The notes below the pieces were generated by a model, which saw nothing but the letters and a program-made list of their open reading frames with translations, had not been told where the DNA came from and made no database searches. A program made the translations under genes and the position numbers. DNA of 57,336 nt from Lachnospiraceae bacterium (GTDB lineage Bacteria > Bacillota > Clostridia > Lachnospirales > Lachnospiraceae): positions 1 to 57,336 of the forward strand of contig JAEEQL010000005.1 in the NCBI GenBank assembly GCA_016285265.1, given 5' to 3'. The first letter of the stretch is position 1. Every line of letters starts with the position of its first letter. Of the stretch, positions 1-57,336 are shown one piece after another.

Positions 1-1041
1 GCGCATGTCACACTTTACGGGAGCCTGAATTATCATCAACAGTTCGGGCTTTCTTTTGTATTTGAGAGGGTTTCCGAATCGGGAGAGGGTGCGCGCATGA
101 GAGCGCTCCTTGAACTGAGAAAGGAACTCGAAGAACTCGGAATGTTTGACGAGATGTACAAAAAGGACATCCCGAGATTTCCGAGAACGATCGGCATCAT
201 AACTTCGCTCACAGGAGCTGCGGTAAGTGATGTCGTGACAAATGCGAAGAAGAACGATCCCTATGTTCAGATCATAGTCGCCCCCGCGCTTATGGAAGGT
301 GAAGGTGCCGCGGAAAGCGTGGCGTCGGCGATCGCTGCGATGGATGAATTCTCACCGGATGTCATACTCCTCACCAGGGGCGGCGGTTCCAAGGACAGTC
401 TCTGGACCTTCAATGAGAGGATCGTTGCGCAGGCCGTATTTGACTGCAGCACGCCGATCGTATCCGCGATAGGTCATGACAGGGACAGATCGCTGACTGA
501 CGATGTTGCCGATCACTACGAATCGACACCTACGGGTGCGGCACTTTTCCTTACAGAGCAGACGGGGGACCTTCTTTCTTTTCTCGAAGATGCTCCGGAA
601 ATGCTTACGGATCTTATGAGGAGAAATCTCAGGGATAAGAGGTCGCGGCTTAAGGAATACTATTCCGCGGTCAGGTATTCGTCTCCGGAAAACAGGCTGG
701 AGCGTAAGAAAAAGGATCTCGAAAAATACCGCATCAGTCTTGCAGGCTCGATGAAGCAGACTCTTGAAAGGCGTAAGAACAGTCTTGAAAGGTATTCCTC
801 GTCGGTTCCACACCTGATGGATCTTTCGGTTAAGAGGGCATCGGGAAGACTCGACAATTACATCGGAAAGCTCGAAGGACTTTCACCGGTGGGAAGACTT
901 AAGAGCGGCTTTTCATACGCATCCGATGAGAGCGGCAGGAATATAAGGTCGGTTACTGGAGTAAAAGCCGGAGACAGGATAAACATAAGGGTTCTTGACG
1001 GAGAGATACATTCGACGGTAACGGGAACGGACAGTTTGTAA
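1..1041 (+). CDS. xseA: Exodeoxyribonuclease VII large subunit (5' end outside window)
   Basis: Large subunit of exonuclease VII, which with XseB degrades single-stranded DNA to oligonucleotides in the cytoplasm. The reading frame is open from base 1, and the residues before the first internal ATG at 97 (VTLYGSLNYHQQ, SGEGAR) continue the family, so the true start with its OB-fold lies upstream of the window. The visible part has the catalytic domain core (TRGGGSKDSLWTFNE, IGHDRDRSLTDDVADH) and then the long basic helical region that packs with XseB. The C-terminus ends in the usual short beta segment (RLKSGFSYA, GDRINIRV). xseB starts 6 nt downstream, the standard operon order. Identity is secure; only the 5' end is missing. 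Confidence 0.96.
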   Translation, partial: AHVTLYGSLNYHQQFGLSFVFERVSESGEGARMRALLELRKELEELGMFDEMYKKDIPRFPRTIGIITSLTGAAVSDVVTNAKKNDPYVQIIVAPALMEGEGAAESVASAIAAMDEFSPDVILLTRGGGSKDSLWTFNERIVAQAVFDCSTPIVSAIGHDRDRSLTDDVADHYESTPTGAALFLTEQTGDLLSFLEDAPEMLTDLMRRNLRDKRSRLKEYYSAVRYSSPENRLERKKKDLEKYRISLAGSMKQTLERRKNSLERYSSSVPHLMDLSVKRASGRLDNYIGKLEGLSPVGRLKSGFSYASDESGRNIRSVTGVKAGDRINIRVLDGEIHSTVTGTDSL

Positions 1042-1047
1042 AGGGAC

Positions 1048-1293
1048 ATGAATATGGCTGCAAAATCAAAAGCCGCACCGGATGCGGTTGAAAAAGAAAA
1101 CACACTCGAAGAGAATTTCGACCTGCTGGAGGAAGTGACATCCAGGCTTCAGTCGGATGATCTGCCTCTCGAAGAGGCATTCGAGAATTATAAGAAGGGA
1201 ATGGATCTTATCAAAAAGTGTTCGTCCCAGATCGATATGGTCGAGAAGGAAGTACTCAAACTCGGCTCCGATATGGGTCTTGAGAAGATCTGA
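1048..1293 (+). CDS. xseB: Exodeoxyribonuclease VII small subunit
   Basis: An 81-residue protein of the XseB family, the small helical subunit that coats the helical arm of XseA and is needed for exonuclease VII activity. The family core is visible as ENFDLLEEVTSRLQSDD followed by LPLEEAFENYKKGM, and the rest is a helical hairpin ending near residue 78. The first residues (MNMAAKSKAAPDAVEKE) are a variable extension. Position directly after xseA, and length in the normal range, support the call. Confidence 0.95.
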   Translation: MNMAAKSKAAPDAVEKENTLEENFDLLEEVTSRLQSDDLPLEEAFENYKKGMDLIKKCSSQIDMVEKEVLKLGSDMGLEKI

Positions 1294-1311
1294 AACAAAA
1301 GGGCGGGAGAA

Positions 1312-2262
1312 TTGGACAGAAAGAAATTTGTTGTTGAACTTAAGAAACAGACCGAGAACTCTGAAAAGATCGTAATGAAATATCTGCCGGATCCGGAGGA
1401 TAAGCTCCAGCATTCCGTTATGGAAGCGATGAACTATTCGGTGACGGTCGGCGGAAAGAGACTCAGACCTCTTCTCATACAGGAGACCTATCGTATGTTC
1501 AGGGGGCAGGATGATTATGTTGAGCCCTTCATGGCTGCAATTGAGATGATACATACGTATTCTCTCGTGCATGACGATCTTCCCTGTCTCGACAACGATA
1601 CTCTCAGGAGAGGCTGCGACACCACATGGAAAAAATACGGTGACGCAATGGCTCTTCTTGCAGGTGACGGTCTTCTCAACTATGCGTATGAAACCGCAAT
1701 GAAGAGCTTTGACCTCATCGAAAAAGAAGGAAGTGCATTTGGGGTAAGTCCTGAGACAGAGGTTTCAAGATATCAGTCCTGTGCAAAGGCTCTCACGATA
1801 CTTGCCGAAAAAGCCGGTATCTACGGAATGGTCGGAGGACAGTGTCTCGACGTGGAAGCTGAAAAGCAGAGTCTCAACCTTTCCGAGGAAGAGCTTTTGT
1901 TCATCCACGAGCACAAGACCGCAGCACTCATACAGGCATGCTTTATGATCGGCGGTGTGCTTGCCGGTGCGGGTAAAAGACAGATCGAAAGACTTGAAAA
2001 GATCGGATATAACGTCGGAGTCGCATTCCAGATCAGGGACGATCTTCTCGATGTGATCGGAGATACCGAAACACTCGGAAAGAATATCGGATCCGATGAA
2101 AAGGACGGAAAGCAGACCTATGTAACTCTTCACGGTATCGAACAGTCCGAAGCCGATGAAAAGAAACTTACCGAGGAAGCACTTTCCCTTCTCGAGGGAC
2201 TTCCCGGTGATCACGAATTTATGGAGGAGCTCATCCTATCGCTCCTCGGAAGACGTAAGTAA
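1312..2262 (+). CDS. ispA: Polyprenyl (geranyl/farnesyl) diphosphate synthase
   Basis: Trans-prenyltransferase that condenses isopentenyl and allylic diphosphates, giving farnesyl diphosphate for undecaprenyl and quinone-type lipids. Seen: GGKRLRP near residue 50, the first Asp-rich motif HDDLPCLDND near residues 85-95 with the two-residue insertion usual in bacterial FPP synthases, and the second motif FQIRDDLLDVIGD near residue 240. The start is a TTG preceded by GGGCGGGAGAA; no better ATG fits the N-terminus. It lies between xseB and dxs (2 nt gap), the usual Firmicute isoprenoid cluster. Exact chain length cannot be fixed from sequence by eye. Confidence 0.94.
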   Translation: MDRKKFVVELKKQTENSEKIVMKYLPDPEDKLQHSVMEAMNYSVTVGGKRLRPLLIQETYRMFRGQDDYVEPFMAAIEMIHTYSLVHDDLPCLDNDTLRRGCDTTWKKYGDAMALLAGDGLLNYAYETAMKSFDLIEKEGSAFGVSPETEVSRYQSCAKALTILAEKAGIYGMVGGQCLDVEAEKQSLNLSEEELLFIHEHKTAALIQACFMIGGVLAGAGKRQIERLEKIGYNVGVAFQIRDDLLDVIGDTETLGKNIGSDEKDGKQTYVTLHGIEQSEADEKKLTEEALSLLEGLPGDHEFMEELILSLLGRRK

Positions 2263-2264
2263 TA

Positions 2265-4133
2265 ATGATCCTAGACAGAATTAACGGAACCGGAGATATA
2301 AAAAACATAGAAGAAGAGCAGCTCGGAACTCTCGCTTCTGAGATAAGGGAATTCCTGATCGATAAGGTTTCAAAGACCGGCGGTCATCTCGGAGCCAATC
2401 TCGGAGTCGTGGAGCTTACAATGGCTCTTCACCTTGAACTCGACCTTCCGGAGGATAAGATCATCTGGGATGTAGGCCATCAGGCTTATACCCACAAGAT
2501 CCTCACCGGCAGAAAAGATGGCTTTGATAACCTGCGTAAATACGGGGGCATGAGCGGCTTTCCCAAAGCTAACGAAAGCGACTGTGATACCTTTGATACC
2601 GGTCACAGTTCAACCTCCATTTCCGCGGGTCTCGGAATGGTATGCGCAAGGGATCTGAGGGGCGGAAACGAGACGATCGTATCCGTTATCGGCGACGGAT
2701 CGCTCACGGGCGGTCTTGCTTTTGAAGCGCTCAACAACGCCGGACGTACCGATTCCAATTTCATAATCATACTCAATGACAACAACATGTCCATTTCGGA
2801 AAATGTCGGCGGCATTCCGAAATACCTGAATTCGATCCGTACATCAAACGGTTATCTCGGACTTAAGGAAAGTGTCTATAAGAGCATTATCGACAAGCCA
2901 TACGGTGCGGAGATAGTCGGCAAGATAAGACGCGCGAAGAACAGTTTCAAATCCCTCATGGTTCCCGCCGGAATGCTCTTCGAGGAAATGGGCATAGTAT
3001 ATCTCGGACCTGTTGACGGACATAATATCAAGGCAATGAGAAATGCCATAAGGGAAGCCAGGAGATTCAAGAGATGCGTTCTCATCCATGTGCTTACCAA
3101 GAAGGGCAAGGGATTCGCACCCGCAGAAAAGCATCCCGCAAGATTCCACGGAACGGAACCCTTCGACATAACAAACGGTGTTCCTCTTCATCCCAGGACC
3201 GTGGCAGGCTGGACGGACATCTTCTCGACCGTTATGTGCAAGCTCGGTGAAAAGGATGACAAGATTGTTGCGATAACCGCGGCAATGGCCGAAGGCTGCG
3301 GACTCAAGAGATTCAGGAATAAATATCCCGACAGATTCTTTGATGTCGGAATCGCCGAACAGCATGCGGTGACCTTTGCGGCCGGACTTGCAAAGGGCGG
3401 ATACAAGCCTGTTGTTGCCGTATACTCATCATTCCTTCAAAGAGCTTACGACCAGGTGATAGAGGATGTGTGTCTGCAGAACCTTCACGTGGTATTTGCG
3501 ATAGACAGGGCGGGACTTGTAGGTGCCGACGGAGAGACGCATCAGGGTGTGTTCGATCTTTCATACCTTTCCCAGATGCCCGGAATGACGGTATGCTCGC
3601 CCAAGAATAAATGGGAGCTTTCGGATATGCTCAAGTTTGCCGTAGCATGCGACGGACCTGTGGCTGTCAGATATCCGAGGGGATGCGCATATACGGGACT
3701 TCAGGAATACAGGGAACCTGTTGAACTCGGTAAGAGCGAGTGGATATACAAAGAGGACGGCGTATGCATCATTGCTCTCGGAGGCATGATGGAAAATGCC
3801 GAGAAGGCAAGGGATATCCTGAAGAAAGAGGGAACTCACGTAAGTCTTGTCAATGCGAGATTCGTAAAACCTCTCGACAGGGATATGATCATCGAATGTG
3901 CAAGGACTCATTCTTTAATCGTTACGATCGAGGACAATGCACTTATCGGCGGATTCGGATCGCAGGTTCTTGAATGTCTTGCATCCGAAGGAATAGAGAA
4001 GGAAGTACTCTGTCTCGGAATACCCGACAGATTCATACATCAGGGAAGCGTTGACAAGCTCCGTGAAGAACTCGGACTCGATCCCGAAGGGATTGCGGGA
4101 TCTGTCAGATCAAAGCTTTCCATGGGACTGTGA
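2265..4133 (+). CDS. dxs: 1-deoxy-D-xylulose-5-phosphate synthase
   Basis: First enzyme of the MEP isoprenoid pathway: thiamine diphosphate-dependent condensation of pyruvate and glyceraldehyde 3-phosphate. The 622-residue length is normal. Visible are the N-terminal WDVGHQAYTHKILTGR block, the ThDP-binding GDGSLTGGLAFEALNNAG followed by NDNNMSIS, the transketolase pyrimidine-binding middle domain (DVGIAEQHAVTFAAGLA) and the C-terminal transketolase domain (EDNALIGGFGSQV). It starts 2 nt after ispA and its stop is followed immediately by tlyA, so it is co-transcribed with both. Confidence 0.98.
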   Translation: MILDRINGTGDIKNIEEEQLGTLASEIREFLIDKVSKTGGHLGANLGVVELTMALHLELDLPEDKIIWDVGHQAYTHKILTGRKDGFDNLRKYGGMSGFPKANESDCDTFDTGHSSTSISAGLGMVCARDLRGGNETIVSVIGDGSLTGGLAFEALNNAGRTDSNFIIILNDNNMSISENVGGIPKYLNSIRTSNGYLGLKESVYKSIIDKPYGAEIVGKIRRAKNSFKSLMVPAGMLFEEMGIVYLGPVDGHNIKAMRNAIREARRFKRCVLIHVLTKKGKGFAPAEKHPARFHGTEPFDITNGVPLHPRTVAGWTDIFSTVMCKLGEKDDKIVAITAAMAEGCGLKRFRNKYPDRFFDVGIAEQHAVTFAAGLAKGGYKPVVAVYSSFLQRAYDQVIEDVCLQNLHVVFAIDRAGLVGADGETHQGVFDLSYLSQMPGMTVCSPKNKWELSDMLKFAVACDGPVAVRYPRGCAYTGLQEYREPVELGKSEWIYKEDGVCIIALGGMMENAEKARDILKKEGTHVSLVNARFVKPLDRDMIIECARTHSLIVTIEDNALIGGFGSQVLECLASEGIEKEVLCLGIPDRFIHQGSVDKLREELGLDPEGIAGSVRSKLSMGL

Positions 4134-4134
4134 T

Positions 4135-5025
4135 ATGAAAGAAAGACTCGATCTGATCCTTACGGAAAAGGGACTGGCTCCTTCCAGGGAAAAAGCGAAA
4201 GCGCTCATCATGGCCGGTGAAGTATATGTCGACGGCCAGAAGGAAGACAAGCCCGGTACCTCCTTTGATCCGGAAAAAGTAAATATCGAGGTCAGATCCA
4301 AGCAGCTTAAATATGTAAGCCGCGGTGGCTTCAAGCTTGAGAAGGCAATGCAGGTCTGGGGATTCGATCTGACCGGCAAGGTCTGCATGGATATCGGTTC
4401 ATCGACCGGGGGCTTTACGGACTGCATGCTCCAGAGCGGTGCTTCGAAGGTTTATTCCGTTGATGTCGGAAGAGGACAGCTTGACTGGAAGCTCAGAAAT
4501 GACGACAGGGTCGTTGTGATGGAGCAGACCAATTTCAGATTTCTGACTCCGGAGGATATTCCGGAGAAAATAGATTTTGCCAGTGTGGATGTATCCTTCA
4601 TCTCACTCGACAAGATCCTGATCCCCGCAAGAAATCTTCTTAAGGATGACGGAAGGATCGTTGCACTTATCAAGCCGCAGTTTGAAGCGGGCAAGGGCAA
4701 GGTAGGAAAGAACGGAGTCGTAAGGGACATAGCCGTTCACGAAGAAGTGATCGCACGTACGATAAGCTTTGCGGATCATGTGGGATTTGAAGTTCTCGGA
4801 ATAGACTTTTCGCCCATCAAGGGACCCGAGGGAAATATCGAATACCTTATGAACCTTATCAAAAAGGAAAAGATACCCGAAGAGATCCTTTCGATGAATG
4901 AAAAGGAAGCAATAGAAAGCTTTGAAACAGCAAACGGTGAGGGAAGAGTTCTTGCTTCGGATGAAGCATGGAAGAACAGGATCTCGGTCCTTGCGGGTAT
5001 GTCACATACGGAGCTTGCGAAATGA
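4135..5025 (+). CDS. tlyA: TlyA family rRNA 2'-O-methyltransferase
   Basis: S4-domain plus FtsJ-like methyltransferase of the TlyA family; characterised members methylate ribose in 16S and 23S rRNA, and the old name hemolysin is misleading. The start chosen (MKERLDLILTEKG) lies 1 nt after the dxs stop; upstream in-frame codons would run inside dxs. Residues 1-60 form the S4 RNA-binding domain (SREKAKALIMAGEVYVDG). The SAM-binding site is MDIGSSTGGFTDCML near residue 85, and the later motifs SVDVSFISL and KPQFEAGK match the family. The length of 296 aa is slightly longer than usual because of a C-terminal extension. The stop overlaps the nadK start (ATGA). Confidence 0.95.
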   Translation: MKERLDLILTEKGLAPSREKAKALIMAGEVYVDGQKEDKPGTSFDPEKVNIEVRSKQLKYVSRGGFKLEKAMQVWGFDLTGKVCMDIGSSTGGFTDCMLQSGASKVYSVDVGRGQLDWKLRNDDRVVVMEQTNFRFLTPEDIPEKIDFASVDVSFISLDKILIPARNLLKDDGRIVALIKPQFEAGKGKVGKNGVVRDIAVHEEVIARTISFADHVGFEVLGIDFSPIKGPEGNIEYLMNLIKKEKIPEEILSMNEKEAIESFETANGEGRVLASDEAWKNRISVLAGMSHTELAK

Positions 5026-5873
5026 AAAGAGTTCTGATCTACACAAATCAATTTAAGGATCCGAATGGAAAGATCACAAAGAGAGTTTCCGATTTCTTTA
5101 AGTCCAAGGGTGTGGCATATGACGTGCTCATCTCGGATAAAAAGAGAACGGAAGATCTTGATGCCGAGATAGACCATCCCGGTTATGACTGCATTCTCGT
5201 TCTCGGCGGAGACGGAACTGTGCTCCAGGCAGCAAGGGAAGCATGGAAGCTCGATGTTCCCATTGTCGGTGTCAATCTCGGAAGACTCGGATTCCTTACC
5301 GAGATAGAACCCGATAAGCTCGAGGACAGCCTTAACCGCATCTACATGGGCGACTTCCTCACACAGAAGAGAATGATGCTCCGCGGTGAGATCGTAAGAA
5401 AGAACGGAGAAGTATTTAACGGCCGTTCACTTAACGATATCGTCATAACCCGCTACGGCGGCATGAACATGATAAATCTTCCCGTATATATAAACGGTCA
5501 ATTCCTGCACGAGTATAAGGGAGACGGAATAATAATCACAACCCCCACGGGATCTTCGGGCTACAACCTCTCAGCCGGAGGCCCCATTGTCGAACATAAC
5601 GCTGAGGTCATGGTCCTTACTTCCATCTGTTCCCATTCGCTCAACCGTGCATCACTCATTCTTTCCTCCAATGACTGCATAGAGGTAAGAGTGCCGGAGG
5701 ACGGAATGTGGGCCGAGAGACAGATAGAGTTTTCTTTTGACGGACAGGTCAGGACACTGCTCCAAAAGGGTGATGTCATCAGGATCAGAAAGTCCGAGAA
5801 ATCAACTGAATTTATCATACTCAATAACCTGAGCTTCCTCGAGAATCTCCACAACAAGATGGGAGATGAATGA
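5022..5873 (+). CDS. nadK: NAD kinase
   Basis: ATP- or polyphosphate-dependent phosphorylation of NAD to NADP. The start is the ATG overlapping the tlyA stop, giving MKRVLIYTNQ and 283 aa. Family signatures are all present: LGGDGTVLQAAR (the GGDG motif) near residue 62, GVNLGRLGFLTEI near residue 85, and the glycine-rich TPTGSSGYNLSAGGPIV near residue 180. Translational coupling to tlyA and argR on either side matches the tlyA-nadK-argR-recN order common in Clostridia. Confidence 0.97.
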   Translation: MKRVLIYTNQFKDPNGKITKRVSDFFKSKGVAYDVLISDKKRTEDLDAEIDHPGYDCILVLGGDGTVLQAAREAWKLDVPIVGVNLGRLGFLTEIEPDKLEDSLNRIYMGDFLTQKRMMLRGEIVRKNGEVFNGRSLNDIVITRYGGMNMINLPVYINGQFLHEYKGDGIIITTPTGSSGYNLSAGGPIVEHNAEVMVLTSICSHSLNRASLILSSNDCIEVRVPEDGMWAERQIEFSFDGQVRTLLQKGDVIRIRKSEKSTEFIILNNLSFLENLHNKMGDE

Positions 5874-6331
5874 TGCTTAAAAAGGACGCCAGACAGAGAG
5901 CGATATTAGGCCTCATTGAAAAGAATGATATAGCCACTCAGGAAGAGCTCTGCGAGCTTCTTGAAAAGGAAGGCTTCAAGGCCACACAGGCAACCGTCAG
6001 CAGGGACATCCGTGAACTGTCCCTATCCAAGATGCCTTCCGACAAAAACGGCTTGAAATATGTGCGTATCATGTCCGGTTCCGGTGCGATGGAGGAAAAG
6101 TACTCCAGAGTTCTAAGGGACGGATTTGTCGCAATGGACAAGGCTGAAAGAATTCTTGTCTTAAGGACCGTTGCGGGAATGGCCATGGCTGTGGCTGCCG
6201 CGATAGATGCGATGCACCTTGAAGAGGTTTCCGGATGTATCGCCGGAGATGATACCGTAATGATCGCCGTGCGCTATGCGGATAAGGCTGACGAACTCAT
6301 GACCAAGATCAAGGATATCGTGAATCCCTGA
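5870..6331 (+). CDS. argR: Arginine repressor ArgR/AhrC
   Basis: Hexameric arginine-responsive transcription factor controlling arginine synthesis and catabolism. N-terminal winged helix at residues 5-70 with the ATQEELCELLEKEG and TQATVSRDIRELSL signature; C-terminal oligomerisation and arginine-binding domain at residues 80-153 with GDDTVMIAVR, the conserved double-Asp loop that contacts arginine. The start is either of two ATGs in tandem (5870 or 5873) overlapping the nadK stop; the preceding GGGAGATGA serves as ribosome site. Conserved position between nadK and recN. Confidence 0.96.
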   Translation: MMLKKDARQRAILGLIEKNDIATQEELCELLEKEGFKATQATVSRDIRELSLSKMPSDKNGLKYVRIMSGSGAMEEKYSRVLRDGFVAMDKAERILVLRTVAGMAMAVAAAIDAMHLEEVSGCIAGDDTVMIAVRYADKADELMTKIKDIVNP

Positions 6332-6366
6332 TACCTTCGACCGCCCGTAAAAAGGCGGAGGAACAA

Positions 6367-8061
6367 ATGCTTAAAAATCTTCATGTTAAAAATCTGGCTC
6401 TCATAGAAGACGCCGATATAGATTTTTCCGAGGGACTTAACATCCTTACCGGTGAGACCGGTGCCGGAAAAAGCCTTCTTATGGGGTCCGTGCTAATGGC
6501 ACTGGGCTCGAGATTCGATACCTCAATGATCAGAAAGGGTGCGGAAAACGCATCTGTCGAGCTGGTCTTTGATTCTGTATCCGAAACCGCACTTTCCGTT
6601 CTGAGAGATCTCGATATCGAACCGGAAGATGACGGCAGCATCATCATCAAGAGAACATGCTCCCAGAATAAAAGCACGTGCAGGGTAAACGGATCTAACG
6701 TTGCCGTTAAAGAGATGAAGAGACTTTCGCAGGCTCTTATCGATGTGCACGGACAGAGGGATTACGAAACACTTCTTCACCGCTCGGAGCTTCTTTCGAT
6801 AATCGATCTATACTGCGGTAAGGATGTGGCGGTACTGGCGGAAGGCGTGTCAGGAAGCTTCCGTAAGATGCGTGAGTTTAGGGATAAGCTTGAAGAGGAA
6901 TCAAAGGATACGGGGGCTGCGGGAAGGGAATGCGACCTCGCACGCTTCGAACTTGAAGAGATAGAAGACGCCGCGCTTCGTGAAGGCGAAGACGAAGAGA
7001 TCGAGAATACTTATCGAAGGATGAGTAATTTCAAAAAGATCGCCGAAGGTGTGAGCAGGGCGCATGAATTAATCGGAGGAGACGAAGAAAATGCCGGCAA
7101 TCTTACTTCGCAGGCTCTGAAGGAGCTTTCATCCGTTTCGGAATATGACGACGAGCTAGCGGGTATTGAGGAAGAACTCAGGTCCGCTGAATCCATTCTT
7201 TCAGATCTGCAGATGGAACTCGGTTCATATCTGTCACAGATGGAGTTCGACGAAGAAAAGTTTGCGATCACCGAAGAAAGACTCAACCTGATCAATAAGC
7301 TCAAGAGCAAATACGGAAGAACGATCTCAGATGTGCTTGCATATGCCGATTCGAGAAAAGAGATCATAGCAAAATACGAAGACTATGATGCATATATCGA
7401 AGGCTTAAAGGCGGATCTTAAGAAAGCGGAAAATGAATATCTTAAGGCTGCCGAAAAGGTCTCCGGTATCAGAAAGAAAAATGCACCGCTTCTTGAAAAG
7501 GAGCTCACCGAAAGACTTAAGGAACTCAATTTTGAAACGGTCGACCTTGAGGTAAGACTTGATAAATGTGAACCCACGGCACGCGGAAACGATGAGGCTG
7601 ATTTCCTTATCTCCGTTAATCCCGGAGAGGAGAGGAAGCCGATTGCGGATGTTGCATCGGGCGGAGAACTATCACGTATGATGCTTGCCGTAAAGACCGT
7701 GATGGCAGGTAAGGAAGATACCGGAACACTTATATTCGATGAGATCGATTCGGGAATCAGCGGTATTACCGCATGGAAGGTTGCGGGAAGCCTGGCACGT
7801 GTATCGGAGCATCACCAGGTTATCTGTATCACGCATCTTCCCCAGATAGCGGCGATGGCGGATCATCATTTTATCATCGTAAAATCATCGGATGCATCAT
7901 CAACCACCACGGATGTCGTTCCTGCGGAAGGAGATGCATCCATAGCGGAGATAGCAAGACTTCTGGGCACGGATTCCGTATCGGAAAGCTCCCTTGAAAA
8001 TGCGAGGGAACTTAAGGACAAGGCTGCGGAAGTAAAAAATAACAGACAGGTTACAGGTTAA
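6367..8061 (+). CDS. recN: DNA repair protein RecN
   Basis: SMC-like ATPase acting in recombinational repair of double-strand breaks. The 564-residue protein has the N-terminal Walker A GETGAGKSLLMGSV near residue 30, a central coiled-coil region with no transmembrane segment, and the C-terminal ABC signature ASGGELSRMMLA plus Walker B TLIFDEIDSGISG near residue 460. HGQRDYETLL near residue 130 is the Q-loop region typical of RecN. It follows argR by 35 nt; a weak hairpin (CCGCC/GGCGG) lies in that gap. Confidence 0.97.
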   Translation: MLKNLHVKNLALIEDADIDFSEGLNILTGETGAGKSLLMGSVLMALGSRFDTSMIRKGAENASVELVFDSVSETALSVLRDLDIEPEDDGSIIIKRTCSQNKSTCRVNGSNVAVKEMKRLSQALIDVHGQRDYETLLHRSELLSIIDLYCGKDVAVLAEGVSGSFRKMREFRDKLEEESKDTGAAGRECDLARFELEEIEDAALREGEDEEIENTYRRMSNFKKIAEGVSRAHELIGGDEENAGNLTSQALKELSSVSEYDDELAGIEEELRSAESILSDLQMELGSYLSQMEFDEEKFAITEERLNLINKLKSKYGRTISDVLAYADSRKEIIAKYEDYDAYIEGLKADLKKAENEYLKAAEKVSGIRKKNAPLLEKELTERLKELNFETVDLEVRLDKCEPTARGNDEADFLISVNPGEERKPIADVASGGELSRMMLAVKTVMAGKEDTGTLIFDEIDSGISGITAWKVAGSLARVSEHHQVICITHLPQIAAMADHHFIIVKSSDASSTTTDVVPAEGDASIAEIARLLGTDSVSESSLENARELKDKAAEVKNNRQVTG

Positions 8062-8100
8062 ACAGTACCGGATCGTCTTATGTAAGGAGGGCAGGAAACA

Positions 8101-8631
8101 ATGAGAGTAATGATCATCATCGCAATTATCGCAAGCACACTGTTTCAGGCAGGACACTACATCCAGACCGCACAGGAAGCTCAGCAGATCATGTCCCAGG
8201 TGGAGGTTCTTCCGGAAGTGGAAGACATCGAAACAGTTGTTGAAACGGTGGTAGAAGAAGATGAAGATGAATACGAAGAATTGATCGGAGACTGGGATAT
8301 CACCATGGCATATATGGATGGTGAATATCAGTATTTCGATGAGGATTCCGACTTTAATGAAAGACTATGCTTCTACAGCGACAGGACCGTAGAGCTTTTT
8401 GAATTTACCGACGGTTTGCAGACTCTGGCATACAGAATGGATGTTGAATATGACGATACCTATTTCACATTCATTTACGATGATACCGATGTACTTCCTT
8501 CTACCATAGCCTACGAAGAATATATGATAGTCGATGTTTATGATGAAGAGATGACTGTTGCCCTTATGTTTTATGATGAGGACGACTATTATCTTGGTAC
8601 ATATACTCTGTTTTTTGAAAAGGTATATTGA
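8101..8631 (+). CDS. Small exported acidic protein related to the C-terminal domain of the downstream lipoproteins
   Basis: Not a family I can name. The 176-residue product starts after a strong ribosome site (AAGGAGG, 8083-8089). Residues 3-17 are hydrophobic (signal peptide or anchor without a lipobox cysteine), followed by an acidic stretch at residues 37-62. The rest resembles the last domain of the four lipoproteins downstream: ELIGDWDITMAY here against DMIGSWGLYMTD there, and SDRTVELFEF against EDRTVHLEEY, in the same order and ending in a similar TLFFEK/WYFAKT strand. This suggests one beta-rich domain, lipocalin-like in pattern, shared across the cluster. Function unknown. Confidence 0.75.
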   Translation: MRVMIIIAIIASTLFQAGHYIQTAQEAQQIMSQVEVLPEVEDIETVVETVVEEDEDEYEELIGDWDITMAYMDGEYQYFDEDSDFNERLCFYSDRTVELFEFTDGLQTLAYRMDVEYDDTYFTFIYDDTDVLPSTIAYEEYMIVDVYDEEMTVALMFYDEDDYYLGTYTLFFEKVY

Positions 8632-8682
8632 TGTTTCGGGGAAATGTTTATCAGAGGTGTTTTCCTGAAGTGGGGGAGAATC

Positions 8683-10005
8683 ATGAGGAAAAAGTATCTT
8701 GCATTGCTGCTGTCCGTGATCATGTGCTCATCCGTGTTCTTCACGGGATGCGGCAGGACAGCCGATGAACCTGTGATCGAAGAAGACGAAGATGAAGACG
8801 ACGATGAAGATGATGACAGGGATGATGACGAAGACGATGAAGATGAAAAGAATGCCTATGTAGAATCCATCGATGAGGATACCCTGGCCGATCAGATCAA
8901 AGTCTTTGTCAAGAATAAGAAGATCTGGACCGTTTCGGGTGAAATGACCATAGAATTGGATAATGCCGGATACTGCGTCACCGACCTTGATCATAACGGA
9001 AGAAGCGAGATCATCGTAATGACTGAATCGGCATATTCATCGGTCACGGATATGCGTATCTATGAGATCACAGAAAAGGGAGATGCTTTCACGGAAGCCG
9101 GTTTTGATTACACCGGAATTCAGAATGTCACTTCAAGTCTTCCTCCGGATCTTATCAATTTCCCCGAATCAGTCGCCTATTTTAACAGAGATAAGCAGGC
9201 ATCCCATTATCTTATAGACAATATTTTTGATAACGGAAACGGCGAATACGGTGACTGTTACTGCGATCTTTGTTATGAAGAAGGTGTGGCTGCGGTTTAT
9301 ACCTATCTTTCAGTCAGGATAAACCAGATCCCGATTCCGGGTACAATGGAATTTGATGATGAATATGCATTTTATTCTCCCGACGGAGAAATAGATGAAG
9401 ATGAGTATTATGATATCGTTGGTACTTATCCCGGAGAATACGGAACGAAGGAGCAGTACTTCGGCATCTACTACAGAAGTTCTTATGACGACCTCAGTGT
9501 GATGAATCTGGATGATTCATTCCTTGTAAGTGTTCTGACGGATTCCTACAGGGTGTTTACGGGAGAAATAGACTACTCCGGATTTAATGATTCGTATAAC
9601 GATTCCCCGGCGACCGGGCAATCATACGGTGCCGACAACAGTGACTACATAGGATTCTGGGGGCTGTGTGAGAGCGAGGTTGAGGGAGACGTAACAAATT
9701 ATGAAATCGGATCCGATTATTACAGCACTCTTGAGATCGACTATGATGCTTTCATTACCAAGATCGAATATTATGACGGTAAAGCCTCATATGTCTGGTC
9801 AACAGTCCTTTATACGGATGATGATCTGAACCCGTATTTTGAAATAACCGACAGTACAATATTACCCGATGGTGTTGTGTGCGAAAGATACACGATTACG
9901 GGTATAAATTCCGATAAGGATATCATGTATGTCAGCCTTGATCTTTACGGCTATGACGGAATCCTCGGCGGAAGTAATCTTACGTATTTAAAAGATTACA
10001 CTTGA
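8683..10005 (+). CDS. Acidic lipoprotein, paralog 1 of 4
   Basis: Unrecognised lipoprotein of 440 aa. The start is the ATG at 8683, after GGGGGAGAATC, rather than the in-frame ATG at 8644; this puts a basic MRKKYLALLL signal sequence at the N-terminus and the lipobox FTGC at residues 20-23. Residues 33-56 are almost pure Asp/Glu. A DLDHNGRSE loop at residues 101-109 has the D-x-D-x-N-G-x-x-E spacing of a calcium-binding EF-hand/FG-GAP-like loop. The C-terminal third holds the G-x-W domain shared with neighbours (YIGFWGLCES). The other three lipoproteins follow on the same strand. Probably outer-leaflet anchored; role unknown. Confidence 0.8.
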   Translation: MRKKYLALLLSVIMCSSVFFTGCGRTADEPVIEEDEDEDDDEDDDRDDDEDDEDEKNAYVESIDEDTLADQIKVFVKNKKIWTVSGEMTIELDNAGYCVTDLDHNGRSEIIVMTESAYSSVTDMRIYEITEKGDAFTEAGFDYTGIQNVTSSLPPDLINFPESVAYFNRDKQASHYLIDNIFDNGNGEYGDCYCDLCYEEGVAAVYTYLSVRINQIPIPGTMEFDDEYAFYSPDGEIDEDEYYDIVGTYPGEYGTKEQYFGIYYRSSYDDLSVMNLDDSFLVSVLTDSYRVFTGEIDYSGFNDSYNDSPATGQSYGADNSDYIGFWGLCESEVEGDVTNYEIGSDYYSTLEIDYDAFITKIEYYDGKASYVWSTVLYTDDDLNPYFEITDSTILPDGVVCERYTITGINSDKDIMYVSLDLYGYDGILGGSNLTYLKDYT

Positions 10006-10021
10006 TCATGAGGAGATGAAG

Positions 10022-11338
10022 ATGAAGAAAAAATATTTATCCATATTGCTTGCCGGATTGGTATTCTCACTTTCTTTTCTCTCGGGATGCGGTAAGACCG
10101 CCGAGCCTGAAGAGGATACCGTTATCGAAGAAGACGAAGATGAAAAAGACAGGGATGACGACGAAGATGAGGATGAGGACGAGGATGAAAAACCGTCGAT
10201 TCCCGAAGTTGTTAAGTCGATAGATGATAAGGTACTTGAATCGCAGATAGATGTATTTATTGACGGAAGAAAAGACTGGGTCATTCCTCATGATGAAGCC
10301 GTGCTCTATGAAGGATTGACTTATTCCCTGAGCGATCTGAATTACAACGGGCGCACCGAACTCATTGTCACATACTGGGAAGGCATGGGAACCGTCAGCA
10401 CCGTTTATATCTATGAGATCAATGAAAAGGGAGACGGATACGATCTACTTGAGTGGGAGATTGAAGGAATCGATAAGGAGCAGAAATCTCTTCCCGATGT
10501 GGGATATTTCAGTGCGGTAAACGGTTATTACGATAAGGAAAACGGCATATTCCATTATCTGTTTAAGGATTATTATGCGTATTCCTTTTCCCACGGCGGA
10601 TGCAGAATGCACGACGTATCATTCGCAGACGGTAAGGTGATCGACGAGGTATATGCAAAGAGCGAATCCAAGGGTTCCGATCGCGACGAGGTGACGACAT
10701 ATACCGGACCTGACGGTGAAATGAGCGAAGACGCATTCTATACTTTAATGGCCTCATATCCCGGAGATTACACCACAAAGGAATTCTGGCTCGGAAATTT
10801 TGATGCTGATTCAATCTATTCACAGAACAGACATATAGTGGAAGATATGTCCGATGATGAGATAAAGGATATTCTTACGGACTCTTACCTTCTGTTTGCA
10901 GGAAGGATCACATACGATGATTTCTTCGAAAAGTATATTTCCGTAAACAGTTCCGAACAGACCTCTGAAGGACTTTTCATGGATATGATCGGAAGCTGGG
11001 GACTTTATATGACCGATGCCGAAGGCTATGTTGAATATTATGAGCCCGATGACCAGTATTATATGACTCTTGATGTATTTGAAGACAGGACAGTACATCT
11101 GGAAGAGTATCTGAATACCGATTATGAATATACGATCGAGGGAAATCTTCTTGATAAGGCAGACGGAATGCTTATAGTACAGTATATGCCGCCTGCTTCC
11201 GACGGAATGGCTTACGATTTTATGCTCCTGACCTTTACCGGTATCGATGAGGAAGGTCATCTTGTCGTGATGTGTGACTCCTGGAACGGAAATGAATACT
11301 TCCCGGGAAGCACCTGGTATTTTGCAAAAACAGACTGA
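10022..11338 (+). CDS. Acidic lipoprotein, paralog 2 of 4
   Basis: Lipoprotein of 438 aa. Two in-frame ATGs compete (10016 and 10022). AGGAG at 10011-10015 abuts the first but sits 6 nt before the second, so 10022 is preferred. Signal sequence MKKKYLSILL, lipobox LSGC with Cys23, an Asp/Glu tract at about residues 30-56, the loop DLNYNGRTE near residues 107-115, and the C-terminal domain starting MIGSWGLYMTD. Its closest relative is paralog 3: IDGRKDWVIPHDEAVL matches LEGKEAWIIPHDEAVL, and both carry YSLSDLNYNGR. It ends just before a long perfect hairpin (11345-11371). Unknown function. Confidence 0.8.
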   Translation: MKKKYLSILLAGLVFSLSFLSGCGKTAEPEEDTVIEEDEDEKDRDDDEDEDEDEDEKPSIPEVVKSIDDKVLESQIDVFIDGRKDWVIPHDEAVLYEGLTYSLSDLNYNGRTELIVTYWEGMGTVSTVYIYEINEKGDGYDLLEWEIEGIDKEQKSLPDVGYFSAVNGYYDKENGIFHYLFKDYYAYSFSHGGCRMHDVSFADGKVIDEVYAKSESKGSDRDEVTTYTGPDGEMSEDAFYTLMASYPGDYTTKEFWLGNFDADSIYSQNRHIVEDMSDDEIKDILTDSYLLFAGRITYDDFFEKYISVNSSEQTSEGLFMDMIGSWGLYMTDAEGYVEYYEPDDQYYMTLDVFEDRTVHLEEYLNTDYEYTIEGNLLDKADGMLIVQYMPPASDGMAYDFMLLTFTGIDEEGHLVVMCDSWNGNEYFPGSTWYFAKTD

Positions 11339-11344
11339 TAATTT

Positions 11345-11371
11345 CGGGTCAGGAGCTCAGCTCCTGACCCG
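11345..11371 (+). terminator. Long perfect hairpin between lipoprotein paralogs 2 and 3
   Basis: Arms CGGGTCAGGAGCT and AGCTCCTGACCCG are exactly complementary over 13 bases around a single central base; the tail is ACTGATGTTTT, a weak T-run. It could be an attenuating terminator or an mRNA-stabilising hairpin inside the array. A decayed copy lies at the same place after paralog 3. Confidence 0.55.
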
Positions 11372-11395
11372 ACTGATGTTTTAAGGAGGAATAAC

Positions 11396-12745
11396 ATGAA
11401 ACGAAAGATTTATCTGTTGCTTATGTCTTTTGTTATGTGTTCTTCGGTTTTCTTTTCCGGATGCGGTAGACAGGAAGATATGGCGGATATTGTATCGGAA
11501 GAGAAAGAAACAGATGACAAAGAAGCTACGGGGGAACCGGATGAAACAGATGGTATAGAAGTCACAGAGGTCGAAGTCATAGAGGAAAAACTCGAAAAGC
11601 CTCCGTATCACCTTGTTGTCAGCGAGATCTATGATGATGCTATCGAAAACCATATAAGGATCTTCCTGGAAGGAAAGGAAGCGTGGATCATTCCTCACGA
11701 TGAAGCGGTTCTCTGTGACGAGATCACTTATTCACTCAGTGACCTTAACTATAACGGACGTTCCGAAATTATTGTCACATCAAGGAAAGGTACGGATAAC
11801 ATCAGTACTGTCGACATTTATGAGATCAACGAAACAAGGAATGGTTTCGATCATCTTGAATGGGAGTTCGAAGGCTTTGATAAGGAAAGAAAATTCTTTC
11901 CCGATATGGGATGTTTCAGCGTGGTATACGGTTATTACGATAAATATAACGGTGTATTCCATTATCTGTTCAAGGATTATTATGCGGATTTTTCAGGCCG
12001 TGACAAATGCAGATATTGCGATGTGTCGTTTGTTGACGGCAAGGTTGTGAGCGAAGTATACGCAAAGAGTGAATCCGAGGATTCAGGTCATGATGAGGAT
12101 AAAATTTTTACCGAGCCGAACGGTGTGATGAGCGAAAAAGAATTATCCGATTATAAATCTTCGTTCAATGTTGACAGCGATATTTCAAAATACTGGATGG
12201 GACTTATTTACGGTTATTCCGCCGGTTCGACAAGAGGATGTGTCATGGAGGATATGTCCGATGATGAGATCATTGATATGCTGACCGATTCGTTTCATCT
12301 GTTTGCCGGCAAGATCCACTATACGGATTTTTACACGGATTATTTAATCGCGGACAAACCCTGGCAGACTTCCGAAGGACTCTTTAATGAGATGATCGGG
12401 AGATGGGGAGTGTATAAGATCGAAGATGAAGAGCTTGTTGTTCATTCCTCGTCTGATTTGCCCGGATATATTCTCGAGGTTTTTAATGACAGGACTATTA
12501 ATATTTCATTAGATCCTGATTCGTATTATGTGTTTGAATTCGATCCGGAACTCAGGGATAGAGCAGAGGGGATGCTTTTTTCTCAGTTGAAATATACCAG
12601 TAGGGATATCGCTAAGGGATATAATTCCTTTACTCTGACATTCATCACGATTGATGAAGAAGGGCATCTGATAGTTATGTTTGATACCTGGAACGGAAAA
12701 ACATACGATCCCTGGAGCATCTGGTATTTTGAAAGAACAGACTGA
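11396..12745 (+). CDS. Acidic lipoprotein, paralog 3 of 4
   Basis: Lipoprotein of 449 aa, start supported by AAGGAGG ending 6 nt upstream. Signal sequence MKRKIYLLLM and lipobox FSGC at Cys23. The linker (about residues 25-68) is acidic but mixed with Thr and Val rather than the pure Asp/Glu tracts of paralogs 1 and 2. The DLNYNGRSE loop and the HYLFKDYYADFSG segment match paralog 2 closely, so these two are the most recent duplicates. The C-terminal domain begins MIGRWGVYKIED. Function unknown; see the finding on the tandem array. Confidence 0.8.
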   Translation: MKRKIYLLLMSFVMCSSVFFSGCGRQEDMADIVSEEKETDDKEATGEPDETDGIEVTEVEVIEEKLEKPPYHLVVSEIYDDAIENHIRIFLEGKEAWIIPHDEAVLCDEITYSLSDLNYNGRSEIIVTSRKGTDNISTVDIYEINETRNGFDHLEWEFEGFDKERKFFPDMGCFSVVYGYYDKYNGVFHYLFKDYYADFSGRDKCRYCDVSFVDGKVVSEVYAKSESEDSGHDEDKIFTEPNGVMSEKELSDYKSSFNVDSDISKYWMGLIYGYSAGSTRGCVMEDMSDDEIIDMLTDSFHLFAGKIHYTDFYTDYLIADKPWQTSEGLFNEMIGRWGVYKIEDEELVVHSSSDLPGYILEVFNDRTINISLDPDSYYVFEFDPELRDRAEGMLFSQLKYTSRDIAKGYNSFTLTFITIDEEGHLIVMFDTWNGKTYDPWSIWYFERTD

Positions 12746-12802
12746 TATATGCGAGTTGGGAGCAATGTACCTGACCCGGTTTTTGTTTTATGAGGGGATG
12801 TC

Positions 12803-14116
12803 ATGAAAAGAAAGTTTTATCTGTTGTTTATGTCTGTGATCTTGTGTTCTTCCGCAGTCTTTTCCGCATGCGGTAAGCAGGAAGAGGTGACTGAGGAAGT
12901 TACTGTGGAAGAGGATGATGAAGAAGATGAAGAAGACGACAAGCCGATCGAAACAAAAATACCTGAGATCGTTGAAGAGATAAGAGATAAGGATCTGGAT
13001 CCCCAGATAGATCTGCTTATCGAAAACCGCGATACCTGGCAGATACCGCGCGAAGAAGTTGCCGTTTATGACAGCGTCGGATATTATGTCACGGATCTTG
13101 ACCATAACGGACGCGTGGAACTTGTGACCGTACGCTGGTCTTCCGAGTTTGAATTCTCGGAAGATACGATCTATGAGGTCAATGAAGACGGTGACGGGCT
13201 TGATCTTATAACCATGGAAGTGTCCGGTATGGATTCGGATGGGGATATATCCCCCGATATGGCGACCAACATATCGCCTTATTCATATTTCGATAAGGGC
13301 AGACAGGCATTCCATTATCTTATCGAGGATTATTATCACAATTATGACGAAACTGTCTGGACGACCAGATATACGGATGTGACCCTTCTTGACGGCACAT
13401 TATATGTCGATGTATATGCGGTATCCGAAATGAACTATGCATGGGATGACGGAGATCCGGTATGCACATACAGGCTTCCCAGGGAGGAACTTGAAGAGCA
13501 CGACTTTTATGATTACGTGCAGAATTACCCCTCGGGTAAAGTAAGAAAGCAGTATTTTTACGGAGCCTACAGGGACAGGAGCGGATATGACGAAGAAAGC
13601 CGCTCACTTGAGCAATTCTCCGATGAAGCACTTAAGGATATGCTTAAGGATTCATATTATGTCTTCACGGGCAGACTGGGCGATACGGTTTTTTATGACA
13701 GGTATAATTCATCCGGCAAGGCTGAGATCTATAAGAATATGTTCGATGCATCCGTAGGAAACTGGGAGATATTCTCCACTGAGATCGAAGGAAGCGTAAC
13801 GGAGTATTATTGGGGATTCCCTCAGTACTATAAGCTGACTGTGACAGATAATGCACAGGCGATAATGGAAGTGTATGATACGACAACACTTGACTACACG
13901 ATAGTTTCGCCTGTTGTAGAGAATGAATCCGGTCATCTGGTGTTTGAGGACGATATCGTTGCACGCACCGGCTCTGTTCTTGACTGGGGTGCCGCCAGGG
14001 ATGTTTACGAGATTGTTTATGTGGACGATGAGAATCTGGAACTTTTCTATGATGTTTACGATATTTCCGGAGAGTGGATCACCGGCAGCTACTGGGTATT
14101 TACCAGGGTGGAATAA
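12803..14116 (+). CDS. Acidic lipoprotein, paralog 4 of 4
   Basis: Lipoprotein of 437 aa, start after ATGAGGGGATGTC. Signal sequence [10 protein letters not shown] and lipobox FSAC at Cys23, then an acidic linker at residues 27-46. The [13 protein letters not shown] loop resembles paralog 1 more than 2 and 3, while its leader peptide and 5' flank are nearly those of paralog 3. The C-terminal domain starts [10 protein letters not shown] and ends YWVFTRVE. It is the last gene of the array and is followed by a strong terminator (14132-14162). Function unknown. Confidence 0.8.
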
Positions 14117-14131
14117 ATATGTGATCATTGT

Positions 14132-14162
14132 GGACCCGGCCGAAAAGCCGGGTCCTTTTTAG
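14132..14162 (+). terminator. Rho-independent terminator after the lipoprotein array
   Basis: Stem GGACCCGGC / GCCGGGTCC with a 6-nt loop, then TTTTT. It separates the array from typA. Confidence 0.9.
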
Positions 14163-14213
14163 TGTATTTATCGGCATTTCCCGGGTGCTTATTCCTTCTT
14201 TTGACTCCGATAC

Positions 14214-14242
14214 TTGAAAAATCCCATATATTAAGGTATAGT
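14214..14242 (+). promoter_or_regulatory. typA promoter
   Basis: TTGAAA at 14214-14219 and TATAGT at 14237-14242, spaced by 17 bases. Ribosome site GAAGGAG follows, 26 nt after the -10 box. Confidence 0.7.
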
Positions 14243-14268
14243 ATTTAGGTTTTGAGAAGGAGAAAGAA

Positions 14269-16101
14269 ATGGTCACCAAGAGAGAAGACATCAGAAACGT
14301 AGCGATCATCGCGCATGTAGACCACGGTAAGACCACCCTGGTCGATGAGCTTTTGAAGCAGAGCGGTGTATTCAGGGAGAACCAGGAGGTTGCCGAGCGT
14401 GTAATGGACTCGGGAGATATCGAGCGTGAGCGCGGTATCACCATCCTTTCCAAGAATACCGCAGTTACCTATAAGAATACCAAGATCAACATCATCGATA
14501 CCCCGGGACATGCCGATTTCGGCGGCGAGGTAGAGCGTGTGCTCAAGATGGTCAACGGCGTTATCCTTGTCGTTGATGCATTCGAGGGTGCAATGCCCCA
14601 GACCAAGTTCGTGCTCAGAAAAGCACTTGAGCTTAAGCTTCCCGTTATCGTTTGCATCAATAAGATCGACCGTCCCGAAGCAAGGCCCAGGGAGGTTGTG
14701 GATGAAGTACTGGAGCTTTTCCTTGAGCTGGATGCCGACGATGCACAGCTTGACTGTCCTTTCGTATATGCATCCGCAAAGAGCGGTATAGCAAGTATGG
14801 ATCCCGACGAGCAGGGTACTTCAATGGCACCTCTTTTCGACACCATCCTTGATTATATTCCCGCACCCGAGGGTGACCCCGATGAGGGCACTCAGGTTCT
14901 TATTTCCACCATCGATTACAACGAGTATGTCGGCCGTATCGGTATCGGAAAAGTAGAGAACGGTTCGGTTAAGGTTAACCAGGAAGTTGTCATCTGTAAC
15001 CATCACGATCCCGATAAGCTTATCAAAACCAAGATAAGCAAGCTTTATGAATTCGACGGACTTAAGAAGGTTGAGGTTACCGAGGCTCGTATAGGTTCCA
15101 TTGTAGCCATATCAGGTATCTCCGAGATACATATCGGTGATACTCTCTGCAGCCCCGACAAAGTAAGTCCGATTCCATTCCAGAAGATCTCCGAGCCTAC
15201 GATCGCGATCGATTTCTGCGTAAACGATTCGCCTCTTGCAGGTCAGGAGGGAAAGTACGTAACCTCCAGACATTTAAGAGACAGGCTTTTCAAGGAACTT
15301 AATACCGACGTTTCCCTCAGGGTGGAGGAGACCGAGGACACCGACAGATTCAAGGTATCCGGAAGAGGAGAACTCCACTTGTCAGTCCTTATCGAGACGA
15401 TGAGACGTGAAGGCTATGAGTTTGCCGTATCCAAGGCAGAGGTTCTCTACAAGACCGATGAAAACGGCAAGAAGACAGAGCCCATGGAAGTTGCGTATAT
15501 CGATGTTCCCAATGACAATACCGGTGCGATCATCGAAAAGCTCGGTGCCAGAAAGGGTGAGCTCCGCAACATGAGCTCCATCAGCGGCGGTACCTATACA
15601 AGACTTGAGTTCTCCATTCCTTCGAGGGGACTTATCGGTTACAGGGGAGAATTTCTCACCGATACCAAGGGTAACGGCGTCATCAATACCGAGTTCGACG
15701 GATATGCACCTTATAAAGGGGATATCGCTTACAGAAAGCTCGGTTCGCTCATAGCGTTCGAAGCAGGTGAAGCAGTCACCTACGGACTATTCAATGCACA
15801 GGAAAGAGGCAGTCTTTTCATCGGACCCGGTGAGAAGGTTTATGCGGGAATGGTCGTCGGCGAGACCGGTAAGTCGGAAGACATCGAGGTCAATGTCTGC
15901 AAAAAGAAACAGATGACCAACACCAGATCGTCATCCGCAGATGAAGCACTCAGGCTTACACCTCCCAAGATCCTTTCACTTGAGCAGGCGCTCGACTTTA
16001 TCGAAACGGATGAGCTTCTCGAGGTAACACCCAAGACACTGCGTATCCGCAAGAAGATCCTTGATTCACGTATGCGTAAGAGAGCTAATTTCAATAACTG
16101 A
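14269..16101 (+). CDS. typA: Ribosome-associated translational GTPase TypA/BipA
   Basis: EF-G-like GTPase that binds the 70S ribosome and assists large-subunit assembly and stress or cold growth. The 610-residue length is normal. G-domain motifs are complete: AHVDHGKTT (G1) near residue 18, DTPGHADF (G3), [10 protein letters not shown] (G4). Later domains include the EF-G-like beta barrel and the BipA-specific C-terminus ([20 protein letters not shown]). It has its own promoter and a terminator-like hairpin downstream, so it is probably monocistronic. Confidence 0.98.
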
Positions 16102-16108
16102 TAAATAT

Positions 16109-16163
16109 GGGGACGGTTCCTTCGTTCACAAAAATTCGTGAACGAAATGACCGTCCTTTTTTT
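16109..16163 (+). terminator. typA terminator built from a GGGGACGGTT-type palindrome
   Basis: Outer stem GGACGGT (16111-16117) with ACCGTCC (16150-16156), inner stem TTCGTTCAC (16121-16129) with GTGAACGAA (16138-16146), then a run of seven T. It shares the GGGGACGGTT core with the hairpin at 30929-30994. Confidence 0.75.
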
Positions 16164-16181
16164 CCCGTACGGAGGAAGATT

Positions 16182-17714
16182 ATGGCTAAGCGTCCCGAAT
16201 GGCTTGACAACGCGGTTTTCTATGAGATATATCCCCAGTCCTTCAAGGATACGGACGGAGACGGCATCGGAAATATAAAAGGGATCACTGAAAAGCTCGA
16301 TTACATCCGTGAGCTGGGTTGCACCGCTGTCTGGCTCAATCCCTGTTTTGATTCTCCATTCGGAGATGCGGGATATGATGTTGCCGATTACTATAAGGTT
16401 GCACCGCGCTACGGAACCAATGACGATCTTAAGGAACTGTTTGACTGTGCCCATAAACTCGGAATGCACGTGATACTGGATCTCGTTCCGGGTCATACCT
16501 CCTGGGATCATCCATGGTTTAAGGAGAGCATGAAGGCTCAAAGGAATGAATACACCGACCGTTATGTCTGGACCGACAGCATATGGGAGGAGCCTGCGGG
16601 ATACGGAACACTTCGCGGTATCTCAGACCGTGACGGAAGCTGCATAGTCAATTTCTTCACCCATCAGCCCGCTCTTAATTACGGATTCTATAAACCGGAA
16701 AAAACCTGGCAGCAGTCCATGGATGCACCCGGTCCCATGGCTACCAGGGAAGAGATCAAGAATATAATGCGTTTCTGGCTTTCCATGGGATGCGACGGAT
16801 TCCGCGTTGATATGGCCGGATCACTTGTCAAGAACGATCCGGAAGGTAAGGGAACCATTTCCCTGTGGCAGGACATAAGGAAGTTCCTTGATGAAGAATT
16901 TCCCGAAGCTGCCATGGTGTCCGAATGGGGAGAGCCCGACAAGAGCCTTGCCGGAGGATTCCATATGGATTTCCTTCTGCATTTCGGTCCTTCGCATTAC
17001 AACGATCTGTTCAGATGCGAGAAACCTTTCTTTGAGGGAAATGGTGATGCATCCGAATTTGTCCGTAAATACATCGAAAGCTATGAAAAGTCCGAAAGAC
17101 GCGGACTTATATGCATACCCTCCGGCAACCACGATATGGACAGACTTGCACGTCATATAAGCGAGGAAAAGAGAAAACTTGCTTTCGCATTCCTTTTGTC
17201 CATGCCCGGTGCTCCGTACATTTATTACGGAGACGAGATCGGAATGAGATATGTTGAAGGCCTGAATTCGGTGGAAGGCGGATACGGAAGAACAGGCTCA
17301 CGTTCTCCCATGCAGTGGGATGACAGCATTAATGCCGGTTTTTCATCGGCACCCTCAGATAAGCTCTACATCCCCATTGATCCTTCAGGTGACAGGCCCA
17401 CTGCAAAAGCACAGATGGGTGATGCAGGGTCTCTCAGGAGCGAAGTAAAGAAATTGATAGAGACAAGGCAGGCACATCCCGCACTTCAGAGTCTCGGAGA
17501 AATTGAGTTCGTATGTGACGGAGCTCCGGGTAAGCCCCTTGCTTACATAAGAGCTCTTAGTGAAGAGAAGATACTGGTCGTGATCAATCCCACCGGTAAG
17601 GAATATACTGTGGATTGTGCCGACGGTGATGTGATCTATTCGTTCGGATCATACGAGCTGAAGGCCGGAGCACTTACGGTTAATGCCGGGTCTGCGGTGT
17701 TTATGGAACTGTAA
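16182..17714 (+). CDS. Glycoside hydrolase family 13 alpha-glucosidase/alpha-amylase type enzyme
   Basis: Cytoplasmic GH13 TIM-barrel enzyme acting on alpha-linked glucosides. The start at 16182 follows CGGAGGAAGATT and gives MAKRPEWLDNAVFYEIYPQS, the usual GH13 N-terminus; the frame extends upstream only through the typA terminator. Catalytic motifs: DLVPGHTSWDHPWF (substrate loop), GFRVDMA (nucleophile Asp, about residue 209), VSEWGEP (acid/base Glu, about residue 248) and SGNHDMDR (third Asp). No signal peptide. The 510-residue length and the YIYYGDEIGM block fit oligo-1,6-glucosidase, trehalulose-type and related enzymes, but the exact substrate is not readable. No transporter or regulator sits beside it. 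Confidence 0.88.
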   Translation: MAKRPEWLDNAVFYEIYPQSFKDTDGDGIGNIKGITEKLDYIRELGCTAVWLNPCFDSPFGDAGYDVADYYKVAPRYGTNDDLKELFDCAHKLGMHVILDLVPGHTSWDHPWFKESMKAQRNEYTDRYVWTDSIWEEPAGYGTLRGISDRDGSCIVNFFTHQPALNYGFYKPEKTWQQSMDAPGPMATREEIKNIMRFWLSMGCDGFRVDMAGSLVKNDPEGKGTISLWQDIRKFLDEEFPEAAMVSEWGEPDKSLAGGFHMDFLLHFGPSHYNDLFRCEKPFFEGNGDASEFVRKYIESYEKSERRGLICIPSGNHDMDRLARHISEEKRKLAFAFLLSMPGAPYIYYGDEIGMRYVEGLNSVEGGYGRTGSRSPMQWDDSINAGFSSAPSDKLYIPIDPSGDRPTAKAQMGDAGSLRSEVKKLIETRQAHPALQSLGEIEFVCDGAPGKPLAYIRALSEEKILVVINPTGKEYTVDCADGDVIYSFGSYELKAGALTVNAGSAVFMEL

Positions 17715-17739
17715 AAACACAACATCCCGGTTATGCGCT

Positions 17740-17767
17740 TGACACATCAGGGTGATGGTGCTAGTAT
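17740..17767 (+). promoter_or_regulatory. Promoter of the dapA leader
   Basis: TTGACA (17740-17745, perfect) and TAGTAT (17762-17767) with a 16-base spacer, about 25 nt upstream of the lysine aptamer. Confidence 0.65.
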
Positions 17768-17787
17768 TCATTTCAAGTTAATAAAAA

Positions 17788-17955
17788 CGGTAGAGGTTGC
17801 GTCAATCAAAAGTAGTAAATCGGATGTGCCGTACACAGACGAAGATTTATGAAAGGGTGAGACGCCGAAGGAACGGTTTATACGGAGGACCGGATCCTGG
17901 GCATACGATCAATAGTCGTATAACTGTCATCCCGAGAGGGATGGGGAGCTATCAA
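17788..17955 (+). promoter_or_regulatory. Lysine riboswitch (L box) aptamer
   Basis: This fills most of the 362-base gap before dapA. Conserved L-box elements appear in order: GGTAGAGG...GCG at the 5' side, AGTAGTAA, GAAAGGGTGAGACGCCGAAG, CTGGGCATACG...CGTAT, ACTGTCA, and GGGAGCTATC at the 3' side, which closes helix P1 with GGTAG through one G-U pair. The family binds lysine and turns off synthesis or uptake genes. Its placement before dapA and dapB fits feedback control of the diaminopimelate/lysine branch. Confidence 0.95.
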
Positions 17956-17971
17956 ATTATTTGTTGATAAC

Positions 17972-18011
17972 GGCTGACCGTATTTTATTACGTGTCAGTC
18001 TTCTTTTTTTC
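17972..18011 (+). terminator. Riboswitch expression-platform terminator
   Basis: GGCTGAC (17972-17978) pairs with GTCAGTC (17994-18000), extended by CGTA/TACG with one bulge, followed by a T-rich run (TTCTTTTTTTTC). It sits 17 nt after the aptamer, so lysine binding most likely causes premature termination. A second GGCTGACGTAA at 18032-18042 could pair with the same 3' arm. Confidence 0.85.
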
Positions 18012-18076
18012 ATAAGCGCTGTGAGAAGAGAGGCTGACGTAACACGTAACTAAAAGAACGAGAGGAGAATTACAAA

Positions 18077-19012
18077 ATGAGCAAACCGATTTTCACAGGA
18101 GCAGCAGTTGCACTCGTAACACCCATGACCGCAGACGGAAGTGTTAATTTCGAGAAGCTTGACGAGCTGATCGAGTTCCAGATCGAGGGCGGAACCGATG
18201 CGATCGTTGCATGCGGCACCACCGGTGAGGCATCAACCCTTACACACGAGGAGCACCTGAATGTCATCAGACATACGGTAGAGAAGGTTGCCGGAAGAGT
18301 TCCCGTTATCGCAGGAACCGGATCCAACAGCACCGAGACCGCTATCTACCTCAGCGTTGAAGCAGAGAAGGCAGGAGCTGACGCTCTCCTTCTTGTAACC
18401 CCTTATTACAACAAGGCTACCCAGAACGGTCTTGTCGAGCATTTCTGCAAAACAGCGGATTCCGTCAAGATTCCCGTTATCCTTTACAACGTTCCTTCAA
18501 GAACCGGATGCAACATACTTCCCGCTACCGTCAAGAAGATCAGCGAGAGATCCGAGAACGTCGTAGCTATCAAGGAAGCGAGCGGAAACATATCTCAGGT
18601 CGCAACTCTTGCATCAATTATGCCCGAGGATTTCGCAATCTATTCCGGTAATGACGACCAGATCGTTCCCCTGCTTGCACTCGGCGGACTCGGAGTCATC
18701 TCCGTTCTTTCCAACGTAGCACCTAAGCAGACTCACGACATCGTTGCTTCTTACCTTGAGGGAGATGTAAAGAAGAGCTGCAAGCTTCAGCTTGAAGCAC
18801 TCGACCTCATCGCAAGCCTCTTCTGCGAAGTCAATCCCATCCCCGTTAAGACAGCACTCAATCTTATGGGAATGAATGCCGGACCTCTTCGTCTTCCCCT
18901 TACCGAGATGGAAGATGCAAATGCGGCAAGACTCAAGAAGTCACTTTCCGATTACGGCATCAAGGTAGCTGAAGGCGCAGTCATCAAATTCAACGACCTG
19001 AGCAAAGACTGA
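18077..19012 (+). CDS. dapA: 4-hydroxy-tetrahydrodipicolinate synthase
   Basis: Schiff-base aldolase joining pyruvate and aspartate semialdehyde, the first committed step to diaminopimelate and lysine. The length of 311 aa is slightly longer than the usual ~295. Seen: GTTGEASTLTHEEH near residue 48, VTPYYNKATQNGL with the catalytic Tyr near residue 133, and VAIKEASGN with the Schiff-base Lys near residue 164. Translation starts after GAGAGGAG. Downstream of a lysine riboswitch and upstream of dapB. Codons are strongly biased, as for a highly expressed gene. Confidence 0.98.
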   Translation: MSKPIFTGAAVALVTPMTADGSVNFEKLDELIEFQIEGGTDAIVACGTTGEASTLTHEEHLNVIRHTVEKVAGRVPVIAGTGSNSTETAIYLSVEAEKAGADALLLVTPYYNKATQNGLVEHFCKTADSVKIPVILYNVPSRTGCNILPATVKKISERSENVVAIKEASGNISQVATLASIMPEDFAIYSGNDDQIVPLLALGGLGVISVLSNVAPKQTHDIVASYLEGDVKKSCKLQLEALDLIASLFCEVNPIPVKTALNLMGMNAGPLRLPLTEMEDANAARLKKSLSDYGIKVAEGAVIKFNDLSKD

Positions 19013-19073
19013 TACTTACCAAACGGCCCGTGAAGGAAACTTTGCGGGCTGTATGTTAAAAGAGGAAAATGAT

Positions 19074-19847
19074 ATGACAAGAATAATCATGCACGGCTGC
19101 AACGGCCGTATGGGACAGATGATCACCGCGATAGTAAAAGAGCGCAGTGATGCACAGATAGTTGCCGGAATCGATATCGCCGACAACATCACTACAAACG
19201 GTTATCCCGTATTTACCGATATTAACGCATGCGATGTACAGGCAGATGTGGTTATCGATTTTTCATCGGCAGCCGCAGTGGATAAACTCATGGATTATTG
19301 TGAGGCTAAGAACCTTCCTCTTGTCCTGTGCTCCACCGGACTTTCCGAGGAACAGTTATCAAGGGCTAAGGCTCTTTCGGGAAAGATCGCAGTTCTCAAG
19401 AGTGCAAATATGAGCCTCGGCATCAACCTTCTCCAGAATCTTCTTAAGCAGGCTGCAGCAATACTTGCACCTTCGGGATTCGATATCGAGATCGTTGAAA
19501 AGCATCACCGCATGAAGCTCGATGCTCCCAGCGGCACCGCTCTTGCACTTGCCGATTCCGTCAACGAAGCTCTTAATAACGAATATGAATATGTATTTGA
19601 CAGATCCTCAAGAAGAGAGAAGAGACCCGATAAAGAGATCGGTATCAGTGCCGTAAGAGGCGGAACGATCGTAGGCGACCATGATGTCATCTTCGCCGGA
19701 ACCGATGAGGTCATCACCTTCTCGCATACCGCATATTCAAGAGCCGTATTTGCAAAGGGTGCGGTAAGCGCAGCGGTATTCCTTGCAGGAAAGAGCGCAG
19801 GGTTCTATGATATGAGTAACGTTATAGAGGAGTCACTGAATAAATAA
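19074..19847 (+). CDS. dapB: 4-hydroxy-tetrahydrodipicolinate reductase
   Basis: NAD(P)H-dependent second step of the diaminopimelate branch. The start at 19074 (MTRIIMHGCNGRMGQM) follows AGAGGAAAATGAT; the earlier in-frame ATG at 19053 would overlap the ribosome site. Rossmann motif GCNGRMGQ, substrate loop EKHHRMKLDAPSGTA with catalytic His and Lys near residues 143-147, and the C-terminal FSHTAYSRAVFAKGA are as in the family. The 61-nt gap after dapA holds only a small GCCCG/CGGGC hairpin, so both genes should share the riboswitch. Confidence 0.97.
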   Translation: MTRIIMHGCNGRMGQMITAIVKERSDAQIVAGIDIADNITTNGYPVFTDINACDVQADVVIDFSSAAAVDKLMDYCEAKNLPLVLCSTGLSEEQLSRAKALSGKIAVLKSANMSLGINLLQNLLKQAAAILAPSGFDIEIVEKHHRMKLDAPSGTALALADSVNEALNNEYEYVFDRSSRREKRPDKEIGISAVRGGTIVGDHDVIFAGTDEVITFSHTAYSRAVFAKGAVSAAVFLAGKSAGFYDMSNVIEESLNK

Positions 19848-19854
19848 AACACGT

Positions 19855-20631
19855 ATGAGATTTCGTCCCTGTATCGACATACACAACGGAACAGTAAAGC
19901 AGATAGTCGGATCATCTCTTAAGGATGAAGGTAATTCCGCTTCCGAGAATTTTGTATCGGCATATGATTCGGTTCATTATGCGGATATGTTCAAAGAGCG
20001 CGCACTTAAGGGCGGACATGTGATCATCCTGAATAAGAAGGGCACTCCCGAATATGAAGCCTCGTATGAAGAGTGCATGAAAGCCCTGAGAGCATATCCC
20101 GGCGGGCTTCAGGTGGGCGGAGGAATACTTCCCGAAAATGCCGGTGAGTTTCTTGATGCGGGTGCTTCTCATGTCATCGTTACGTCTTATGTTTTTTCGG
20201 ACGGTAAGATCGATTACGCTAACCTTGAGAAGATAAGCTGCGCCGCCACTCCCGAAAAGCTTGTCCTGGACCTTAGCTGTAAGAGGATAGGAGATTCTTA
20301 TAAGGTAATGACGGACAGATGGCAGAAGGAAACAGAAGCCGTCCTGGATGAAAAGCTTCTTACCGAACTGTCGGATTACTGTGATGAATTCCTGATCCAT
20401 GCGGTTGATTCCGAGGGAAAGGCAAACGGTCCGGAGAAAGGAGTTCTCGAGATACTTAAGGACTTCACTCTCAGGCCCGTGACATATGCGGGAGGCATCG
20501 CTTCATATGACGACATACTTTCCATAAGAGATATGTGCGACGGAAAAGTTGACATCACTGTCGGTTCCGCACTTGATATCTATGGCGGAAACCTCCTGAT
20601 GGATGAGATCATAAAAATGTGTTCTAAATGA
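19855..20631 (+). CDS. hisA: Eukaryotic-type (HIS6-like) phosphoribosylformimino-AICAR ribotide isomerase
   Basis: TIM-barrel isomerase of histidine biosynthesis converting ProFAR to PRFAR. The 258-residue sequence follows yeast HIS6 rather than ordinary bacterial HisA: CIDIHNGTVKQIVG at residues 5-18, LQVGGGI near residue 86, HVIVTSYVFSDG, LVLDLSCKR near residue 140, EFLIHAVDSEG and VDITVGSALDIYGGNL at the end. Both phosphate-binding Gly loops are present. It starts 7 nt after dapB with no strong ribosome site and is followed by a terminator. No other his gene is in the window, so it is away from a his operon. The family call is strong; whether it is the cell's only HisA is unknown. Confidence 0.88.
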   Translation: MRFRPCIDIHNGTVKQIVGSSLKDEGNSASENFVSAYDSVHYADMFKERALKGGHVIILNKKGTPEYEASYEECMKALRAYPGGLQVGGGILPENAGEFLDAGASHVIVTSYVFSDGKIDYANLEKISCAATPEKLVLDLSCKRIGDSYKVMTDRWQKETEAVLDEKLLTELSDYCDEFLIHAVDSEGKANGPEKGVLEILKDFTLRPVTYAGGIASYDDILSIRDMCDGKVDITVGSALDIYGGNLLMDEIIKMCSK

Positions 20632-20640
20632 TAAAAAAAT

Positions 20641-20671
20641 GGGCTTCGGGTACTCCCGAAGCTTATTTTTT
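20641..20671 (+). terminator. Terminator of the dapA-dapB-hisA transcript
   Basis: GCTTCGGG / CCCGAAGC stem with a TACT loop, then TTATTTTTT. Confidence 0.93.
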
Positions 20672-20742
20672 GCCAAAAATCATTCTTTTTTGGTCAGATA
20701 TGGTTAAAATTTCATAAATATTACGATATTATTGCAAATTAT

Positions 20743-20771
20743 TTGCATTCATTTTTTTAAACGGATATAAT
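20743..20771 (+). promoter_or_regulatory. Promoter of the M23-like/bactofilin pair
   Basis: TTGCAT (20743-20748), 17-base spacer, perfect TATAAT (20766-20771), in AT-rich DNA 39 nt before the start codon. Confidence 0.75.
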
Positions 20772-20809
20772 TACCCATAATCGGAAATCGTTCCGGATAT
20801 GGAGGTTTA

Positions 20810-21634
20810 ATGGCTTCACGCTTTGTGTATGTGCTTAAGGATTCCAAGCACAGAAAAAAAATCAATCGCCAGATGATCGTTGCATCAAGCGATGTCAATG
20901 AAAGGATCAGACCTGTTGTCGTTCATAAGGGACTCATCTGGTTTGGCGTGATCTTCCTAGCCATATTTATAGGTATATCCATAGGATATTTTGCCAATGA
21001 GGCAGGTATCATCAGCAGATATAACGAAAGTATTGAGATCGGGAATGCCAGGATCTCCGAACTTGAATCACAGATCGTGGCTCTAAATGCGACCATCGCA
21101 TCCAAAGATACGGAAATACAGGCCCTGAGCCAGACGGTAAATGCCAAGAGCGAAGAGCTCGGCACCCTTAATGCTCAGATTGAAAATATGTATATTCCCA
21201 CCGATTTCCCTTTGAGCGGTTCTGCTTCAATGCATCTTACCAGTGACGGAGATATACCGGTTGTAGTCTTTACCGGTTCCGAAGGTGATTATGTAAGAGC
21301 TACCGCATGCGGAACGGTTGTCGAGATCAGAACCAATCCCAAAAGAAATGATAACGGTTCTATAGCCGAGTACTATGTTGCCGGTGAAAGTACCGACGGC
21401 AGTGATAAAGAAATAAAAGACCTCGGGTTCTATAATGTCATCACCATCGATCACGGCAACGGATATATGACCGTGTATATGAATGACGGTGACCCTGTTG
21501 TATCCGAGGGCGACACTGTTTCTGTAGGAAATACACTTTACAATCTCAAAACGGGAAATACCGCATTGGGATATGAGATGCTCCTTAACGGAGAGTACAT
21601 CGATCCCGATGAGGTCATGATAATTAGCGGATGA
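20810..21634 (+). CDS. Membrane-anchored coiled-coil protein with degenerate M23 (LytM) domain
   Basis: A 274-aa protein with a cytoplasmic basic N-terminus, one transmembrane helix at residues 42-62, an extracellular coiled coil at about 70-122 (SKDTEIQALSQTVNAKSEEL) and a C-terminal beta domain resembling M23/LytM endopeptidases (ATACGTVVEI, YNVITIDHGNGYMTVY, VSEGDTVSVG). The zinc ligands are mostly lost: the usual first H-x3-D motif is absent and the terminal H-x-H is replaced by ALGYEMLLNG. It is therefore probably a non-catalytic scaffold. Pairing with a bactofilin 34 nt downstream matches the known M23-bactofilin cell-shape gene pairs. Confidence 0.8.
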   Translation: MASRFVYVLKDSKHRKKINRQMIVASSDVNERIRPVVVHKGLIWFGVIFLAIFIGISIGYFANEAGIISRYNESIEIGNARISELESQIVALNATIASKDTEIQALSQTVNAKSEELGTLNAQIENMYIPTDFPLSGSASMHLTSDGDIPVVVFTGSEGDYVRATACGTVVEIRTNPKRNDNGSIAEYYVAGESTDGSDKEIKDLGFYNVITIDHGNGYMTVYMNDGDPVVSEGDTVSVGNTLYNLKTGNTALGYEMLLNGEYIDPDEVMIISG

Positions 21635-21668
21635 TCTTTGCCGCACCTATAAAAAGGGAGTAAAGGTA

Positions 21669-22163
21669 ATGAAAAATCAGAAACTGAATATAAGCACGCT
21701 TCTCGGCAAGGGCTCCGTGGTGAACGGTGATTTTGCCGCTCCGGGATCTGCACGTATCGACGGCAAGATAAGCGGAAACGTGAATGTCGAGGGTACTCTT
21801 GTGATAGGTACCAGCGGTGTTATCAAGGGCAATGTCAAATGCAGCGGCATCATTGTCGGCGGAGACATCGAAGGCAATGTCATTGCTCCCGAAAGAGCTG
21901 AGCTTGCATCAACTTCCAGGATCATCGGCGATATCCATACCGGAAATATCATCATTGATGAAAAGGCTCTTTTCCAGGGCAAGATCATCATGAGTGAGAA
22001 CGGTGTTCCCGAGAGGGACAGGGATAAGCTTTCCTACAAGGCAAAGGAAAGAAAGGATCTTAAGAAGGCCGCATCCGAGGTTAAGGATGCTCTCGAAGAA
22101 GCAAGGGACAACGAGCCTGAACCCGTCGAGGAAAATATCGTCGAGGCTGATTTCGAAAACTGA
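21669..22163 (+). CDS. Bactofilin (polymer-forming cytoskeletal protein)
   Basis: 164-aa bactofilin that forms beta-helical filaments on the membrane and localises cell-wall enzymes. Residues 1-22 are the N-terminal tail (NISTLLGKGSVVNGDF), residues 23-112 the right-handed beta-helix of repeats (SARIDGKISGNVNVEGTLVI, GNVKCSGIIVGGDIEGNV), and residues 112-164 a charged helical tail rich in Lys then Glu. Start after AAAAAGGGAGTAAAGGTA. Co-transcribed with the M23-like gene and ended by a strong terminator. Confidence 0.93.
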   Translation: MKNQKLNISTLLGKGSVVNGDFAAPGSARIDGKISGNVNVEGTLVIGTSGVIKGNVKCSGIIVGGDIEGNVIAPERAELASTSRIIGDIHTGNIIIDEKALFQGKIIMSENGVPERDRDKLSYKAKERKDLKKAASEVKDALEEARDNEPEPVEENIVEADFEN

Positions 22164-22180
22164 ATGATGAATAAACGAAA

Positions 22181-22210
22181 TGACGGCTGCAGATGCAGCC
22201 GTCATTTTTT
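22181..22210 (+). terminator. Terminator between bactofilin and the convergent TrpR-like gene
   Basis: Perfect 10-bp stem TGACGGCTGC / GCAGCCGTCA with loop AGAT and six T on the plus strand. The minus strand side is less T-rich, so it mainly serves bactofilin. Confidence 0.92.
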
Positions 22211-22245
22211 ATGTGTGAAACATGTCCGAAACAGGGTGACGGTTC

Positions 22246-22545
22246 TTACTGCTTGTCCTCATCCTTCATTCTGGCAAGGACGATATCGTAGCCGTCGTTT
22301 CCGTATGTGAGGCTTCTGTTGACGCGGCTTATGGTCGCGGTGGAAGCACCAGTCTTGGCGGAGATGGCAAGATAGGTCTGGCCTTCCTTGAGCATCTTGG
22401 CCACCTCGAATCTCTGTGACATACTTACCAGCTCACCGATGGTGCAGAGATCTTCGAAAAATGAATAGCATTCCTCAACGGTCTGAAGCTCCAGGATTCC
22501 CTTGAACAGCTGATCAACCGATTCGGATCTGAGTTTATCGTTCAT
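22246..22545 (-). CDS. TrpR-like transcription regulator, YerC/YecD family
   Basis: 99-aa helix-turn-helix protein of the Trp-repressor superfamily. The YerC/YecD signature is clear: ELVSMSQRFEVAKMLKEG followed by TYLAISAKTGASTATISRV, the DNA-recognition helix, then RSLTYGNDGYDIVL. Target and ligand are not established for this family. Ribosome site AAAGGAG lies before the ATG. It is divergent from the GGDEF operon, and a 14-bp inverted repeat overlaps its own promoter, which suggests autoregulation. Confidence 0.9.
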   Translation of the reverse strand: MNDKLRSESVDQLFKGILELQTVEECYSFFEDLCTIGELVSMSQRFEVAKMLKEGQTYLAISAKTGASTATISRVNRSLTYGNDGYDIVLARMKDEDKQ

Positions 22546-22593
22546 TGTAAGGATTCTCCTTTATTCATACGTAAATAACATGATCATAAATGC

Positions 22594-22631
22594 TTTTACA
22601 AGATAAAATTTTAATACTTTATCTTGTTAAA
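22594..22631. promoter_or_regulatory. Inverted repeat (likely operator) upstream of the TrpR-like gene
   Basis: TTTTACAAGATAAA (22594-22607) faces TTTATCTTGTTAAA (22618-22631): 13 of 14 positions are complementary across a 10-base centre. It covers the -10 region and spacer of the minus-strand promoter. Confidence 0.6.
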
Positions 22632-22636
22632 GTAAA
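22608..22636 (-). promoter_or_regulatory. Promoter of the TrpR-like gene
   Basis: On the minus strand: TTTACT (22636-22631), 17-base spacer, TAAAAT (22613-22608), about 62 nt upstream of the ATG. Confidence 0.6.
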
Positions 22637-22668
22637 GTGCAAAATTATGCATTTAAGGGCAAAAGAGG

Positions 22669-22697
22669 ATGATAATAATCAGTCTATCGTGTATAAT
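22669..22697 (+). promoter_or_regulatory. Probable promoter of the GGDEF/partner-switch operon
   Basis: Perfect TATAAT at 22692-22697; the best -35 match is ATGATA at 22669-22674 with 17-base spacing (4 of 6). Nothing better was seen up to the next gene. Confidence 0.5.
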
Positions 22698-22730
22698 TAA
22701 AAAGTGATTTTTCATACTCGGGGGGTACAT

Positions 22731-23951
22731 ATGGATTATGAGAAGATCATCAGCGATTTTGTAAAAAATCGTGCCGGAGAATTCATCATCACCGACAGAC
22801 AGGGTAATATACTCTATCGTAACGGCGTTGAGGATTTTACCGACGAACAGTGGTCGGCATGGTCTGCGTTCAACATCGACACGGAGACTATCGATCAGGA
22901 AGAAGACTGGGAAATTTCAGACAGAACCGGCGGCAATTATTACACCGCGCGTTCCCTTCCCGTGACTCAGGAAGGAACCGAGGTGATATTGCATCATGTC
23001 TACAATACCAGTCAGTACGCAACTCTTTTGCGTGATGTTTCGGGTTATCTTAAGGATTGGAGAGAACTGAGTGCATTCCAGACGGCAATGCTGGAAAAGC
23101 TTTCGGGTAACTACGAATCCTGTCTGCCGGTAGTTCTTAAGTATTTCAAGGTTTCAAGCGTCGTAATGTATATCGGCCGTGGCAGGAAGATGGAAAGACA
23201 TCTTCTTGACAAGGAGACCAAATCAATACAGAGCGTACGCATCGACAGAGAGGATGTTTTCGCCGTCACAAAGGGTGAGTTCAGAAAACTTCCGGGTCTC
23301 GGTGACAAGGATTATCTTTGTTACATCTGTGACAGTGCCATTCACGGCACCGATTATTCACTTTATCTATATGCTGACGGTCTCGAGGATGATGACAATT
23401 TCAGCATGCATTACAACGTCATAAAGCTGTTCATTGAAAACGGACTGCTGCGTGAACAGATCACTTACGAGAGCGAGCACGACAAGCTTACCGGTCTTTA
23501 CAACAAGGGTAAGTATATGTCGATGCTTTCCGATTTCATGCCCAAGCAGAATCAGGTTGCCATCTACAATATGGATGTCAATTATCTTAAGAGGACCAAT
23601 GACAATCTCGGACATGAAGCGGGAGATGCACTTCTCGTCAAGGCCGGAAGAAGTCTCCAGGCTGTCGAAAGAGACAATGTTTACGGTTTCCGTATGGGCG
23701 GAGATGAGTTCATGCTCCTCGGCTGGGATCTTACGGAAATCGAAGCCGAAAAGCTCAAGAAGGACTGGGAAGAAGCGCTTGCCAAGCTCAATGAGAACAA
23801 GGAAGAGGTTGAGTGTGTCATCGCATGCGGACTTGCTTACGGCAAGGATGATTTTGATCTGAAGGAGCTTCTTAAACTTGCGGACGACCGCATGTATGAG
23901 AATAAAGTAGCAATAAAAATATCACGGGGAGACGATCCTAACGCCCGGTGA
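22731..23951 (+). CDS. GGDEF-domain protein (putative diguanylate cyclase)
   Basis: 406-aa soluble protein predicted to make c-di-GMP. The start at 22731 follows GGGGGGTACAT; the ATG at 22704 lacks a ribosome site. Residues 1-110 look PAS-like (EFIITDRQGNILYRNG), a linker follows, and the GGDEF domain spans about 246-400: DKLTGLYNKGKY, first metal site NMDVNYLKRTND (Asp282), then the intact GGDEF at 323-327. The inhibitory I-site R-x-x-D is broken: Arg314 is present but the Asp position (317) is Val, so classical product inhibition is unlikely. The STAS gene follows after 22 nt, which suggests a functional partner. Confidence 0.92.
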   Translation: MDYEKIISDFVKNRAGEFIITDRQGNILYRNGVEDFTDEQWSAWSAFNIDTETIDQEEDWEISDRTGGNYYTARSLPVTQEGTEVILHHVYNTSQYATLLRDVSGYLKDWRELSAFQTAMLEKLSGNYESCLPVVLKYFKVSSVVMYIGRGRKMERHLLDKETKSIQSVRIDREDVFAVTKGEFRKLPGLGDKDYLCYICDSAIHGTDYSLYLYADGLEDDDNFSMHYNVIKLFIENGLLREQITYESEHDKLTGLYNKGKYMSMLSDFMPKQNQVAIYNMDVNYLKRTNDNLGHEAGDALLVKAGRSLQAVERDNVYGFRMGGDEFMLLGWDLTEIEAEKLKKDWEEALAKLNENKEEVECVIACGLAYGKDDFDLKELLKLADDRMYENKVAIKISRGDDPNAR

Positions 23952-23973
23952 TCATATAAAAAAGGAGAACAAC

Positions 23974-24273
23974 ATGACTATCGACAAAAACCTTGACGGA
24001 ACAAAACTTGAGATCGCGCTTGAAGGAAGACTTGATACCATGACCGCACCTCAGCTTGAGGAGGAGGTCAAGAACAATATCGAAGGCATCAAGGAACTCA
24101 TCTTTGATCTTAAGAATCTTGCTTATGTTTCATCCGCAGGTCTTCGCGTACTTCTTTCCGCACAGAAGATCATGAACAAGCAGGGCAGCATGACTATCAG
24201 GAATGCAAACGAAGAAGTCATGGAGATATTCGAGGTTACCGGTTTCATCGATATTCTGAACATTGAGGAGTGA
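23974..24273 (+). CDS. STAS-domain anti-sigma factor antagonist (RsbV/SpoIIAA-like)
   Basis: 99-aa single STAS domain. EGRLDTMTAPQLEEEV and the phosphorylation loop YVSSAGLRVLLSAQK are typical; Ser54 (second Ser, before AGL) is the position phosphorylated by RsbW-type kinases and dephosphorylated by PP2C phosphatases, both of which are encoded later in the operon. Strong ribosome site (AAAAGGAGAAC). It is 22 nt after the GGDEF gene and 11 nt before the ATP-grasp gene. No sigma factor lies nearby, so its target may be the GGDEF protein or the ATPase-like tail of the MATE protein. Confidence 0.93.
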   Translation: MTIDKNLDGTKLEIALEGRLDTMTAPQLEEEVKNNIEGIKELIFDLKNLAYVSSAGLRVLLSAQKIMNKQGSMTIRNANEEVMEIFEVTGFIDILNIEE

Positions 24274-24284
24274 TATTTTAGTTT

Positions 24285-25427
24285 ATGAATACACTACCTA
24301 CCGGTATACAGGTTTTCGGTGACAACATCTATACTTTGCTCACCGGTAAATTCAATGAAGGCAGAGCCAGCCTGGATTCACTCTGTAACGCTGCAATAGT
24401 GCGCCTTGATCGCAAGATGCAGTTTTCTTCCATGAAGGATATTCCGAAACTGACAGAGGATCAGAAGGAGGAACTTCAGAAATTCTGGAGCCCATATGTA
24501 AGGCATATGGATGACAGATTCCACAGGCTCTGTACATTTCGTTCGGGCGGAAAATTCTATCCCGAATACATTCCCGAGGATTTCTATTTCATCCATATAG
24601 ATCGTTTTTACAACGACCGACGCGAATCCGCATATATGGATAATAAATGCTATTACGCGAAATTCTTTCCCCATACGCGTCAGCCCCGGACCATCGCTAT
24701 GCGTGTAGGTCACAACTGGCTGGATGAACACGGAAAACTCATTACCCGTGAGGAAGTAAAACACCGAATCAAGACCGAACCTGAGGTCGTGCTTAAGCGT
24801 GCGGTCTTTTCCGAGGGTGGCTTCGGTGTTCATTTTATTTCAGGAGAAGATATATTCGCGGAATTCCGTAAAGTCCTCAGAAAGATTCCTACGGATGTGA
24901 TTGTTCAGAAACCGATCAAACAGCATCCGGATATGGCGGCACTCAATCCATCGTCGGTCAACACCCTGCGCATTATGAGCTGGCTTGACGGAAGCGATGT
25001 GAAGATTCTCTGTACGGCTGTCAGGATCGGTGTCGGAGGAGACCGTGTCGATAACATATCCCACGGCGGTCTTTTCTGCGGAGTAAGAAAGGATGGGTCG
25101 CTTACGAACGGATTTCTTCACGGAGCCGTAGAAACCGACAGGCATCCCGAGCACGGATATCTTTTCAGCGATATGAAGATTCCCAATCTTGATAAAGCTT
25201 ACGAACTGGTGAAAGATGCACATCCATCAATAAGCCACTTCAGGATAGCCGGATGGGACGTGGCCATCGATGAGGACGGAGAGCCTACCATGATCGAGGT
25301 AAATTTCTCGTTGTGCTGCGTGAATGATATCCAGTCGGTATGCGGTCCGCTGTTCGGCGATGATACGAAGAAGATGCTTAATGAAGTATTCAAAGGAAAG
25401 AAGGCACAGTACTCGGTGTTAATATGA
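24285..25427 (+). CDS. ATP-grasp ligase-like protein (sugar-transfer/glutamate-ligase related)
   Basis: 380-aa soluble protein of the ATP-grasp superfamily, closest in pattern to the group annotated as sugar-transfer-associated or alpha-L-glutamate ligase-like. Seen: VVLKRAVFSEGGFGVHF (nucleotide-binding lysine and glycine loop) near residue 166, IVQKPIKQHPDMAALNP then SVNTLRIMS near residues 205-230, and WDVAIDEDGEPTMIEVNFS near residue 325 with the metal-binding Glu/Asn. These enzymes form carboxylate-amine bonds through acyl phosphates; the substrate is unknown. Its stop overlaps the MATE start (ATGA). Confidence 0.82.
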   Translation: MNTLPTGIQVFGDNIYTLLTGKFNEGRASLDSLCNAAIVRLDRKMQFSSMKDIPKLTEDQKEELQKFWSPYVRHMDDRFHRLCTFRSGGKFYPEYIPEDFYFIHIDRFYNDRRESAYMDNKCYYAKFFPHTRQPRTIAMRVGHNWLDEHGKLITREEVKHRIKTEPEVVLKRAVFSEGGFGVHFISGEDIFAEFRKVLRKIPTDVIVQKPIKQHPDMAALNPSSVNTLRIMSWLDGSDVKILCTAVRIGVGGDRVDNISHGGLFCGVRKDGSLTNGFLHGAVETDRHPEHGYLFSDMKIPNLDKAYELVKDAHPSISHFRIAGWDVAIDEDGEPTMIEVNFSLCCVNDIQSVCGPLFGDDTKKMLNEVFKGKKAQYSVLI

Positions 25428-27148
25428 GCCACGACGACAGTTTTTTACGAAGACAATATCTGATCAATCTCTTTCCTATAATGTTCTCGCTTCTCGGCGG
25501 AACGATCAATGCACTTATCGACAGTGTGTTCATCTCGCTGAAGCTCGGGAAAGAAGGACTGAGTGCCGTGACCCTGTCCATGCCTGTATATCTTGTCATG
25601 TGCTGTATAGGAGCACTCATTGCCGCGGGAGGAAGCTTTCTTTCCGCACGTGAAGCCGGAAAAGATAACATCGGTGAAGCCAAAAGGTTTTACCATACTG
25701 CACTGACGCTGGGGCTTATAACCGGAATTCTTTTTTCACTGTTTGCGATTGCCGGAGATCCTATATCGGATTTTCTTGCCCAGGGAGATCAGCTCGGCGG
25801 ATTTATTTATCCTTATATTTTTGTTACACTCATTGGTTCTCTTCCGTTTATGATGATCTACTTTCCGGTTTTCTATCTCCAGCTTGCCGGAAAGAGAAAA
25901 GAGATCTCCATGATGACCGTCATCATGGTTATCGCGGATTCCGTTCTTGATATTGTTCTTCTGTATATTATCCCGATGGGTATGACGGGTGCAGCGCTTG
26001 CCAGTGTTATCTCGACGCTTATCGCATGCATATACGGTTTCGCATGTCTTAACAGAAAAGATTCCGATTACCGCTTTGATGCAGGAATGTTTGGATTAAA
26101 AGGAAGCGGAACGATACTTCATTACGGAAGCCCCACCGCACTCGGCAATTTCTATGATGCGGTTCGTCTTTTTGCAGTCAATGCACTGATCTTAAAACTT
26201 GCGGGGGCAAGCGGAGCGGCCGTATGGGCAATACTTAACACATTGTCCGAACTGTCTCTTATGATAGTTTCCGGTGTTCCTCAGGCGGGAGCTCCGATGA
26301 CGGGGGTTTATCATTCGGCAAGGGAAAATACAGGCATACGTGTATTGTTCAAGCTTGAGATGCTTGTCGGATTTGTGATGAGTGTGGTTTTCTGCGGAGT
26401 GCTTGTTCTGATACACAGACCGCTTGAATTGCTTTTTAATTCGCCCGAAGTGCTGACCATGCCTCTCTTAAGTCTTGGTCTTTCGGTACTTGCCAATGTC
26501 ATATCCACGATATGGTCGGTTTACTTCAATGCTACGGGAAGGATTGTTCTTTCGAATATCCTGACGGCGCTCAGAAGACTTGTACTTCCGGTTGCCGTAC
26601 TGTTTTCGTATTGCTATATCGAAAATGCATATATCTGGAATTTCCTTCCGGTATCCGCTGTGTTATCCATCGTGCTGACGTGGATCATGGTTGCCGTTAT
26701 TTCGGCACTCAATTCCGGAAAGAAATATCCGCTTTCCGGAATGCTCCTGCTGGATGACCATCTTGAAAGAGAGAACAAGGTACTTGATTATTCCGTTGCG
26801 GCCAATGTCGAGAGCGTTTGCGATGCGAGTGAACGAATAAAGGAATTCTGCCTGGCCAATAATATGGATAAGAAGAATATCTATAAGATGGGTCTGGCAA
26901 TAGAGGAACTGCTCACCGTTATGATCCGGAAGAGCAACTCCGATCTTAAGACCATCGATATGAGAAGCTTTGCCCTTGATGACAATACCGGCATAAGGAT
27001 CCGATGCGCCGGTGAAAACTTTAATCCCTTTGATCATGTTGACGAGGATGAAGATTTCTACATGGGTATAAGCATGCTTCAAAAGACGGCTGCGTACGTG
27101 CATCACAGCTACACACTCGGTATGAATACGATAATCATTTTTTTGTAA
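25424..27148 (+). CDS. MATE family transporter fused to a C-terminal RsbW-like ATPase domain
   Basis: 574 aa. Residues 10-440 form a MATE/MOP-type transporter with about 12 membrane helices (NLFPIMFSLLGGTINALIDS, PIGMTGAALAS-like turns). Residues 455-574 are soluble and resemble the HATPase fold of anti-sigma kinases: GLAIEELLTVMI (N box, 490-501), CAGENFNP (G1 box, 528-535), YMGISMLQK (G2 box, 546-554) and LGMNTII. Compared with the free kinase at 30502, the N-box Asn (Asn47 there) is Val499 here and the G1-box Asp (Asp79 there) is Cys528, so ATP binding or catalysis is probably lost. I infer a transporter with a built-in partner-binding domain. Start codon overlaps the upstream stop. Confidence 0.88.
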   Translation: MSHDDSFLRRQYLINLFPIMFSLLGGTINALIDSVFISLKLGKEGLSAVTLSMPVYLVMCCIGALIAAGGSFLSAREAGKDNIGEAKRFYHTALTLGLITGILFSLFAIAGDPISDFLAQGDQLGGFIYPYIFVTLIGSLPFMMIYFPVFYLQLAGKRKEISMMTVIMVIADSVLDIVLLYIIPMGMTGAALASVISTLIACIYGFACLNRKDSDYRFDAGMFGLKGSGTILHYGSPTALGNFYDAVRLFAVNALILKLAGASGAAVWAILNTLSELSLMIVSGVPQAGAPMTGVYHSARENTGIRVLFKLEMLVGFVMSVVFCGVLVLIHRPLELLFNSPEVLTMPLLSLGLSVLANVISTIWSVYFNATGRIVLSNILTALRRLVLPVAVLFSYCYIENAYIWNFLPVSAVLSIVLTWIMVAVISALNSGKKYPLSGMLLLDDHLERENKVLDYSVAANVESVCDASERIKEFCLANNMDKKNIYKMGLAIEELLTVMIRKSNSDLKTIDMRSFALDDNTGIRIRCAGENFNPFDHVDEDEDFYMGISMLQKTAAYVHHSYTLGMNTIIIFL

Positions 27149-27199
27149 AGGACAGATAAGTCAAGACTGCAGATACATAAATGGTTTTTGGGGGGATTT

Positions 27200-28801
27200 A
27201 TGCATTTTGATAATGCAGAATACTGGCATCGGCTTGAAGATGACTGTTTTCATGCTGATGAGATCAATCGGAACAATCTGCTGACTTTGATGCGTGACAA
27301 TAAGGATACCGCATTCGGAAAGGCCAACGGATTCGGATCGATCGACGGTATAGATGAATATCGAAGAAGACTCCCGCTTACGCATTACGAACCGTTCCGC
27401 GGTTATGTGGACAGGATGCTCGGAGGAAGTGAGAATGAACTGACCGCATACCCGGTCGTCAATTACTGCCGTACCTCCGGAACCGAAGGGGTGGCCAAGA
27501 ATATTCCCGTAACTTCCGAAGCGTTCAGAAGATATGGCAACGCGGTCGGATACCGCCAGGAAGAGATAATAAATGAATTCGGCGGAAAGAGACTGGTCAT
27601 CAATACTTTCAGGACCGATATTTCGAAAGAATCGACCGGGGACCTTCTTCTTTCGGAAGCACTGTTCAGATACCTGTATGAGGAAGGTTATCTCGACGAA
27701 TCACATTTTGCCGGAGGCTTTAAAACTCTTTTCTCCGATTCTCTCGGAGACAGGCTTTTCGTAAAACTCTGGGTGGGATTTGCCGAACCCGATATAACCG
27801 TACTGGAAAGCATCTTCCTGTATGACCTTCTGATCTTTTTTACATACCTGGAAGAATTTTGGGAAGAAGTCTTAAGTGCGATGACGAAGCGCCGCATACC
27901 GGAAGGGTATAAGATCCCCGATGACATACGCACATACCTGCTTTCACTTCCTGTCAGTAATGAAAGACTGAGCGAAGTCAGGAACCTGTGCATGGGAGGA
28001 GCTTACGGAATAGCCAAAAAGCTCTGGCCGCGATTAAAGCTTGTGAGCGGTGTCAGCAACAGGTCTTACTTTGCGGAGGATAAAACGCTCAGGGCATATA
28101 TCGGTGATGCACAGTACTATTATCTGGCATATTGCGCATCCGAGTGTTATATGGGCACTGCGGTTGAAGATAATGATTTCAATTATGTAATGATGCCCGA
28201 GACGGCATTTTATGAATATCTTCCCGTGGACGGAGGAGATGGTACCCTTCTTCCACTGGAACTTGAGATCGGAAAATGCTATAAGCCGGTGATCACCAAT
28301 TTCTCCGGATTGTACAGATATGTAATGGAGGATATACTCAGGGTTCAGGGTTTTCTCGGCAAGTCACCGATATTCGAGTTTGTAATGCGAAGCTCGCAGA
28401 CACTTAATATCGCGGGTGAAAAAATGGATATACATCTGGTTGAAAAAGCCGTTTCCGGGCTCGATGGTGATAACGGGATATCGGAATGGACGATCGGAAT
28501 AGAGCACGATACCACGCCCGGAAGATATTTCATAGTCGCTGTATCAACGGGGGGAAAGACAGGTTTCAACACGGATATCTCGAACCGGCTCGATGAGCTG
28601 TTATCGGAATTCAATCCGGATTATGCGGACCTGAGAGAAATGGATTACATACGGAAACCGCAGGTGCTTTTGCTTAAGCCGGGATCATACGGCAACGTTC
28701 TCAAGGAGATCGGACTTGCCGGCGGTCACAAAAAGCCTAATCATGTAGCCAATCAGGGATTCACCTATCAATCTTACAGAAAGTGGGTAGAGCAGAAATG
28801 A
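27200..28801 (+). CDS. GH3 auxin-responsive promoter family protein (acyl-acid amido synthetase-like)
   Basis: 533-aa soluble member of the GH3 family within the ANL adenylating superfamily; plant members adenylate acyl acids and transfer them to amino acids. Seen: CRTSGTEGVAKNIP near residues 91-104 (ATP-binding P-loop), ASECYMGTAVEDND near 312, MMPETAFYEYLP, and YRYVMEDILRVQGF near 372 followed by FEFVMRSSQTLNIAGEK. The ATG at 27200 follows GGGGGGATTT; a TTG at 27188 is less likely. The substrate in bacteria is generally unknown. Coupled by ATGA overlap to the phosphatase gene; 51 nt after the MATE gene. Confidence 0.86.
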   Translation: MHFDNAEYWHRLEDDCFHADEINRNNLLTLMRDNKDTAFGKANGFGSIDGIDEYRRRLPLTHYEPFRGYVDRMLGGSENELTAYPVVNYCRTSGTEGVAKNIPVTSEAFRRYGNAVGYRQEEIINEFGGKRLVINTFRTDISKESTGDLLLSEALFRYLYEEGYLDESHFAGGFKTLFSDSLGDRLFVKLWVGFAEPDITVLESIFLYDLLIFFTYLEEFWEEVLSAMTKRRIPEGYKIPDDIRTYLLSLPVSNERLSEVRNLCMGGAYGIAKKLWPRLKLVSGVSNRSYFAEDKTLRAYIGDAQYYYLAYCASECYMGTAVEDNDFNYVMMPETAFYEYLPVDGGDGTLLPLELEIGKCYKPVITNFSGLYRYVMEDILRVQGFLGKSPIFEFVMRSSQTLNIAGEKMDIHLVEKAVSGLDGDNGISEWTIGIEHDTTPGRYFIVAVSTGGKTGFNTDISNRLDELLSEFNPDYADLREMDYIRKPQVLLLKPGSYGNVLKEIGLAGGHKKPNHVANQGFTYQSYRKWVEQK

Positions 28802-30498
28802 AAGAGAAGAAGATTTTTATCACAGGACTGACCGGAAGACTGATCCTCGGACTCGCTGTATTCGTTGCTGCGGTCACGGCCGGTTCCATCATCGTTGGTG
28901 TCAGAACGTATAGAAATTCGATCTACAGACACTACAATGAGATCGGTTACCAGATTGCAAAGTCTGTCGAGCTTCTTTTCGACTCTGACGAGCTTGAGGA
29001 GTGGGGCGAACTTACCTATAAGTTCAATACCACCGGAGAAGGTGCTGAGGAGATTGCTGAGGTAACCTCATCCGAAAGATTCCGTGAGCTTGAACAAACA
29101 CTTCTCAATCTCAGGACGGGTATGGATGTAAACGACATCTTCGTCGGCGTGATCAATCTCGGAGAACTAAGCGAGTTCACCATGGAAGGCATTATGGACG
29201 GAAGCTGGGCGCCCATATATTACATTATGGATACTTATCCCATGGAAGAGCAGCGCTTTTCTCTCGGTGACAGAAGTCCGATCACCCCCGACTACATTGA
29301 GGGTGCGGGCATATCCTACGCAAGCGGTATTCCTTATGACGGATATTTCGTCAATGAAGGAAATTACGGATACAACATCACCGCAGTTTATCCCATAGTA
29401 AAGAATGGAAAGACGATCGCATTTGTCGGTGTCGAGACACCCATGCGTACGCTTGAGTCCGATCTTAACAGATACATTTTTATTGTGCTGGTCATTGTAT
29501 GTATCATTTCTGTGATCCTTTTTATACTTACTGCCATAATCCTTGTAAATGCACTTATCAAGCCAATAAAGCTTATATCACATGAAGCCGCTTACTTCGT
29601 TGAGAACGAAAACGAGGTATCGCAGGAACTCAAAAAGGTACGCAACCGTGACGAGATCCAGGTGCTCGCTGAGAGCGTCCTCGCAATGGAGATCGGTATC
29701 AACGAATACATTGCCAACCTCACCAAGATAACTGCCGAGAAGGAGAGGATCGGAGCGGAACTTAATGTCGCCACGCAGATACAGGCGGACATGCTTCCCA
29801 GGATCTTCCCGGCATTCCCCGAAAGAACGGAATTCGATCTGTACGCTTCCATGAGCCCCGCCAAGGAAGTCGGTGGTGACTTCTATGACTTCTTCCTTAT
29901 AGATGACGATCATATCGGCCTTGTCATGGCAGACGTCTCGGGTAAGGGAGTTCCCGCAGCTTTGTTCATGGTCATTGCAAAGACCCTTATCAAGAACAGG
30001 GCTCAGATGGGAGGTTCACCCGCGGAGGTTCTTGCATATGCCAATGACCAGCTCGGAGAAGGCAATGAGGCAGAGCTGTTCGTAACCGTATGGTTCGCAA
30101 TCATCCAGATCTCAACCGGTAAGGGATTCGCCGCAAACGCAGGTCATGAGCATCCCGCTATCCGCAGAAAGGACGGCAGGTTCGAACTGGTCAAGTACCG
30201 CCACTCACCCGCGGTAGCAACGCTTCCCGGAATCAAGTTCAAGGAGCATGAATTCAAGCTTAATCCCGGAGACAGCCTCTATGTTTACACAGACGGTGTT
30301 ACCGAGGCGACAAGAGCCGATGATGTGCTTTTCGGTATCGACAGAATGCTTGAAGCACTTAACAAAAATCCCGATGCGGATCCCAAGACGATGCTCGACA
30401 ATGTACGTTCCGACATCGATCTGTTCGTAGGAGAAGCACCTCAGTTCGACGATATCACAATGCTCGGATTCAAGTACCTCGGATCCGGAAAGGAGTAA
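28798..30498 (+). CDS. Membrane PP2C-type (SpoIIE/RsbU) phosphatase with extracellular sensor and HAMP
   Basis: 566 aa. Transmembrane helix at residues 14-35, an extracytoplasmic sensor of about 190 residues with a Cache-like pattern (YNITAVYPIVKNGKTIAFVG), a second helix at about 226-250, HAMP at about 250-305, a helical linker, and a SpoIIE-type PP2C domain from about 345. Metal-binding motifs are intact: GGDFYDFF, MADVSGKGVPAALF, YVYTDGVTEA and FDDITMLGF. It should dephosphorylate the STAS protein on an external cue. The start overlaps the GH3 stop; the kinase gene follows after 3 nt. Confidence 0.93.
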   Translation: MKEKKIFITGLTGRLILGLAVFVAAVTAGSIIVGVRTYRNSIYRHYNEIGYQIAKSVELLFDSDELEEWGELTYKFNTTGEGAEEIAEVTSSERFRELEQTLLNLRTGMDVNDIFVGVINLGELSEFTMEGIMDGSWAPIYYIMDTYPMEEQRFSLGDRSPITPDYIEGAGISYASGIPYDGYFVNEGNYGYNITAVYPIVKNGKTIAFVGVETPMRTLESDLNRYIFIVLVIVCIISVILFILTAIILVNALIKPIKLISHEAAYFVENENEVSQELKKVRNRDEIQVLAESVLAMEIGINEYIANLTKITAEKERIGAELNVATQIQADMLPRIFPAFPERTEFDLYASMSPAKEVGGDFYDFFLIDDDHIGLVMADVSGKGVPAALFMVIAKTLIKNRAQMGGSPAEVLAYANDQLGEGNEAELFVTVWFAIIQISTGKGFAANAGHEHPAIRRKDGRFELVKYRHSPAVATLPGIKFKEHEFKLNPGDSLYVYTDGVTEATRADDVLFGIDRMLEALNKNPDADPKTMLDNVRSDIDLFVGEAPQFDDITMLGFKYLGSGKE

Positions 30499-30501
30499 GA
30501 T

Positions 30502-30909
30502 ATGCGGGAATTAAACATTGAAGCATTGGTTGAAAATCTCGATCAGGTTCTTGCATTTGTTGATGATGAGATCGATAAACTCGAATGCTCGGTCAAGATT
30601 CATACGCAGATAGATGTAGCCGTAGAAGAGCTTTTCGTAAACATCGCCCATTATGCTTATAAGCCGGATAGCGGTCCCGCTACCGTGCGCGTCGAGGTCG
30701 AAAAGGATCCGCCCGCAATATCGATAACATTCATCGATCACGGTATCCCTTACGATCCGCTTGCCAAGGACGATCCCGATATAACTCTTTCTGCGGAAGA
30801 CCGTGAGATCGGCGGACTCGGCATATTCATGGTCAAAAAGAGCATGGACAGCATAGAGTACGAATATAAGGACGGACAGAACATCCTTCATATCCGTAAG
30901 CTGATCTGA
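30502..30909 (+). CDS. RsbW-like serine kinase (anti-sigma factor type ATPase)
   Basis: 135-aa stand-alone HATPase of the RsbW/SpoIIAB class. The N box DVAVEELFVNIAHYAY (Glu42, Glu43, Asn47), G1 box FIDHGIPYDP (Asp79, Gly81) and glycine-rich G2 box GGLGIFMVKK (104-113) are intact, so it should bind ATP and phosphorylate the STAS protein. Last gene of the operon, 3 nt after the phosphatase. The usual sigma factor partner is not encoded next to it; the regulated partner could be the GGDEF protein or the MATE tail. Confidence 0.92.
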   Translation: MRELNIEALVENLDQVLAFVDDEIDKLECSVKIHTQIDVAVEELFVNIAHYAYKPDSGPATVRVEVEKDPPAISITFIDHGIPYDPLAKDDPDITLSAEDREIGGLGIFMVKKSMDSIEYEYKDGQNILHIRKLI

Positions 30910-30928
30910 TTTCAAAGATTAAAGAAAA

Positions 30929-30994
30929 GAAACAGGGGGGACGGTTCTGCTGTTTACATTGTCCCTGTAAACAGCAGAACCGCCCCCCTGTTTC
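30929..30994. terminator. Large palindrome with GGGGGGACGGTTC core, likely bidirectional terminator
   Basis: Arms at 30929-30957 and 30967-30994 are complementary over 28 positions with one bulged A, around a 9-base loop. Both flanks are T-rich on the outgoing strand. It lies between convergent genes. The core is shared with 16109-16157 and, as a half copy, 32903-32930. Confidence 0.8.
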
Positions 30995-31002
30995 CTTGTT
31001 TC

Positions 31003-32142
31003 TTAGAAGAAGCTCCAGTGGCTCAGCCAGTATCCTGGCATGACTACGATGATGAAGAACATCCAGCTTACAAGAGTGAAGACCTTGATGAAGTCCCTGC
31101 CTTTTCCGGGATATTCCCTTACGTAGATTCTGTAATTGATGACGGATGCAAGCGAACCTATCAGCGATACAAGGCCTGCTGTGTCCGCACCGTAGATGAG
31201 TCCCGCGAAATTATCCGCGAACGGATACAGCACTATCGACGCGGGTACATTGGATATAACCTGGCTCAGGAGTATAACGGAAAGGTATTCCCTTCCTGTC
31301 ACGGTTCTTGCAAGGAAGCTTTCTATCCCGGGATTTGCCGTGATCGAAGATGAGAATACGAAGAAGCAGAAGAACGTAACAAGCAGTACATAGTCGACGC
31401 TCTTTAAAAGCTTCCTGTTTACGGTCAGAACGGCAATTAGAACGATGCCGACCGCAATCGGCCAGAGCTTTGTTCTCGATACGATGACCAGAAGTATCAT
31501 CACAAAAAGGATCTGATATGTGATGCGTCTTATCCTGTTTTCTTTTTTCCAGGGAACTAGATCGAGTCTGAATTCGATCTTTCTTCCTTTTTCCTTTCTG
31601 AAACAAACAAGTACGAATACGATAAGAAGTACCGCACTGCCCGCACACAGAGGGGACATGTGGAAGATGAACCTTCCGGCACTGACTCCCGACTTATTGA
31701 ACAGGAAAAGGTTCTGCGGGCTTCCGAAGGGCATGAGTAGCGAACCGCGGATCGCGGCGATGTTCTCCATGGAAATGATTGGGAGTATGCATTCTTCTCT
31801 TCCTACACTTCTGAAAAGAAGGATGGTGAGCGGAACGAAGATGATGAGCGATACATCATTGGTCACGAACATCGAAGTAAAGAACACTCCGAATATGAGA
31901 AACAGCGATAGAGTCGCCATCGTGGAAAACTTGGAGCTGAGCTTTAATAGAGGCTGGAACAGGTCTTCCTGCTTGAAGCCTTCGAGGACCGTGAGCATCA
32001 TGAAGAGTATTCCGAGAGTGTGCCAGTCGATCGCGGTGATGAGGTCTTTGGACGGCGGTGTTATGAACAGTGAAATGACTGCCGCTAGAAGTGATACCGG
32101 CAGCATCGGGTCTTTTTTTATGAGAAGCAGTAATTTTTTCAT
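31003..32142 (-). CDS. SLC13/ArsB-NhaD superfamily anion permease
   Basis: 379-aa integral membrane protein with about 10-11 helices. The pattern FVTNDVSLIIFVPL near residue 90 and GSPQNLFLF near residue 139 are the paired motifs of the ion-transporter superfamily that includes citrate, arsenite and Na+/H+ carriers; SNVPASIVLYPF near residue 297 is the second half-repeat signature. The substrate cannot be told; no ars or cit genes are adjacent. The promoter lies so close that the mRNA appears leaderless, and no Shine-Dalgarno precedes the ATG (TTCACCT). Confidence 0.85.
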   Translation of the reverse strand: MKKLLLLIKKDPMLPVSLLAAVISLFITPPSKDLITAIDWHTLGILFMMLTVLEGFKQEDLFQPLLKLSSKFSTMATLSLFLIFGVFFTSMFVTNDVSLIIFVPLTILLFRSVGREECILPIISMENIAAIRGSLLMPFGSPQNLFLFNKSGVSAGRFIFHMSPLCAGSAVLLIVFVLVCFRKEKGRKIEFRLDLVPWKKENRIRRITYQILFVMILLVIVSRTKLWPIAVGIVLIAVLTVNRKLLKSVDYVLLVTFFCFFVFSSSITANPGIESFLARTVTGREYLSVILLSQVISNVPASIVLYPFADNFAGLIYGADTAGLVSLIGSLASVINYRIYVREYPGKGRDFIKVFTLVSWMFFIIVVMPGYWLSHWSFF

Positions 32143-32149
32143 AGGTGAA

Positions 32150-32177
32150 ATTGTATCACAGTTTTCTTTATTATCAA
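32150..32177 (-). promoter_or_regulatory. Promoter of the SLC13-type gene, -10 box 7 nt from ATG
   Basis: Minus strand: TTGATA (32177-32172), 16-base spacer, TACAAT (32155-32150) preceded by TGA (extended -10). Seven bases then the ATG at 32142. Confidence 0.7.
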
Positions 32178-32203
32178 TCGGCAGTTTTTAGCCGTATAAA
32201 ACC

Positions 32204-32232
32204 TTGCCATATAGTTTTCGAAACTATATAAT
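32204..32232 (+). promoter_or_regulatory. Promoter of the DUF1836 gene with a palindrome in the spacer
   Basis: TTGCCA (32204-32209), 17-base spacer, perfect TATAAT (32227-32232), then 7 nt to ATG 32240. The palindrome ATATAGTTT-TCG-AAACTATAT (32209-32229) fills the spacer, an operator position expected for repression. Confidence 0.7.
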
Positions 32233-32239
32233 GTTAGGC

Positions 32240-32860
32240 ATGAGTGAAGAAAAATTTACGGAAACAGTAGAAAGAGCGATAGATCATCTCAGGACCATCA
32301 ATACGATATCCCCCGATGAACTTCCCGCCATGGAATTATATATGGACCAGCTTACGACATTTATGGACCGCAAGCTGACGAGTCTTGTAAGGAAGCCCTC
32401 AAGGGATAAGGTCCTTACCAAGACCATGATCAACAATTATGCGAAGAACCATCTGATCCATCCGCCTGTTAAAAAGAAGTATTCGAGAGAGCATATGCTC
32501 GAGCTCCTCTTTATCTTTTATTTCAAATCATTCCTTTCGATAAGCGATATTCAGACGCTCCTGTCACCGCTTTCGGATGACACGATGGGAGATGATTACT
32601 CCGTCTCAAAGCTTTATGCCGAGATGATACATGCCGGTAAGGGCGCGAGAGGAAAGCTTAAGAAGGATCTTGATGAGAAGGTCGAGAAGATCGAAAGGTC
32701 CTTTGACGATGCTCCCGATGACAAGAGGGAATATCTCAAGAAGTTCGCATTCATCTGCCAGCTCGGTTATGACATCTATCTGAAGAAGACGATCATCGAG
32801 CATATGATAGATGATATGGCGGAGGAGCAGTTCCTCAGCGAGGATCCGGACGAAAGATAA
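32240..32860 (+). CDS. DUF1836 family protein (putative DNA-binding regulator)
   Basis: 206-aa member of DUF1836, a Firmicute family with a MerR-like helix-turn-helix flavour. Core: LYMDQLTTFMDRKL, then LTKTMINNYAKNHLIHPP and VKKKYSREHMLELLFIFYF near residues 70-105, followed by SISDIQTLLSPL. The start at 32240 (MSEEKFTETV) is chosen because earlier in-frame ATG 32231 overlaps the -10 box; no Shine-Dalgarno is present, which fits a leaderless message. The palindrome in its promoter suggests autoregulation. Divergent from the SLC13-type permease, whose promoter lies within 30 nt. Confidence 0.85.
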   Translation: MSEEKFTETVERAIDHLRTINTISPDELPAMELYMDQLTTFMDRKLTSLVRKPSRDKVLTKTMINNYAKNHLIHPPVKKKYSREHMLELLFIFYFKSFLSISDIQTLLSPLSDDTMGDDYSVSKLYAEMIHAGKGARGKLKKDLDEKVEKIERSFDDAPDDKREYLKKFAFICQLGYDIYLKKTIIEHMIDDMAEEQFLSEDPDER

Positions 32861-32865
32861 AATAA

Positions 32866-32896
32866 AAGAGGATGCGATGCGCATCCTCTTTTTTTC
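32866..32896. terminator. Bidirectional terminator between DUF1836 gene and response regulator
   Basis: GAGGATGCG (32868-32876) / CGCATCCTC (32880-32888), flanked by AAAA on the left and TTTTTTT on the right, so it can work on both strands for the convergent genes. Confidence 0.9.
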
Positions 32897-32902
32897 ATGG
32901 GC

Positions 32903-32930
32903 AAAACAGCGTAAGCCGTCCCCCTGTTTT
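32903..32930 (-). repeat. Half copy of the GGGGACGG palindrome at the response-regulator stop
   Basis: Contains GCCGTCCCCCTGTTTT, matching one arm of the 30929-30994 palindrome; AAAACAG/CTGTTTT can form a 7-bp stem around it. It abuts the stop codon of the minus-strand gene. Confidence 0.5.
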
Positions 32931-33699
32931 ACTTGTTGAATTTCTGGTTTACGAAGAACTGCTTGAGTGTTTTGATCAGGTCCTGTTTTCCGATTGTCTT
33001 GAGAAGGTATCCCGCGGGCTTGAGTGACATGACCTTGAGGATGCTCTCTTTATCGTTCTTGCCGGTAAGGAACATAACGGGGATTCCGGATATTTCCGGA
33101 TCCGATTTCATCATCTCGTAAATCTTGGGGCCGTTCGTTACCGGCATATCATAATCGAGAAGCACCAGATCCGTTTCGTTATTGGAAAGGAACATGACGG
33201 CCTGCATGGCCGATGTTACGATCGAGACATTGTAATCGTTCTTGAGCCATTCCCTGATTATCTTGAGATATGTAGCATCATCGTCCACAACGAGGATGGT
33301 CTTCTTCTGGCTGAAATCCGCGGATGTATATTTATTCATATCCTCGACCAGCCTGTTCATATCGAGAGGGCGTGCCATGGTATCGCAGAGGGACGCCTGG
33401 GGAATGGTCTTGCATATGGCCGCGAACTCATTGGGATCGCCTATCAGGTAGAGGAGCTTGTTCTCTTCGACGATAAGGTCCTTGAGATATACGAGGACAG
33501 AGGATATATATTCGAGAGTCTCCATGCTGTCCGTATAGAAGATGATGAGAGCACAGTCGTCCTTATGCTTCTGAATGGCGTTAACGCTGATCGGTTCTTC
33601 GATCACGTTAAAATGAGCCTTCTCCAATCCCTTGGTGATGGCCCCCGTCATGAAATTCTTCTCTTTTCTTATCAGAAGTAAGGAAGTTTCGTTAAGCAT
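32929..33699 (-). CDS. Response regulator with two receiver domains and no output domain
   Basis: 256 aa. Residues 1-125 look like a degenerate receiver fold (ALIIFYTDS, LLYLIGD) lacking the acidic triad. Residues 133-250 are a complete receiver: ILVVDDDATYL (acidic pair), LVLLDYDMPVTNGP (phospho-Asp about 180), MFLTGKND (Thr switch) and AGYLLKTIG (conserved Lys). No DNA-binding or enzyme domain follows, so it likely signals by protein contact. No histidine kinase is adjacent. Promoter 7 nt before the ATG and no ribosome site, as for its two neighbours. Confidence 0.88.
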   Translation of the reverse strand: MLNETSLLLIRKEKNFMTGAITKGLEKAHFNVIEEPISVNAIQKHKDDCALIIFYTDSMETLEYISSVLVYLKDLIVEENKLLYLIGDPNEFAAICKTIPQASLCDTMARPLDMNRLVEDMNKYTSADFSQKKTILVVDDDATYLKIIREWLKNDYNVSIVTSAMQAVMFLSNNETDLVLLDYDMPVTNGPKIYEMMKSDPEISGIPVMFLTGKNDKESILKVMSLKPAGYLLKTIGKQDLIKTLKQFFVNQKFNK

Positions 33700-33706
33700 T
33701 TGGATA

Positions 33707-33735
33707 ATTTTATCATATATTTATTCACTTTCCAA
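33707..33735 (-). promoter_or_regulatory. Promoter of the response-regulator gene, -10 box 7 nt from ATG
   Basis: Minus strand: TTGGAA (33735-33730), 17-base spacer ending TGA, TAAAAT (33712-33707), then TATCCAA and ATG 33699. An extended -10 arrangement. Confidence 0.7.
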
Positions 33736-33761
33736 ACCTTTGTGAAACGGGTGTGTATTCC

Positions 33762-33790
33762 TTGCAAGAAGGGGGTTAAAAGTGTATAAT
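33762..33790 (+). promoter_or_regulatory. Promoter of the SPFH gene
   Basis: TTGCAA (33762-33767), 17-base spacer, perfect TATAAT (33785-33790). The leader holds a hairpin, GCTGTT (33818-33823) with AACAGC (33835-33840), extended by CGGG/CCCG-type pairs. Confidence 0.75.
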
Positions 33791-33874
33791 TTCTTTTAGT
33801 CGGGGCTTGACGGGAACGCTGTTTCTTCCGACATAACAGCCCGAGAAAAAACACTTTATCAGGAGGGTTAAAGA

Positions 33875-35230
33875 ATGGGACTTATTAGCGCTGCAATGGC
33901 TGCCGCAGGCGGAACACTTGCCGATCAGTGGCTCGAGTTTTTCTACTGCGATTCAATGCCTAACGATGTGCTTCTTACCAAGGGCCAGGTAAGGACCAAC
34001 GGTGCGAGAAACAATAATACTAAGGGAAATGACAACATCATTTCCAACGGCTCCAAGATCGCCGTTAACGAAGGCCAGTGCATGCTGATCGTTGATCAGG
34101 GTGCCGTTGTTGATTTCTGTGCAGAGCCCGGAGAGTTCATTTATGATACTTCAACCGAGCCTTCACTTTTCTACGGAAAACTCGGCCAGAACCTTCTCAA
34201 TACTTTCAAGACCGTCGGACGCAGGATCGCTATGGGCGGCAACACCGGTAAGGATCAGAGAGTTTACTTCGTAAACACCAAGGAGATCCTCCAGAACAAG
34301 TGGGGAACTCCCCAGACTGTTCCTTTCAAGATCGTTGATCCCGATCTTAACATGAAGCTTACCGTTAACATCAAGGCTAACGGCGAGTATTCCTTCAAGA
34401 TCGTTGATCCCCTTCTTTTCTATAAGCATGTATCCGGCAACGTAACCGGCGATTACAGCAAAGAGAATCTTTCTTCCATCATGAAGAGTGAGCTCGTAAG
34501 TGCTCTCCAGCCCGCTTTCGCTAAGATCAGTGCACAGCGCATCGAGTATGATCAGCTTGTAGGTCATACCACCGAGCTCTGCAACATCCTTAACGAAGAG
34601 CTTTCAAGCCAGTGGGGCGACCTTCGTGGAATCAACATCGCTTCCATATCCATCAATTCCGTTAAGGCTAATGAGGAAGATGAGAAGAGACTTAAGGATG
34701 CTCAGGAGAGAGCAGTCTACAGAGATCCCAACATGGGCGCTGCAGCAATGGCTCTTTCAACCGCAAATGCTATGGAAGCAGCAGCAAGCAACACCTCAAC
34801 CGGCCCCATGATGGCATTCGCAGGAATGGGCATGGCAAATATGATGGGCGGACAGCAGGCAGCTAATATGTATCAGATGGGCCAGGCTCAAACAATGTAC
34901 CAGCAGCCCCAGATGCAGCCCGCAGGCGGATTCGTCGCAGGCGCTGCAGCTCCCGTAAACGGATGGACCTGCTCATGCGGCACCGCAGGCAACACCGGAA
35001 GATTCTGCACAGGCTGTGGTGCACAGAAGCCTTCTGAAGCAGGATGGACCTGCTCATGCGGCACCGTAAACCAGGGCAACTTCTGCAGCGGATGCGGAGC
35101 CAAGAGACCTGCAGGAGCACCTCTTTACAAGTGCGACAAGTGCGGCTTCGAGCCCGAGGATCCCGCAAATCCTCCCAAGTTCTGCCCTCAGTGCGGAGAC
35201 CCCTTTAACGAGGCAGATATCAAGCAGTGA
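33875..35230 (+). CDS. SPFH-domain protein with three C-terminal zinc ribbons (YdjI/virion core-like)
   Basis: 451 aa. Residues 1-285 form an SPFH/YdjI-type domain (QWLEFFYCDSMPNDVLLTKG at the start, PFKIVDPDLNMKL, GINIASISINSVKANEED), followed by an Ala/Met/Gln-rich linker (about 286-360) and three zinc ribbons: CSCGTAGNTGRFCTGCG, CSCGTVNQGNFCSGCG and CDKCGFEPEDPANPPKFCPQCG. The first two are near duplicates of each other. In Bacillus the YdjI relative works with membrane zinc-ribbon proteins at PspA sites. Strong promoter, strong ribosome site (AGGAGGG) and biased codons suggest high expression. The Tim44-like gene follows. Confidence 0.88.
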   Translation: MGLISAAMAAAGGTLADQWLEFFYCDSMPNDVLLTKGQVRTNGARNNNTKGNDNIISNGSKIAVNEGQCMLIVDQGAVVDFCAEPGEFIYDTSTEPSLFYGKLGQNLLNTFKTVGRRIAMGGNTGKDQRVYFVNTKEILQNKWGTPQTVPFKIVDPDLNMKLTVNIKANGEYSFKIVDPLLFYKHVSGNVTGDYSKENLSSIMKSELVSALQPAFAKISAQRIEYDQLVGHTTELCNILNEELSSQWGDLRGINIASISINSVKANEEDEKRLKDAQERAVYRDPNMGAAAMALSTANAMEAAASNTSTGPMMAFAGMGMANMMGGQQAANMYQMGQAQTMYQQPQMQPAGGFVAGAAAPVNGWTCSCGTAGNTGRFCTGCGAQKPSEAGWTCSCGTVNQGNFCSGCGAKRPAGAPLYKCDKCGFEPEDPANPPKFCPQCGDPFNEADIKQ

Positions 35231-35247
35231 TCATAAAGTTTAGTTTA

Positions 35248-35280
35248 AAGCCCGTCTCCGTTATGGGGACGGGCTTTTTG
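35248..35280 (+). terminator. Terminator between SPFH gene and downstream membrane gene
   Basis: GCCCGTCTCC (35251-35260) / GGGGACGGGC (35266-35275) with one G-U pair, then TTTTT. The next gene starts only 12 nt later, so read-through probably supplies part of its expression. Confidence 0.85.
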
Positions 35281-35291
35281 AAAGGACAGCC

Positions 35292-36059
35292 ATGCCATTG
35301 TTCTCTTTAATTGTTTCAACTGCATTCCTGATCCTTCTTCTTGCAGCCGTAACCGCCGGACTTGTGATCTGGTTCAAGATCAAGAAGAAAGCCAAGGAGG
35401 TATCCAGGTCCGTGTTCGGTAACGATGACCTTCTTGCAAACCTTAAGAATACAGAGCAGGAATATATGCAGACTCCCAAATCCGTTTCGGACGGACACTC
35501 GATCTATACTCCGAAGCTGGCCAAGGATTTCCCGGAGTTTAATGTCGATGAGATGAAGGCAAGAGCCGAGAACTGTCTCAAGGAATATTTGAGAGCGATC
35601 GACGAGCGTGATCTTTCCCTTTTCACGGACGGAAATGAGGAACTGAAGGAAGCACTCTATCTGAGGCTCAATGACCTTAATCTCCGTGAGATCAGGGAGC
35701 ATTTCGAAAGCATCAAGATCCATACTACGGTTCTTAATACCTATAACCGCTACGGCGGAAGATGCGTTGTCAGATTCCAGTGTGCGCTCCAGTACAAATT
35801 CTGGGCGGAGCAGGAAGGCAAGGTCATCAGGGGAAGCAGGGATTCCATTACCCAGAGCAGATACAGCATTGACTGCTGTTACATCCAGGATGCGGACAAG
35901 GTCGATGATATCAGGGCTGCGGGTCATGCGCTTAACTGCCCCAATTGCGGAGGTGCGATAACAACACTCGGAAATAAGACCTGCCCTTATTGCGGTGCGG
36001 CAATTACCGAGTTCAATATAAAAGTCTGGCAGTTCTGTGCCATCAAGGAGATAGGCTGA
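35292..36059 (+). CDS. Membrane protein with Tim44-like domain and C-terminal zinc ribbon
   Basis: 255 aa. One transmembrane helix at residues 7-28 with the bulk inside (KIKKKAKEV follows). Residues 75-205 look like a Tim44/NTF2-type fold (FPEFNVDEMKARAENCLKEY, RYGGRCVVRFQCALQYKFW), then a zinc ribbon CPNCGGAI...CPYCGAAI at about 217-240. Such proteins are often next to SPFH-zinc-ribbon genes; I infer they work together at the membrane. The stop overlaps the pcrA start (TGATG), so it is translationally coupled to pcrA. Confidence 0.78.
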   Translation: MPLFSLIVSTAFLILLLAAVTAGLVIWFKIKKKAKEVSRSVFGNDDLLANLKNTEQEYMQTPKSVSDGHSIYTPKLAKDFPEFNVDEMKARAENCLKEYLRAIDERDLSLFTDGNEELKEALYLRLNDLNLREIREHFESIKIHTTVLNTYNRYGGRCVVRFQCALQYKFWAEQEGKVIRGSRDSITQSRYSIDCCYIQDADKVDDIRAAGHALNCPNCGGAITTLGNKTCPYCGAAITEFNIKVWQFCAIKEIG

Positions 36060-38347
36060 TGGGAATGTTCGATGGCCTCAATCCCATGCAGGAGGCTGCT
36101 GTTCGTGCGGGAGACGGTCCGCTTCTGATACTTGCGGGTGCAGGATCCGGCAAGACCAGGACACTCACCTACAGGATCGCCTATCTGATCGCCGAAAAGC
36201 ATATAAGTCCGATGAACATACTTGCCGTTACCTTTACCAACAAGGCGGCGGGAGAGATGAAGGAAAGGGTTGCAGCCCTCGTAGGCCCCGATGCGGAGCG
36301 TATGTGGGTTTCGACCTTTCATTCGGCATGCATGAGAATACTCAGGTCCAATATCTCGCTTCTCGGATATGACGACAGATTCACTGTATACGATACCGAT
36401 GATCAGAAGACCGTGATGAAGAATGTCTGCAAGCGCCTGAACATCGATACCAAGAGATACAAGGAAAGAACCATCCTCTCGGAAATATCATCCGCCAAGA
36501 ACGAACTCATGGATGAGAGCGGATATGAAAAGTATGTGCTGAATGATTTTTCCAAGACTGTTTTTGCAAGGGCTTACAGGGAGTATCAGGAAACACTCAG
36601 GAAGAACAATGCGGTCGATTTCGACGACATCATCATGCTCACCGTGAGACTCTTTGATGAATTTCCCGACGTGCTCGAAAAATACAGGGAGCGCTTCAGG
36701 TACATTCTGGTCGATGAGTACCAGGATACCAACACCGCACAGTTCGAACTGATAAGACTCCTTGCGGATAAATACAAAAACCTCTGTGTGGTGGGCGATG
36801 ACGATCAGTCAATATACCGCTTCAGGGGTGCCAATATAAGGAATATCCTTGATTTCGAAGAGCATTACCCCGAGGCGACGGTCATAAAGCTCGAGCAGAA
36901 TTACCGTTCCACCCAGTACATCCTCGATGCGGCCAACGCCGTTATAGCCAATAACCGCGGAAGGAAGGATAAGAAGCTCTGGACCGAGGCCGGAGAGGGT
37001 AAGAAGCCGGTGTTCACACAATTTGACACCGCGTTCGAGGAAGCCGAATACATCGTATCCGATATCAGGCACAGAAAAAAGATGGGTACCTGCGGCTACG
37101 GAAGCTGTGCGGTGCTCTACAGGACCAACGCCCAGGCCAGAATAATAGAAGAGCGCCTCATAATGGCCGGAATCCCGTACAATGTCGTGGGCGGAGTGAA
37201 TTTCTATTCCAGAGCCGAGATCAAGGATATCATCGCATATCTTAAGGTTATCGATTCCGGTATTGACGATCTGTCCGTAAGAAGGATAGTAAACGTTCCA
37301 AAGAGGTCCATAGGTAACGCCACCCTGGAGAAGGTCCAGGATTATGCGGATGCCAGGGATATCTCTCTTTTTGCCGCGATGTGTGAGGCGGGAGATGTTC
37401 CGGGACTCGGAAAAACGGCTTCAAAGCTTAAGGTCTTCACCGACATGATCGGAGTGTTCAGGGCATACAGGGACAACGCCACCATAGCGGAGCTGATCAA
37501 TAAGATCATCGAGATGACGGATTACGAGGAATACCTTAAGGATCTTGATGAGGAGAAGGCAGAGGACAAGATCGGAAACGTTAACGAGCTTGTAAGTAAG
37601 GCAGTTGCTTTCTGTGACAGCAGGCCGGATGCGTCTCTTTCCGATTTCCTGGAAGAAGTCGCACTTGTAAGTGATCTTGATTCCGCCGATCTGTCCGAGG
37701 AAAGGGTTCTTCTGATGACCCTTCATTCGGCCAAGGGACTTGAGTTCCCCGTCGTTTATCTTGCGGGCATGGAGGACGGTCTCTTCCCCGGATATATGTC
37801 CATCTCTTCGGGCGATGAAGAAGACATCGAAGAGGAGAGGCGTCTTGCATACGTGGGAATGACCAGAGCCGAGAAGGAACTGATCATGACATGTGCCAAA
37901 GCGAGAATGCTCAGGGGTGAGACACAGTTCAACCCGGTAAGCAGATTTGTCACGGAGATTCCCTCGGAGCTTATTGAGGGCTTCGTTCCCGGCAAAAAGA
38001 AAAAGCGTCCCGCTGATGATTATTATGATGATTATCCGAGGAGCAAGCCTTCATTTACCTATATGCAGAAGGAAGAAAAGCCCGTAAAGCCCGTAAAGCC
38101 CGTTAAAGCACTTTACTCGGGTACCGCGGGACTTGAATCGCTCGGTGTAAAGAAGGGATTCGGAACCGTGCCGGAAAGCTCAAAGCCTGATTATGAGGTT
38201 GGCGACAGGGTGAGGCATTTTAAATTCGGAGCGGGCACCGTAACGGCGCTCGTGAAGGAACCCAGGGATTATAAGGTGAGCGTTGATTTCGACGCACACG
38301 GTCAGAAAGTTATGTATGCATCCTTTGCAAAATTGGTCAGGGAATGA
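36059..38347 (+). CDS. pcrA: ATP-dependent DNA helicase PcrA/UvrD
   Basis: SF1A 3'-5' helicase of replication and repair, 762 aa. Start at 36059 overlaps the previous stop, with AAGGAG 8 nt upstream. Motifs: LAGAGSGKTRTLTYR (Walker A), ILVDEYQDTN (Walker B), VGDDDQSIYRFRGA, EQNYRSTQ, MTLHSAKGLEFPVV and RLAYVGMTRAEKEL. The C-terminal linker carries a KPVKPVKPVK repeat, then the PcrA-type RNA-polymerase-binding tail (YEVGDRVRHFKFGAGTV). Complete and normal in length. Confidence 0.97.
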   Translation: MGMFDGLNPMQEAAVRAGDGPLLILAGAGSGKTRTLTYRIAYLIAEKHISPMNILAVTFTNKAAGEMKERVAALVGPDAERMWVSTFHSACMRILRSNISLLGYDDRFTVYDTDDQKTVMKNVCKRLNIDTKRYKERTILSEISSAKNELMDESGYEKYVLNDFSKTVFARAYREYQETLRKNNAVDFDDIIMLTVRLFDEFPDVLEKYRERFRYILVDEYQDTNTAQFELIRLLADKYKNLCVVGDDDQSIYRFRGANIRNILDFEEHYPEATVIKLEQNYRSTQYILDAANAVIANNRGRKDKKLWTEAGEGKKPVFTQFDTAFEEAEYIVSDIRHRKKMGTCGYGSCAVLYRTNAQARIIEERLIMAGIPYNVVGGVNFYSRAEIKDIIAYLKVIDSGIDDLSVRRIVNVPKRSIGNATLEKVQDYADARDISLFAAMCEAGDVPGLGKTASKLKVFTDMIGVFRAYRDNATIAELINKIIEMTDYEEYLKDLDEEKAEDKIGNVNELVSKAVAFCDSRPDASLSDFLEEVALVSDLDSADLSEERVLLMTLHSAKGLEFPVVYLAGMEDGLFPGYMSISSGDEEDIEEERRLAYVGMTRAEKELIMTCAKARMLRGETQFNPVSRFVTEIPSELIEGFVPGKKKKRPADDYYDDYPRSKPSFTYMQKEEKPVKPVKPVKALYSGTAGLESLGVKKGFGTVPESSKPDYEVGDRVRHFKFGAGTVTALVKEPRDYKVSVDFDAHGQKVMYASFAKLVRE
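38081..38107 (+). repeat. Three tandem 9-base units inside pcrA
   Basis: CCCGTAAAG twice and a variant CCCGTTAAA, coding KPV-type repeats in the disordered linker before the C-terminal domain. Confidence 0.8.
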
Positions 38348-38421
38348 TATACTGAATTGATTATTTACGTACATATTTTGAAGATATTTTTTTCAAATTT
38401 CTAATAAGAAAGGCGGTTCAT

Positions 38422-38772
38422 ATGAGTTGTAAGAATTGCAAGAAGAAGGTAGACCTTAAGAGCAAGATTCCTTTCGATCTCGAACAGATCAAGGATTTCG
38501 GCGGATCTCAGGCCGCAAGAGTTGCAGAACTCGCTGCAGCAGCCGGAATCGGCAATCTTATCTCCAAGCCCTCGGACGATGATGAGGATGAGAAGAAGTC
38601 CCATGTCGGACTTATCATTCTTGCGATCATCGGCATCATTGCCATCGGATGCATTGTCGGATACCTTGTATATCGCCATTTCAGTCCCGATTATCTTGAG
38701 GATTTCGACGACGAGTTTGAAGATGACGAGTTCGAAGACGAGGATTTCTTCGCTGACGAAGCAGACAGCTGA
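38422..38772 (+). CDS. Small single-pass membrane protein with acidic tail
   Basis: Unrecognised 116-aa protein. It begins MSCKNCKKK (a C-x2-C pair), has an Ala-rich segment (residues 35-48), a transmembrane helix at about 61-84 (GLIILAIIGIIAIGCIVGYL) and an Asp/Glu/Phe-rich tail from residue 90 (DDEFEDDEFEDEDFF). Start supported by AAGAAAGGCGG. Its stop is followed after 2 nt by rlmD. Function unknown. Confidence 0.72.
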   Translation: MSCKNCKKKVDLKSKIPFDLEQIKDFGGSQAARVAELAAAAGIGNLISKPSDDDEDEKKSHVGLIILAIIGIIAIGCIVGYLVYRHFSPDYLEDFDDEFEDDEFEDEDFFADEADS

Positions 38773-38774
38773 TC

Positions 38775-40181
38775 ATGAAGAGAGGCCAGATTGTCGAAGG
38801 ATGGGTAGAGGAATGTGATTACCCCTGCAGAGCACGTGTAAGGTGCGATGAGGGTGTTGTTGTAGTTAAAAATGCCCTTCCCGGACAGAAGGTTTCCATC
38901 CGTATCGGAAGAAGCCATGCGGACAGAGCTGAAGGCACTCTTCTTGAAATCATCGAAAAAAGTGATATTGAAACCGGTAAGATATGCGCACACTTCGGAG
39001 AATGCGGAGGCTGCGCATATCTTTCTATGTCCGGGGATGCGGAAGCAGAGCTTAAATGCGAACAGGTAAAGAAGCTCTTTAACGCACGCGTGGCACAGAG
39101 CTACGAAAAGTACGGTTATTCCCCCGTATTCGACGGCATCCTCAGATCCCCCGTCATGTACGGTTACCGCAACAAGATGGAGTTTTCCTTCGGTAACGAA
39201 AAGCTGGGAGGTGAGCTCAATATCGGTCTTCATAAAAGGGGAGCGTTCCATGACATCCTCGATGTCAGCGACTGTCTGATAGTAGATGAGGATTACAGGA
39301 AGATACTTGTATTTACGAGGGATTATTTCAGAAGTAAGGGAACACCCTTTTACCACAAGAAGGACCATACCGGTTTCCTGAGAAACCTTCTTGTAAGGAA
39401 AGCCGCACATACCGGTGAGATCCTGATCTGCCCCGTTACCGCATCCGATAATGCCACGGGCGAAGATCACACAGAGCTTTTAAAGGGATATTCGGACGGC
39501 CTTACCGCACTTTCGCTTGACGGATGCATCTGCGGAATCGTCCGGATCGTAAATGACTGCATATCCGATGCGATAATAGCGGATGATGTAAAGCTTCTTT
39601 ACGGAAGGGACTATATAAACGAGACGCTCCTTGATCTGAAGTTCAGGATAGGCCCGTTTTCCTTTTTCCAGACCAATACATACAGCGCCGAAGTGCTGTA
39701 CAGGCTCGTAAGGGATTACGTTGCGGGATGCGACGGCGGAGCAAAGGGACGAACGGTCTACGATCTTTATTCCGGTACGGGCACAATAGCGCAGATCGCG
39801 GCAAGGGATGCGGATAAGGTGTACGGCGTGGAGATAATCCCGGAGGCGGTGGAAGCCGCTAAGGCGAGTGTTCTCGAAAACGGGATAAAAAACTGCGAAT
39901 TCATCTGCGGAGACGTGCTGAAGGTCCTGGATGACCTTACGGAAAAGCCGGATATCATCATCCTCGATCCGCCCAGGGACGGAATACACCCCAGGGCACT
40001 TCCGAAGATAATCTCATACGGAGTCGAAAATATCATCTATATCTCCTGTAAGCCGACCTCCCTTGAAAGGGATCTCGGCACCTTCCTTGAAGAAGGGTAC
40101 AGGATAGAGCGTTACGCCTGCGTGGACCAGTTTCCATGGACCAAAGAGGTGGAAACCGTAATGCATCTGAAGAGAGTCTGA
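38775..40181 (+). CDS. rlmD: 23S rRNA (uracil-5-)-methyltransferase, RlmD/RlmCD type
   Basis: TrmA-family SAM methyltransferase making 5-methyluridine in 23S rRNA. 468 aa: N-terminal TRAM-like domain (VKNALPGQKVSIRIGR), iron-sulfur cluster motif CAHFGECGGC near residue 72 with a further Cys (KCEQVKK), then a Rossmann domain with TVYDLYSGTGTIAQIAA near residue 332, ILDPPRDGIHPRAL and the catalytic-cysteine motif YISCKPTSLERDL near residue 425. Firmicute enzymes can modify both U747 and U1939; which applies here is not visible. Confidence 0.93.
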   Translation: MKRGQIVEGWVEECDYPCRARVRCDEGVVVVKNALPGQKVSIRIGRSHADRAEGTLLEIIEKSDIETGKICAHFGECGGCAYLSMSGDAEAELKCEQVKKLFNARVAQSYEKYGYSPVFDGILRSPVMYGYRNKMEFSFGNEKLGGELNIGLHKRGAFHDILDVSDCLIVDEDYRKILVFTRDYFRSKGTPFYHKKDHTGFLRNLLVRKAAHTGEILICPVTASDNATGEDHTELLKGYSDGLTALSLDGCICGIVRIVNDCISDAIIADDVKLLYGRDYINETLLDLKFRIGPFSFFQTNTYSAEVLYRLVRDYVAGCDGGAKGRTVYDLYSGTGTIAQIAARDADKVYGVEIIPEAVEAAKASVLENGIKNCEFICGDVLKVLDDLTEKPDIIILDPPRDGIHPRALPKIISYGVENIIYISCKPTSLERDLGTFLEEGYRIERYACVDQFPWTKEVETVMHLKRV

Positions 40182-40183
40182 TA

Positions 40184-40212
40184 TTGATATCTGAGTAAAA
40201 AAACTCTATAAT
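40184..40212 (+). promoter_or_regulatory. carB promoter
   Basis: TTGATA (40184-40189), 17-base spacer, perfect TATAAT (40207-40212), beginning 2 nt after the rlmD stop; ribosome site AAAGGAAG follows. Confidence 0.8.
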
Positions 40213-40250
40213 ATTTCGCGGACTTTGGTAAACAGAAAGGAAGATTCACT

Positions 40251-43200
40251 ATGAAAAGAACAGACATCCATCGTATCCTGATCATCGGTTCGGGCCCGAT
40301 CATCATCGGTCAGGCTTGCGAATTCGACTATTCGGGAACACAGGCCTGCAAGGCACTCAGAAAGCTTGGATACGAGATAATCCTCGTAAACTCCAATCCC
40401 GCTACCATCATGACGGATACGGAAACCGCGGATGTCACTTATATAGAGCCCCTTAACGTCAAGAGACTCACCCAGATCATTGAAAAGGAGCGTCCCGACG
40501 CACTCCTTCCCAATCTCGGCGGACAGTCCGGACTCAACCTCTGCTCCGAGCTTGCTCAGGCAGGCGTGCTCGATAAGTACGGTGTAAAGGTCATCGGTGT
40601 CCAGGTAGATGCCATCGAAAGAGGTGAGGACCGTATCGAGTTCAAGAACACCATGGATGAGCTCGGAATCGAGATGGCCCGTTCACAGGTTGCTTACTCC
40701 GTAGATGAGGCTGTTGAGATCGCATCCCGTCTCGGATATCCCGTAGTTCTCCGTCCCGCATACACCATGGGCGGCGCAGGCGGCGGACTCGTATATAATG
40801 TCGAAGAGCTCAAGACGGTCTGTGCAAGAGGTCTTCAGGCATCAATGGTTCATCAGGTTCTTGTAGAAGAGTCGGTCATCGGCTGGGAAGAGCTCGAACT
40901 CGAGGTAGTAAGAGATTCGACCGGTAAGATGATCACCGTATGCTTCATCGAGAATATCGATCCCATGGGAGTCCATACCGGAGATTCATTCTGCTCCGCA
41001 CCCATGCTTACCATTTCACAGGAAGTTCAGGACAGACTTCAGAAGTATGCTTACAGCATAGTAGACAAGGTACAGGTCATCGGCGGATGTAACTGCCAGT
41101 TTGCACACGATCCCAAGACGGACCGTATCATCGTAATTGAGATCAACCCCAGAACATCAAGATCTTCAGCACTTGCTTCCAAGGCGACCGGTTTCCCCAT
41201 CGCTCTTGTTTCCGCCATGCTCGCATGCGGACTCGACCTCAAGGATATCGAGTGCGGCAAGTACGGCACTCTCGATAAGTATGTTCCCGACGGCGACTAC
41301 ATCGTTATCAAGTTCGCAAGATGGGCATTCGAGAAGTTCAAGGGTGTATCCGATCATCTCGGAACCCAGATGAGAGCCGTAGGTGAGGTCATGAGTATCG
41401 GTAAGACCTACAAGGAGGCTTTCCAGAAGGCTATCCGTTCACTTGAGAAGGGAAGATACGGACTCGGCTATGTCAAGAATTACCATGAGATGACTCTCGA
41501 AGAGCTCATGAAGGAGCTCGTAAATCCCACCTCTGAAAGACAGTTCATCATGTACGAAGCTCTCCGCAAGGGCGCAAGCGTTGATGAGCTTTATGAGATG
41601 ACCAGGATCAAGAAGTACTTCATCGAGCAGATGAAGGAACTTGTGGAAGAAGAGGAAGCCATCATCGCTTCTTCAAAGGGCAAGGTTCCCGAGACCGCTA
41701 TGCTCACACAGGCCAAGAAGGACGGCTTCTCCGATAAGTACCTCGCACAGATCTGCGAAGTATCCGAAGAGGATATCAGAAACGCACGCGAGGCAGCAGG
41801 CGTCGTTGAAGGATGGGAAGGCGTTCACGTAAGCGGAACCAAGGACAGCGCATATTACTACTCAAGCTACAATATAGAAGATAAGAGCGTAGCTTCGGAC
41901 AATTCCAAGAAGGTCATGATCCTCGGCGGCGGTCCCAACCGTATCGGCCAGGGTATCGAGTTCGACTATTGCTGCGTACATGCCGCATTCGCACTCAAGA
42001 AGCTCGGATATGAGACCGTTATCGTCAACTGTAACCCCGAGACCGTTTCCACCGACTATGACACTTCCGATAAGCTTTACTTCGAGCCTCTCACTCTTGA
42101 AGATGTTCTCAGCATCTACAAAAAGGAGAAGCCCGTCGGTGTCATCGCACAGTTCGGAGGACAGACTCCTCTCAACCTTGCTGCAGACCTCAAGAAGTAC
42201 GGTGTAAACATCCTCGGAACAACACCCGAGACCATCGATATGGCAGAAGACAGAGATCTGTTCCGTGACATGATGGACAGACTCGAGATCCCCATGGCAG
42301 AATCCGGAATGGCTTCCGATGTCGAGGGTGCAAAGGAGATCGCACACCGTATCGGATATCCCGTAATGGTACGTCCTTCCTATGTACTCGGAGGAAGAGG
42401 AATGGAAGTTGTCCATGACGACGAGCAGATGGATGTCTACATGGCAGAGGCTGTAGGTGTTACTCCCGACAGACCCATCCTTATCGACAGATTCCTTCAC
42501 AACGCTACAGAGTGTGAAGCGGATGCTATCAGCGACGGTGAGAATGTATTCGTTCCCGCAGTCATGGAGCATATCGAGCTTGCGGGTATCCACTCCGGAG
42601 ACTCCGCATGTATCCTTCCTTCCAAGCACCTTACCGAAAAGCAGGTTGCTACCATTAAGGAATACACCAGAAAGATCGCTAAGGAGATGCATGTCGTAGG
42701 ACTCATGAACATGCAGTATGCGATCGAGGATGATGTTGTATATGTACTCGAAGCAAATCCCAGAGCATCACGTACCGTGCCTCTTGTTTCCAAGGTATGT
42801 GACATCAACATGGTAAGGCTCGCAACCCAGATCATGATGAGCTCGATCACAGGAGATCCTTCACCCGTACCCGGACTTAAGGACAGAACCATTCCCTACT
42901 ACGGTGTCAAGGAAGCTGTATTCCCCTTCAATATGTTCCCTGAGGTTGACCCTCTTCTCGGACCCGAGATGAGATCCACCGGTGAGGTTCTCGGTATTTC
43001 CGAAAGCGTCGGAAAGGCATTCTACAAGGCAGAAGAAGCTACCAAGACAGAACTTCCTCTTTCCGGAACCGTACTCATAAGCGTTAACCACGACGATAAG
43101 CCTTATCTTCTTCCCATCGCACAGAGCTTTGCGGATGACGGATTCAAGATCCTCGCAACAGGCTCCACATATGAGAAGATCGTTGAGGCAGGTATCAAGG

Positions 43201-43469
43201 CAGAGCGTATCAACAAGATATTCGAGGGACGTCCCAATATCGTTGATGCCATCAAGAACGGCCAGATCGACCTGATCGTTGATACCCCCAGCACCAAGAA
43301 GGACGATGTAAGCGATTCATATATCCGTCAGAATGCCATCAAGCATCACGTTCCTTACATCACCACCATTGCCGGAGCAAGAGCTACCGCGGAGGGTATC
43401 AAGGCAGAGCTTTCCGGAGAAGGCGTTCCCGTACGTTCACTCCAGGAATATCATTCAATGATCAAATAA
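40251..43469 (+). CDS. carB: Carbamoyl phosphate synthase large subunit
   Basis: Makes carbamoyl phosphate for arginine and pyrimidines from bicarbonate, ATP and ammonia delivered by CarA. 1072 aa with the two homologous ATP-grasp halves: IIGSGPIIIGQACEFDYSG at the start of half 1 and ILGGGPNRIGQGIEFDYCC near residue 557 for half 2; EINPRTSRSSALASKATG and EANPRASRTVPLVSK close each ATP site. The C-terminal MGS-like allosteric domain is present (TGSTYEKIVEAGI). Strongly biased codons. carA is not next to it: the upstream gene is rlmD, the downstream is mgtE. Confidence 0.98.
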   Translation: MKRTDIHRILIIGSGPIIIGQACEFDYSGTQACKALRKLGYEIILVNSNPATIMTDTETADVTYIEPLNVKRLTQIIEKERPDALLPNLGGQSGLNLCSELAQAGVLDKYGVKVIGVQVDAIERGEDRIEFKNTMDELGIEMARSQVAYSVDEAVEIASRLGYPVVLRPAYTMGGAGGGLVYNVEELKTVCARGLQASMVHQVLVEESVIGWEELELEVVRDSTGKMITVCFIENIDPMGVHTGDSFCSAPMLTISQEVQDRLQKYAYSIVDKVQVIGGCNCQFAHDPKTDRIIVIEINPRTSRSSALASKATGFPIALVSAMLACGLDLKDIECGKYGTLDKYVPDGDYIVIKFARWAFEKFKGVSDHLGTQMRAVGEVMSIGKTYKEAFQKAIRSLEKGRYGLGYVKNYHEMTLEELMKELVNPTSERQFIMYEALRKGASVDELYEMTRIKKYFIEQMKELVEEEEAIIASSKGKVPETAMLTQAKKDGFSDKYLAQICEVSEEDIRNAREAAGVVEGWEGVHVSGTKDSAYYYSSYNIEDKSVASDNSKKVMILGGGPNRIGQGIEFDYCCVHAAFALKKLGYETVIVNCNPETVSTDYDTSDKLYFEPLTLEDVLSIYKKEKPVGVIAQFGGQTPLNLAADLKKYGVNILGTTPETIDMAEDRDLFRDMMDRLEIPMAESGMASDVEGAKEIAHRIGYPVMVRPSYVLGGRGMEVVHDDEQMDVYMAEAVGVTPDRPILIDRFLHNATECEADAISDGENVFVPAVMEHIELAGIHSGDSACILPSKHLTEKQVATIKEYTRKIAKEMHVVGLMNMQYAIEDDVVYVLEANPRASRTVPLVSKVCDINMVRLATQIMMSSITGDPSPVPGLKDRTIPYYGVKEAVFPFNMFPEVDPLLGPEMRSTGEVLGISESVGKAFYKAEEATKTELPLSGTVLISVNHDDKPYLLPIAQSFADDGFKILATGSTYEKIVEAGIKAERINKIFEGRPNIVDAIKNGQIDLIVDTPSTKKDDVSDSYIRQNAIKHHVPYITTIAGARATAEGIKAELSGEGVPVRSLQEYHSMIK

Positions 43470-43497
43470 GATCAGGAATCAATGTAAGACAGATTAT

Positions 43498-43540
43498 TAC
43501 CGGTGTCCGCTTTTTACAACGAGACACCGGTATGTGTTTT
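43498..43540 (+). terminator. Hairpin after carB, probable terminator
   Basis: TACCGGTGTC pairs with GACACCGGTA (43522-43531) over 10 bp around a 14-base loop; the following TGTGTTTT is only moderately T-rich. Confidence 0.6.
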
Positions 43541-43560
43541 AAGAAAGACGGAGGCAGCTT

Positions 43561-44970
43561 ATGGAAGAGCAGGAGCTTAACGTATCCGAAGAAGAGATTG
43601 AATACGAAGAAGAGATAAGAGCGCTGATATTAAGCGGCATTTCCGACGAAGAACTGTCCGAGAAGCTGTACGATTATCACGAGAAAGATATCGCGGATGC
43701 CGTTGAAGAACTGGATGAGGACGTAAGAAAACATGTCTTCGAGGTTATCGGCGAAGAACGTGCCGCCGAGATCGTCGCTTATCTTGGTGATTCCCATGAG
43801 ATGCTGGCCGAAATGCCTGCGAGCGAAGCGGCTAAACTCCTCGAGAACATGGACTCCGACGATGCTGTCGACATCCTTGAGAACATGGATGACGAGAAGG
43901 CTAAGTCCATCGTGGGATTGATGGATGAAGAATCCGGAGACGACATCAAGCTGATCTTCTCATATGAAGATGATGAGATCGGTAGCCGCATGACCACCAA
44001 TTATGTTGTCATCAGGAACGATCTTGATATCAAGGCTGCCATGAAGGAACTGGTAAGGCAGGCCGGCGATAACGACAACATAATGACGATATATGTCACC
44101 GATGAAAACGATGCTTTCTTCGGTGCCATAGATCTCAAGGATCTGATCGTTGCAAGAGAAACGGAAAGCCTTTCCGATGTGATCATCACATCCTATCCGT
44201 ACCTGACCGATCATGAGAAGGTTTCGGAATGCATCGAAAGGATCAAGAGCTATGCGGAGGATTCGATCCCCGTACTGAATGATAAAGGACACATCCTCGG
44301 TGTCATCACATCCCAGGACATTGTTGAGGCGGTTGATGACGAACTCGGTGAAGACTACGCAAAGCTGGCAGGTCTCTCCGAAGAGGAAGACCTTAACGAG
44401 AAGACTTCCGTATCGATAAAGAAGCGTATTCCCTGGCTCATAGCACTCCTTCTCCTCGGAATGCTGACCTCAACGCTTGTAGGGGCATTTGAGGGAGTTA
44501 TTGCCGCAATACCCGTTGTCATCGCTTTCCAGTCACTGATACTTTCCATGTCCGGAAATGTCGGTACCCAGTCGCTGGCTGTCACCATCAGGGTGATCGC
44601 GGATGAAGATCTTACCGTCGGCGATAAGGCGAAGCTCATCTTCAAAGAGAGCAAGGTTGGTTTCGGAAACGGACTTATACTTGGTATCATCTCCGTACTT
44701 GTTGTAGGCATATATATCCATTTTGCAAAGGGAGAGGCATGGAATTATTCCGTTACCGTATCGGTATGCGTAGGCTTTGCGATGCTTGTCGCAATGCTGG
44801 TCGCTTCCATTACCGGAACCATCATCCCTCTGTTTTTCAACAAAATAAAAGTGGACCCTGCCGCAGCATCGGGTCCCTTCATTTCAACACTGAACGATAT
44901 TCTCGGAGTTGCACTTTATTACGGTCTCTGCTGGTTCCTTCTCATCAAGGTGTTCGGGATCAGCGGTTAA
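43561..44970 (+). CDS. mgtE: Magnesium transporter MgtE
   Basis: Mg2+-gated channel of the inner membrane. 469 aa: N-terminal helical superhelix domain with EEL/DAV repeats (residues 20-145), paired CBS domains (about 150-270; MTTNYVVIRND, LGVITSQDIVEAVDDE), then five membrane helices from about 297. The pore region GNVGTQSLAVTIR near residue 335 matches the family. The start follows GGAGGCAGCTT. Convergent with the next gene, the two stop codons overlapping by 4 nt. Confidence 0.96.
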   Translation: MEEQELNVSEEEIEYEEEIRALILSGISDEELSEKLYDYHEKDIADAVEELDEDVRKHVFEVIGEERAAEIVAYLGDSHEMLAEMPASEAAKLLENMDSDDAVDILENMDDEKAKSIVGLMDEESGDDIKLIFSYEDDEIGSRMTTNYVVIRNDLDIKAAMKELVRQAGDNDNIMTIYVTDENDAFFGAIDLKDLIVARETESLSDVIITSYPYLTDHEKVSECIERIKSYAEDSIPVLNDKGHILGVITSQDIVEAVDDELGEDYAKLAGLSEEEDLNEKTSVSIKKRIPWLIALLLLGMLTSTLVGAFEGVIAAIPVVIAFQSLILSMSGNVGTQSLAVTIRVIADEDLTVGDKAKLIFKESKVGFGNGLILGIISVLVVGIYIHFAKGEAWNYSVTVSVCVGFAMLVAMLVASITGTIIPLFFNKIKVDPAAASGPFISTLNDILGVALYYGLCWFLLIKVFGISG

Positions 44971-45356
44971 TCCTTCTTTCGCTGCTCGAAGGGCTTTAAT
45001 TCCTTCGGTGTGCGTTCTCTTTCCAGGGAATCGTAATATCTGTAGAGAGTCTGCGTTCCGTTCTCAAGGATGTAATAGTGCCTTATATACGGAATCAGGA
45101 GAACGAGAAGAAGCACCATCAGTGCGGTGAGCGGAAGATAACCCGTGATGCATATTCCCGCAAGCGTGATCATCGTCATCAGCGCAAAGGTCATCGTGAC
45201 GATCAGATGGATGAGTCTTTCGTGCTGAAAGAATGCGATCTGGAGAGAAGCCTGCTGCCTTAAGACTTCAAGCTCTCCGGGAGAAAATTCATTCTTTTCC
45301 GCTTTTTCGGAAATCGCCTTTAGGTATGCCATGTAATCGAGAAGTCTTTTTTCCAT
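44967..45356 (-). CDS. Two-helix membrane protein of unknown function
   Basis: 129 aa, not a family I recognise. A basic/charged amphipathic N-terminal helix (residues 1-45) precedes two transmembrane helices at about 47-69 and 72-91, then a soluble tail with Tyr-rich LYRYYDSLERER. The ribosome site GGAG lies 9 nt before the ATG on the minus strand. It overlaps mgtE's stop on the other strand and its promoter overlaps the start of the divergent yqeG. Confidence 0.7.
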   Translation of the reverse strand: MEKRLLDYMAYLKAISEKAEKNEFSPGELEVLRQQASLQIAFFQHERLIHLIVTMTFALMTMITLAGICITGYLPLTALMVLLLVLLIPYIRHYYILENGTQTLYRYYDSLERERTPKELKPFEQRKKD

Positions 45357-45390
45357 ATGCCTGTCTCCGTATTGTTTTCAAGATACGGAT

Positions 45391-45418
45391 ATTATATCAC
45401 TTTGAAAAACATGAGTAA
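45391..45418 (-). promoter_or_regulatory. Promoter of the two-helix membrane protein
   Basis: Minus strand: TTACTC (45418-45413), 16-base spacer ending TGA, perfect TATAAT (45396-45391). It lies across the first codons of yqeG. Confidence 0.6.
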
Positions 45419-45935
45419 TAATCTTTATCCGACAACCGAGATAGCATCCGCTTTTTCGATCCCTTACGAAAGCTATTATGCAATGGGAAAAAGAGGGATC
45501 ATTTATGACATAGACAATACCCTTGTCATGCATGGTGCACCCGCGGACAAAAGAAGCATCGAACTTTTCGAAAAGCTGAGGTTCATCGGCTTTAAGACAG
45601 TTCTCCTTTCCAATAACAAGGAGCCCAGGGTAAAATCCTTTGCCGATGATGTGGGTTCGCTTTATGTTTACAGAGCAGGAAAGCCTTCGGTAAAAGGCTA
45701 CGAAAAAGCAATGAAGATGATGGGTACGACACCGGAGACGACGCTTTTTGTAGGCGACCAGATATTTACGGACATATGGGGCGCTAACCGTGCGGGGATC
45801 GATACGATACTTACGGAGCCCATCGATCCGAGGGAAGAGATACAGATAATACTTAAAAGAAGACTTGAGTGGTTCGTATTACGCTCATACCATAGGAAAA
45901 AGAAAAACTGCGGCAAAGGACCGGAAGTGAAATGA
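45411..45935 (+). CDS. yqeG: YqeG family HAD-type phosphatase
   Basis: 174-aa HAD class IIIA phosphatase. The family motifs are GIIYDIDNTLVMHGAP (nucleophile D-x-D), TVLLSNNKE (motif II) and LFVGDQIFTDIWGANRAG (motif IV). The start at 45411 (MSNNLYPTTEI) is preferred because the upstream ATG 45357 would overlap the divergent gene; no clear ribosome site is seen before it. Substrate unknown in the family. It heads the aroE-aroK-aroQ-efp run and its stop overlaps the aroE start. Confidence 0.9.
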   Translation: MSNNLYPTTEIASAFSIPYESYYAMGKRGIIYDIDNTLVMHGAPADKRSIELFEKLRFIGFKTVLLSNNKEPRVKSFADDVGSLYVYRAGKPSVKGYEKAMKMMGTTPETTLFVGDQIFTDIWGANRAGIDTILTEPIDPREEIQIILKRRLEWFVLRSYHRKKKNCGKGPEVK

Positions 45936-46798
45936 AGGAAATAGGCGGAACAACAAAACTCTGCGGACTGATCGGTAATCCCGTGGGACATACCAAGTCA
46001 CCCGCAATGCATAATCTTCTTGCCGAAAAGACGGGATATGATCTTGCTTACGGTGCGTTTCCCGTTCCGGAAGGAAGTCTCGGAGCGGCCGTAAAAGGTG
46101 CATTTGCTCTCGGCATTTTCGGAATGAACGTAACCGTTCCCTATAAGCAGGATATCATTCCTTTTCTCTGCGATATAGATCCTCTTGCAAAGAAGATCGG
46201 TTCCGTAAACACGCTTGTAAGATGTGAGAACGGATACAAGGGATACAACACCGATATGCCCGGACTTATGAGGGCATTTGAAAGTGACGGTGTCGATATA
46301 AAGGGCGAGGATATCCTTGTGCTCGGTGCGGGCGGTGTCGCAAGGGCAGTGGTGATGCTGCTTGAAGAGAGGGCGGCCGCGAGCGTGACGATCATCAACA
46401 GAAACAGTGACCGCGCGGAGGAACTTGCCGGAAGCGTAAACGCTATATGCGGACGTGAGTTCGCAAGGCCTCTTTCCATCGGAGATTACGGAAAGCTTCC
46501 GGACGACAGGAAGTTCATCGTCATCCAGGCGACCAGTGTCGGAATGTATCCCGATATCGATAAGGCGGTCATAGAGGATGCGTCCTTTTATCGGCGTGTA
46601 AAGGTCGGATACGATCTGATCTTTAATCCGAAGAAAACGCGCTTTATGGAGCTTTGCGAAAAGGCCGGTGCAAGAGCTTATAACGGTTCCAAGATGCTTT
46701 TGTATCAGGGAGTCATCGCGTATGAGTACTGGACCGGAATAAACATTTCCGATGACCTTGCAAAGGAAGTATACGAAAAAGTTTTGACCGATGTATAA
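45932..46798 (+). CDS. aroE: Shikimate dehydrogenase
   Basis: NADP-dependent reduction of 3-dehydroshikimate. 288 aa with GNPVGHTKSPAMHNL (substrate Ser-x-Ser region) at residue 16, NVTVPYKQD with the catalytic Lys near 70, YNTDMPGLMRAF with the catalytic Asp near 108 and the nucleotide loop LVLGAGGVARAV near 130. Start overlaps the yqeG stop; end overlaps aroK by 8 nt, so translation is coupled. Confidence 0.96.
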   Translation: MKEIGGTTKLCGLIGNPVGHTKSPAMHNLLAEKTGYDLAYGAFPVPEGSLGAAVKGAFALGIFGMNVTVPYKQDIIPFLCDIDPLAKKIGSVNTLVRCENGYKGYNTDMPGLMRAFESDGVDIKGEDILVLGAGGVARAVVMLLEERAAASVTIINRNSDRAEELAGSVNAICGREFARPLSIGDYGKLPDDRKFIVIQATSVGMYPDIDKAVIEDASFYRRVKVGYDLIFNPKKTRFMELCEKAGARAYNGSKMLLYQGVIAYEYWTGINISDDLAKEVYEKVLTDV

Positions 46799-47417
46799 AA
46801 AGCACAGGAAAAACAGTGAATACAGCAAGGGACCTCATCTTATCCTGATAGGATTCATGGGAAGCGGAAAGACCTCGATAGGCAGGGGGCTTTCGTATAA
46901 GCTCAGACGGGCTTTCCACGATACGGACAGGATGATAGAAGAAAAAGAGGGCATGAGCATCTCCGAGATCTTCGCTTCAAAGGGTGAGAGTGCATTCAGG
47001 CAGATGGAGACGGAGGTCCTCAGGGAGATAAGGGATGACCGCATCGGCAGGATCTATTCCCTCGGCGGCGGAACTCCGGTACGTATGGAAAACCAGCCCC
47101 TTATCAAAAAGTGCGGAACGGTATGCTACCTTCGCATCACCGCTGAGGAGGTCTACGAAAGACTTAAGGGTGATACCACCAGGCCTCTCCTTCAGTGCGA
47201 TGATCCTCTCTCCAGGATAAGGGAGCTTATAGCCAAAAGAGGACCGGCATACGAAAGATGCGCCGATATCATCGTGGATACGGGCAGCATATCAAGGGAT
47301 CAGGTGATGGAAGCCATCCTTGAAGAACTCAGGAAACTCGGATGGGACATCCCTGTCATCGAAAAAACGGAGAAAGAAGAAAATGAAGATACTGGTGATC
47401 AACGGACCGAACCTTAA
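46791..47417 (+). CDS. aroK: Shikimate kinase
   Basis: ATP-dependent 3-phosphorylation of shikimate. 208 aa, longer than the usual ~170 because of an N-terminal basic extension (residues 1-15) and a charged C-terminal tail. Walker A GFMGSGKTSIGRGL near residue 21, DTDRMIEEKEGMSISEIF (substrate Asp), SLGGGTPVR near 85 and the LID arginine in GDTTRPLL. Overlaps aroE by 8 nt and aroQ by 35 nt. Confidence 0.94.
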   Translation: MYKKHRKNSEYSKGPHLILIGFMGSGKTSIGRGLSYKLRRAFHDTDRMIEEKEGMSISEIFASKGESAFRQMETEVLREIRDDRIGRIYSLGGGTPVRMENQPLIKKCGTVCYLRITAEEVYERLKGDTTRPLLQCDDPLSRIRELIAKRGPAYERCADIIVDTGSISRDQVMEAILEELRKLGWDIPVIEKTEKEENEDTGDQRTEP

Positions 47418-47820
47418 TTTTCTCGGGATAAGAGAAAAGAATATTTACGGTAATCAGGATTATGAATTTCTTGTAAAACTTATAAAAGAGCATGCGGAGA
47501 AGATCGGCGCGGATGCAGAGGTATTCCAGTCCAATCACGAGGGCGCCATCATCGATAAGCTCCAGGAGGCATATTTTGACGGAACCGACGGCATAGTCAT
47601 CAATCCGGGTGCGTATACCCATTACAGTTACGCCATCCACGATGCCCTCAAATCCCTCGAAAAGCCTGTGAAGGTAGAGGTTCATATCTCAGACATTCAG
47701 TCCAGGGAGGATTTCCGCAAGGTATCCGTAACGGCTCCCGCCTGCGATAAGCAGATATACGGCAAGGGGCTTGCCGGCTATACCGAAGCCATGGACGTGA
47801 TCGCCGAAATGAGAAAATAG
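47383..47820 (+). CDS. aroQ: Type II 3-dehydroquinate dehydratase
   Basis: Dodecameric dehydratase of the shikimate pathway. Start at 47383 (MKILVINGPNLNFLG), after GGAGAAAGAAGAAA, inside the aroK tail; upstream in-frame codons code a lysine-rich stretch unlike the family. Active-site pieces: NGPNLNFLGIREKNIYG with the catalytic Tyr, QSNHEGAIID, INPGAYTHYSYAI and EVHISDIQSREDFR. 145 aa is normal. Confidence 0.96.
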   Translation: MKILVINGPNLNFLGIREKNIYGNQDYEFLVKLIKEHAEKIGADAEVFQSNHEGAIIDKLQEAYFDGTDGIVINPGAYTHYSYAIHDALKSLEKPVKVEVHISDIQSREDFRKVSVTAPACDKQIYGKGLAGYTEAMDVIAEMRK

Positions 47821-47895
47821 GTTGAAATCCGAATGCTTTTAATGTAAGATATCTGAGGATTATTTTGGCTGCATAGATATTTAGGAGGATTTTTT

Positions 47896-48453
47896 ATGAT
47901 TTCTGCAGGTGACTTCAGAAACGGTATTACCATCGAACTTGATAATTCCGTATATCAGATCATCGATTTCCAGCATGTTAAGCCCGGCAAGGGAGCGGCA
48001 TTCGTCCGTACCAAGCTTAAGGACATCAAGAACGGTGGCGTAGTTGAGAGAACATTCCGCCCTACCGAGAAGTGCCCTCAGGCTCATATAGATAGAAAGG
48101 ATATGCAGTATCTGTACAAGGATGGCGATCTTTACACCTTTATGGATACCGAGACATACGATCAGGTTCAGCTTTCCGACGATCTCGTAGGAGACGCTCT
48201 CAAGTTCGTTAAGGAGAACGACATCTGCAAGGTCTGCTCACACAACGGAAACGCATTCTCCATCGAGCCTCCTCTCTTTGTAGAACTCGAGGTTACCGAG
48301 ACCGAGCCCGGATTCAAGGGTGACACCGCTACCGGTGCCAACAAGCCCGCTTTCGTAGAGACCGGAGCACAGGTTGCAGTTCCTCTCTTCGTAGAGACCG
48401 GAGACAAGATCAAGATCGATACCAGAACCGGAGAATATCTCTCAAGAGTCTGA
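47896..48453 (+). CDS. efp: Elongation factor P
   Basis: Relieves ribosome stalling at polyproline. 185 aa, three beta-barrel domains. Loop I reads [10 protein letters not shown] with Lys32 at the tip, the residue that carries the 5-aminopentanol modification in Bacillus; no modifying enzyme is in the window. C-terminal signature [17 protein letters not shown] is complete. Strong ribosome site (AGGAGG), biased codons. Own transcription from the AT-rich 75-nt gap after aroQ is possible but no clear promoter was seen. Confidence 0.97.
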
Positions 48454-48477
48454 TCACCTTACATAGCAATGTGATAC

Positions 48478-48513
48478 ACAGCCATGCGGATACCGCATGG
48501 CTGTTCTATTGTG
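48478..48513 (+). terminator. Hairpin after efp
   Basis: Perfect 12-bp stem ACAGCCATGCGG / CCGCATGGCTGT with loop ATA; the tail TCTATTGTG is only weakly T-rich. Confidence 0.7.
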
Positions 48514-48554
48514 TGCGAGAACACGTTATTCACATTTGCTATGAAAGGAGATAT

Positions 48555-49448
48555 ATGACTATAAAGGAATTTTCGGGAAATATGAAGCAGGCCGTTTCCA
48601 TGGAGCTCGGAAGCGGTTACAAAGTGGAAGAGGTGTCCGTAGACAAGAACAACGGCGTGACACTTGAAGCTCTCCTTATCAAAAAGGACGGACTTAACCT
48701 TTCCCCAACCATCTATCTGAATTCCTATTACGAAAAACATCTGGGCGGAGAGAACCTGCGTGATCTGGCGGGCAGGATGGTAAGCGACTACAGAGCGGCA
48801 CTTCCGGAGGAGGGGATTGATATCAGTTTTTTCCTGGATTACGAACAGGTTAAGGAAAGACTGGCATTTAAGCTCATTTCTTCCGAACTGAACACAGAAC
48901 TTCTGAATACCGTTCCGCATGTTCCGTTTCTGGATCTGGAGATCACTTTTTATTATTCGGTCGAGACCGGCGGGATGGACGGAGGTTCCATCCTCATAAG
49001 AAATTCCCATATGGAAAACTGGGGAGTCGGAACCGGGGACCTTATGAGGGATTCGCTTGAAAATGCTCCGGGGATCCTTCCCGGTACCTGCAGGGATATA
49101 TATTCCGTGATGGAGAAGATGTGTCCCGAAAAGGCGGACACCGTTTCGGATGATCTCAGGGATCTGGGACTTTACGTGATCTCCAATGAAAGGCTTACCC
49201 TGGGAGCCGCGGTGATGATCTACCCCGGAATGATGGAGAAGGTATCGGATATGCTGGGAGGCAATCTTTACATCATTCCCAGCTCCATCCACGAGCTCAT
49301 AGTTTTATCCGCCAAAACCGATGCCGATCCGGAGTATCTGAGGGATATGATCAGGCTTGTGAACAGGACACAGCTGCAGCCGCAGGACGTACTATCGGAT
49401 TCTCTGTATTTCTTTGACAGGGAAACGGGTAAGATAACAATAGCCTGA
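48555..49448 (+). CDS. DUF5688 family protein
   Basis: 297-aa soluble protein of a family found mainly in Lachnospiraceae and relatives; no function known. It starts MTIKEFSGNMKQAV after AAAGGAG; upstream in-frame codons run through the efp hairpin. Visible family pattern: LSPTIYLNSYYEKHLGGENL near residues 50-70, and a late LGAAVMIYPGMMEKVSDMLG followed by LYIIPSSIHELI near 217-255. No signal peptide or membrane helix. Confidence 0.8.
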   Translation: MTIKEFSGNMKQAVSMELGSGYKVEEVSVDKNNGVTLEALLIKKDGLNLSPTIYLNSYYEKHLGGENLRDLAGRMVSDYRAALPEEGIDISFFLDYEQVKERLAFKLISSELNTELLNTVPHVPFLDLEITFYYSVETGGMDGGSILIRNSHMENWGVGTGDLMRDSLENAPGILPGTCRDIYSVMEKMCPEKADTVSDDLRDLGLYVISNERLTLGAAVMIYPGMMEKVSDMLGGNLYIIPSSIHELIVLSAKTDADPEYLRDMIRLVNRTQLQPQDVLSDSLYFFDRETGKITIA

Positions 49449-49476
49449 CAGCATTGGGCGCAGGAGGGGGCAAAAC

Positions 49477-49505
49477 TTTACACAAAAGGCCATTTATGAT
49501 ACAAT
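49477..49505 (+). promoter_or_regulatory. Promoter of the tRNA-Arg transcript
   Basis: TTTACA (49477-49482), 17-base spacer ending TGA, TACAAT (49500-49505), an extended -10 type, about 58 nt before the tRNA. Confidence 0.7.
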
Positions 49506-49563
49506 CCCAAAGATTGTAATAAATTTGTAACAAATATTTTTCGTTACAGATTCCATTAAACTT

Positions 49564-49635
49564 GCAGCCGTAGTCTAATGGATAGAACGAAGGCCTCCGA
49601 CGCCTTTAATGCAGGTTCGATTCCTGTCGGCTGCA
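49564..49635 (+). tRNA. tRNA-Arg (anticodon CCG)
   Basis: Cloverleaf: acceptor GCAGCCG / CGGCTGC, D arm GTCT...AGA with AATGGAT loop, anticodon stem AAGGC / GCCTT around loop CTCCGAC (anticodon CCG, codon CGG), T arm GCAGG-TTCGATT-CCTGT, discriminator A. The D stem has one imperfect pair. CCA is not encoded (CTGCATATGG follows), so it is added after processing. Confidence 0.93.
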
Positions 49636-49647
49636 TATGGAGAACCA

Positions 49648-50841
49648 ATGAACAAGGATTTATATAACAGAATAGTCCCGTTCGTTAAAAATCATATAAA
49701 GGTTCTTGCTCCCGTCTGTCTGATGCTCGTTACCGCCATAGTGACTTACATCGCACTTTCGGCCAGAGGCAGGAACACCGCAGCGGAAGTACCCGGTCCG
49801 GATCCCGGGGTTGTAACCGTCAGTGACGGAAATTCACAGGTCACAGAGGAAACACCTCTTGTCCTTACCGAAAATACCGATTCGGCACTTGCAGACTTTT
49901 TCGCTGAGTATTATCTGTGCCTTTCGAACGGAGATGTGGATACTCTCTCAACTTTGATCGATCAGCTTGAAACCTATGACAAGCTTATAAAGGCAGAGCA
50001 GAGCAGGTATCTTGATTATGAGGTCGAAAACATTTACTGCCTTCCCGGATACGATCCGAACAGGATCATAGCATTTGTCGTGACCAACGTAACCTTTAAC
50101 AGGTATCCCGATAACAAGCTTCCAAGCTATGACGGATTTCTTGTTGAAAGGAATGCCGACGGAACTTTTATGATCGTCTTAAGCGAGCCTTCCGATGAGG
50201 AAAATGAATACATCGCAAAGTGCCTTGTCTGTGACGATGTCATCGAGCTCGGAAACAGGATCACCACCGACTATAACGACAAGATCACCGCATCACCCGA
50301 ACTTCTCACCTATATGAAGGAGCTGGATTCCATAGTCAGCACCGAAGCGGGAGAGAAGCTTGCCGCTCTTAATTCGGGTGAGGAGGTCGAAATGCCCGAG
50401 ATAGAACAGTACGATGTCAGCGGAAACGATGAGCCCGAGATACAGATGGCCACCGCAAACCAGACTGTAAATGTCAGGGTTTCCGATTCGATGAATGCCG
50501 ATACCATGGGTCAGCTCAGGGGCGGACAGTCCGTAGAGGTTGTCGAGATCAAGGGCAACGGATGGTCGCAGATCAACTTCGAAGGAAAGACGGGATATGT
50601 TAAGTCAGAGTATCTGACACTCGACATCGATGTAAGCAGTGTTGTTACGATCGGTACCGTAACCGCGACCGAAACTCTGAACATCAGGGCAAGCGCAAGT
50701 ACCGACGGAATGGTAATGGGCTCCTTTGCAAAGGGAACCACCGCAAGACTCGTATCCGAAAAGGACGGATGGTGCGAGGTCGTATATAACAACAAGGTTG
50801 TTTACTTAAGCTCACAGTATCTTGAGATCGAGTATGACTGA
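49648..50841 (+). CDS. Membrane-anchored protein with two bacterial SH3 domains
   Basis: 397 aa. Transmembrane helix at residues 18-37, an extracellular region of unknown fold at about 80-200 (DFFAEYYLCLSNGDVDTL), an acidic linker, then two SH3b domains at about 268-328 (VNVRVSDSMNADTMGQLRGG, GKTGYVKSEYL) and 333-395 (LNIRASASTDGMVMGSF). SH3b domains usually bind peptidoglycan. No catalytic domain. The ATG at 49648 follows GGAGAACCA, and only 12 nt separate it from the tRNA, so the two must share a transcript. Confidence 0.85.
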   Translation: MNKDLYNRIVPFVKNHIKVLAPVCLMLVTAIVTYIALSARGRNTAAEVPGPDPGVVTVSDGNSQVTEETPLVLTENTDSALADFFAEYYLCLSNGDVDTLSTLIDQLETYDKLIKAEQSRYLDYEVENIYCLPGYDPNRIIAFVVTNVTFNRYPDNKLPSYDGFLVERNADGTFMIVLSEPSDEENEYIAKCLVCDDVIELGNRITTDYNDKITASPELLTYMKELDSIVSTEAGEKLAALNSGEEVEMPEIEQYDVSGNDEPEIQMATANQTVNVRVSDSMNADTMGQLRGGQSVEVVEIKGNGWSQINFEGKTGYVKSEYLTLDIDVSSVVTIGTVTATETLNIRASASTDGMVMGSFAKGTTARLVSEKDGWCEVVYNNKVVYLSSQYLEIEYD

Positions 50842-50860
50842 CCGGTCATGATATGAGTTA

Positions 50861-50892
50861 AAGACTCCGGAAATAATCCGGAGTCTTTTTTG
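50861..50892 (+). terminator. Terminator after the SH3 gene
   Basis: AGACTCCGG / CCGGAGTCT with an AAATAAT loop, then TTTTTTG. Confidence 0.93.
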
Positions 50893-50962
50893 TTTGTCCC
50901 GGGGCTCGGAAAGGGTATCGGGATTTATAAAAAAATAACAATTGTATACATGTATTTTTGTA

Positions 50963-50991
50963 TTTACTTTATCGGTTTAATGTATTATATT
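50963..50991 (+). promoter_or_regulatory. gdhA promoter region
   Basis: TTTACT (50963-50968), 17-base spacer, TATATT (50986-50991), in very AT-rich DNA with repeated TGTAT words upstream. The leader contains a small hairpin CACCGG (51015-51020) / CCGGTG (51029-51034). Confidence 0.5.
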
Positions 50992-51068
50992 ATTTTTTGG
51001 TGTTAAAAAACCTGCACCGGTGCAAAAGCCGGTGATATATCAAAAAACAAGCCAATCATTTATTTTAG

Positions 51069-52427
<1,359 letters not shown>

Positions 52428-52448
52428 TCCCGGATTAAAAAAAACTCA

Positions 52449-52480
52449 GAATCCCGCGGTTTAAGCCGCGGGATTTTTTT
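52449..52480 (+). terminator. gdhA terminator
   Basis: ATCCCGCGG / CCGCGGGAT around TTTAAG, then seven T. Confidence 0.94.
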
Positions 52481-52489
52481 ATTTGTATG

Positions 52490-52520
52490 TTGACTCTTCC
52501 CCTGGGGCACCCCTTATCGT
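52490..52520 (+). promoter_or_regulatory. Possible MerR-type promoter of the ABC exporter
   Basis: TTGACT (52490-52495) and TATCGT (52515-52520) with a 19-base spacer containing CCCCTGGGG. Long spacers with a central dyad are typical of promoters activated by MerR-family regulators; the dyad here is only partial. Confidence 0.4.
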
Positions 52521-52550
52521 GAAATGCATGAAAGGAGCGCCGAAGGAAAT

Positions 52551-54362
52551 ATGAAGAAAAAGTACGGATTTTTGAGCAATCTGAAATATGTGATATACGG
52601 GATGAAAAAAGACGGCGGGCATCTGCTCGGACTTCAGATACTGGGAGTTGCGGCAGAGACGGTTTCTCTTTTTATAATTCCCGTGACCGTAAAGCTGATC
52701 ATCGATTCACTCACCGAAGGTGCGGGATATGAGAAGACCATGATGCTCATCGGGATCAATGCACTGATCATGCTCGTTGTATATCTGGTCACGGGTTATG
52801 TCGAGAATAATGTTCCGTACAAAATGAAGCATGCTCTCATCAGTTTTAAACGTGAGCTTACCGAGACGATGACTTCGATGGAATATTCAAATCTTGAAAA
52901 CCCCAAGGTGCTTGATGAACATGAGCGCATCAGGAATGTCATGAACGTTAAGACGCAGGGCATCGAGGGAATGATGGATTCCACCGTAAAATGCGGAAAG
53001 CTCATCTTTCAGATAGTTATGGCCGGAATTCTTGTTTCGGGCCTTCATCCTCTGCTCATAGTCATTCTTCTGGGGCTTTTGCTTCTTTCTTTTCTTGTGA
53101 TCGACAGGACCAAGATAAAGGATAAGGAGCTTGTCTGGGATGCGCTCGGTCCCTACTGGAGAAAGCATTTCAATCTCGGATATCTGACCAATCATTTCAA
53201 TTCCGCCAAGGAGATAAGAGTCTATGACATGAAGGATTATATCTATGGCAAATACATGGATATCAACAGGGATATACTGAAAAAATACAGACTTTCAAGA
53301 AATATTTGGTTTGCAAACTTTTCGGTATGCATGCCGCTTGCCCTGCTTCAGGAAGTGAGTCTGTATGCGTTTCTGATATACGAGCTTTCAAAAAATAATC
53401 TGACGGTTGCGGAGTTTACTCTTTATATCGCTTCGGTACACATCTTCACCGGTGCCCTCGGTGATTTCATACAGGAGTACACGGAGATCAAAAAACAGTC
53501 TCTGCAGGTAAGGGATTTCAGGGCATTCATCGATGAGTACAGGATACGGGATGAAGAGTCCGGTGAACTGCCGGCACTTTCGGATAAGCCTTCGTTTGAA
53601 TTTGACGATGTGACTTTCGGATATGAGGGTCAGAAGAAAAGTGCACTGGAGCATATTTCCGTAAAGATCCCTTACGGACAGCGCCTTGCGATAGTCGGGC
53701 TTAACGGAGCGGGAAAGACCACATTTATCAAGCTTCTTGCGGGATTCTACAAACCCACGGAAGGCAGGATAAAACTGAACGGCAGGGACACTTCGGAAAT
53801 GATCCGAGAAGATCTGTTCAGATACTTTTCCGCGGTGTTTCAGAATGTCGAAGAATATCCCTTTACGGTCGCAGAGAATGTCTCAATGAAACGATACGCC
53901 GATACCGATGAGAAAAAGGTTCTTGAATGTATCGAAAGATGCGGTCTGTCGGATAGGATCGGGAAGCTTGATGCCGGGGTAAAAAGCCAGGTGCTCAAGG
54001 TCATCGATAAAGAAGGAGTGGATTTTTCCGGCGGGGAAAGACAGAAGCTCGCACTTGCCAGGGCACTGTACAAGGATGCTCCGGTCATCATACTCGATGA
54101 GCCGACATCCGCGCTCGATCCTCTTGCGGAGGAAAGGCTTTATACAAGTTTTAACGATCTGATAGGTGAAAGGACCGGAATATTTATTTCGCACAGACTG
54201 TCATCGACAAAATTCTGTGACGTGGTGGCAATGTTCGAGGATTCGCATCTCGTCGAATACGGAAGCCACGAGGAGCTGATGGCAAAGAAAGGAAAGTATT
54301 ACGAGCTCTACGAAACACAGGCACAGTTTTACCGGGAGGATAAGAATGATGAAGAACAGTGA
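52551..54362 (+). CDS. ABC exporter, permease-ATPase half transporter 1
   Basis: 603 aa. N-terminal exporter membrane domain with about six helices (residues 20-320), ATPase domain from about 345: Walker A VGLNGAGKTTFIKLL near 382, signature FSGGERQKLALARAL near 492, Walker B VIILDEPTSALDP. Catalytic residues look intact. The start at 52551 (MKKKYGFL) follows GAAGGAAAT. It overlaps the next gene by 17 nt, so the two form a heterodimer. The substrate cannot be read; no precursor peptide or modification gene was seen. Confidence 0.9.
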   Translation: MKKKYGFLSNLKYVIYGMKKDGGHLLGLQILGVAAETVSLFIIPVTVKLIIDSLTEGAGYEKTMMLIGINALIMLVVYLVTGYVENNVPYKMKHALISFKRELTETMTSMEYSNLENPKVLDEHERIRNVMNVKTQGIEGMMDSTVKCGKLIFQIVMAGILVSGLHPLLIVILLGLLLLSFLVIDRTKIKDKELVWDALGPYWRKHFNLGYLTNHFNSAKEIRVYDMKDYIYGKYMDINRDILKKYRLSRNIWFANFSVCMPLALLQEVSLYAFLIYELSKNNLTVAEFTLYIASVHIFTGALGDFIQEYTEIKKQSLQVRDFRAFIDEYRIRDEESGELPALSDKPSFEFDDVTFGYEGQKKSALEHISVKIPYGQRLAIVGLNGAGKTTFIKLLAGFYKPTEGRIKLNGRDTSEMIREDLFRYFSAVFQNVEEYPFTVAENVSMKRYADTDEKKVLECIERCGLSDRIGKLDAGVKSQVLKVIDKEGVDFSGGERQKLALARALYKDAPVIILDEPTSALDPLAEERLYTSFNDLIGERTGIFISHRLSSTKFCDVVAMFEDSHLVEYGSHEELMAKKGKYYELYETQAQFYREDKNDEEQ

Positions 54363-56148
54363 AAACAGGATCATCAAAACTCATCCGGTAAGATATTTTG
54401 CCGCCGCGATGAGAAAATACAAAAAGGGCTTTTACCCGCTGTATGCCGTGCTCATCATCGTATTGATGGTTCAGCCCTTTATAAACATATTCGGTCCCAG
54501 GATGATGATCGATGAGATCCTGGGAAGTGCGGATCTGAATATGATCGTTAAGATCGCGGCCGTGATGGTATTTGCCGACTTTGTGATAAAGACCGTGATA
54601 AGATTTTTGTTCGAGGAACTTGATAAGGTGTATTTTCAGGGACTGAACAGATTTCTTGAAGCGGGTGTCGGAAAAAAGAGCATGGAGCTTAAGTATGAGA
54701 CGACCGAGAATAAGGAGATCCTCGACAGTCTTGCCGATGCAAGGACGGGAATAGACGAAGGCTATTCCGGAGCCTCCAAGGGACTTTTCGAATCTCTGGC
54801 CGCCATCATATCAAGTATTGTCGTTCTTGTACTGAGCACAGCTCTGGTGATCCGTTACACTTGGATACCGATAGTGCTCGTGATTGCCAATGTCGGTTTC
54901 AATACTTTTTTCGAAAGCAGGCTCAGCAGGATCAAAATGGAGCAGATATCCTTGCTTGCAAAGAATGACCGTTCGTACCATTACCTCCTTCATAATCTTT
55001 CGGATATAAAATACGGCAAAGATATCAGGCTATTCGGCGCAAAAAACATGATGCTCGGAAGAGTCGATGAGTTCAATGACAGGCAGTCCGAGATAAGCAG
55101 GACCCATGCAAGGAAAGCACAAAGGTACGTCACGGGATCGAAGATAAATCTCGCCGTCACCGCGGCACTCACGTACCTTATCCTTGCGCTGATGGTGATC
55201 GATAAGAGGATAAGCATCGGTGATTTCACCATGCTTTCGACCGCGGTGACAACTATAGTCGCATCGATCAATACGGTTCTTAAGAAAATGCTTGAGCTTA
55301 AGAAGTTCTGCGGTTATACGGACAAATACATCAGGTATGTAGAGGGGAATAATTATGACGAGAAAGGCGATAAAAATGTCGATGTTTCGGACGGTATTGT
55401 TATCGAGTTTAAAAATGTTTCTTTCAGATATCCCGGTGCTTCCTCTTTTGCTCTTAAGAACATCAATGCGGTTATCGCTGACGGCGAACACCTCTCGGTA
55501 GTAGGACTCAACGGTGCCGGAAAGACCACTTTCATAAAGCTTCTCTGCAGGCTGTATGAGCCGACGGAGGGTGAGATACTTCTGAACGGTGTAAATATTC
55601 ATGACTACGACTACGGCAGTTATATGAAGCAGCTTTCCGTGGTGTTCCAGGATTTCTGCCTTCTCGGATTTTCGATAAAAGAAAACCTGATCTGTGACAG
55701 GCCGGATAAGGTGCAGGACAGCGAACTGATGCCTCTCGTCGAAAGAGTGGGGCTCAAGGATAAGGTCGATTCCCTTCCGATGGGCCTGATGACTCCGGTG
55801 TTCAGGTATTACGATCAGAGCGGTTTCGAACCTTCCGGAGGTGAACAGCAGAAGATTGCCATGGCAAGGGCACTGTACAAGGACGGTCCGGTGCTCATTC
55901 TCGATGAGCCGACGGCAGCACTTGATCCAGTCGCGGAAAAAGAGATCTATGAGCAGTTTAATACCATGGTCAGGAACAAAACGGCCATTTTTATTTCTCA
56001 CAGGCTGGCTTCCTGCAGATTCTGTGACAGGCTTCTTGTATTTAAGGACGGTGAGATAGTCGAAAGCGGCACTCACGACAGTCTTCTGGCCCTTCCGGGC
56101 GGCCTGTATGCACAGATGTACGGAGCACAGGAAAAAATGTACTGCTGA
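54346..56148 (+). CDS. ABC exporter, permease-ATPase half transporter 2
   Basis: 600 aa, homologous along its length to half transporter 1. Membrane domain about residues 25-320, ATPase domain from about 345 with VGLNGAGKTTFIKLLC near 386, signature PSGGEQQKIAMARAL near 495, and VLILDEPTAALDP. Start ATG at 54346 or 54349, with GGAGG 5-10 nt upstream inside the first gene. Both ATPase sites keep their Walker B Glu, so no degenerate site is obvious. Ended by a terminator at 56183. Confidence 0.9.
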   Translation: MMKNSENRIIKTHPVRYFAAAMRKYKKGFYPLYAVLIIVLMVQPFINIFGPRMMIDEILGSADLNMIVKIAAVMVFADFVIKTVIRFLFEELDKVYFQGLNRFLEAGVGKKSMELKYETTENKEILDSLADARTGIDEGYSGASKGLFESLAAIISSIVVLVLSTALVIRYTWIPIVLVIANVGFNTFFESRLSRIKMEQISLLAKNDRSYHYLLHNLSDIKYGKDIRLFGAKNMMLGRVDEFNDRQSEISRTHARKAQRYVTGSKINLAVTAALTYLILALMVIDKRISIGDFTMLSTAVTTIVASINTVLKKMLELKKFCGYTDKYIRYVEGNNYDEKGDKNVDVSDGIVIEFKNVSFRYPGASSFALKNINAVIADGEHLSVVGLNGAGKTTFIKLLCRLYEPTEGEILLNGVNIHDYDYGSYMKQLSVVFQDFCLLGFSIKENLICDRPDKVQDSELMPLVERVGLKDKVDSLPMGLMTPVFRYYDQSGFEPSGGEQQKIAMARALYKDGPVLILDEPTAALDPVAEKEIYEQFNTMVRNKTAIFISHRLASCRFCDRLLVFKDGEIVESGTHDSLLALPGGLYAQMYGAQEKMYC

Positions 56149-56182
56149 AGGCCTGCGGGGCATGATAATTACAGTGATTTAA

Positions 56183-56219
56183 GGAGGTGGAGCGAGTCAT
56201 TCGTTCCGCCTTTATTTTG
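56183..56219 (+). terminator. Terminator of the ABC exporter operon
   Basis: AGGTGGAGCGA (56185-56195) pairs with TCGTTCCGCCT (56201-56211) using two G-U pairs, then TTATTTTG. Confidence 0.7.
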
Positions 56220-56248
56220 TTCAAAAATTTGGCGTTTTGTGGTAAAAT
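56220..56248 (+). promoter_or_regulatory. Promoter of the RNase H-like gene
   Basis: TTCAAA (56220-56225), 17-base spacer ending TGG, TAAAAT (56243-56248), directly after the terminator. Confidence 0.55.
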
Positions 56249-56285
56249 AGATTGACTATTTATGTGAGTTTGTAAGGGATAACCT

Positions 56286-56771
56286 GTGGCGGGAAAAGAC
56301 CTCATAAAAGCATATGTTGACGGCAGCTTCAATGTTGAAACGGGAGTGTATTCTTTCGGATGCGTTTTTTTACCTGAAGACGGTACCGTTAGGGTGCTTT
56401 GCGGAAGCGGAAACGATCCCGAAAATGCCAAACAGAGGAATGTCACGGGTGAGATGCTCGGTTCCATGAACGCAGTCCTTTGCGCGATCAAGAGCGGATA
56501 CAAGGCCATAGAGATCTATTACGACTACCAGGGAATTGAAAGCTGGGTCACCGGCGCGTGGAAGAGCAAAAATGACCTTACAAGGTCCTATTCCATGACG
56601 ATGAAGGGCTGGATGAGCCACATAGATATCAGGTTTAAGAAGGTGGATGCCCACACGGGCGTTAAATACAACGAGCTTGCGGACAAGATGGCCAAGAAGG
56701 GTTCCGAAACAGTCGGCATTCCCGAGACACGCCGCATAGAGGATATGGAGATATGGACTCAGGAAAAATAA
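56286..56771 (+). CDS. RNase H family protein
   Basis: 161-aa type I RNase H-like fold. Catalytic carboxylates are in place: AYVDGSFN (Asp12), VTGEMLGSMNAV (Glu near 58), IYYDYQGIESW (Asp near 79) and the final DAHTGVKYNELADKMA (His and Asp near 125-135). The start is GTG (56286), preceded by AAGGGATAACCT; no ATG fits before the YVDG motif. It should cut the RNA of RNA-DNA hybrids. The next gene starts inside its last codons. Confidence 0.9.
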   Translation: MAGKDLIKAYVDGSFNVETGVYSFGCVFLPEDGTVRVLCGSGNDPENAKQRNVTGEMLGSMNAVLCAIKSGYKAIEIYYDYQGIESWVTGAWKSKNDLTRSYSMTMKGWMSHIDIRFKKVDAHTGVKYNELADKMAKKGSETVGIPETRRIEDMEIWTQEK

Positions 56772-57336
56772 GACTCAACAAATTCCTCGCAGAGTCCGGA
56801 GTGTGCTCAAGGCGTGAGGCGGACAGGCTTATTGAAGCGGGAAAGGTCATGATCAACGATCATGTTGCGAAGGTCGGAGAAGGAGTAATGCCCGGTGACC
56901 GCGTAGAGTATGAGGGAAGAGTGCTCAAGGGAAAGAAGGCCACGGTGGTGCTTGCCTTCTATAAGCCCAAAGGGGTAACGACCTCCGAAAAGGATGAACA
57001 TGCCGACAGGCTTATAACCGACTATATAGATTATCCCGTAAGGGTAACCTATGCGGGAAGACTCGATAAGGATTCGGAAGGGCTTATACTTCTGACCAAC
57101 GACGGCGACCTCATCGATCATATGATGAGAGGAGCCAATCTTCACGAAAAGGAATACATCGTTACCGTCGATAAGGAAGTTACCGAAGAGACGGCGGAAA
57201 AGCTCAGAAAGGGAATCTACATCCCCGAGCTTAAGGTAAAGACCAGACCCTGCAAGGTCGTCATCAGGGACAAGGTCACGATGTCGATAACCCTCACGCA
57301 GGGACTGAACCGCCAGATCAGGCGCATGTGCGAGCA
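56753..57336 (+). CDS. Pseudouridine synthase of the RsuA/RluB/RluF family (3' end outside window)
   Basis: At least 194 aa in the window. Start ATG at 56753 (MDSGKIRLNKFLAESG) overlaps the RNase H-like gene by 19 nt; GAGGA lies 9 nt upstream. An S4 RNA-binding domain (CSRREADRLIEAGKVMIN) is followed by the synthase domain: VRVTYAGRLDKDSEGLILLT with the catalytic Asp, and LTQGLNRQIRRMCE at the edge. The KEYIVTVDKEVTEE and RPCKVVI blocks resemble RluF (23S U2604) more than RsuA, but this is a soft call. Confidence 0.9.
   Translation, partial: MDSGKIRLNKFLAESGVCSRREADRLIEAGKVMINDHVAKVGEGVMPGDRVEYEGRVLKGKKATVVLAFYKPKGVTTSEKDEHADRLITDYIDYPVRVTYAGRLDKDSEGLILLTNDGDLIDHMMRGANLHEKEYIVTVDKEVTEETAEKLRKGIYIPELKVKTRPCKVVIRDKVTMSITLTQGLNRQIRRMCE

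Follow-up and report, generated by a model that had tools for sequence, protein, structure and literature searches.

A seven-gene operon of rumen Clostridia joining a predicted partner switch and diguanylate cyclase to two ligases and a MATE exporter with a pseudo-RsbW tail

In a rumen bacterium of the family Lachnospiraceae we analysed a seven-gene operon located at positions 22731–30909 of the window, i.e., the whole 57,336-nucleotide stretch studied (contig JAEEQL010000005.1, assembly GCA_016285265.1). All seven reading frames are open and lie on the + strand at the positions earlier described; the gene order and gap sizes of the original prediction (22, 11, −4, 51, −4 and 3 nt between successive genes) are reproduced exactly by the reading frames and their coordinates. 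In gene order, the Pfam names are GGDEF, STAS, ATPgrasp_ST, MatE, GH3 (with three GH3 domains), SpoIIE and HATPase_c_2. A candidate sigma-70-like promoter (22669–22697, + strand; 10 of 12 consensus positions) precedes the GGDEF start by 33 nt, but such sites are not enriched over shuffles here, making it a weak candidate. Downstream of the last gene, between convergent genes, lies a long hairpin (30929–30994, unstranded; fold of −59.2 kcal/mol, z −11.8). The terminator claimed for this place is probably this strong hairpin, although a simple terminator scan does not have it among its listed sites. The hairpin is not a genome-wide terminator repeat, there being one exact copy of its 14-base core, and a c-di-GMP riboswitch in the window was likewise rejected, as no Rfam match rose above the gathering score.

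Four of the genes code for what is predicted to be a partner-switch core. The first (22731–23951, +) encodes a GGDEF diguanylate cyclase (PF00990, E 7e-24) with an intact GGDEF motif at residue 323; its N-terminal part looks PAS/GAF-like by eye. The second (23974–24273, +) encodes an RsbV/SpoIIAA-like STAS protein (PF01740, E 3e-15), the putative phosphorylated hub, which scores above the cut-off of the NCBIfam ant_ant_sig family and displays an SSAG motif at 53, in which we take Ser54, placed by eye after the serine of SpoIIAA, to be the putative phosphorylation site. The sixth (28798–30498, +) codes for a SpoIIE-type PP2C Ser/Thr phosphatase (PF07228, E 3e-45) that has a membrane sensor and the metal-site motifs GGDFYDF, DVSGKG, DGVTEA and FDDITML; a HAMP-like linker was judged by eye. 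Its outer Cache-like sensor (28897–29475, +; approximately residues 34–226, with membrane ends set by eye) yields an AlphaFold2 model with a pLDDT of 91.2; Cache sensors of the PDB match it weakly, some of them receptors for amino acids or small acids. A classical dCache_1 receptor was rejected, as there is no Pfam match. The last gene (30502–30909, +) codes for an RsbW-like kinase whose N, G1 and G2 boxes are all intact (PF13581, E 3e-22, and motifs); used as query against its own genome at E 0.001, this protein hits nothing but itself. Family and motif matches thus bear out that the parts of an RsbU/V/W-type switch are present while a sigma factor is missing: in Pfam and NCBIfam profile searches, no sigma factor family is hit by any of the seven proteins.

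Partner switches are known for releasing sigma factors; a few of them turn diguanylate cyclases on or off. By its sequence, the combination of GGDEF, STAS, PP2C and RsbW proteins can be assigned to the latter, already described type, in which the switch acts on a diguanylate cyclase. The original prediction knew of no described system of the same composition, which does not hold for this part: SiaABCD of Pseudomonas aeruginosa likewise unites a PP2C phosphatase, a kinase, the STAS-like SiaC and a diguanylate cyclase in one operon, with the state of SiaC controlling the cyclase, and BgrU/BgrV/BgrW–BgrR of Sinorhizobium meliloti comprises a phosphatase, a kinase, a STAS protein and a diguanylate cyclase (PMC8457831, PMC7647112). 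SiaC is a DUF1987 protein, and the four-gene module described in these accounts names no ligases or exporter, unlike the operon here; the Bgr system, likened by its description, has the same core parts and no mention of cargo genes. In HsbR/HsbA/HsbD of P. aeruginosa (PMC5085249), a STAS protein binds a diguanylate cyclase according to its phosphorylation state, one bifunctional regulator stands in place of PP2C and RsbW, and HsbA also acts on FlgM. The best NCBIfam relative of our phosphatase is SiaA, at 56.9 bits against a cut-off of 700, and the SiaD family score of 70.9 bits does not reach its cut-off of 290. The core would hence resemble SiaABCD in its working, yet its proteins fall far below the SiaA and SiaD cut-offs, so we do not file it as a member of that family.

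The remaining genes code for two ligases and an exporter. The ATP-grasp ligase (24285–25427, +; PF14397, E 2e-37) has no match to PDB sequences at E 1. The GH3 protein, a predicted acyl-acid amido synthetase (27200–28801, +; PF03321, E 4e-42, plus central and C-terminal GH3 domains), was proposed to be an amide-forming enzyme, and its profile match to plant JAR1 (E 5e-104) and GH3.12 backs this, as does the precedent of OlsH, a bacterial GH3 lyso-ornithine lipid synthetase that produces N-acyl ornithine (PMC12493201). The nucleotide motifs TSGT, ASE and GLYRY are present, motif III being partly deviant (GLYRYVMED). OlsH is its single NCBIfam match, below the cut-off (86.2 versus 620 bits); both are GH3-family ATP-dependent amide formers, but their similarity is low and no OlsI-like protein is found among the seven. 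A precedent for pairing such enzymes is offered by the E-64 pathway, which makes do without an NRPS: its product is assembled by an ATP-grasp enzyme together with another free-standing enzyme that forms amides (PMC12568646). That pathway is fungal and uses other enzymes, and the abstract describing it mentions no signalling genes.

The MATE exporter consists of a membrane part (25424–26743, +; residues 1–440; PF01554, E 7e-13), with a MatE domain above its cut-off and TIGR00797 below it (89.8 of 147.4), and a C-terminal tail (26744–27148, +) without a Pfam match up to E 0.1. The AlphaFold2 model of the tail has a mean pLDDT of 86.9, and its first 19 PDB matches are all SpoIIAB, RsbW or UsfX chains. 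In a motif alignment of the genus orthologs, the Asn of the N-box is replaced by Val and the Asp of the G1-box by Cys. The tail can accordingly be described, from model and motifs, as an RsbW/SpoIIAB fold without the nucleotide-binding Asn and Asp, i.e., a predicted pseudo-kinase, and it probably no longer binds ATP. It had earlier been called ATPase-like: the relationship of the fold holds, but the domain is a degenerate RsbW and not a plausible ATPase, and a working ATPase or kinase was rejected given the lost N-box and G1-box residues. Conservation is higher for the tail than for the membrane part of the protein in 15 of 15 strain pairs of the allele comparison and in 13 of 13 pairs of a second set (three pairs being common to both sets).

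A GGDEF ortholog at 82% or above is found in 10 of 31 genus genomes, the window's own included, and in each of these ten the four-part core occurs together, although in one genome it is divided between two contigs. The seven-gene order and strand are kept in six of the ten, i.e., in five species besides our own, with the operon of one of the six split across two contigs; with the order retained in six of ten core-holding genomes, it exceeds chance. Related genomes with scattered genes had been named as what would speak against the operon; the order kept in these five congeners goes the other way, and the notion that this is not a real operon was rejected. Two other congeners have the core without cargo and a further two have a large NRPS-like gene in the slot, which in one (G397) codes for a protein with a reductase domain. 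The seven genes are thus not all mutually dependent.

Beyond the genus, the MATE–pseudo-RsbW protein, GH3, PP2C and usually ATP-grasp recur jointly in other Clostridia, without GGDEF. Among ten loci found with the MATE tail as query, GH3 is present in eight, PP2C in eight and ATP-grasp in nine, and both loci missing GH3 are contigs of less than 5 kb. The co-occurrence expected earlier is thus seen for the tail, GH3 and phosphatase, but GGDEF (0/10) was rejected as a member of the wider cassette; among the mapped loci it is joined to it only in the source genus. In the mapped DNA of L143–L145 there is no STAS or RsbW gene, and L147 has in their place only an 80-aa piece matching part of the tail model. 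Nineteen random 20-kb regions (L167, overlapping L040, being omitted) contained no GH3, MATE tail or ATP-grasp; the labelling models, built from window proteins and GH3 loci, may favour relatives, and the same models were used on this control. The converse idea, that GH3 always goes with MATE tail and PP2C, was rejected: the tail lies beside GH3 in 2 of 20 fetched loci of the order, most GH3 genes lying outside such operons, and the count for family GH3 genes is 10 of 36. Of the GH3 places located, all but the one on contig C143 of G076 were taken with longer flanking sequence. In a GH3 tree of proteins of at least 480 aa, most cassette GH3 proteins form one branch (SH-aLRT 93; 99 with two more); L105–L110 were labelled from short flanks and their context labels are too poor.

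A survey of tails, in which 66 rows were reduced to 60 by letting genus orthologs, and likewise the L039/L040 pair, count a single time within each class, comprises 53 rows from loci L032–L132 (10 pseudo, 42 intact and one mixed, L100; the window operon is represented by L032) and seven from a named scan, all pseudo like the query and with PP2C in the run in 6/7. Across L032–L132, PP2C stands in the same-strand run for 6/10 pseudo-tails (it is missing from the run of the other 4/10) versus 3/42 intact ones (Fisher p 0.0007, uncorrected for kinship and multiple tests), and for 3/6 versus 2/36 (p 0.015) in loci fetched by the tail only. With a looser 6-kb count the link is weaker: 6/10 versus 9/42 (p 0.024), and 3/6 versus 7/36 (p 0.13) for the tail-only loci.

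While the families, catalytic motifs, tail fold with its lost residues, operon conservation and modular cargo are read from sequence or model, we infer every binding step, which way the switch runs, what compound is made and that it is exported. The membrane phosphatase would read an outside cue via its Cache-like domain and dephosphorylate the STAS protein, which the RsbW-like kinase would rephosphorylate. In one of its phosphorylation states, STAS would bind two outputs rather than freeing a sigma factor: first the GGDEF enzyme, by analogy with SiaABCD or BgrUVW–BgrR, and second the pseudo-RsbW tail, a possible docking domain coupling the STAS state to transport. GH3 might join an acyl acid and an amine, the ATP-grasp ligase add a second bond and the MATE protein export the product. 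That the partner switch controls the diguanylate cyclase on one side and, on the other, export of a small molecule with an amide linkage we hold to be an evenly balanced proposition.

The strains fall into allele types, with the window's own genome, G411 and G405 as type 1, G408 and G116 as type 2, and G421 as a third type. Between types 1 and 2, two blocks that are not adjacent have been exchanged jointly: ATP-grasp with MATE (block 1) and the outer sensor of PP2C (block 2). Identity between types is 66–69% for ATP-grasp, against 86–99% for flank and core proteins, 73–74% for the MATE membrane part and 68–73% for the sensor (dS above 1.5 or saturated), while GGDEF (93–96%), GH3 (87–91%), the inner part of PP2C (95–97%) and RsbW (93–97%) are conserved; GH3, sited between the replaced blocks, stays near the background divergence. 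It is conceivable, if rather doubtful, that the exported amide is itself the ligand of the Cache-like sensor in an autocrine, pherotype-like signalling, with maker, exporter and receptor diversifying together around constant inner parts. The joint replacement speaks for this, as does G116 (record AC2028, whose title does not mark it as a MAG), where the genome comprises 10 contigs and the operon sits within one of 806 kb, making a chimeric bin unlikely. So does a stretch of some 16 residues present in 13/13 aligned sensors linked to the cassette and in 0/4 sensors of congeners that lack it; this comparison omits, as too distant at 9–21%, L039 and L040, the second phosphatase of L113 and that of L114, and a further two from L147. 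Against it, extracellular domains generally evolve fast, and beyond the third type there is a single clear contrast, the linked split being absent in other pairs (in L033–L145 GH3 is the most diverged, and L144–L147 is nearly even). In ComQXPA and Agr quorum sensing, maker, signal and receptor diversify together with inner signalling parts conserved, as this reading would have it here; they employ peptide signals and histidine kinases, unlike the ligases, MATE exporter and Ser/Thr phosphatase here.

Alternatively, and again with a low probability, the operon might serve the envelope, with GH3 making an OlsH-like N-acyl amino acid lipid, ATP-grasp decorating it, MATE flipping it such that it stays in the membrane, and the phosphatase sensing either the envelope itself or an acid or amino acid from the surroundings. 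The OlsH match of GH3, albeit below cut-off, and the N-acyl ornithine made by OlsH (PMC12493201) fit this, as do the sugar-transfer association in the family name ATPgrasp_ST and the amino acid and small acid receptors among the sensor's weak matches; but the seven include no acyltransferase or carrier protein, and the reductase domain of the NRPS-like protein in the G397 slot suggests a released product. Least probable, indeed improbable in our estimate, are two co-transcribed but independent modules (a c-di-GMP switch and an efflux/biosynthesis cassette) without physical contact and with the tail as a relic, for while the core occurs without cargo and most GH3 loci of the order lie outside such operons, the tail is the better conserved part in every pair, pseudo-tails associate with PP2C genes, and in other genera MATE tail, GH3 and PP2C are again grouped, with no GGDEF among them.

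Returning to the proposed dual control of cyclase and exporter, a partner switch acting on a transporter via a fused degenerate kinase domain would, if true, be a new kind of output; a literature search of titles and abstract beginnings returned no such case among the matches listed. The swappable slot allows the same switch to be compared with no cargo, with the GH3/ATP-grasp/MATE cargo and with NRPS-like cargo. It is even possible, though we regard it as unlikely, that the operon represents a new autocrine chemical signalling in rumen Clostridia, in which a ligase-made amide signal leaves by a MATE exporter gated by its pseudo-RsbW tail, a Cache-like phosphatase receptor switches STAS among kinase, cyclase and exporter, and strains are pherotypes. 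If maker and receptor truly diversify together, this would give a direct handle on the chemical signals of rumen Clostridia, with AC2028, a probable isolate, as a start.

The seven plus-strand ORFs of the operon in the window match the original prediction exactly, as do the gaps between them (22, 11, -4, 51, -4 and 3 nt), and its observation of the operon thus stands. Pfam names the proteins GGDEF, STAS, ATPgrasp_ST, MatE, GH3 (with central and C-terminal GH3 domains also matched), SpoIIE, the PP2C phosphatase, and HATPase_c_2, the RsbW-like kinase. The GGDEF motif of the cyclase is intact, and the GH3 nucleotide motifs, the phosphatase metal-site motifs and the N, G1 and G2 boxes of the kinase are all present. 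By folding, the last gene is followed by a very strong hairpin between convergent genes (window 30929-30994), a probable terminator, whose 14-base core has one exact copy in the genome (2.7 Mb, 190 contigs). Elsewhere in the window, a lysine riboswitch (17783-17959, 109 bits) lies 117 nt upstream of an ORF at 18077 that appears by eye to be a lysine-pathway gene.

The likely interpretation of this operon is a partner switch with two outputs, a diguanylate cyclase and the exporter of a ligase-made product. Protein families, folds, conservation and the allelic mosaic are demonstrated here, and everything said of binding, chemistry and signalling is inferred. STAS proteins control diguanylate cyclases via their phosphorylation state in the SiaC-SiaD, BgrV-BgrR and HsbA-HsbD pairs; in HsbA it is the phosphorylated form that binds, whereas in SiaC phosphorylation blocks binding (PMC8457831, PMC7647112, PMC5085249). 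Because these two behave oppositely, the direction of the switch in the window operon is not predictable. As for the putative product, a bacterial GH3 enzyme makes N-acyl ornithine, with homologues expected by its authors to make other N-acyl amino acids (PMC12493201), and an ATP-grasp enzyme has been described as making one product jointly with an amide bond synthetase (PMC12568646). STAS has been linked to transporters through SLC26 in a paper whose main text does not contain the word MATE (PMC8256260).

An ortholog of the GGDEF gene at a level of at least 82% is found in 10 of 31 genomes of the genus, including that of the window, and in all ten it is accompanied by STAS, PP2C and RsbW genes (in G411 over two contigs) and by common outer flanking genes. 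The slot between STAS and PP2C carries the ATP-grasp, MATE and GH3 cassette in six of them: the window's own genome, G411, G405, G408, G116 and G421. In G397 and G412 it is occupied by a 1413-1427 aa protein, with a second phosphatase present; the G397 protein, the one scanned, displays condensation, adenylation, carrier and reductase-like domains. In G409 and G410 the slot is empty and the gene order is GGDEF, STAS, RsbW, PP2C. These last four genomes and G421 share about four additional genes upstream of GGDEF. In G421, the GGDEF, STAS and upstream genes group with the cassette-free clade and the sensor, i.e., the outer domain of the phosphatase, is closer to the cassette clade; as the unrooted topologies agree, this might stem from loss in the other four and not from transfer. 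The second phosphatases of the congeners with the NRPS-like gene (L113:12260-13732 and L114:11351-12823) have a catalytic part 86-87% identical to that of the window phosphatase and a different membrane part.

Pfam gives no match in the C-terminal 134 residues of the MATE protein. In a structure model built with 12 relatives, however, the first 19 PDB matches of this tail are all SpoIIAB, RsbW or UsfX chains (TM-score by query 0.57-0.75). Its N-box Asn is substituted by Val and its G1 Asp by Cys, both of which the separate kinase retains. Via such a pseudo-kinase tail, the partner switch would control the exporter. The family has many MATE proteins with this C-terminal domain, and the motifs are intact in 42 of 53 aligned tails (loci L032-L132, partly selected for GH3). 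In this set, with p values throughout uncorrected for kinship and multiple tests, PP2C occurs in the same-strand gene run of 6/10 pseudo-tails versus 3/42 intact ones (p 0.0007; 3/6 versus 2/36, p 0.015, in tail-fetched loci only), a looser 6-kb count giving 6/10 versus 9/42 (p 0.024; tail-fetched, 3/6 versus 7/36, p 0.13). The same comparison in the run, equally uncorrected, yields p 0.020 for STAS, 0.043 for RsbW and 0.035 for GH3, and among tail-fetched loci 0.091 for STAS and 0.049 for RsbW, with GH3 found there in neither class. Conservation is higher in the tail than in the membrane part in 15/15 strain pairs of one comparison and 13/13 pairs of a second, three pairs being common to both.

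Adjoining two pseudo-tail MATE operons are ABC-transporter ATPases (L138:8492-9583, by Pfam; L039:6155-7249, by eye) that carry a C-terminal extension matching the tail model, possibly a second transporter family with an RsbW-like tail. Other MATE-tail genes lie beside genes for ~390-aa proteins with an N-terminal STAS domain (L093:3087-4262, L096:7432-9945, L074:7776-8954), of which that of L093, the one scanned, combines it with a phosphotransferase (APH) domain. At L039:14718-19999 and L040:11665-18498, just downstream of the pseudo-tail operon, lies another MATE-tail gene, its motifs intact, with an acyltransferase close by and, respectively, a protein with a weak AMP-binding match below the cut-off and an NRPS-like protein.

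Searching named genomes with the MATE-tail alignment recovered 15 loci, five of them genus orthologs: four Lachnospiraceae MAGs (three with sheep omasum, yak rumen and buffalo rumen in their titles) and Lachnospiraceae bacterium AC2028, not titled a MAG. At the ten others, GH3 was nearby in 8/10, PP2C in 8/10, ATP-grasp in 9/10, RsbW in 3/10 and STAS in 2/10, and GGDEF was absent from the mapped genes of all ten. The loci missing GH3 sit on contigs of 4.9 kb (L142) and 3.2 kb (L146), and those missing PP2C are L140, cut within the next gene, and L146; L142 and L143 duplicate the family-search records L097 and L033. GH3 is matched in 29/397 family genomes, and among 36 GH3 genes in 33 regions (L032-L064) a MATE-tail lies within 6 kb of 10, a PP2C of 10 and a STAS gene of 9. 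Nineteen random 20-kb control regions had no GH3, MATE-tail or ATP-grasp, with STAS, PP2C and RsbW together in one, GGDEF in two and a tail-less MATE in one. In the order, GH3 is present in 41/392 genomes, and 20 further loci show a MATE-tail beside it in 2 and STAS or PP2C near it in 4; hence, the link holds for some members of the GH3 family. A quick tree of 49 GH3s unites most cassette versions (SH-aLRT 93, or 99 with L034 and L140), with those of L039/L040, L044 and L050 outside this branch. STAS genes also adjoin those for GH3 proteins of ~850-866 aa (L061:9043-11643, L062:9067-11652, L043:2873-5419), with an N-terminal family 2 glycosyltransferase domain in that of L061, the one scanned.

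Within the genus, the operon is an allelic mosaic. Between the window and G408, flanks and core are about 95% identical, with 95% for M23, 96% for GGDEF and STAS and 94% for RsbW (dS 0.36-0.65), 91% for GH3 (dS 0.89) and 97% for the inner phosphatase part (dS 0.63), versus 66% for ATP-grasp (dS 2.1), 73% for the MATE membrane part (dS 1.6), 88% for its tail (dS saturated) and 72% for the phosphatase outer domain (dS 2.9). The pattern recurs when G116 is compared with the window, G411 and G405, where the background is somewhat lower (86-99%), and G116 resembles G408 (ATP-grasp 90%, outer domain 89%). At the DNA level, identity to the window drops from ~91-94% to ~70% at the ATP-grasp start, recovers to ~74-89% after the MATE gene and is down to 58-73% once more in the outer domain. 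Therefore, two separate blocks have been replaced (window 24281-27100 and 28950-29400, from loci L120 and L032 against the window), with GH3 between them at or near background. Fast protein evolution alone is less likely than import by recombination, given that synonymous divergence is at or close to saturation. The mosaic is a single clear contrast not repeated in other pairs: GH3 is the most diverged part between L033 and L145, and divergence is nearly even across parts between L144 and L147.

The replaced outer domain (model pLDDT 91.2) resembles Cache sensors such as WalK, Tlp3 and TlpQ, although TM-scores are low (0.28-0.50 by query for the first 23 matches). A segment of ~16 residues is present in 13/13 aligned cassette-linked sensors and missing in 4/4 congeners without the cassette, five of the former and all of the latter being from one genus; L039/L040, whose run contains MATE and GH3 but lacks ATP-grasp, were left out as too distant (21%). 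dCache_1 domains on SpoIIE phosphatases are possible AI-2 receptors (PMC7584622, PMC9540692); Pfam gave no dCache_1 match to the operon's sensor. Given that maker, exporter and sensor were replaced together, autocrine signalling, whereby the operon would respond to its own product, is a tentative and rather doubtful proposal that is nevertheless worth testing.
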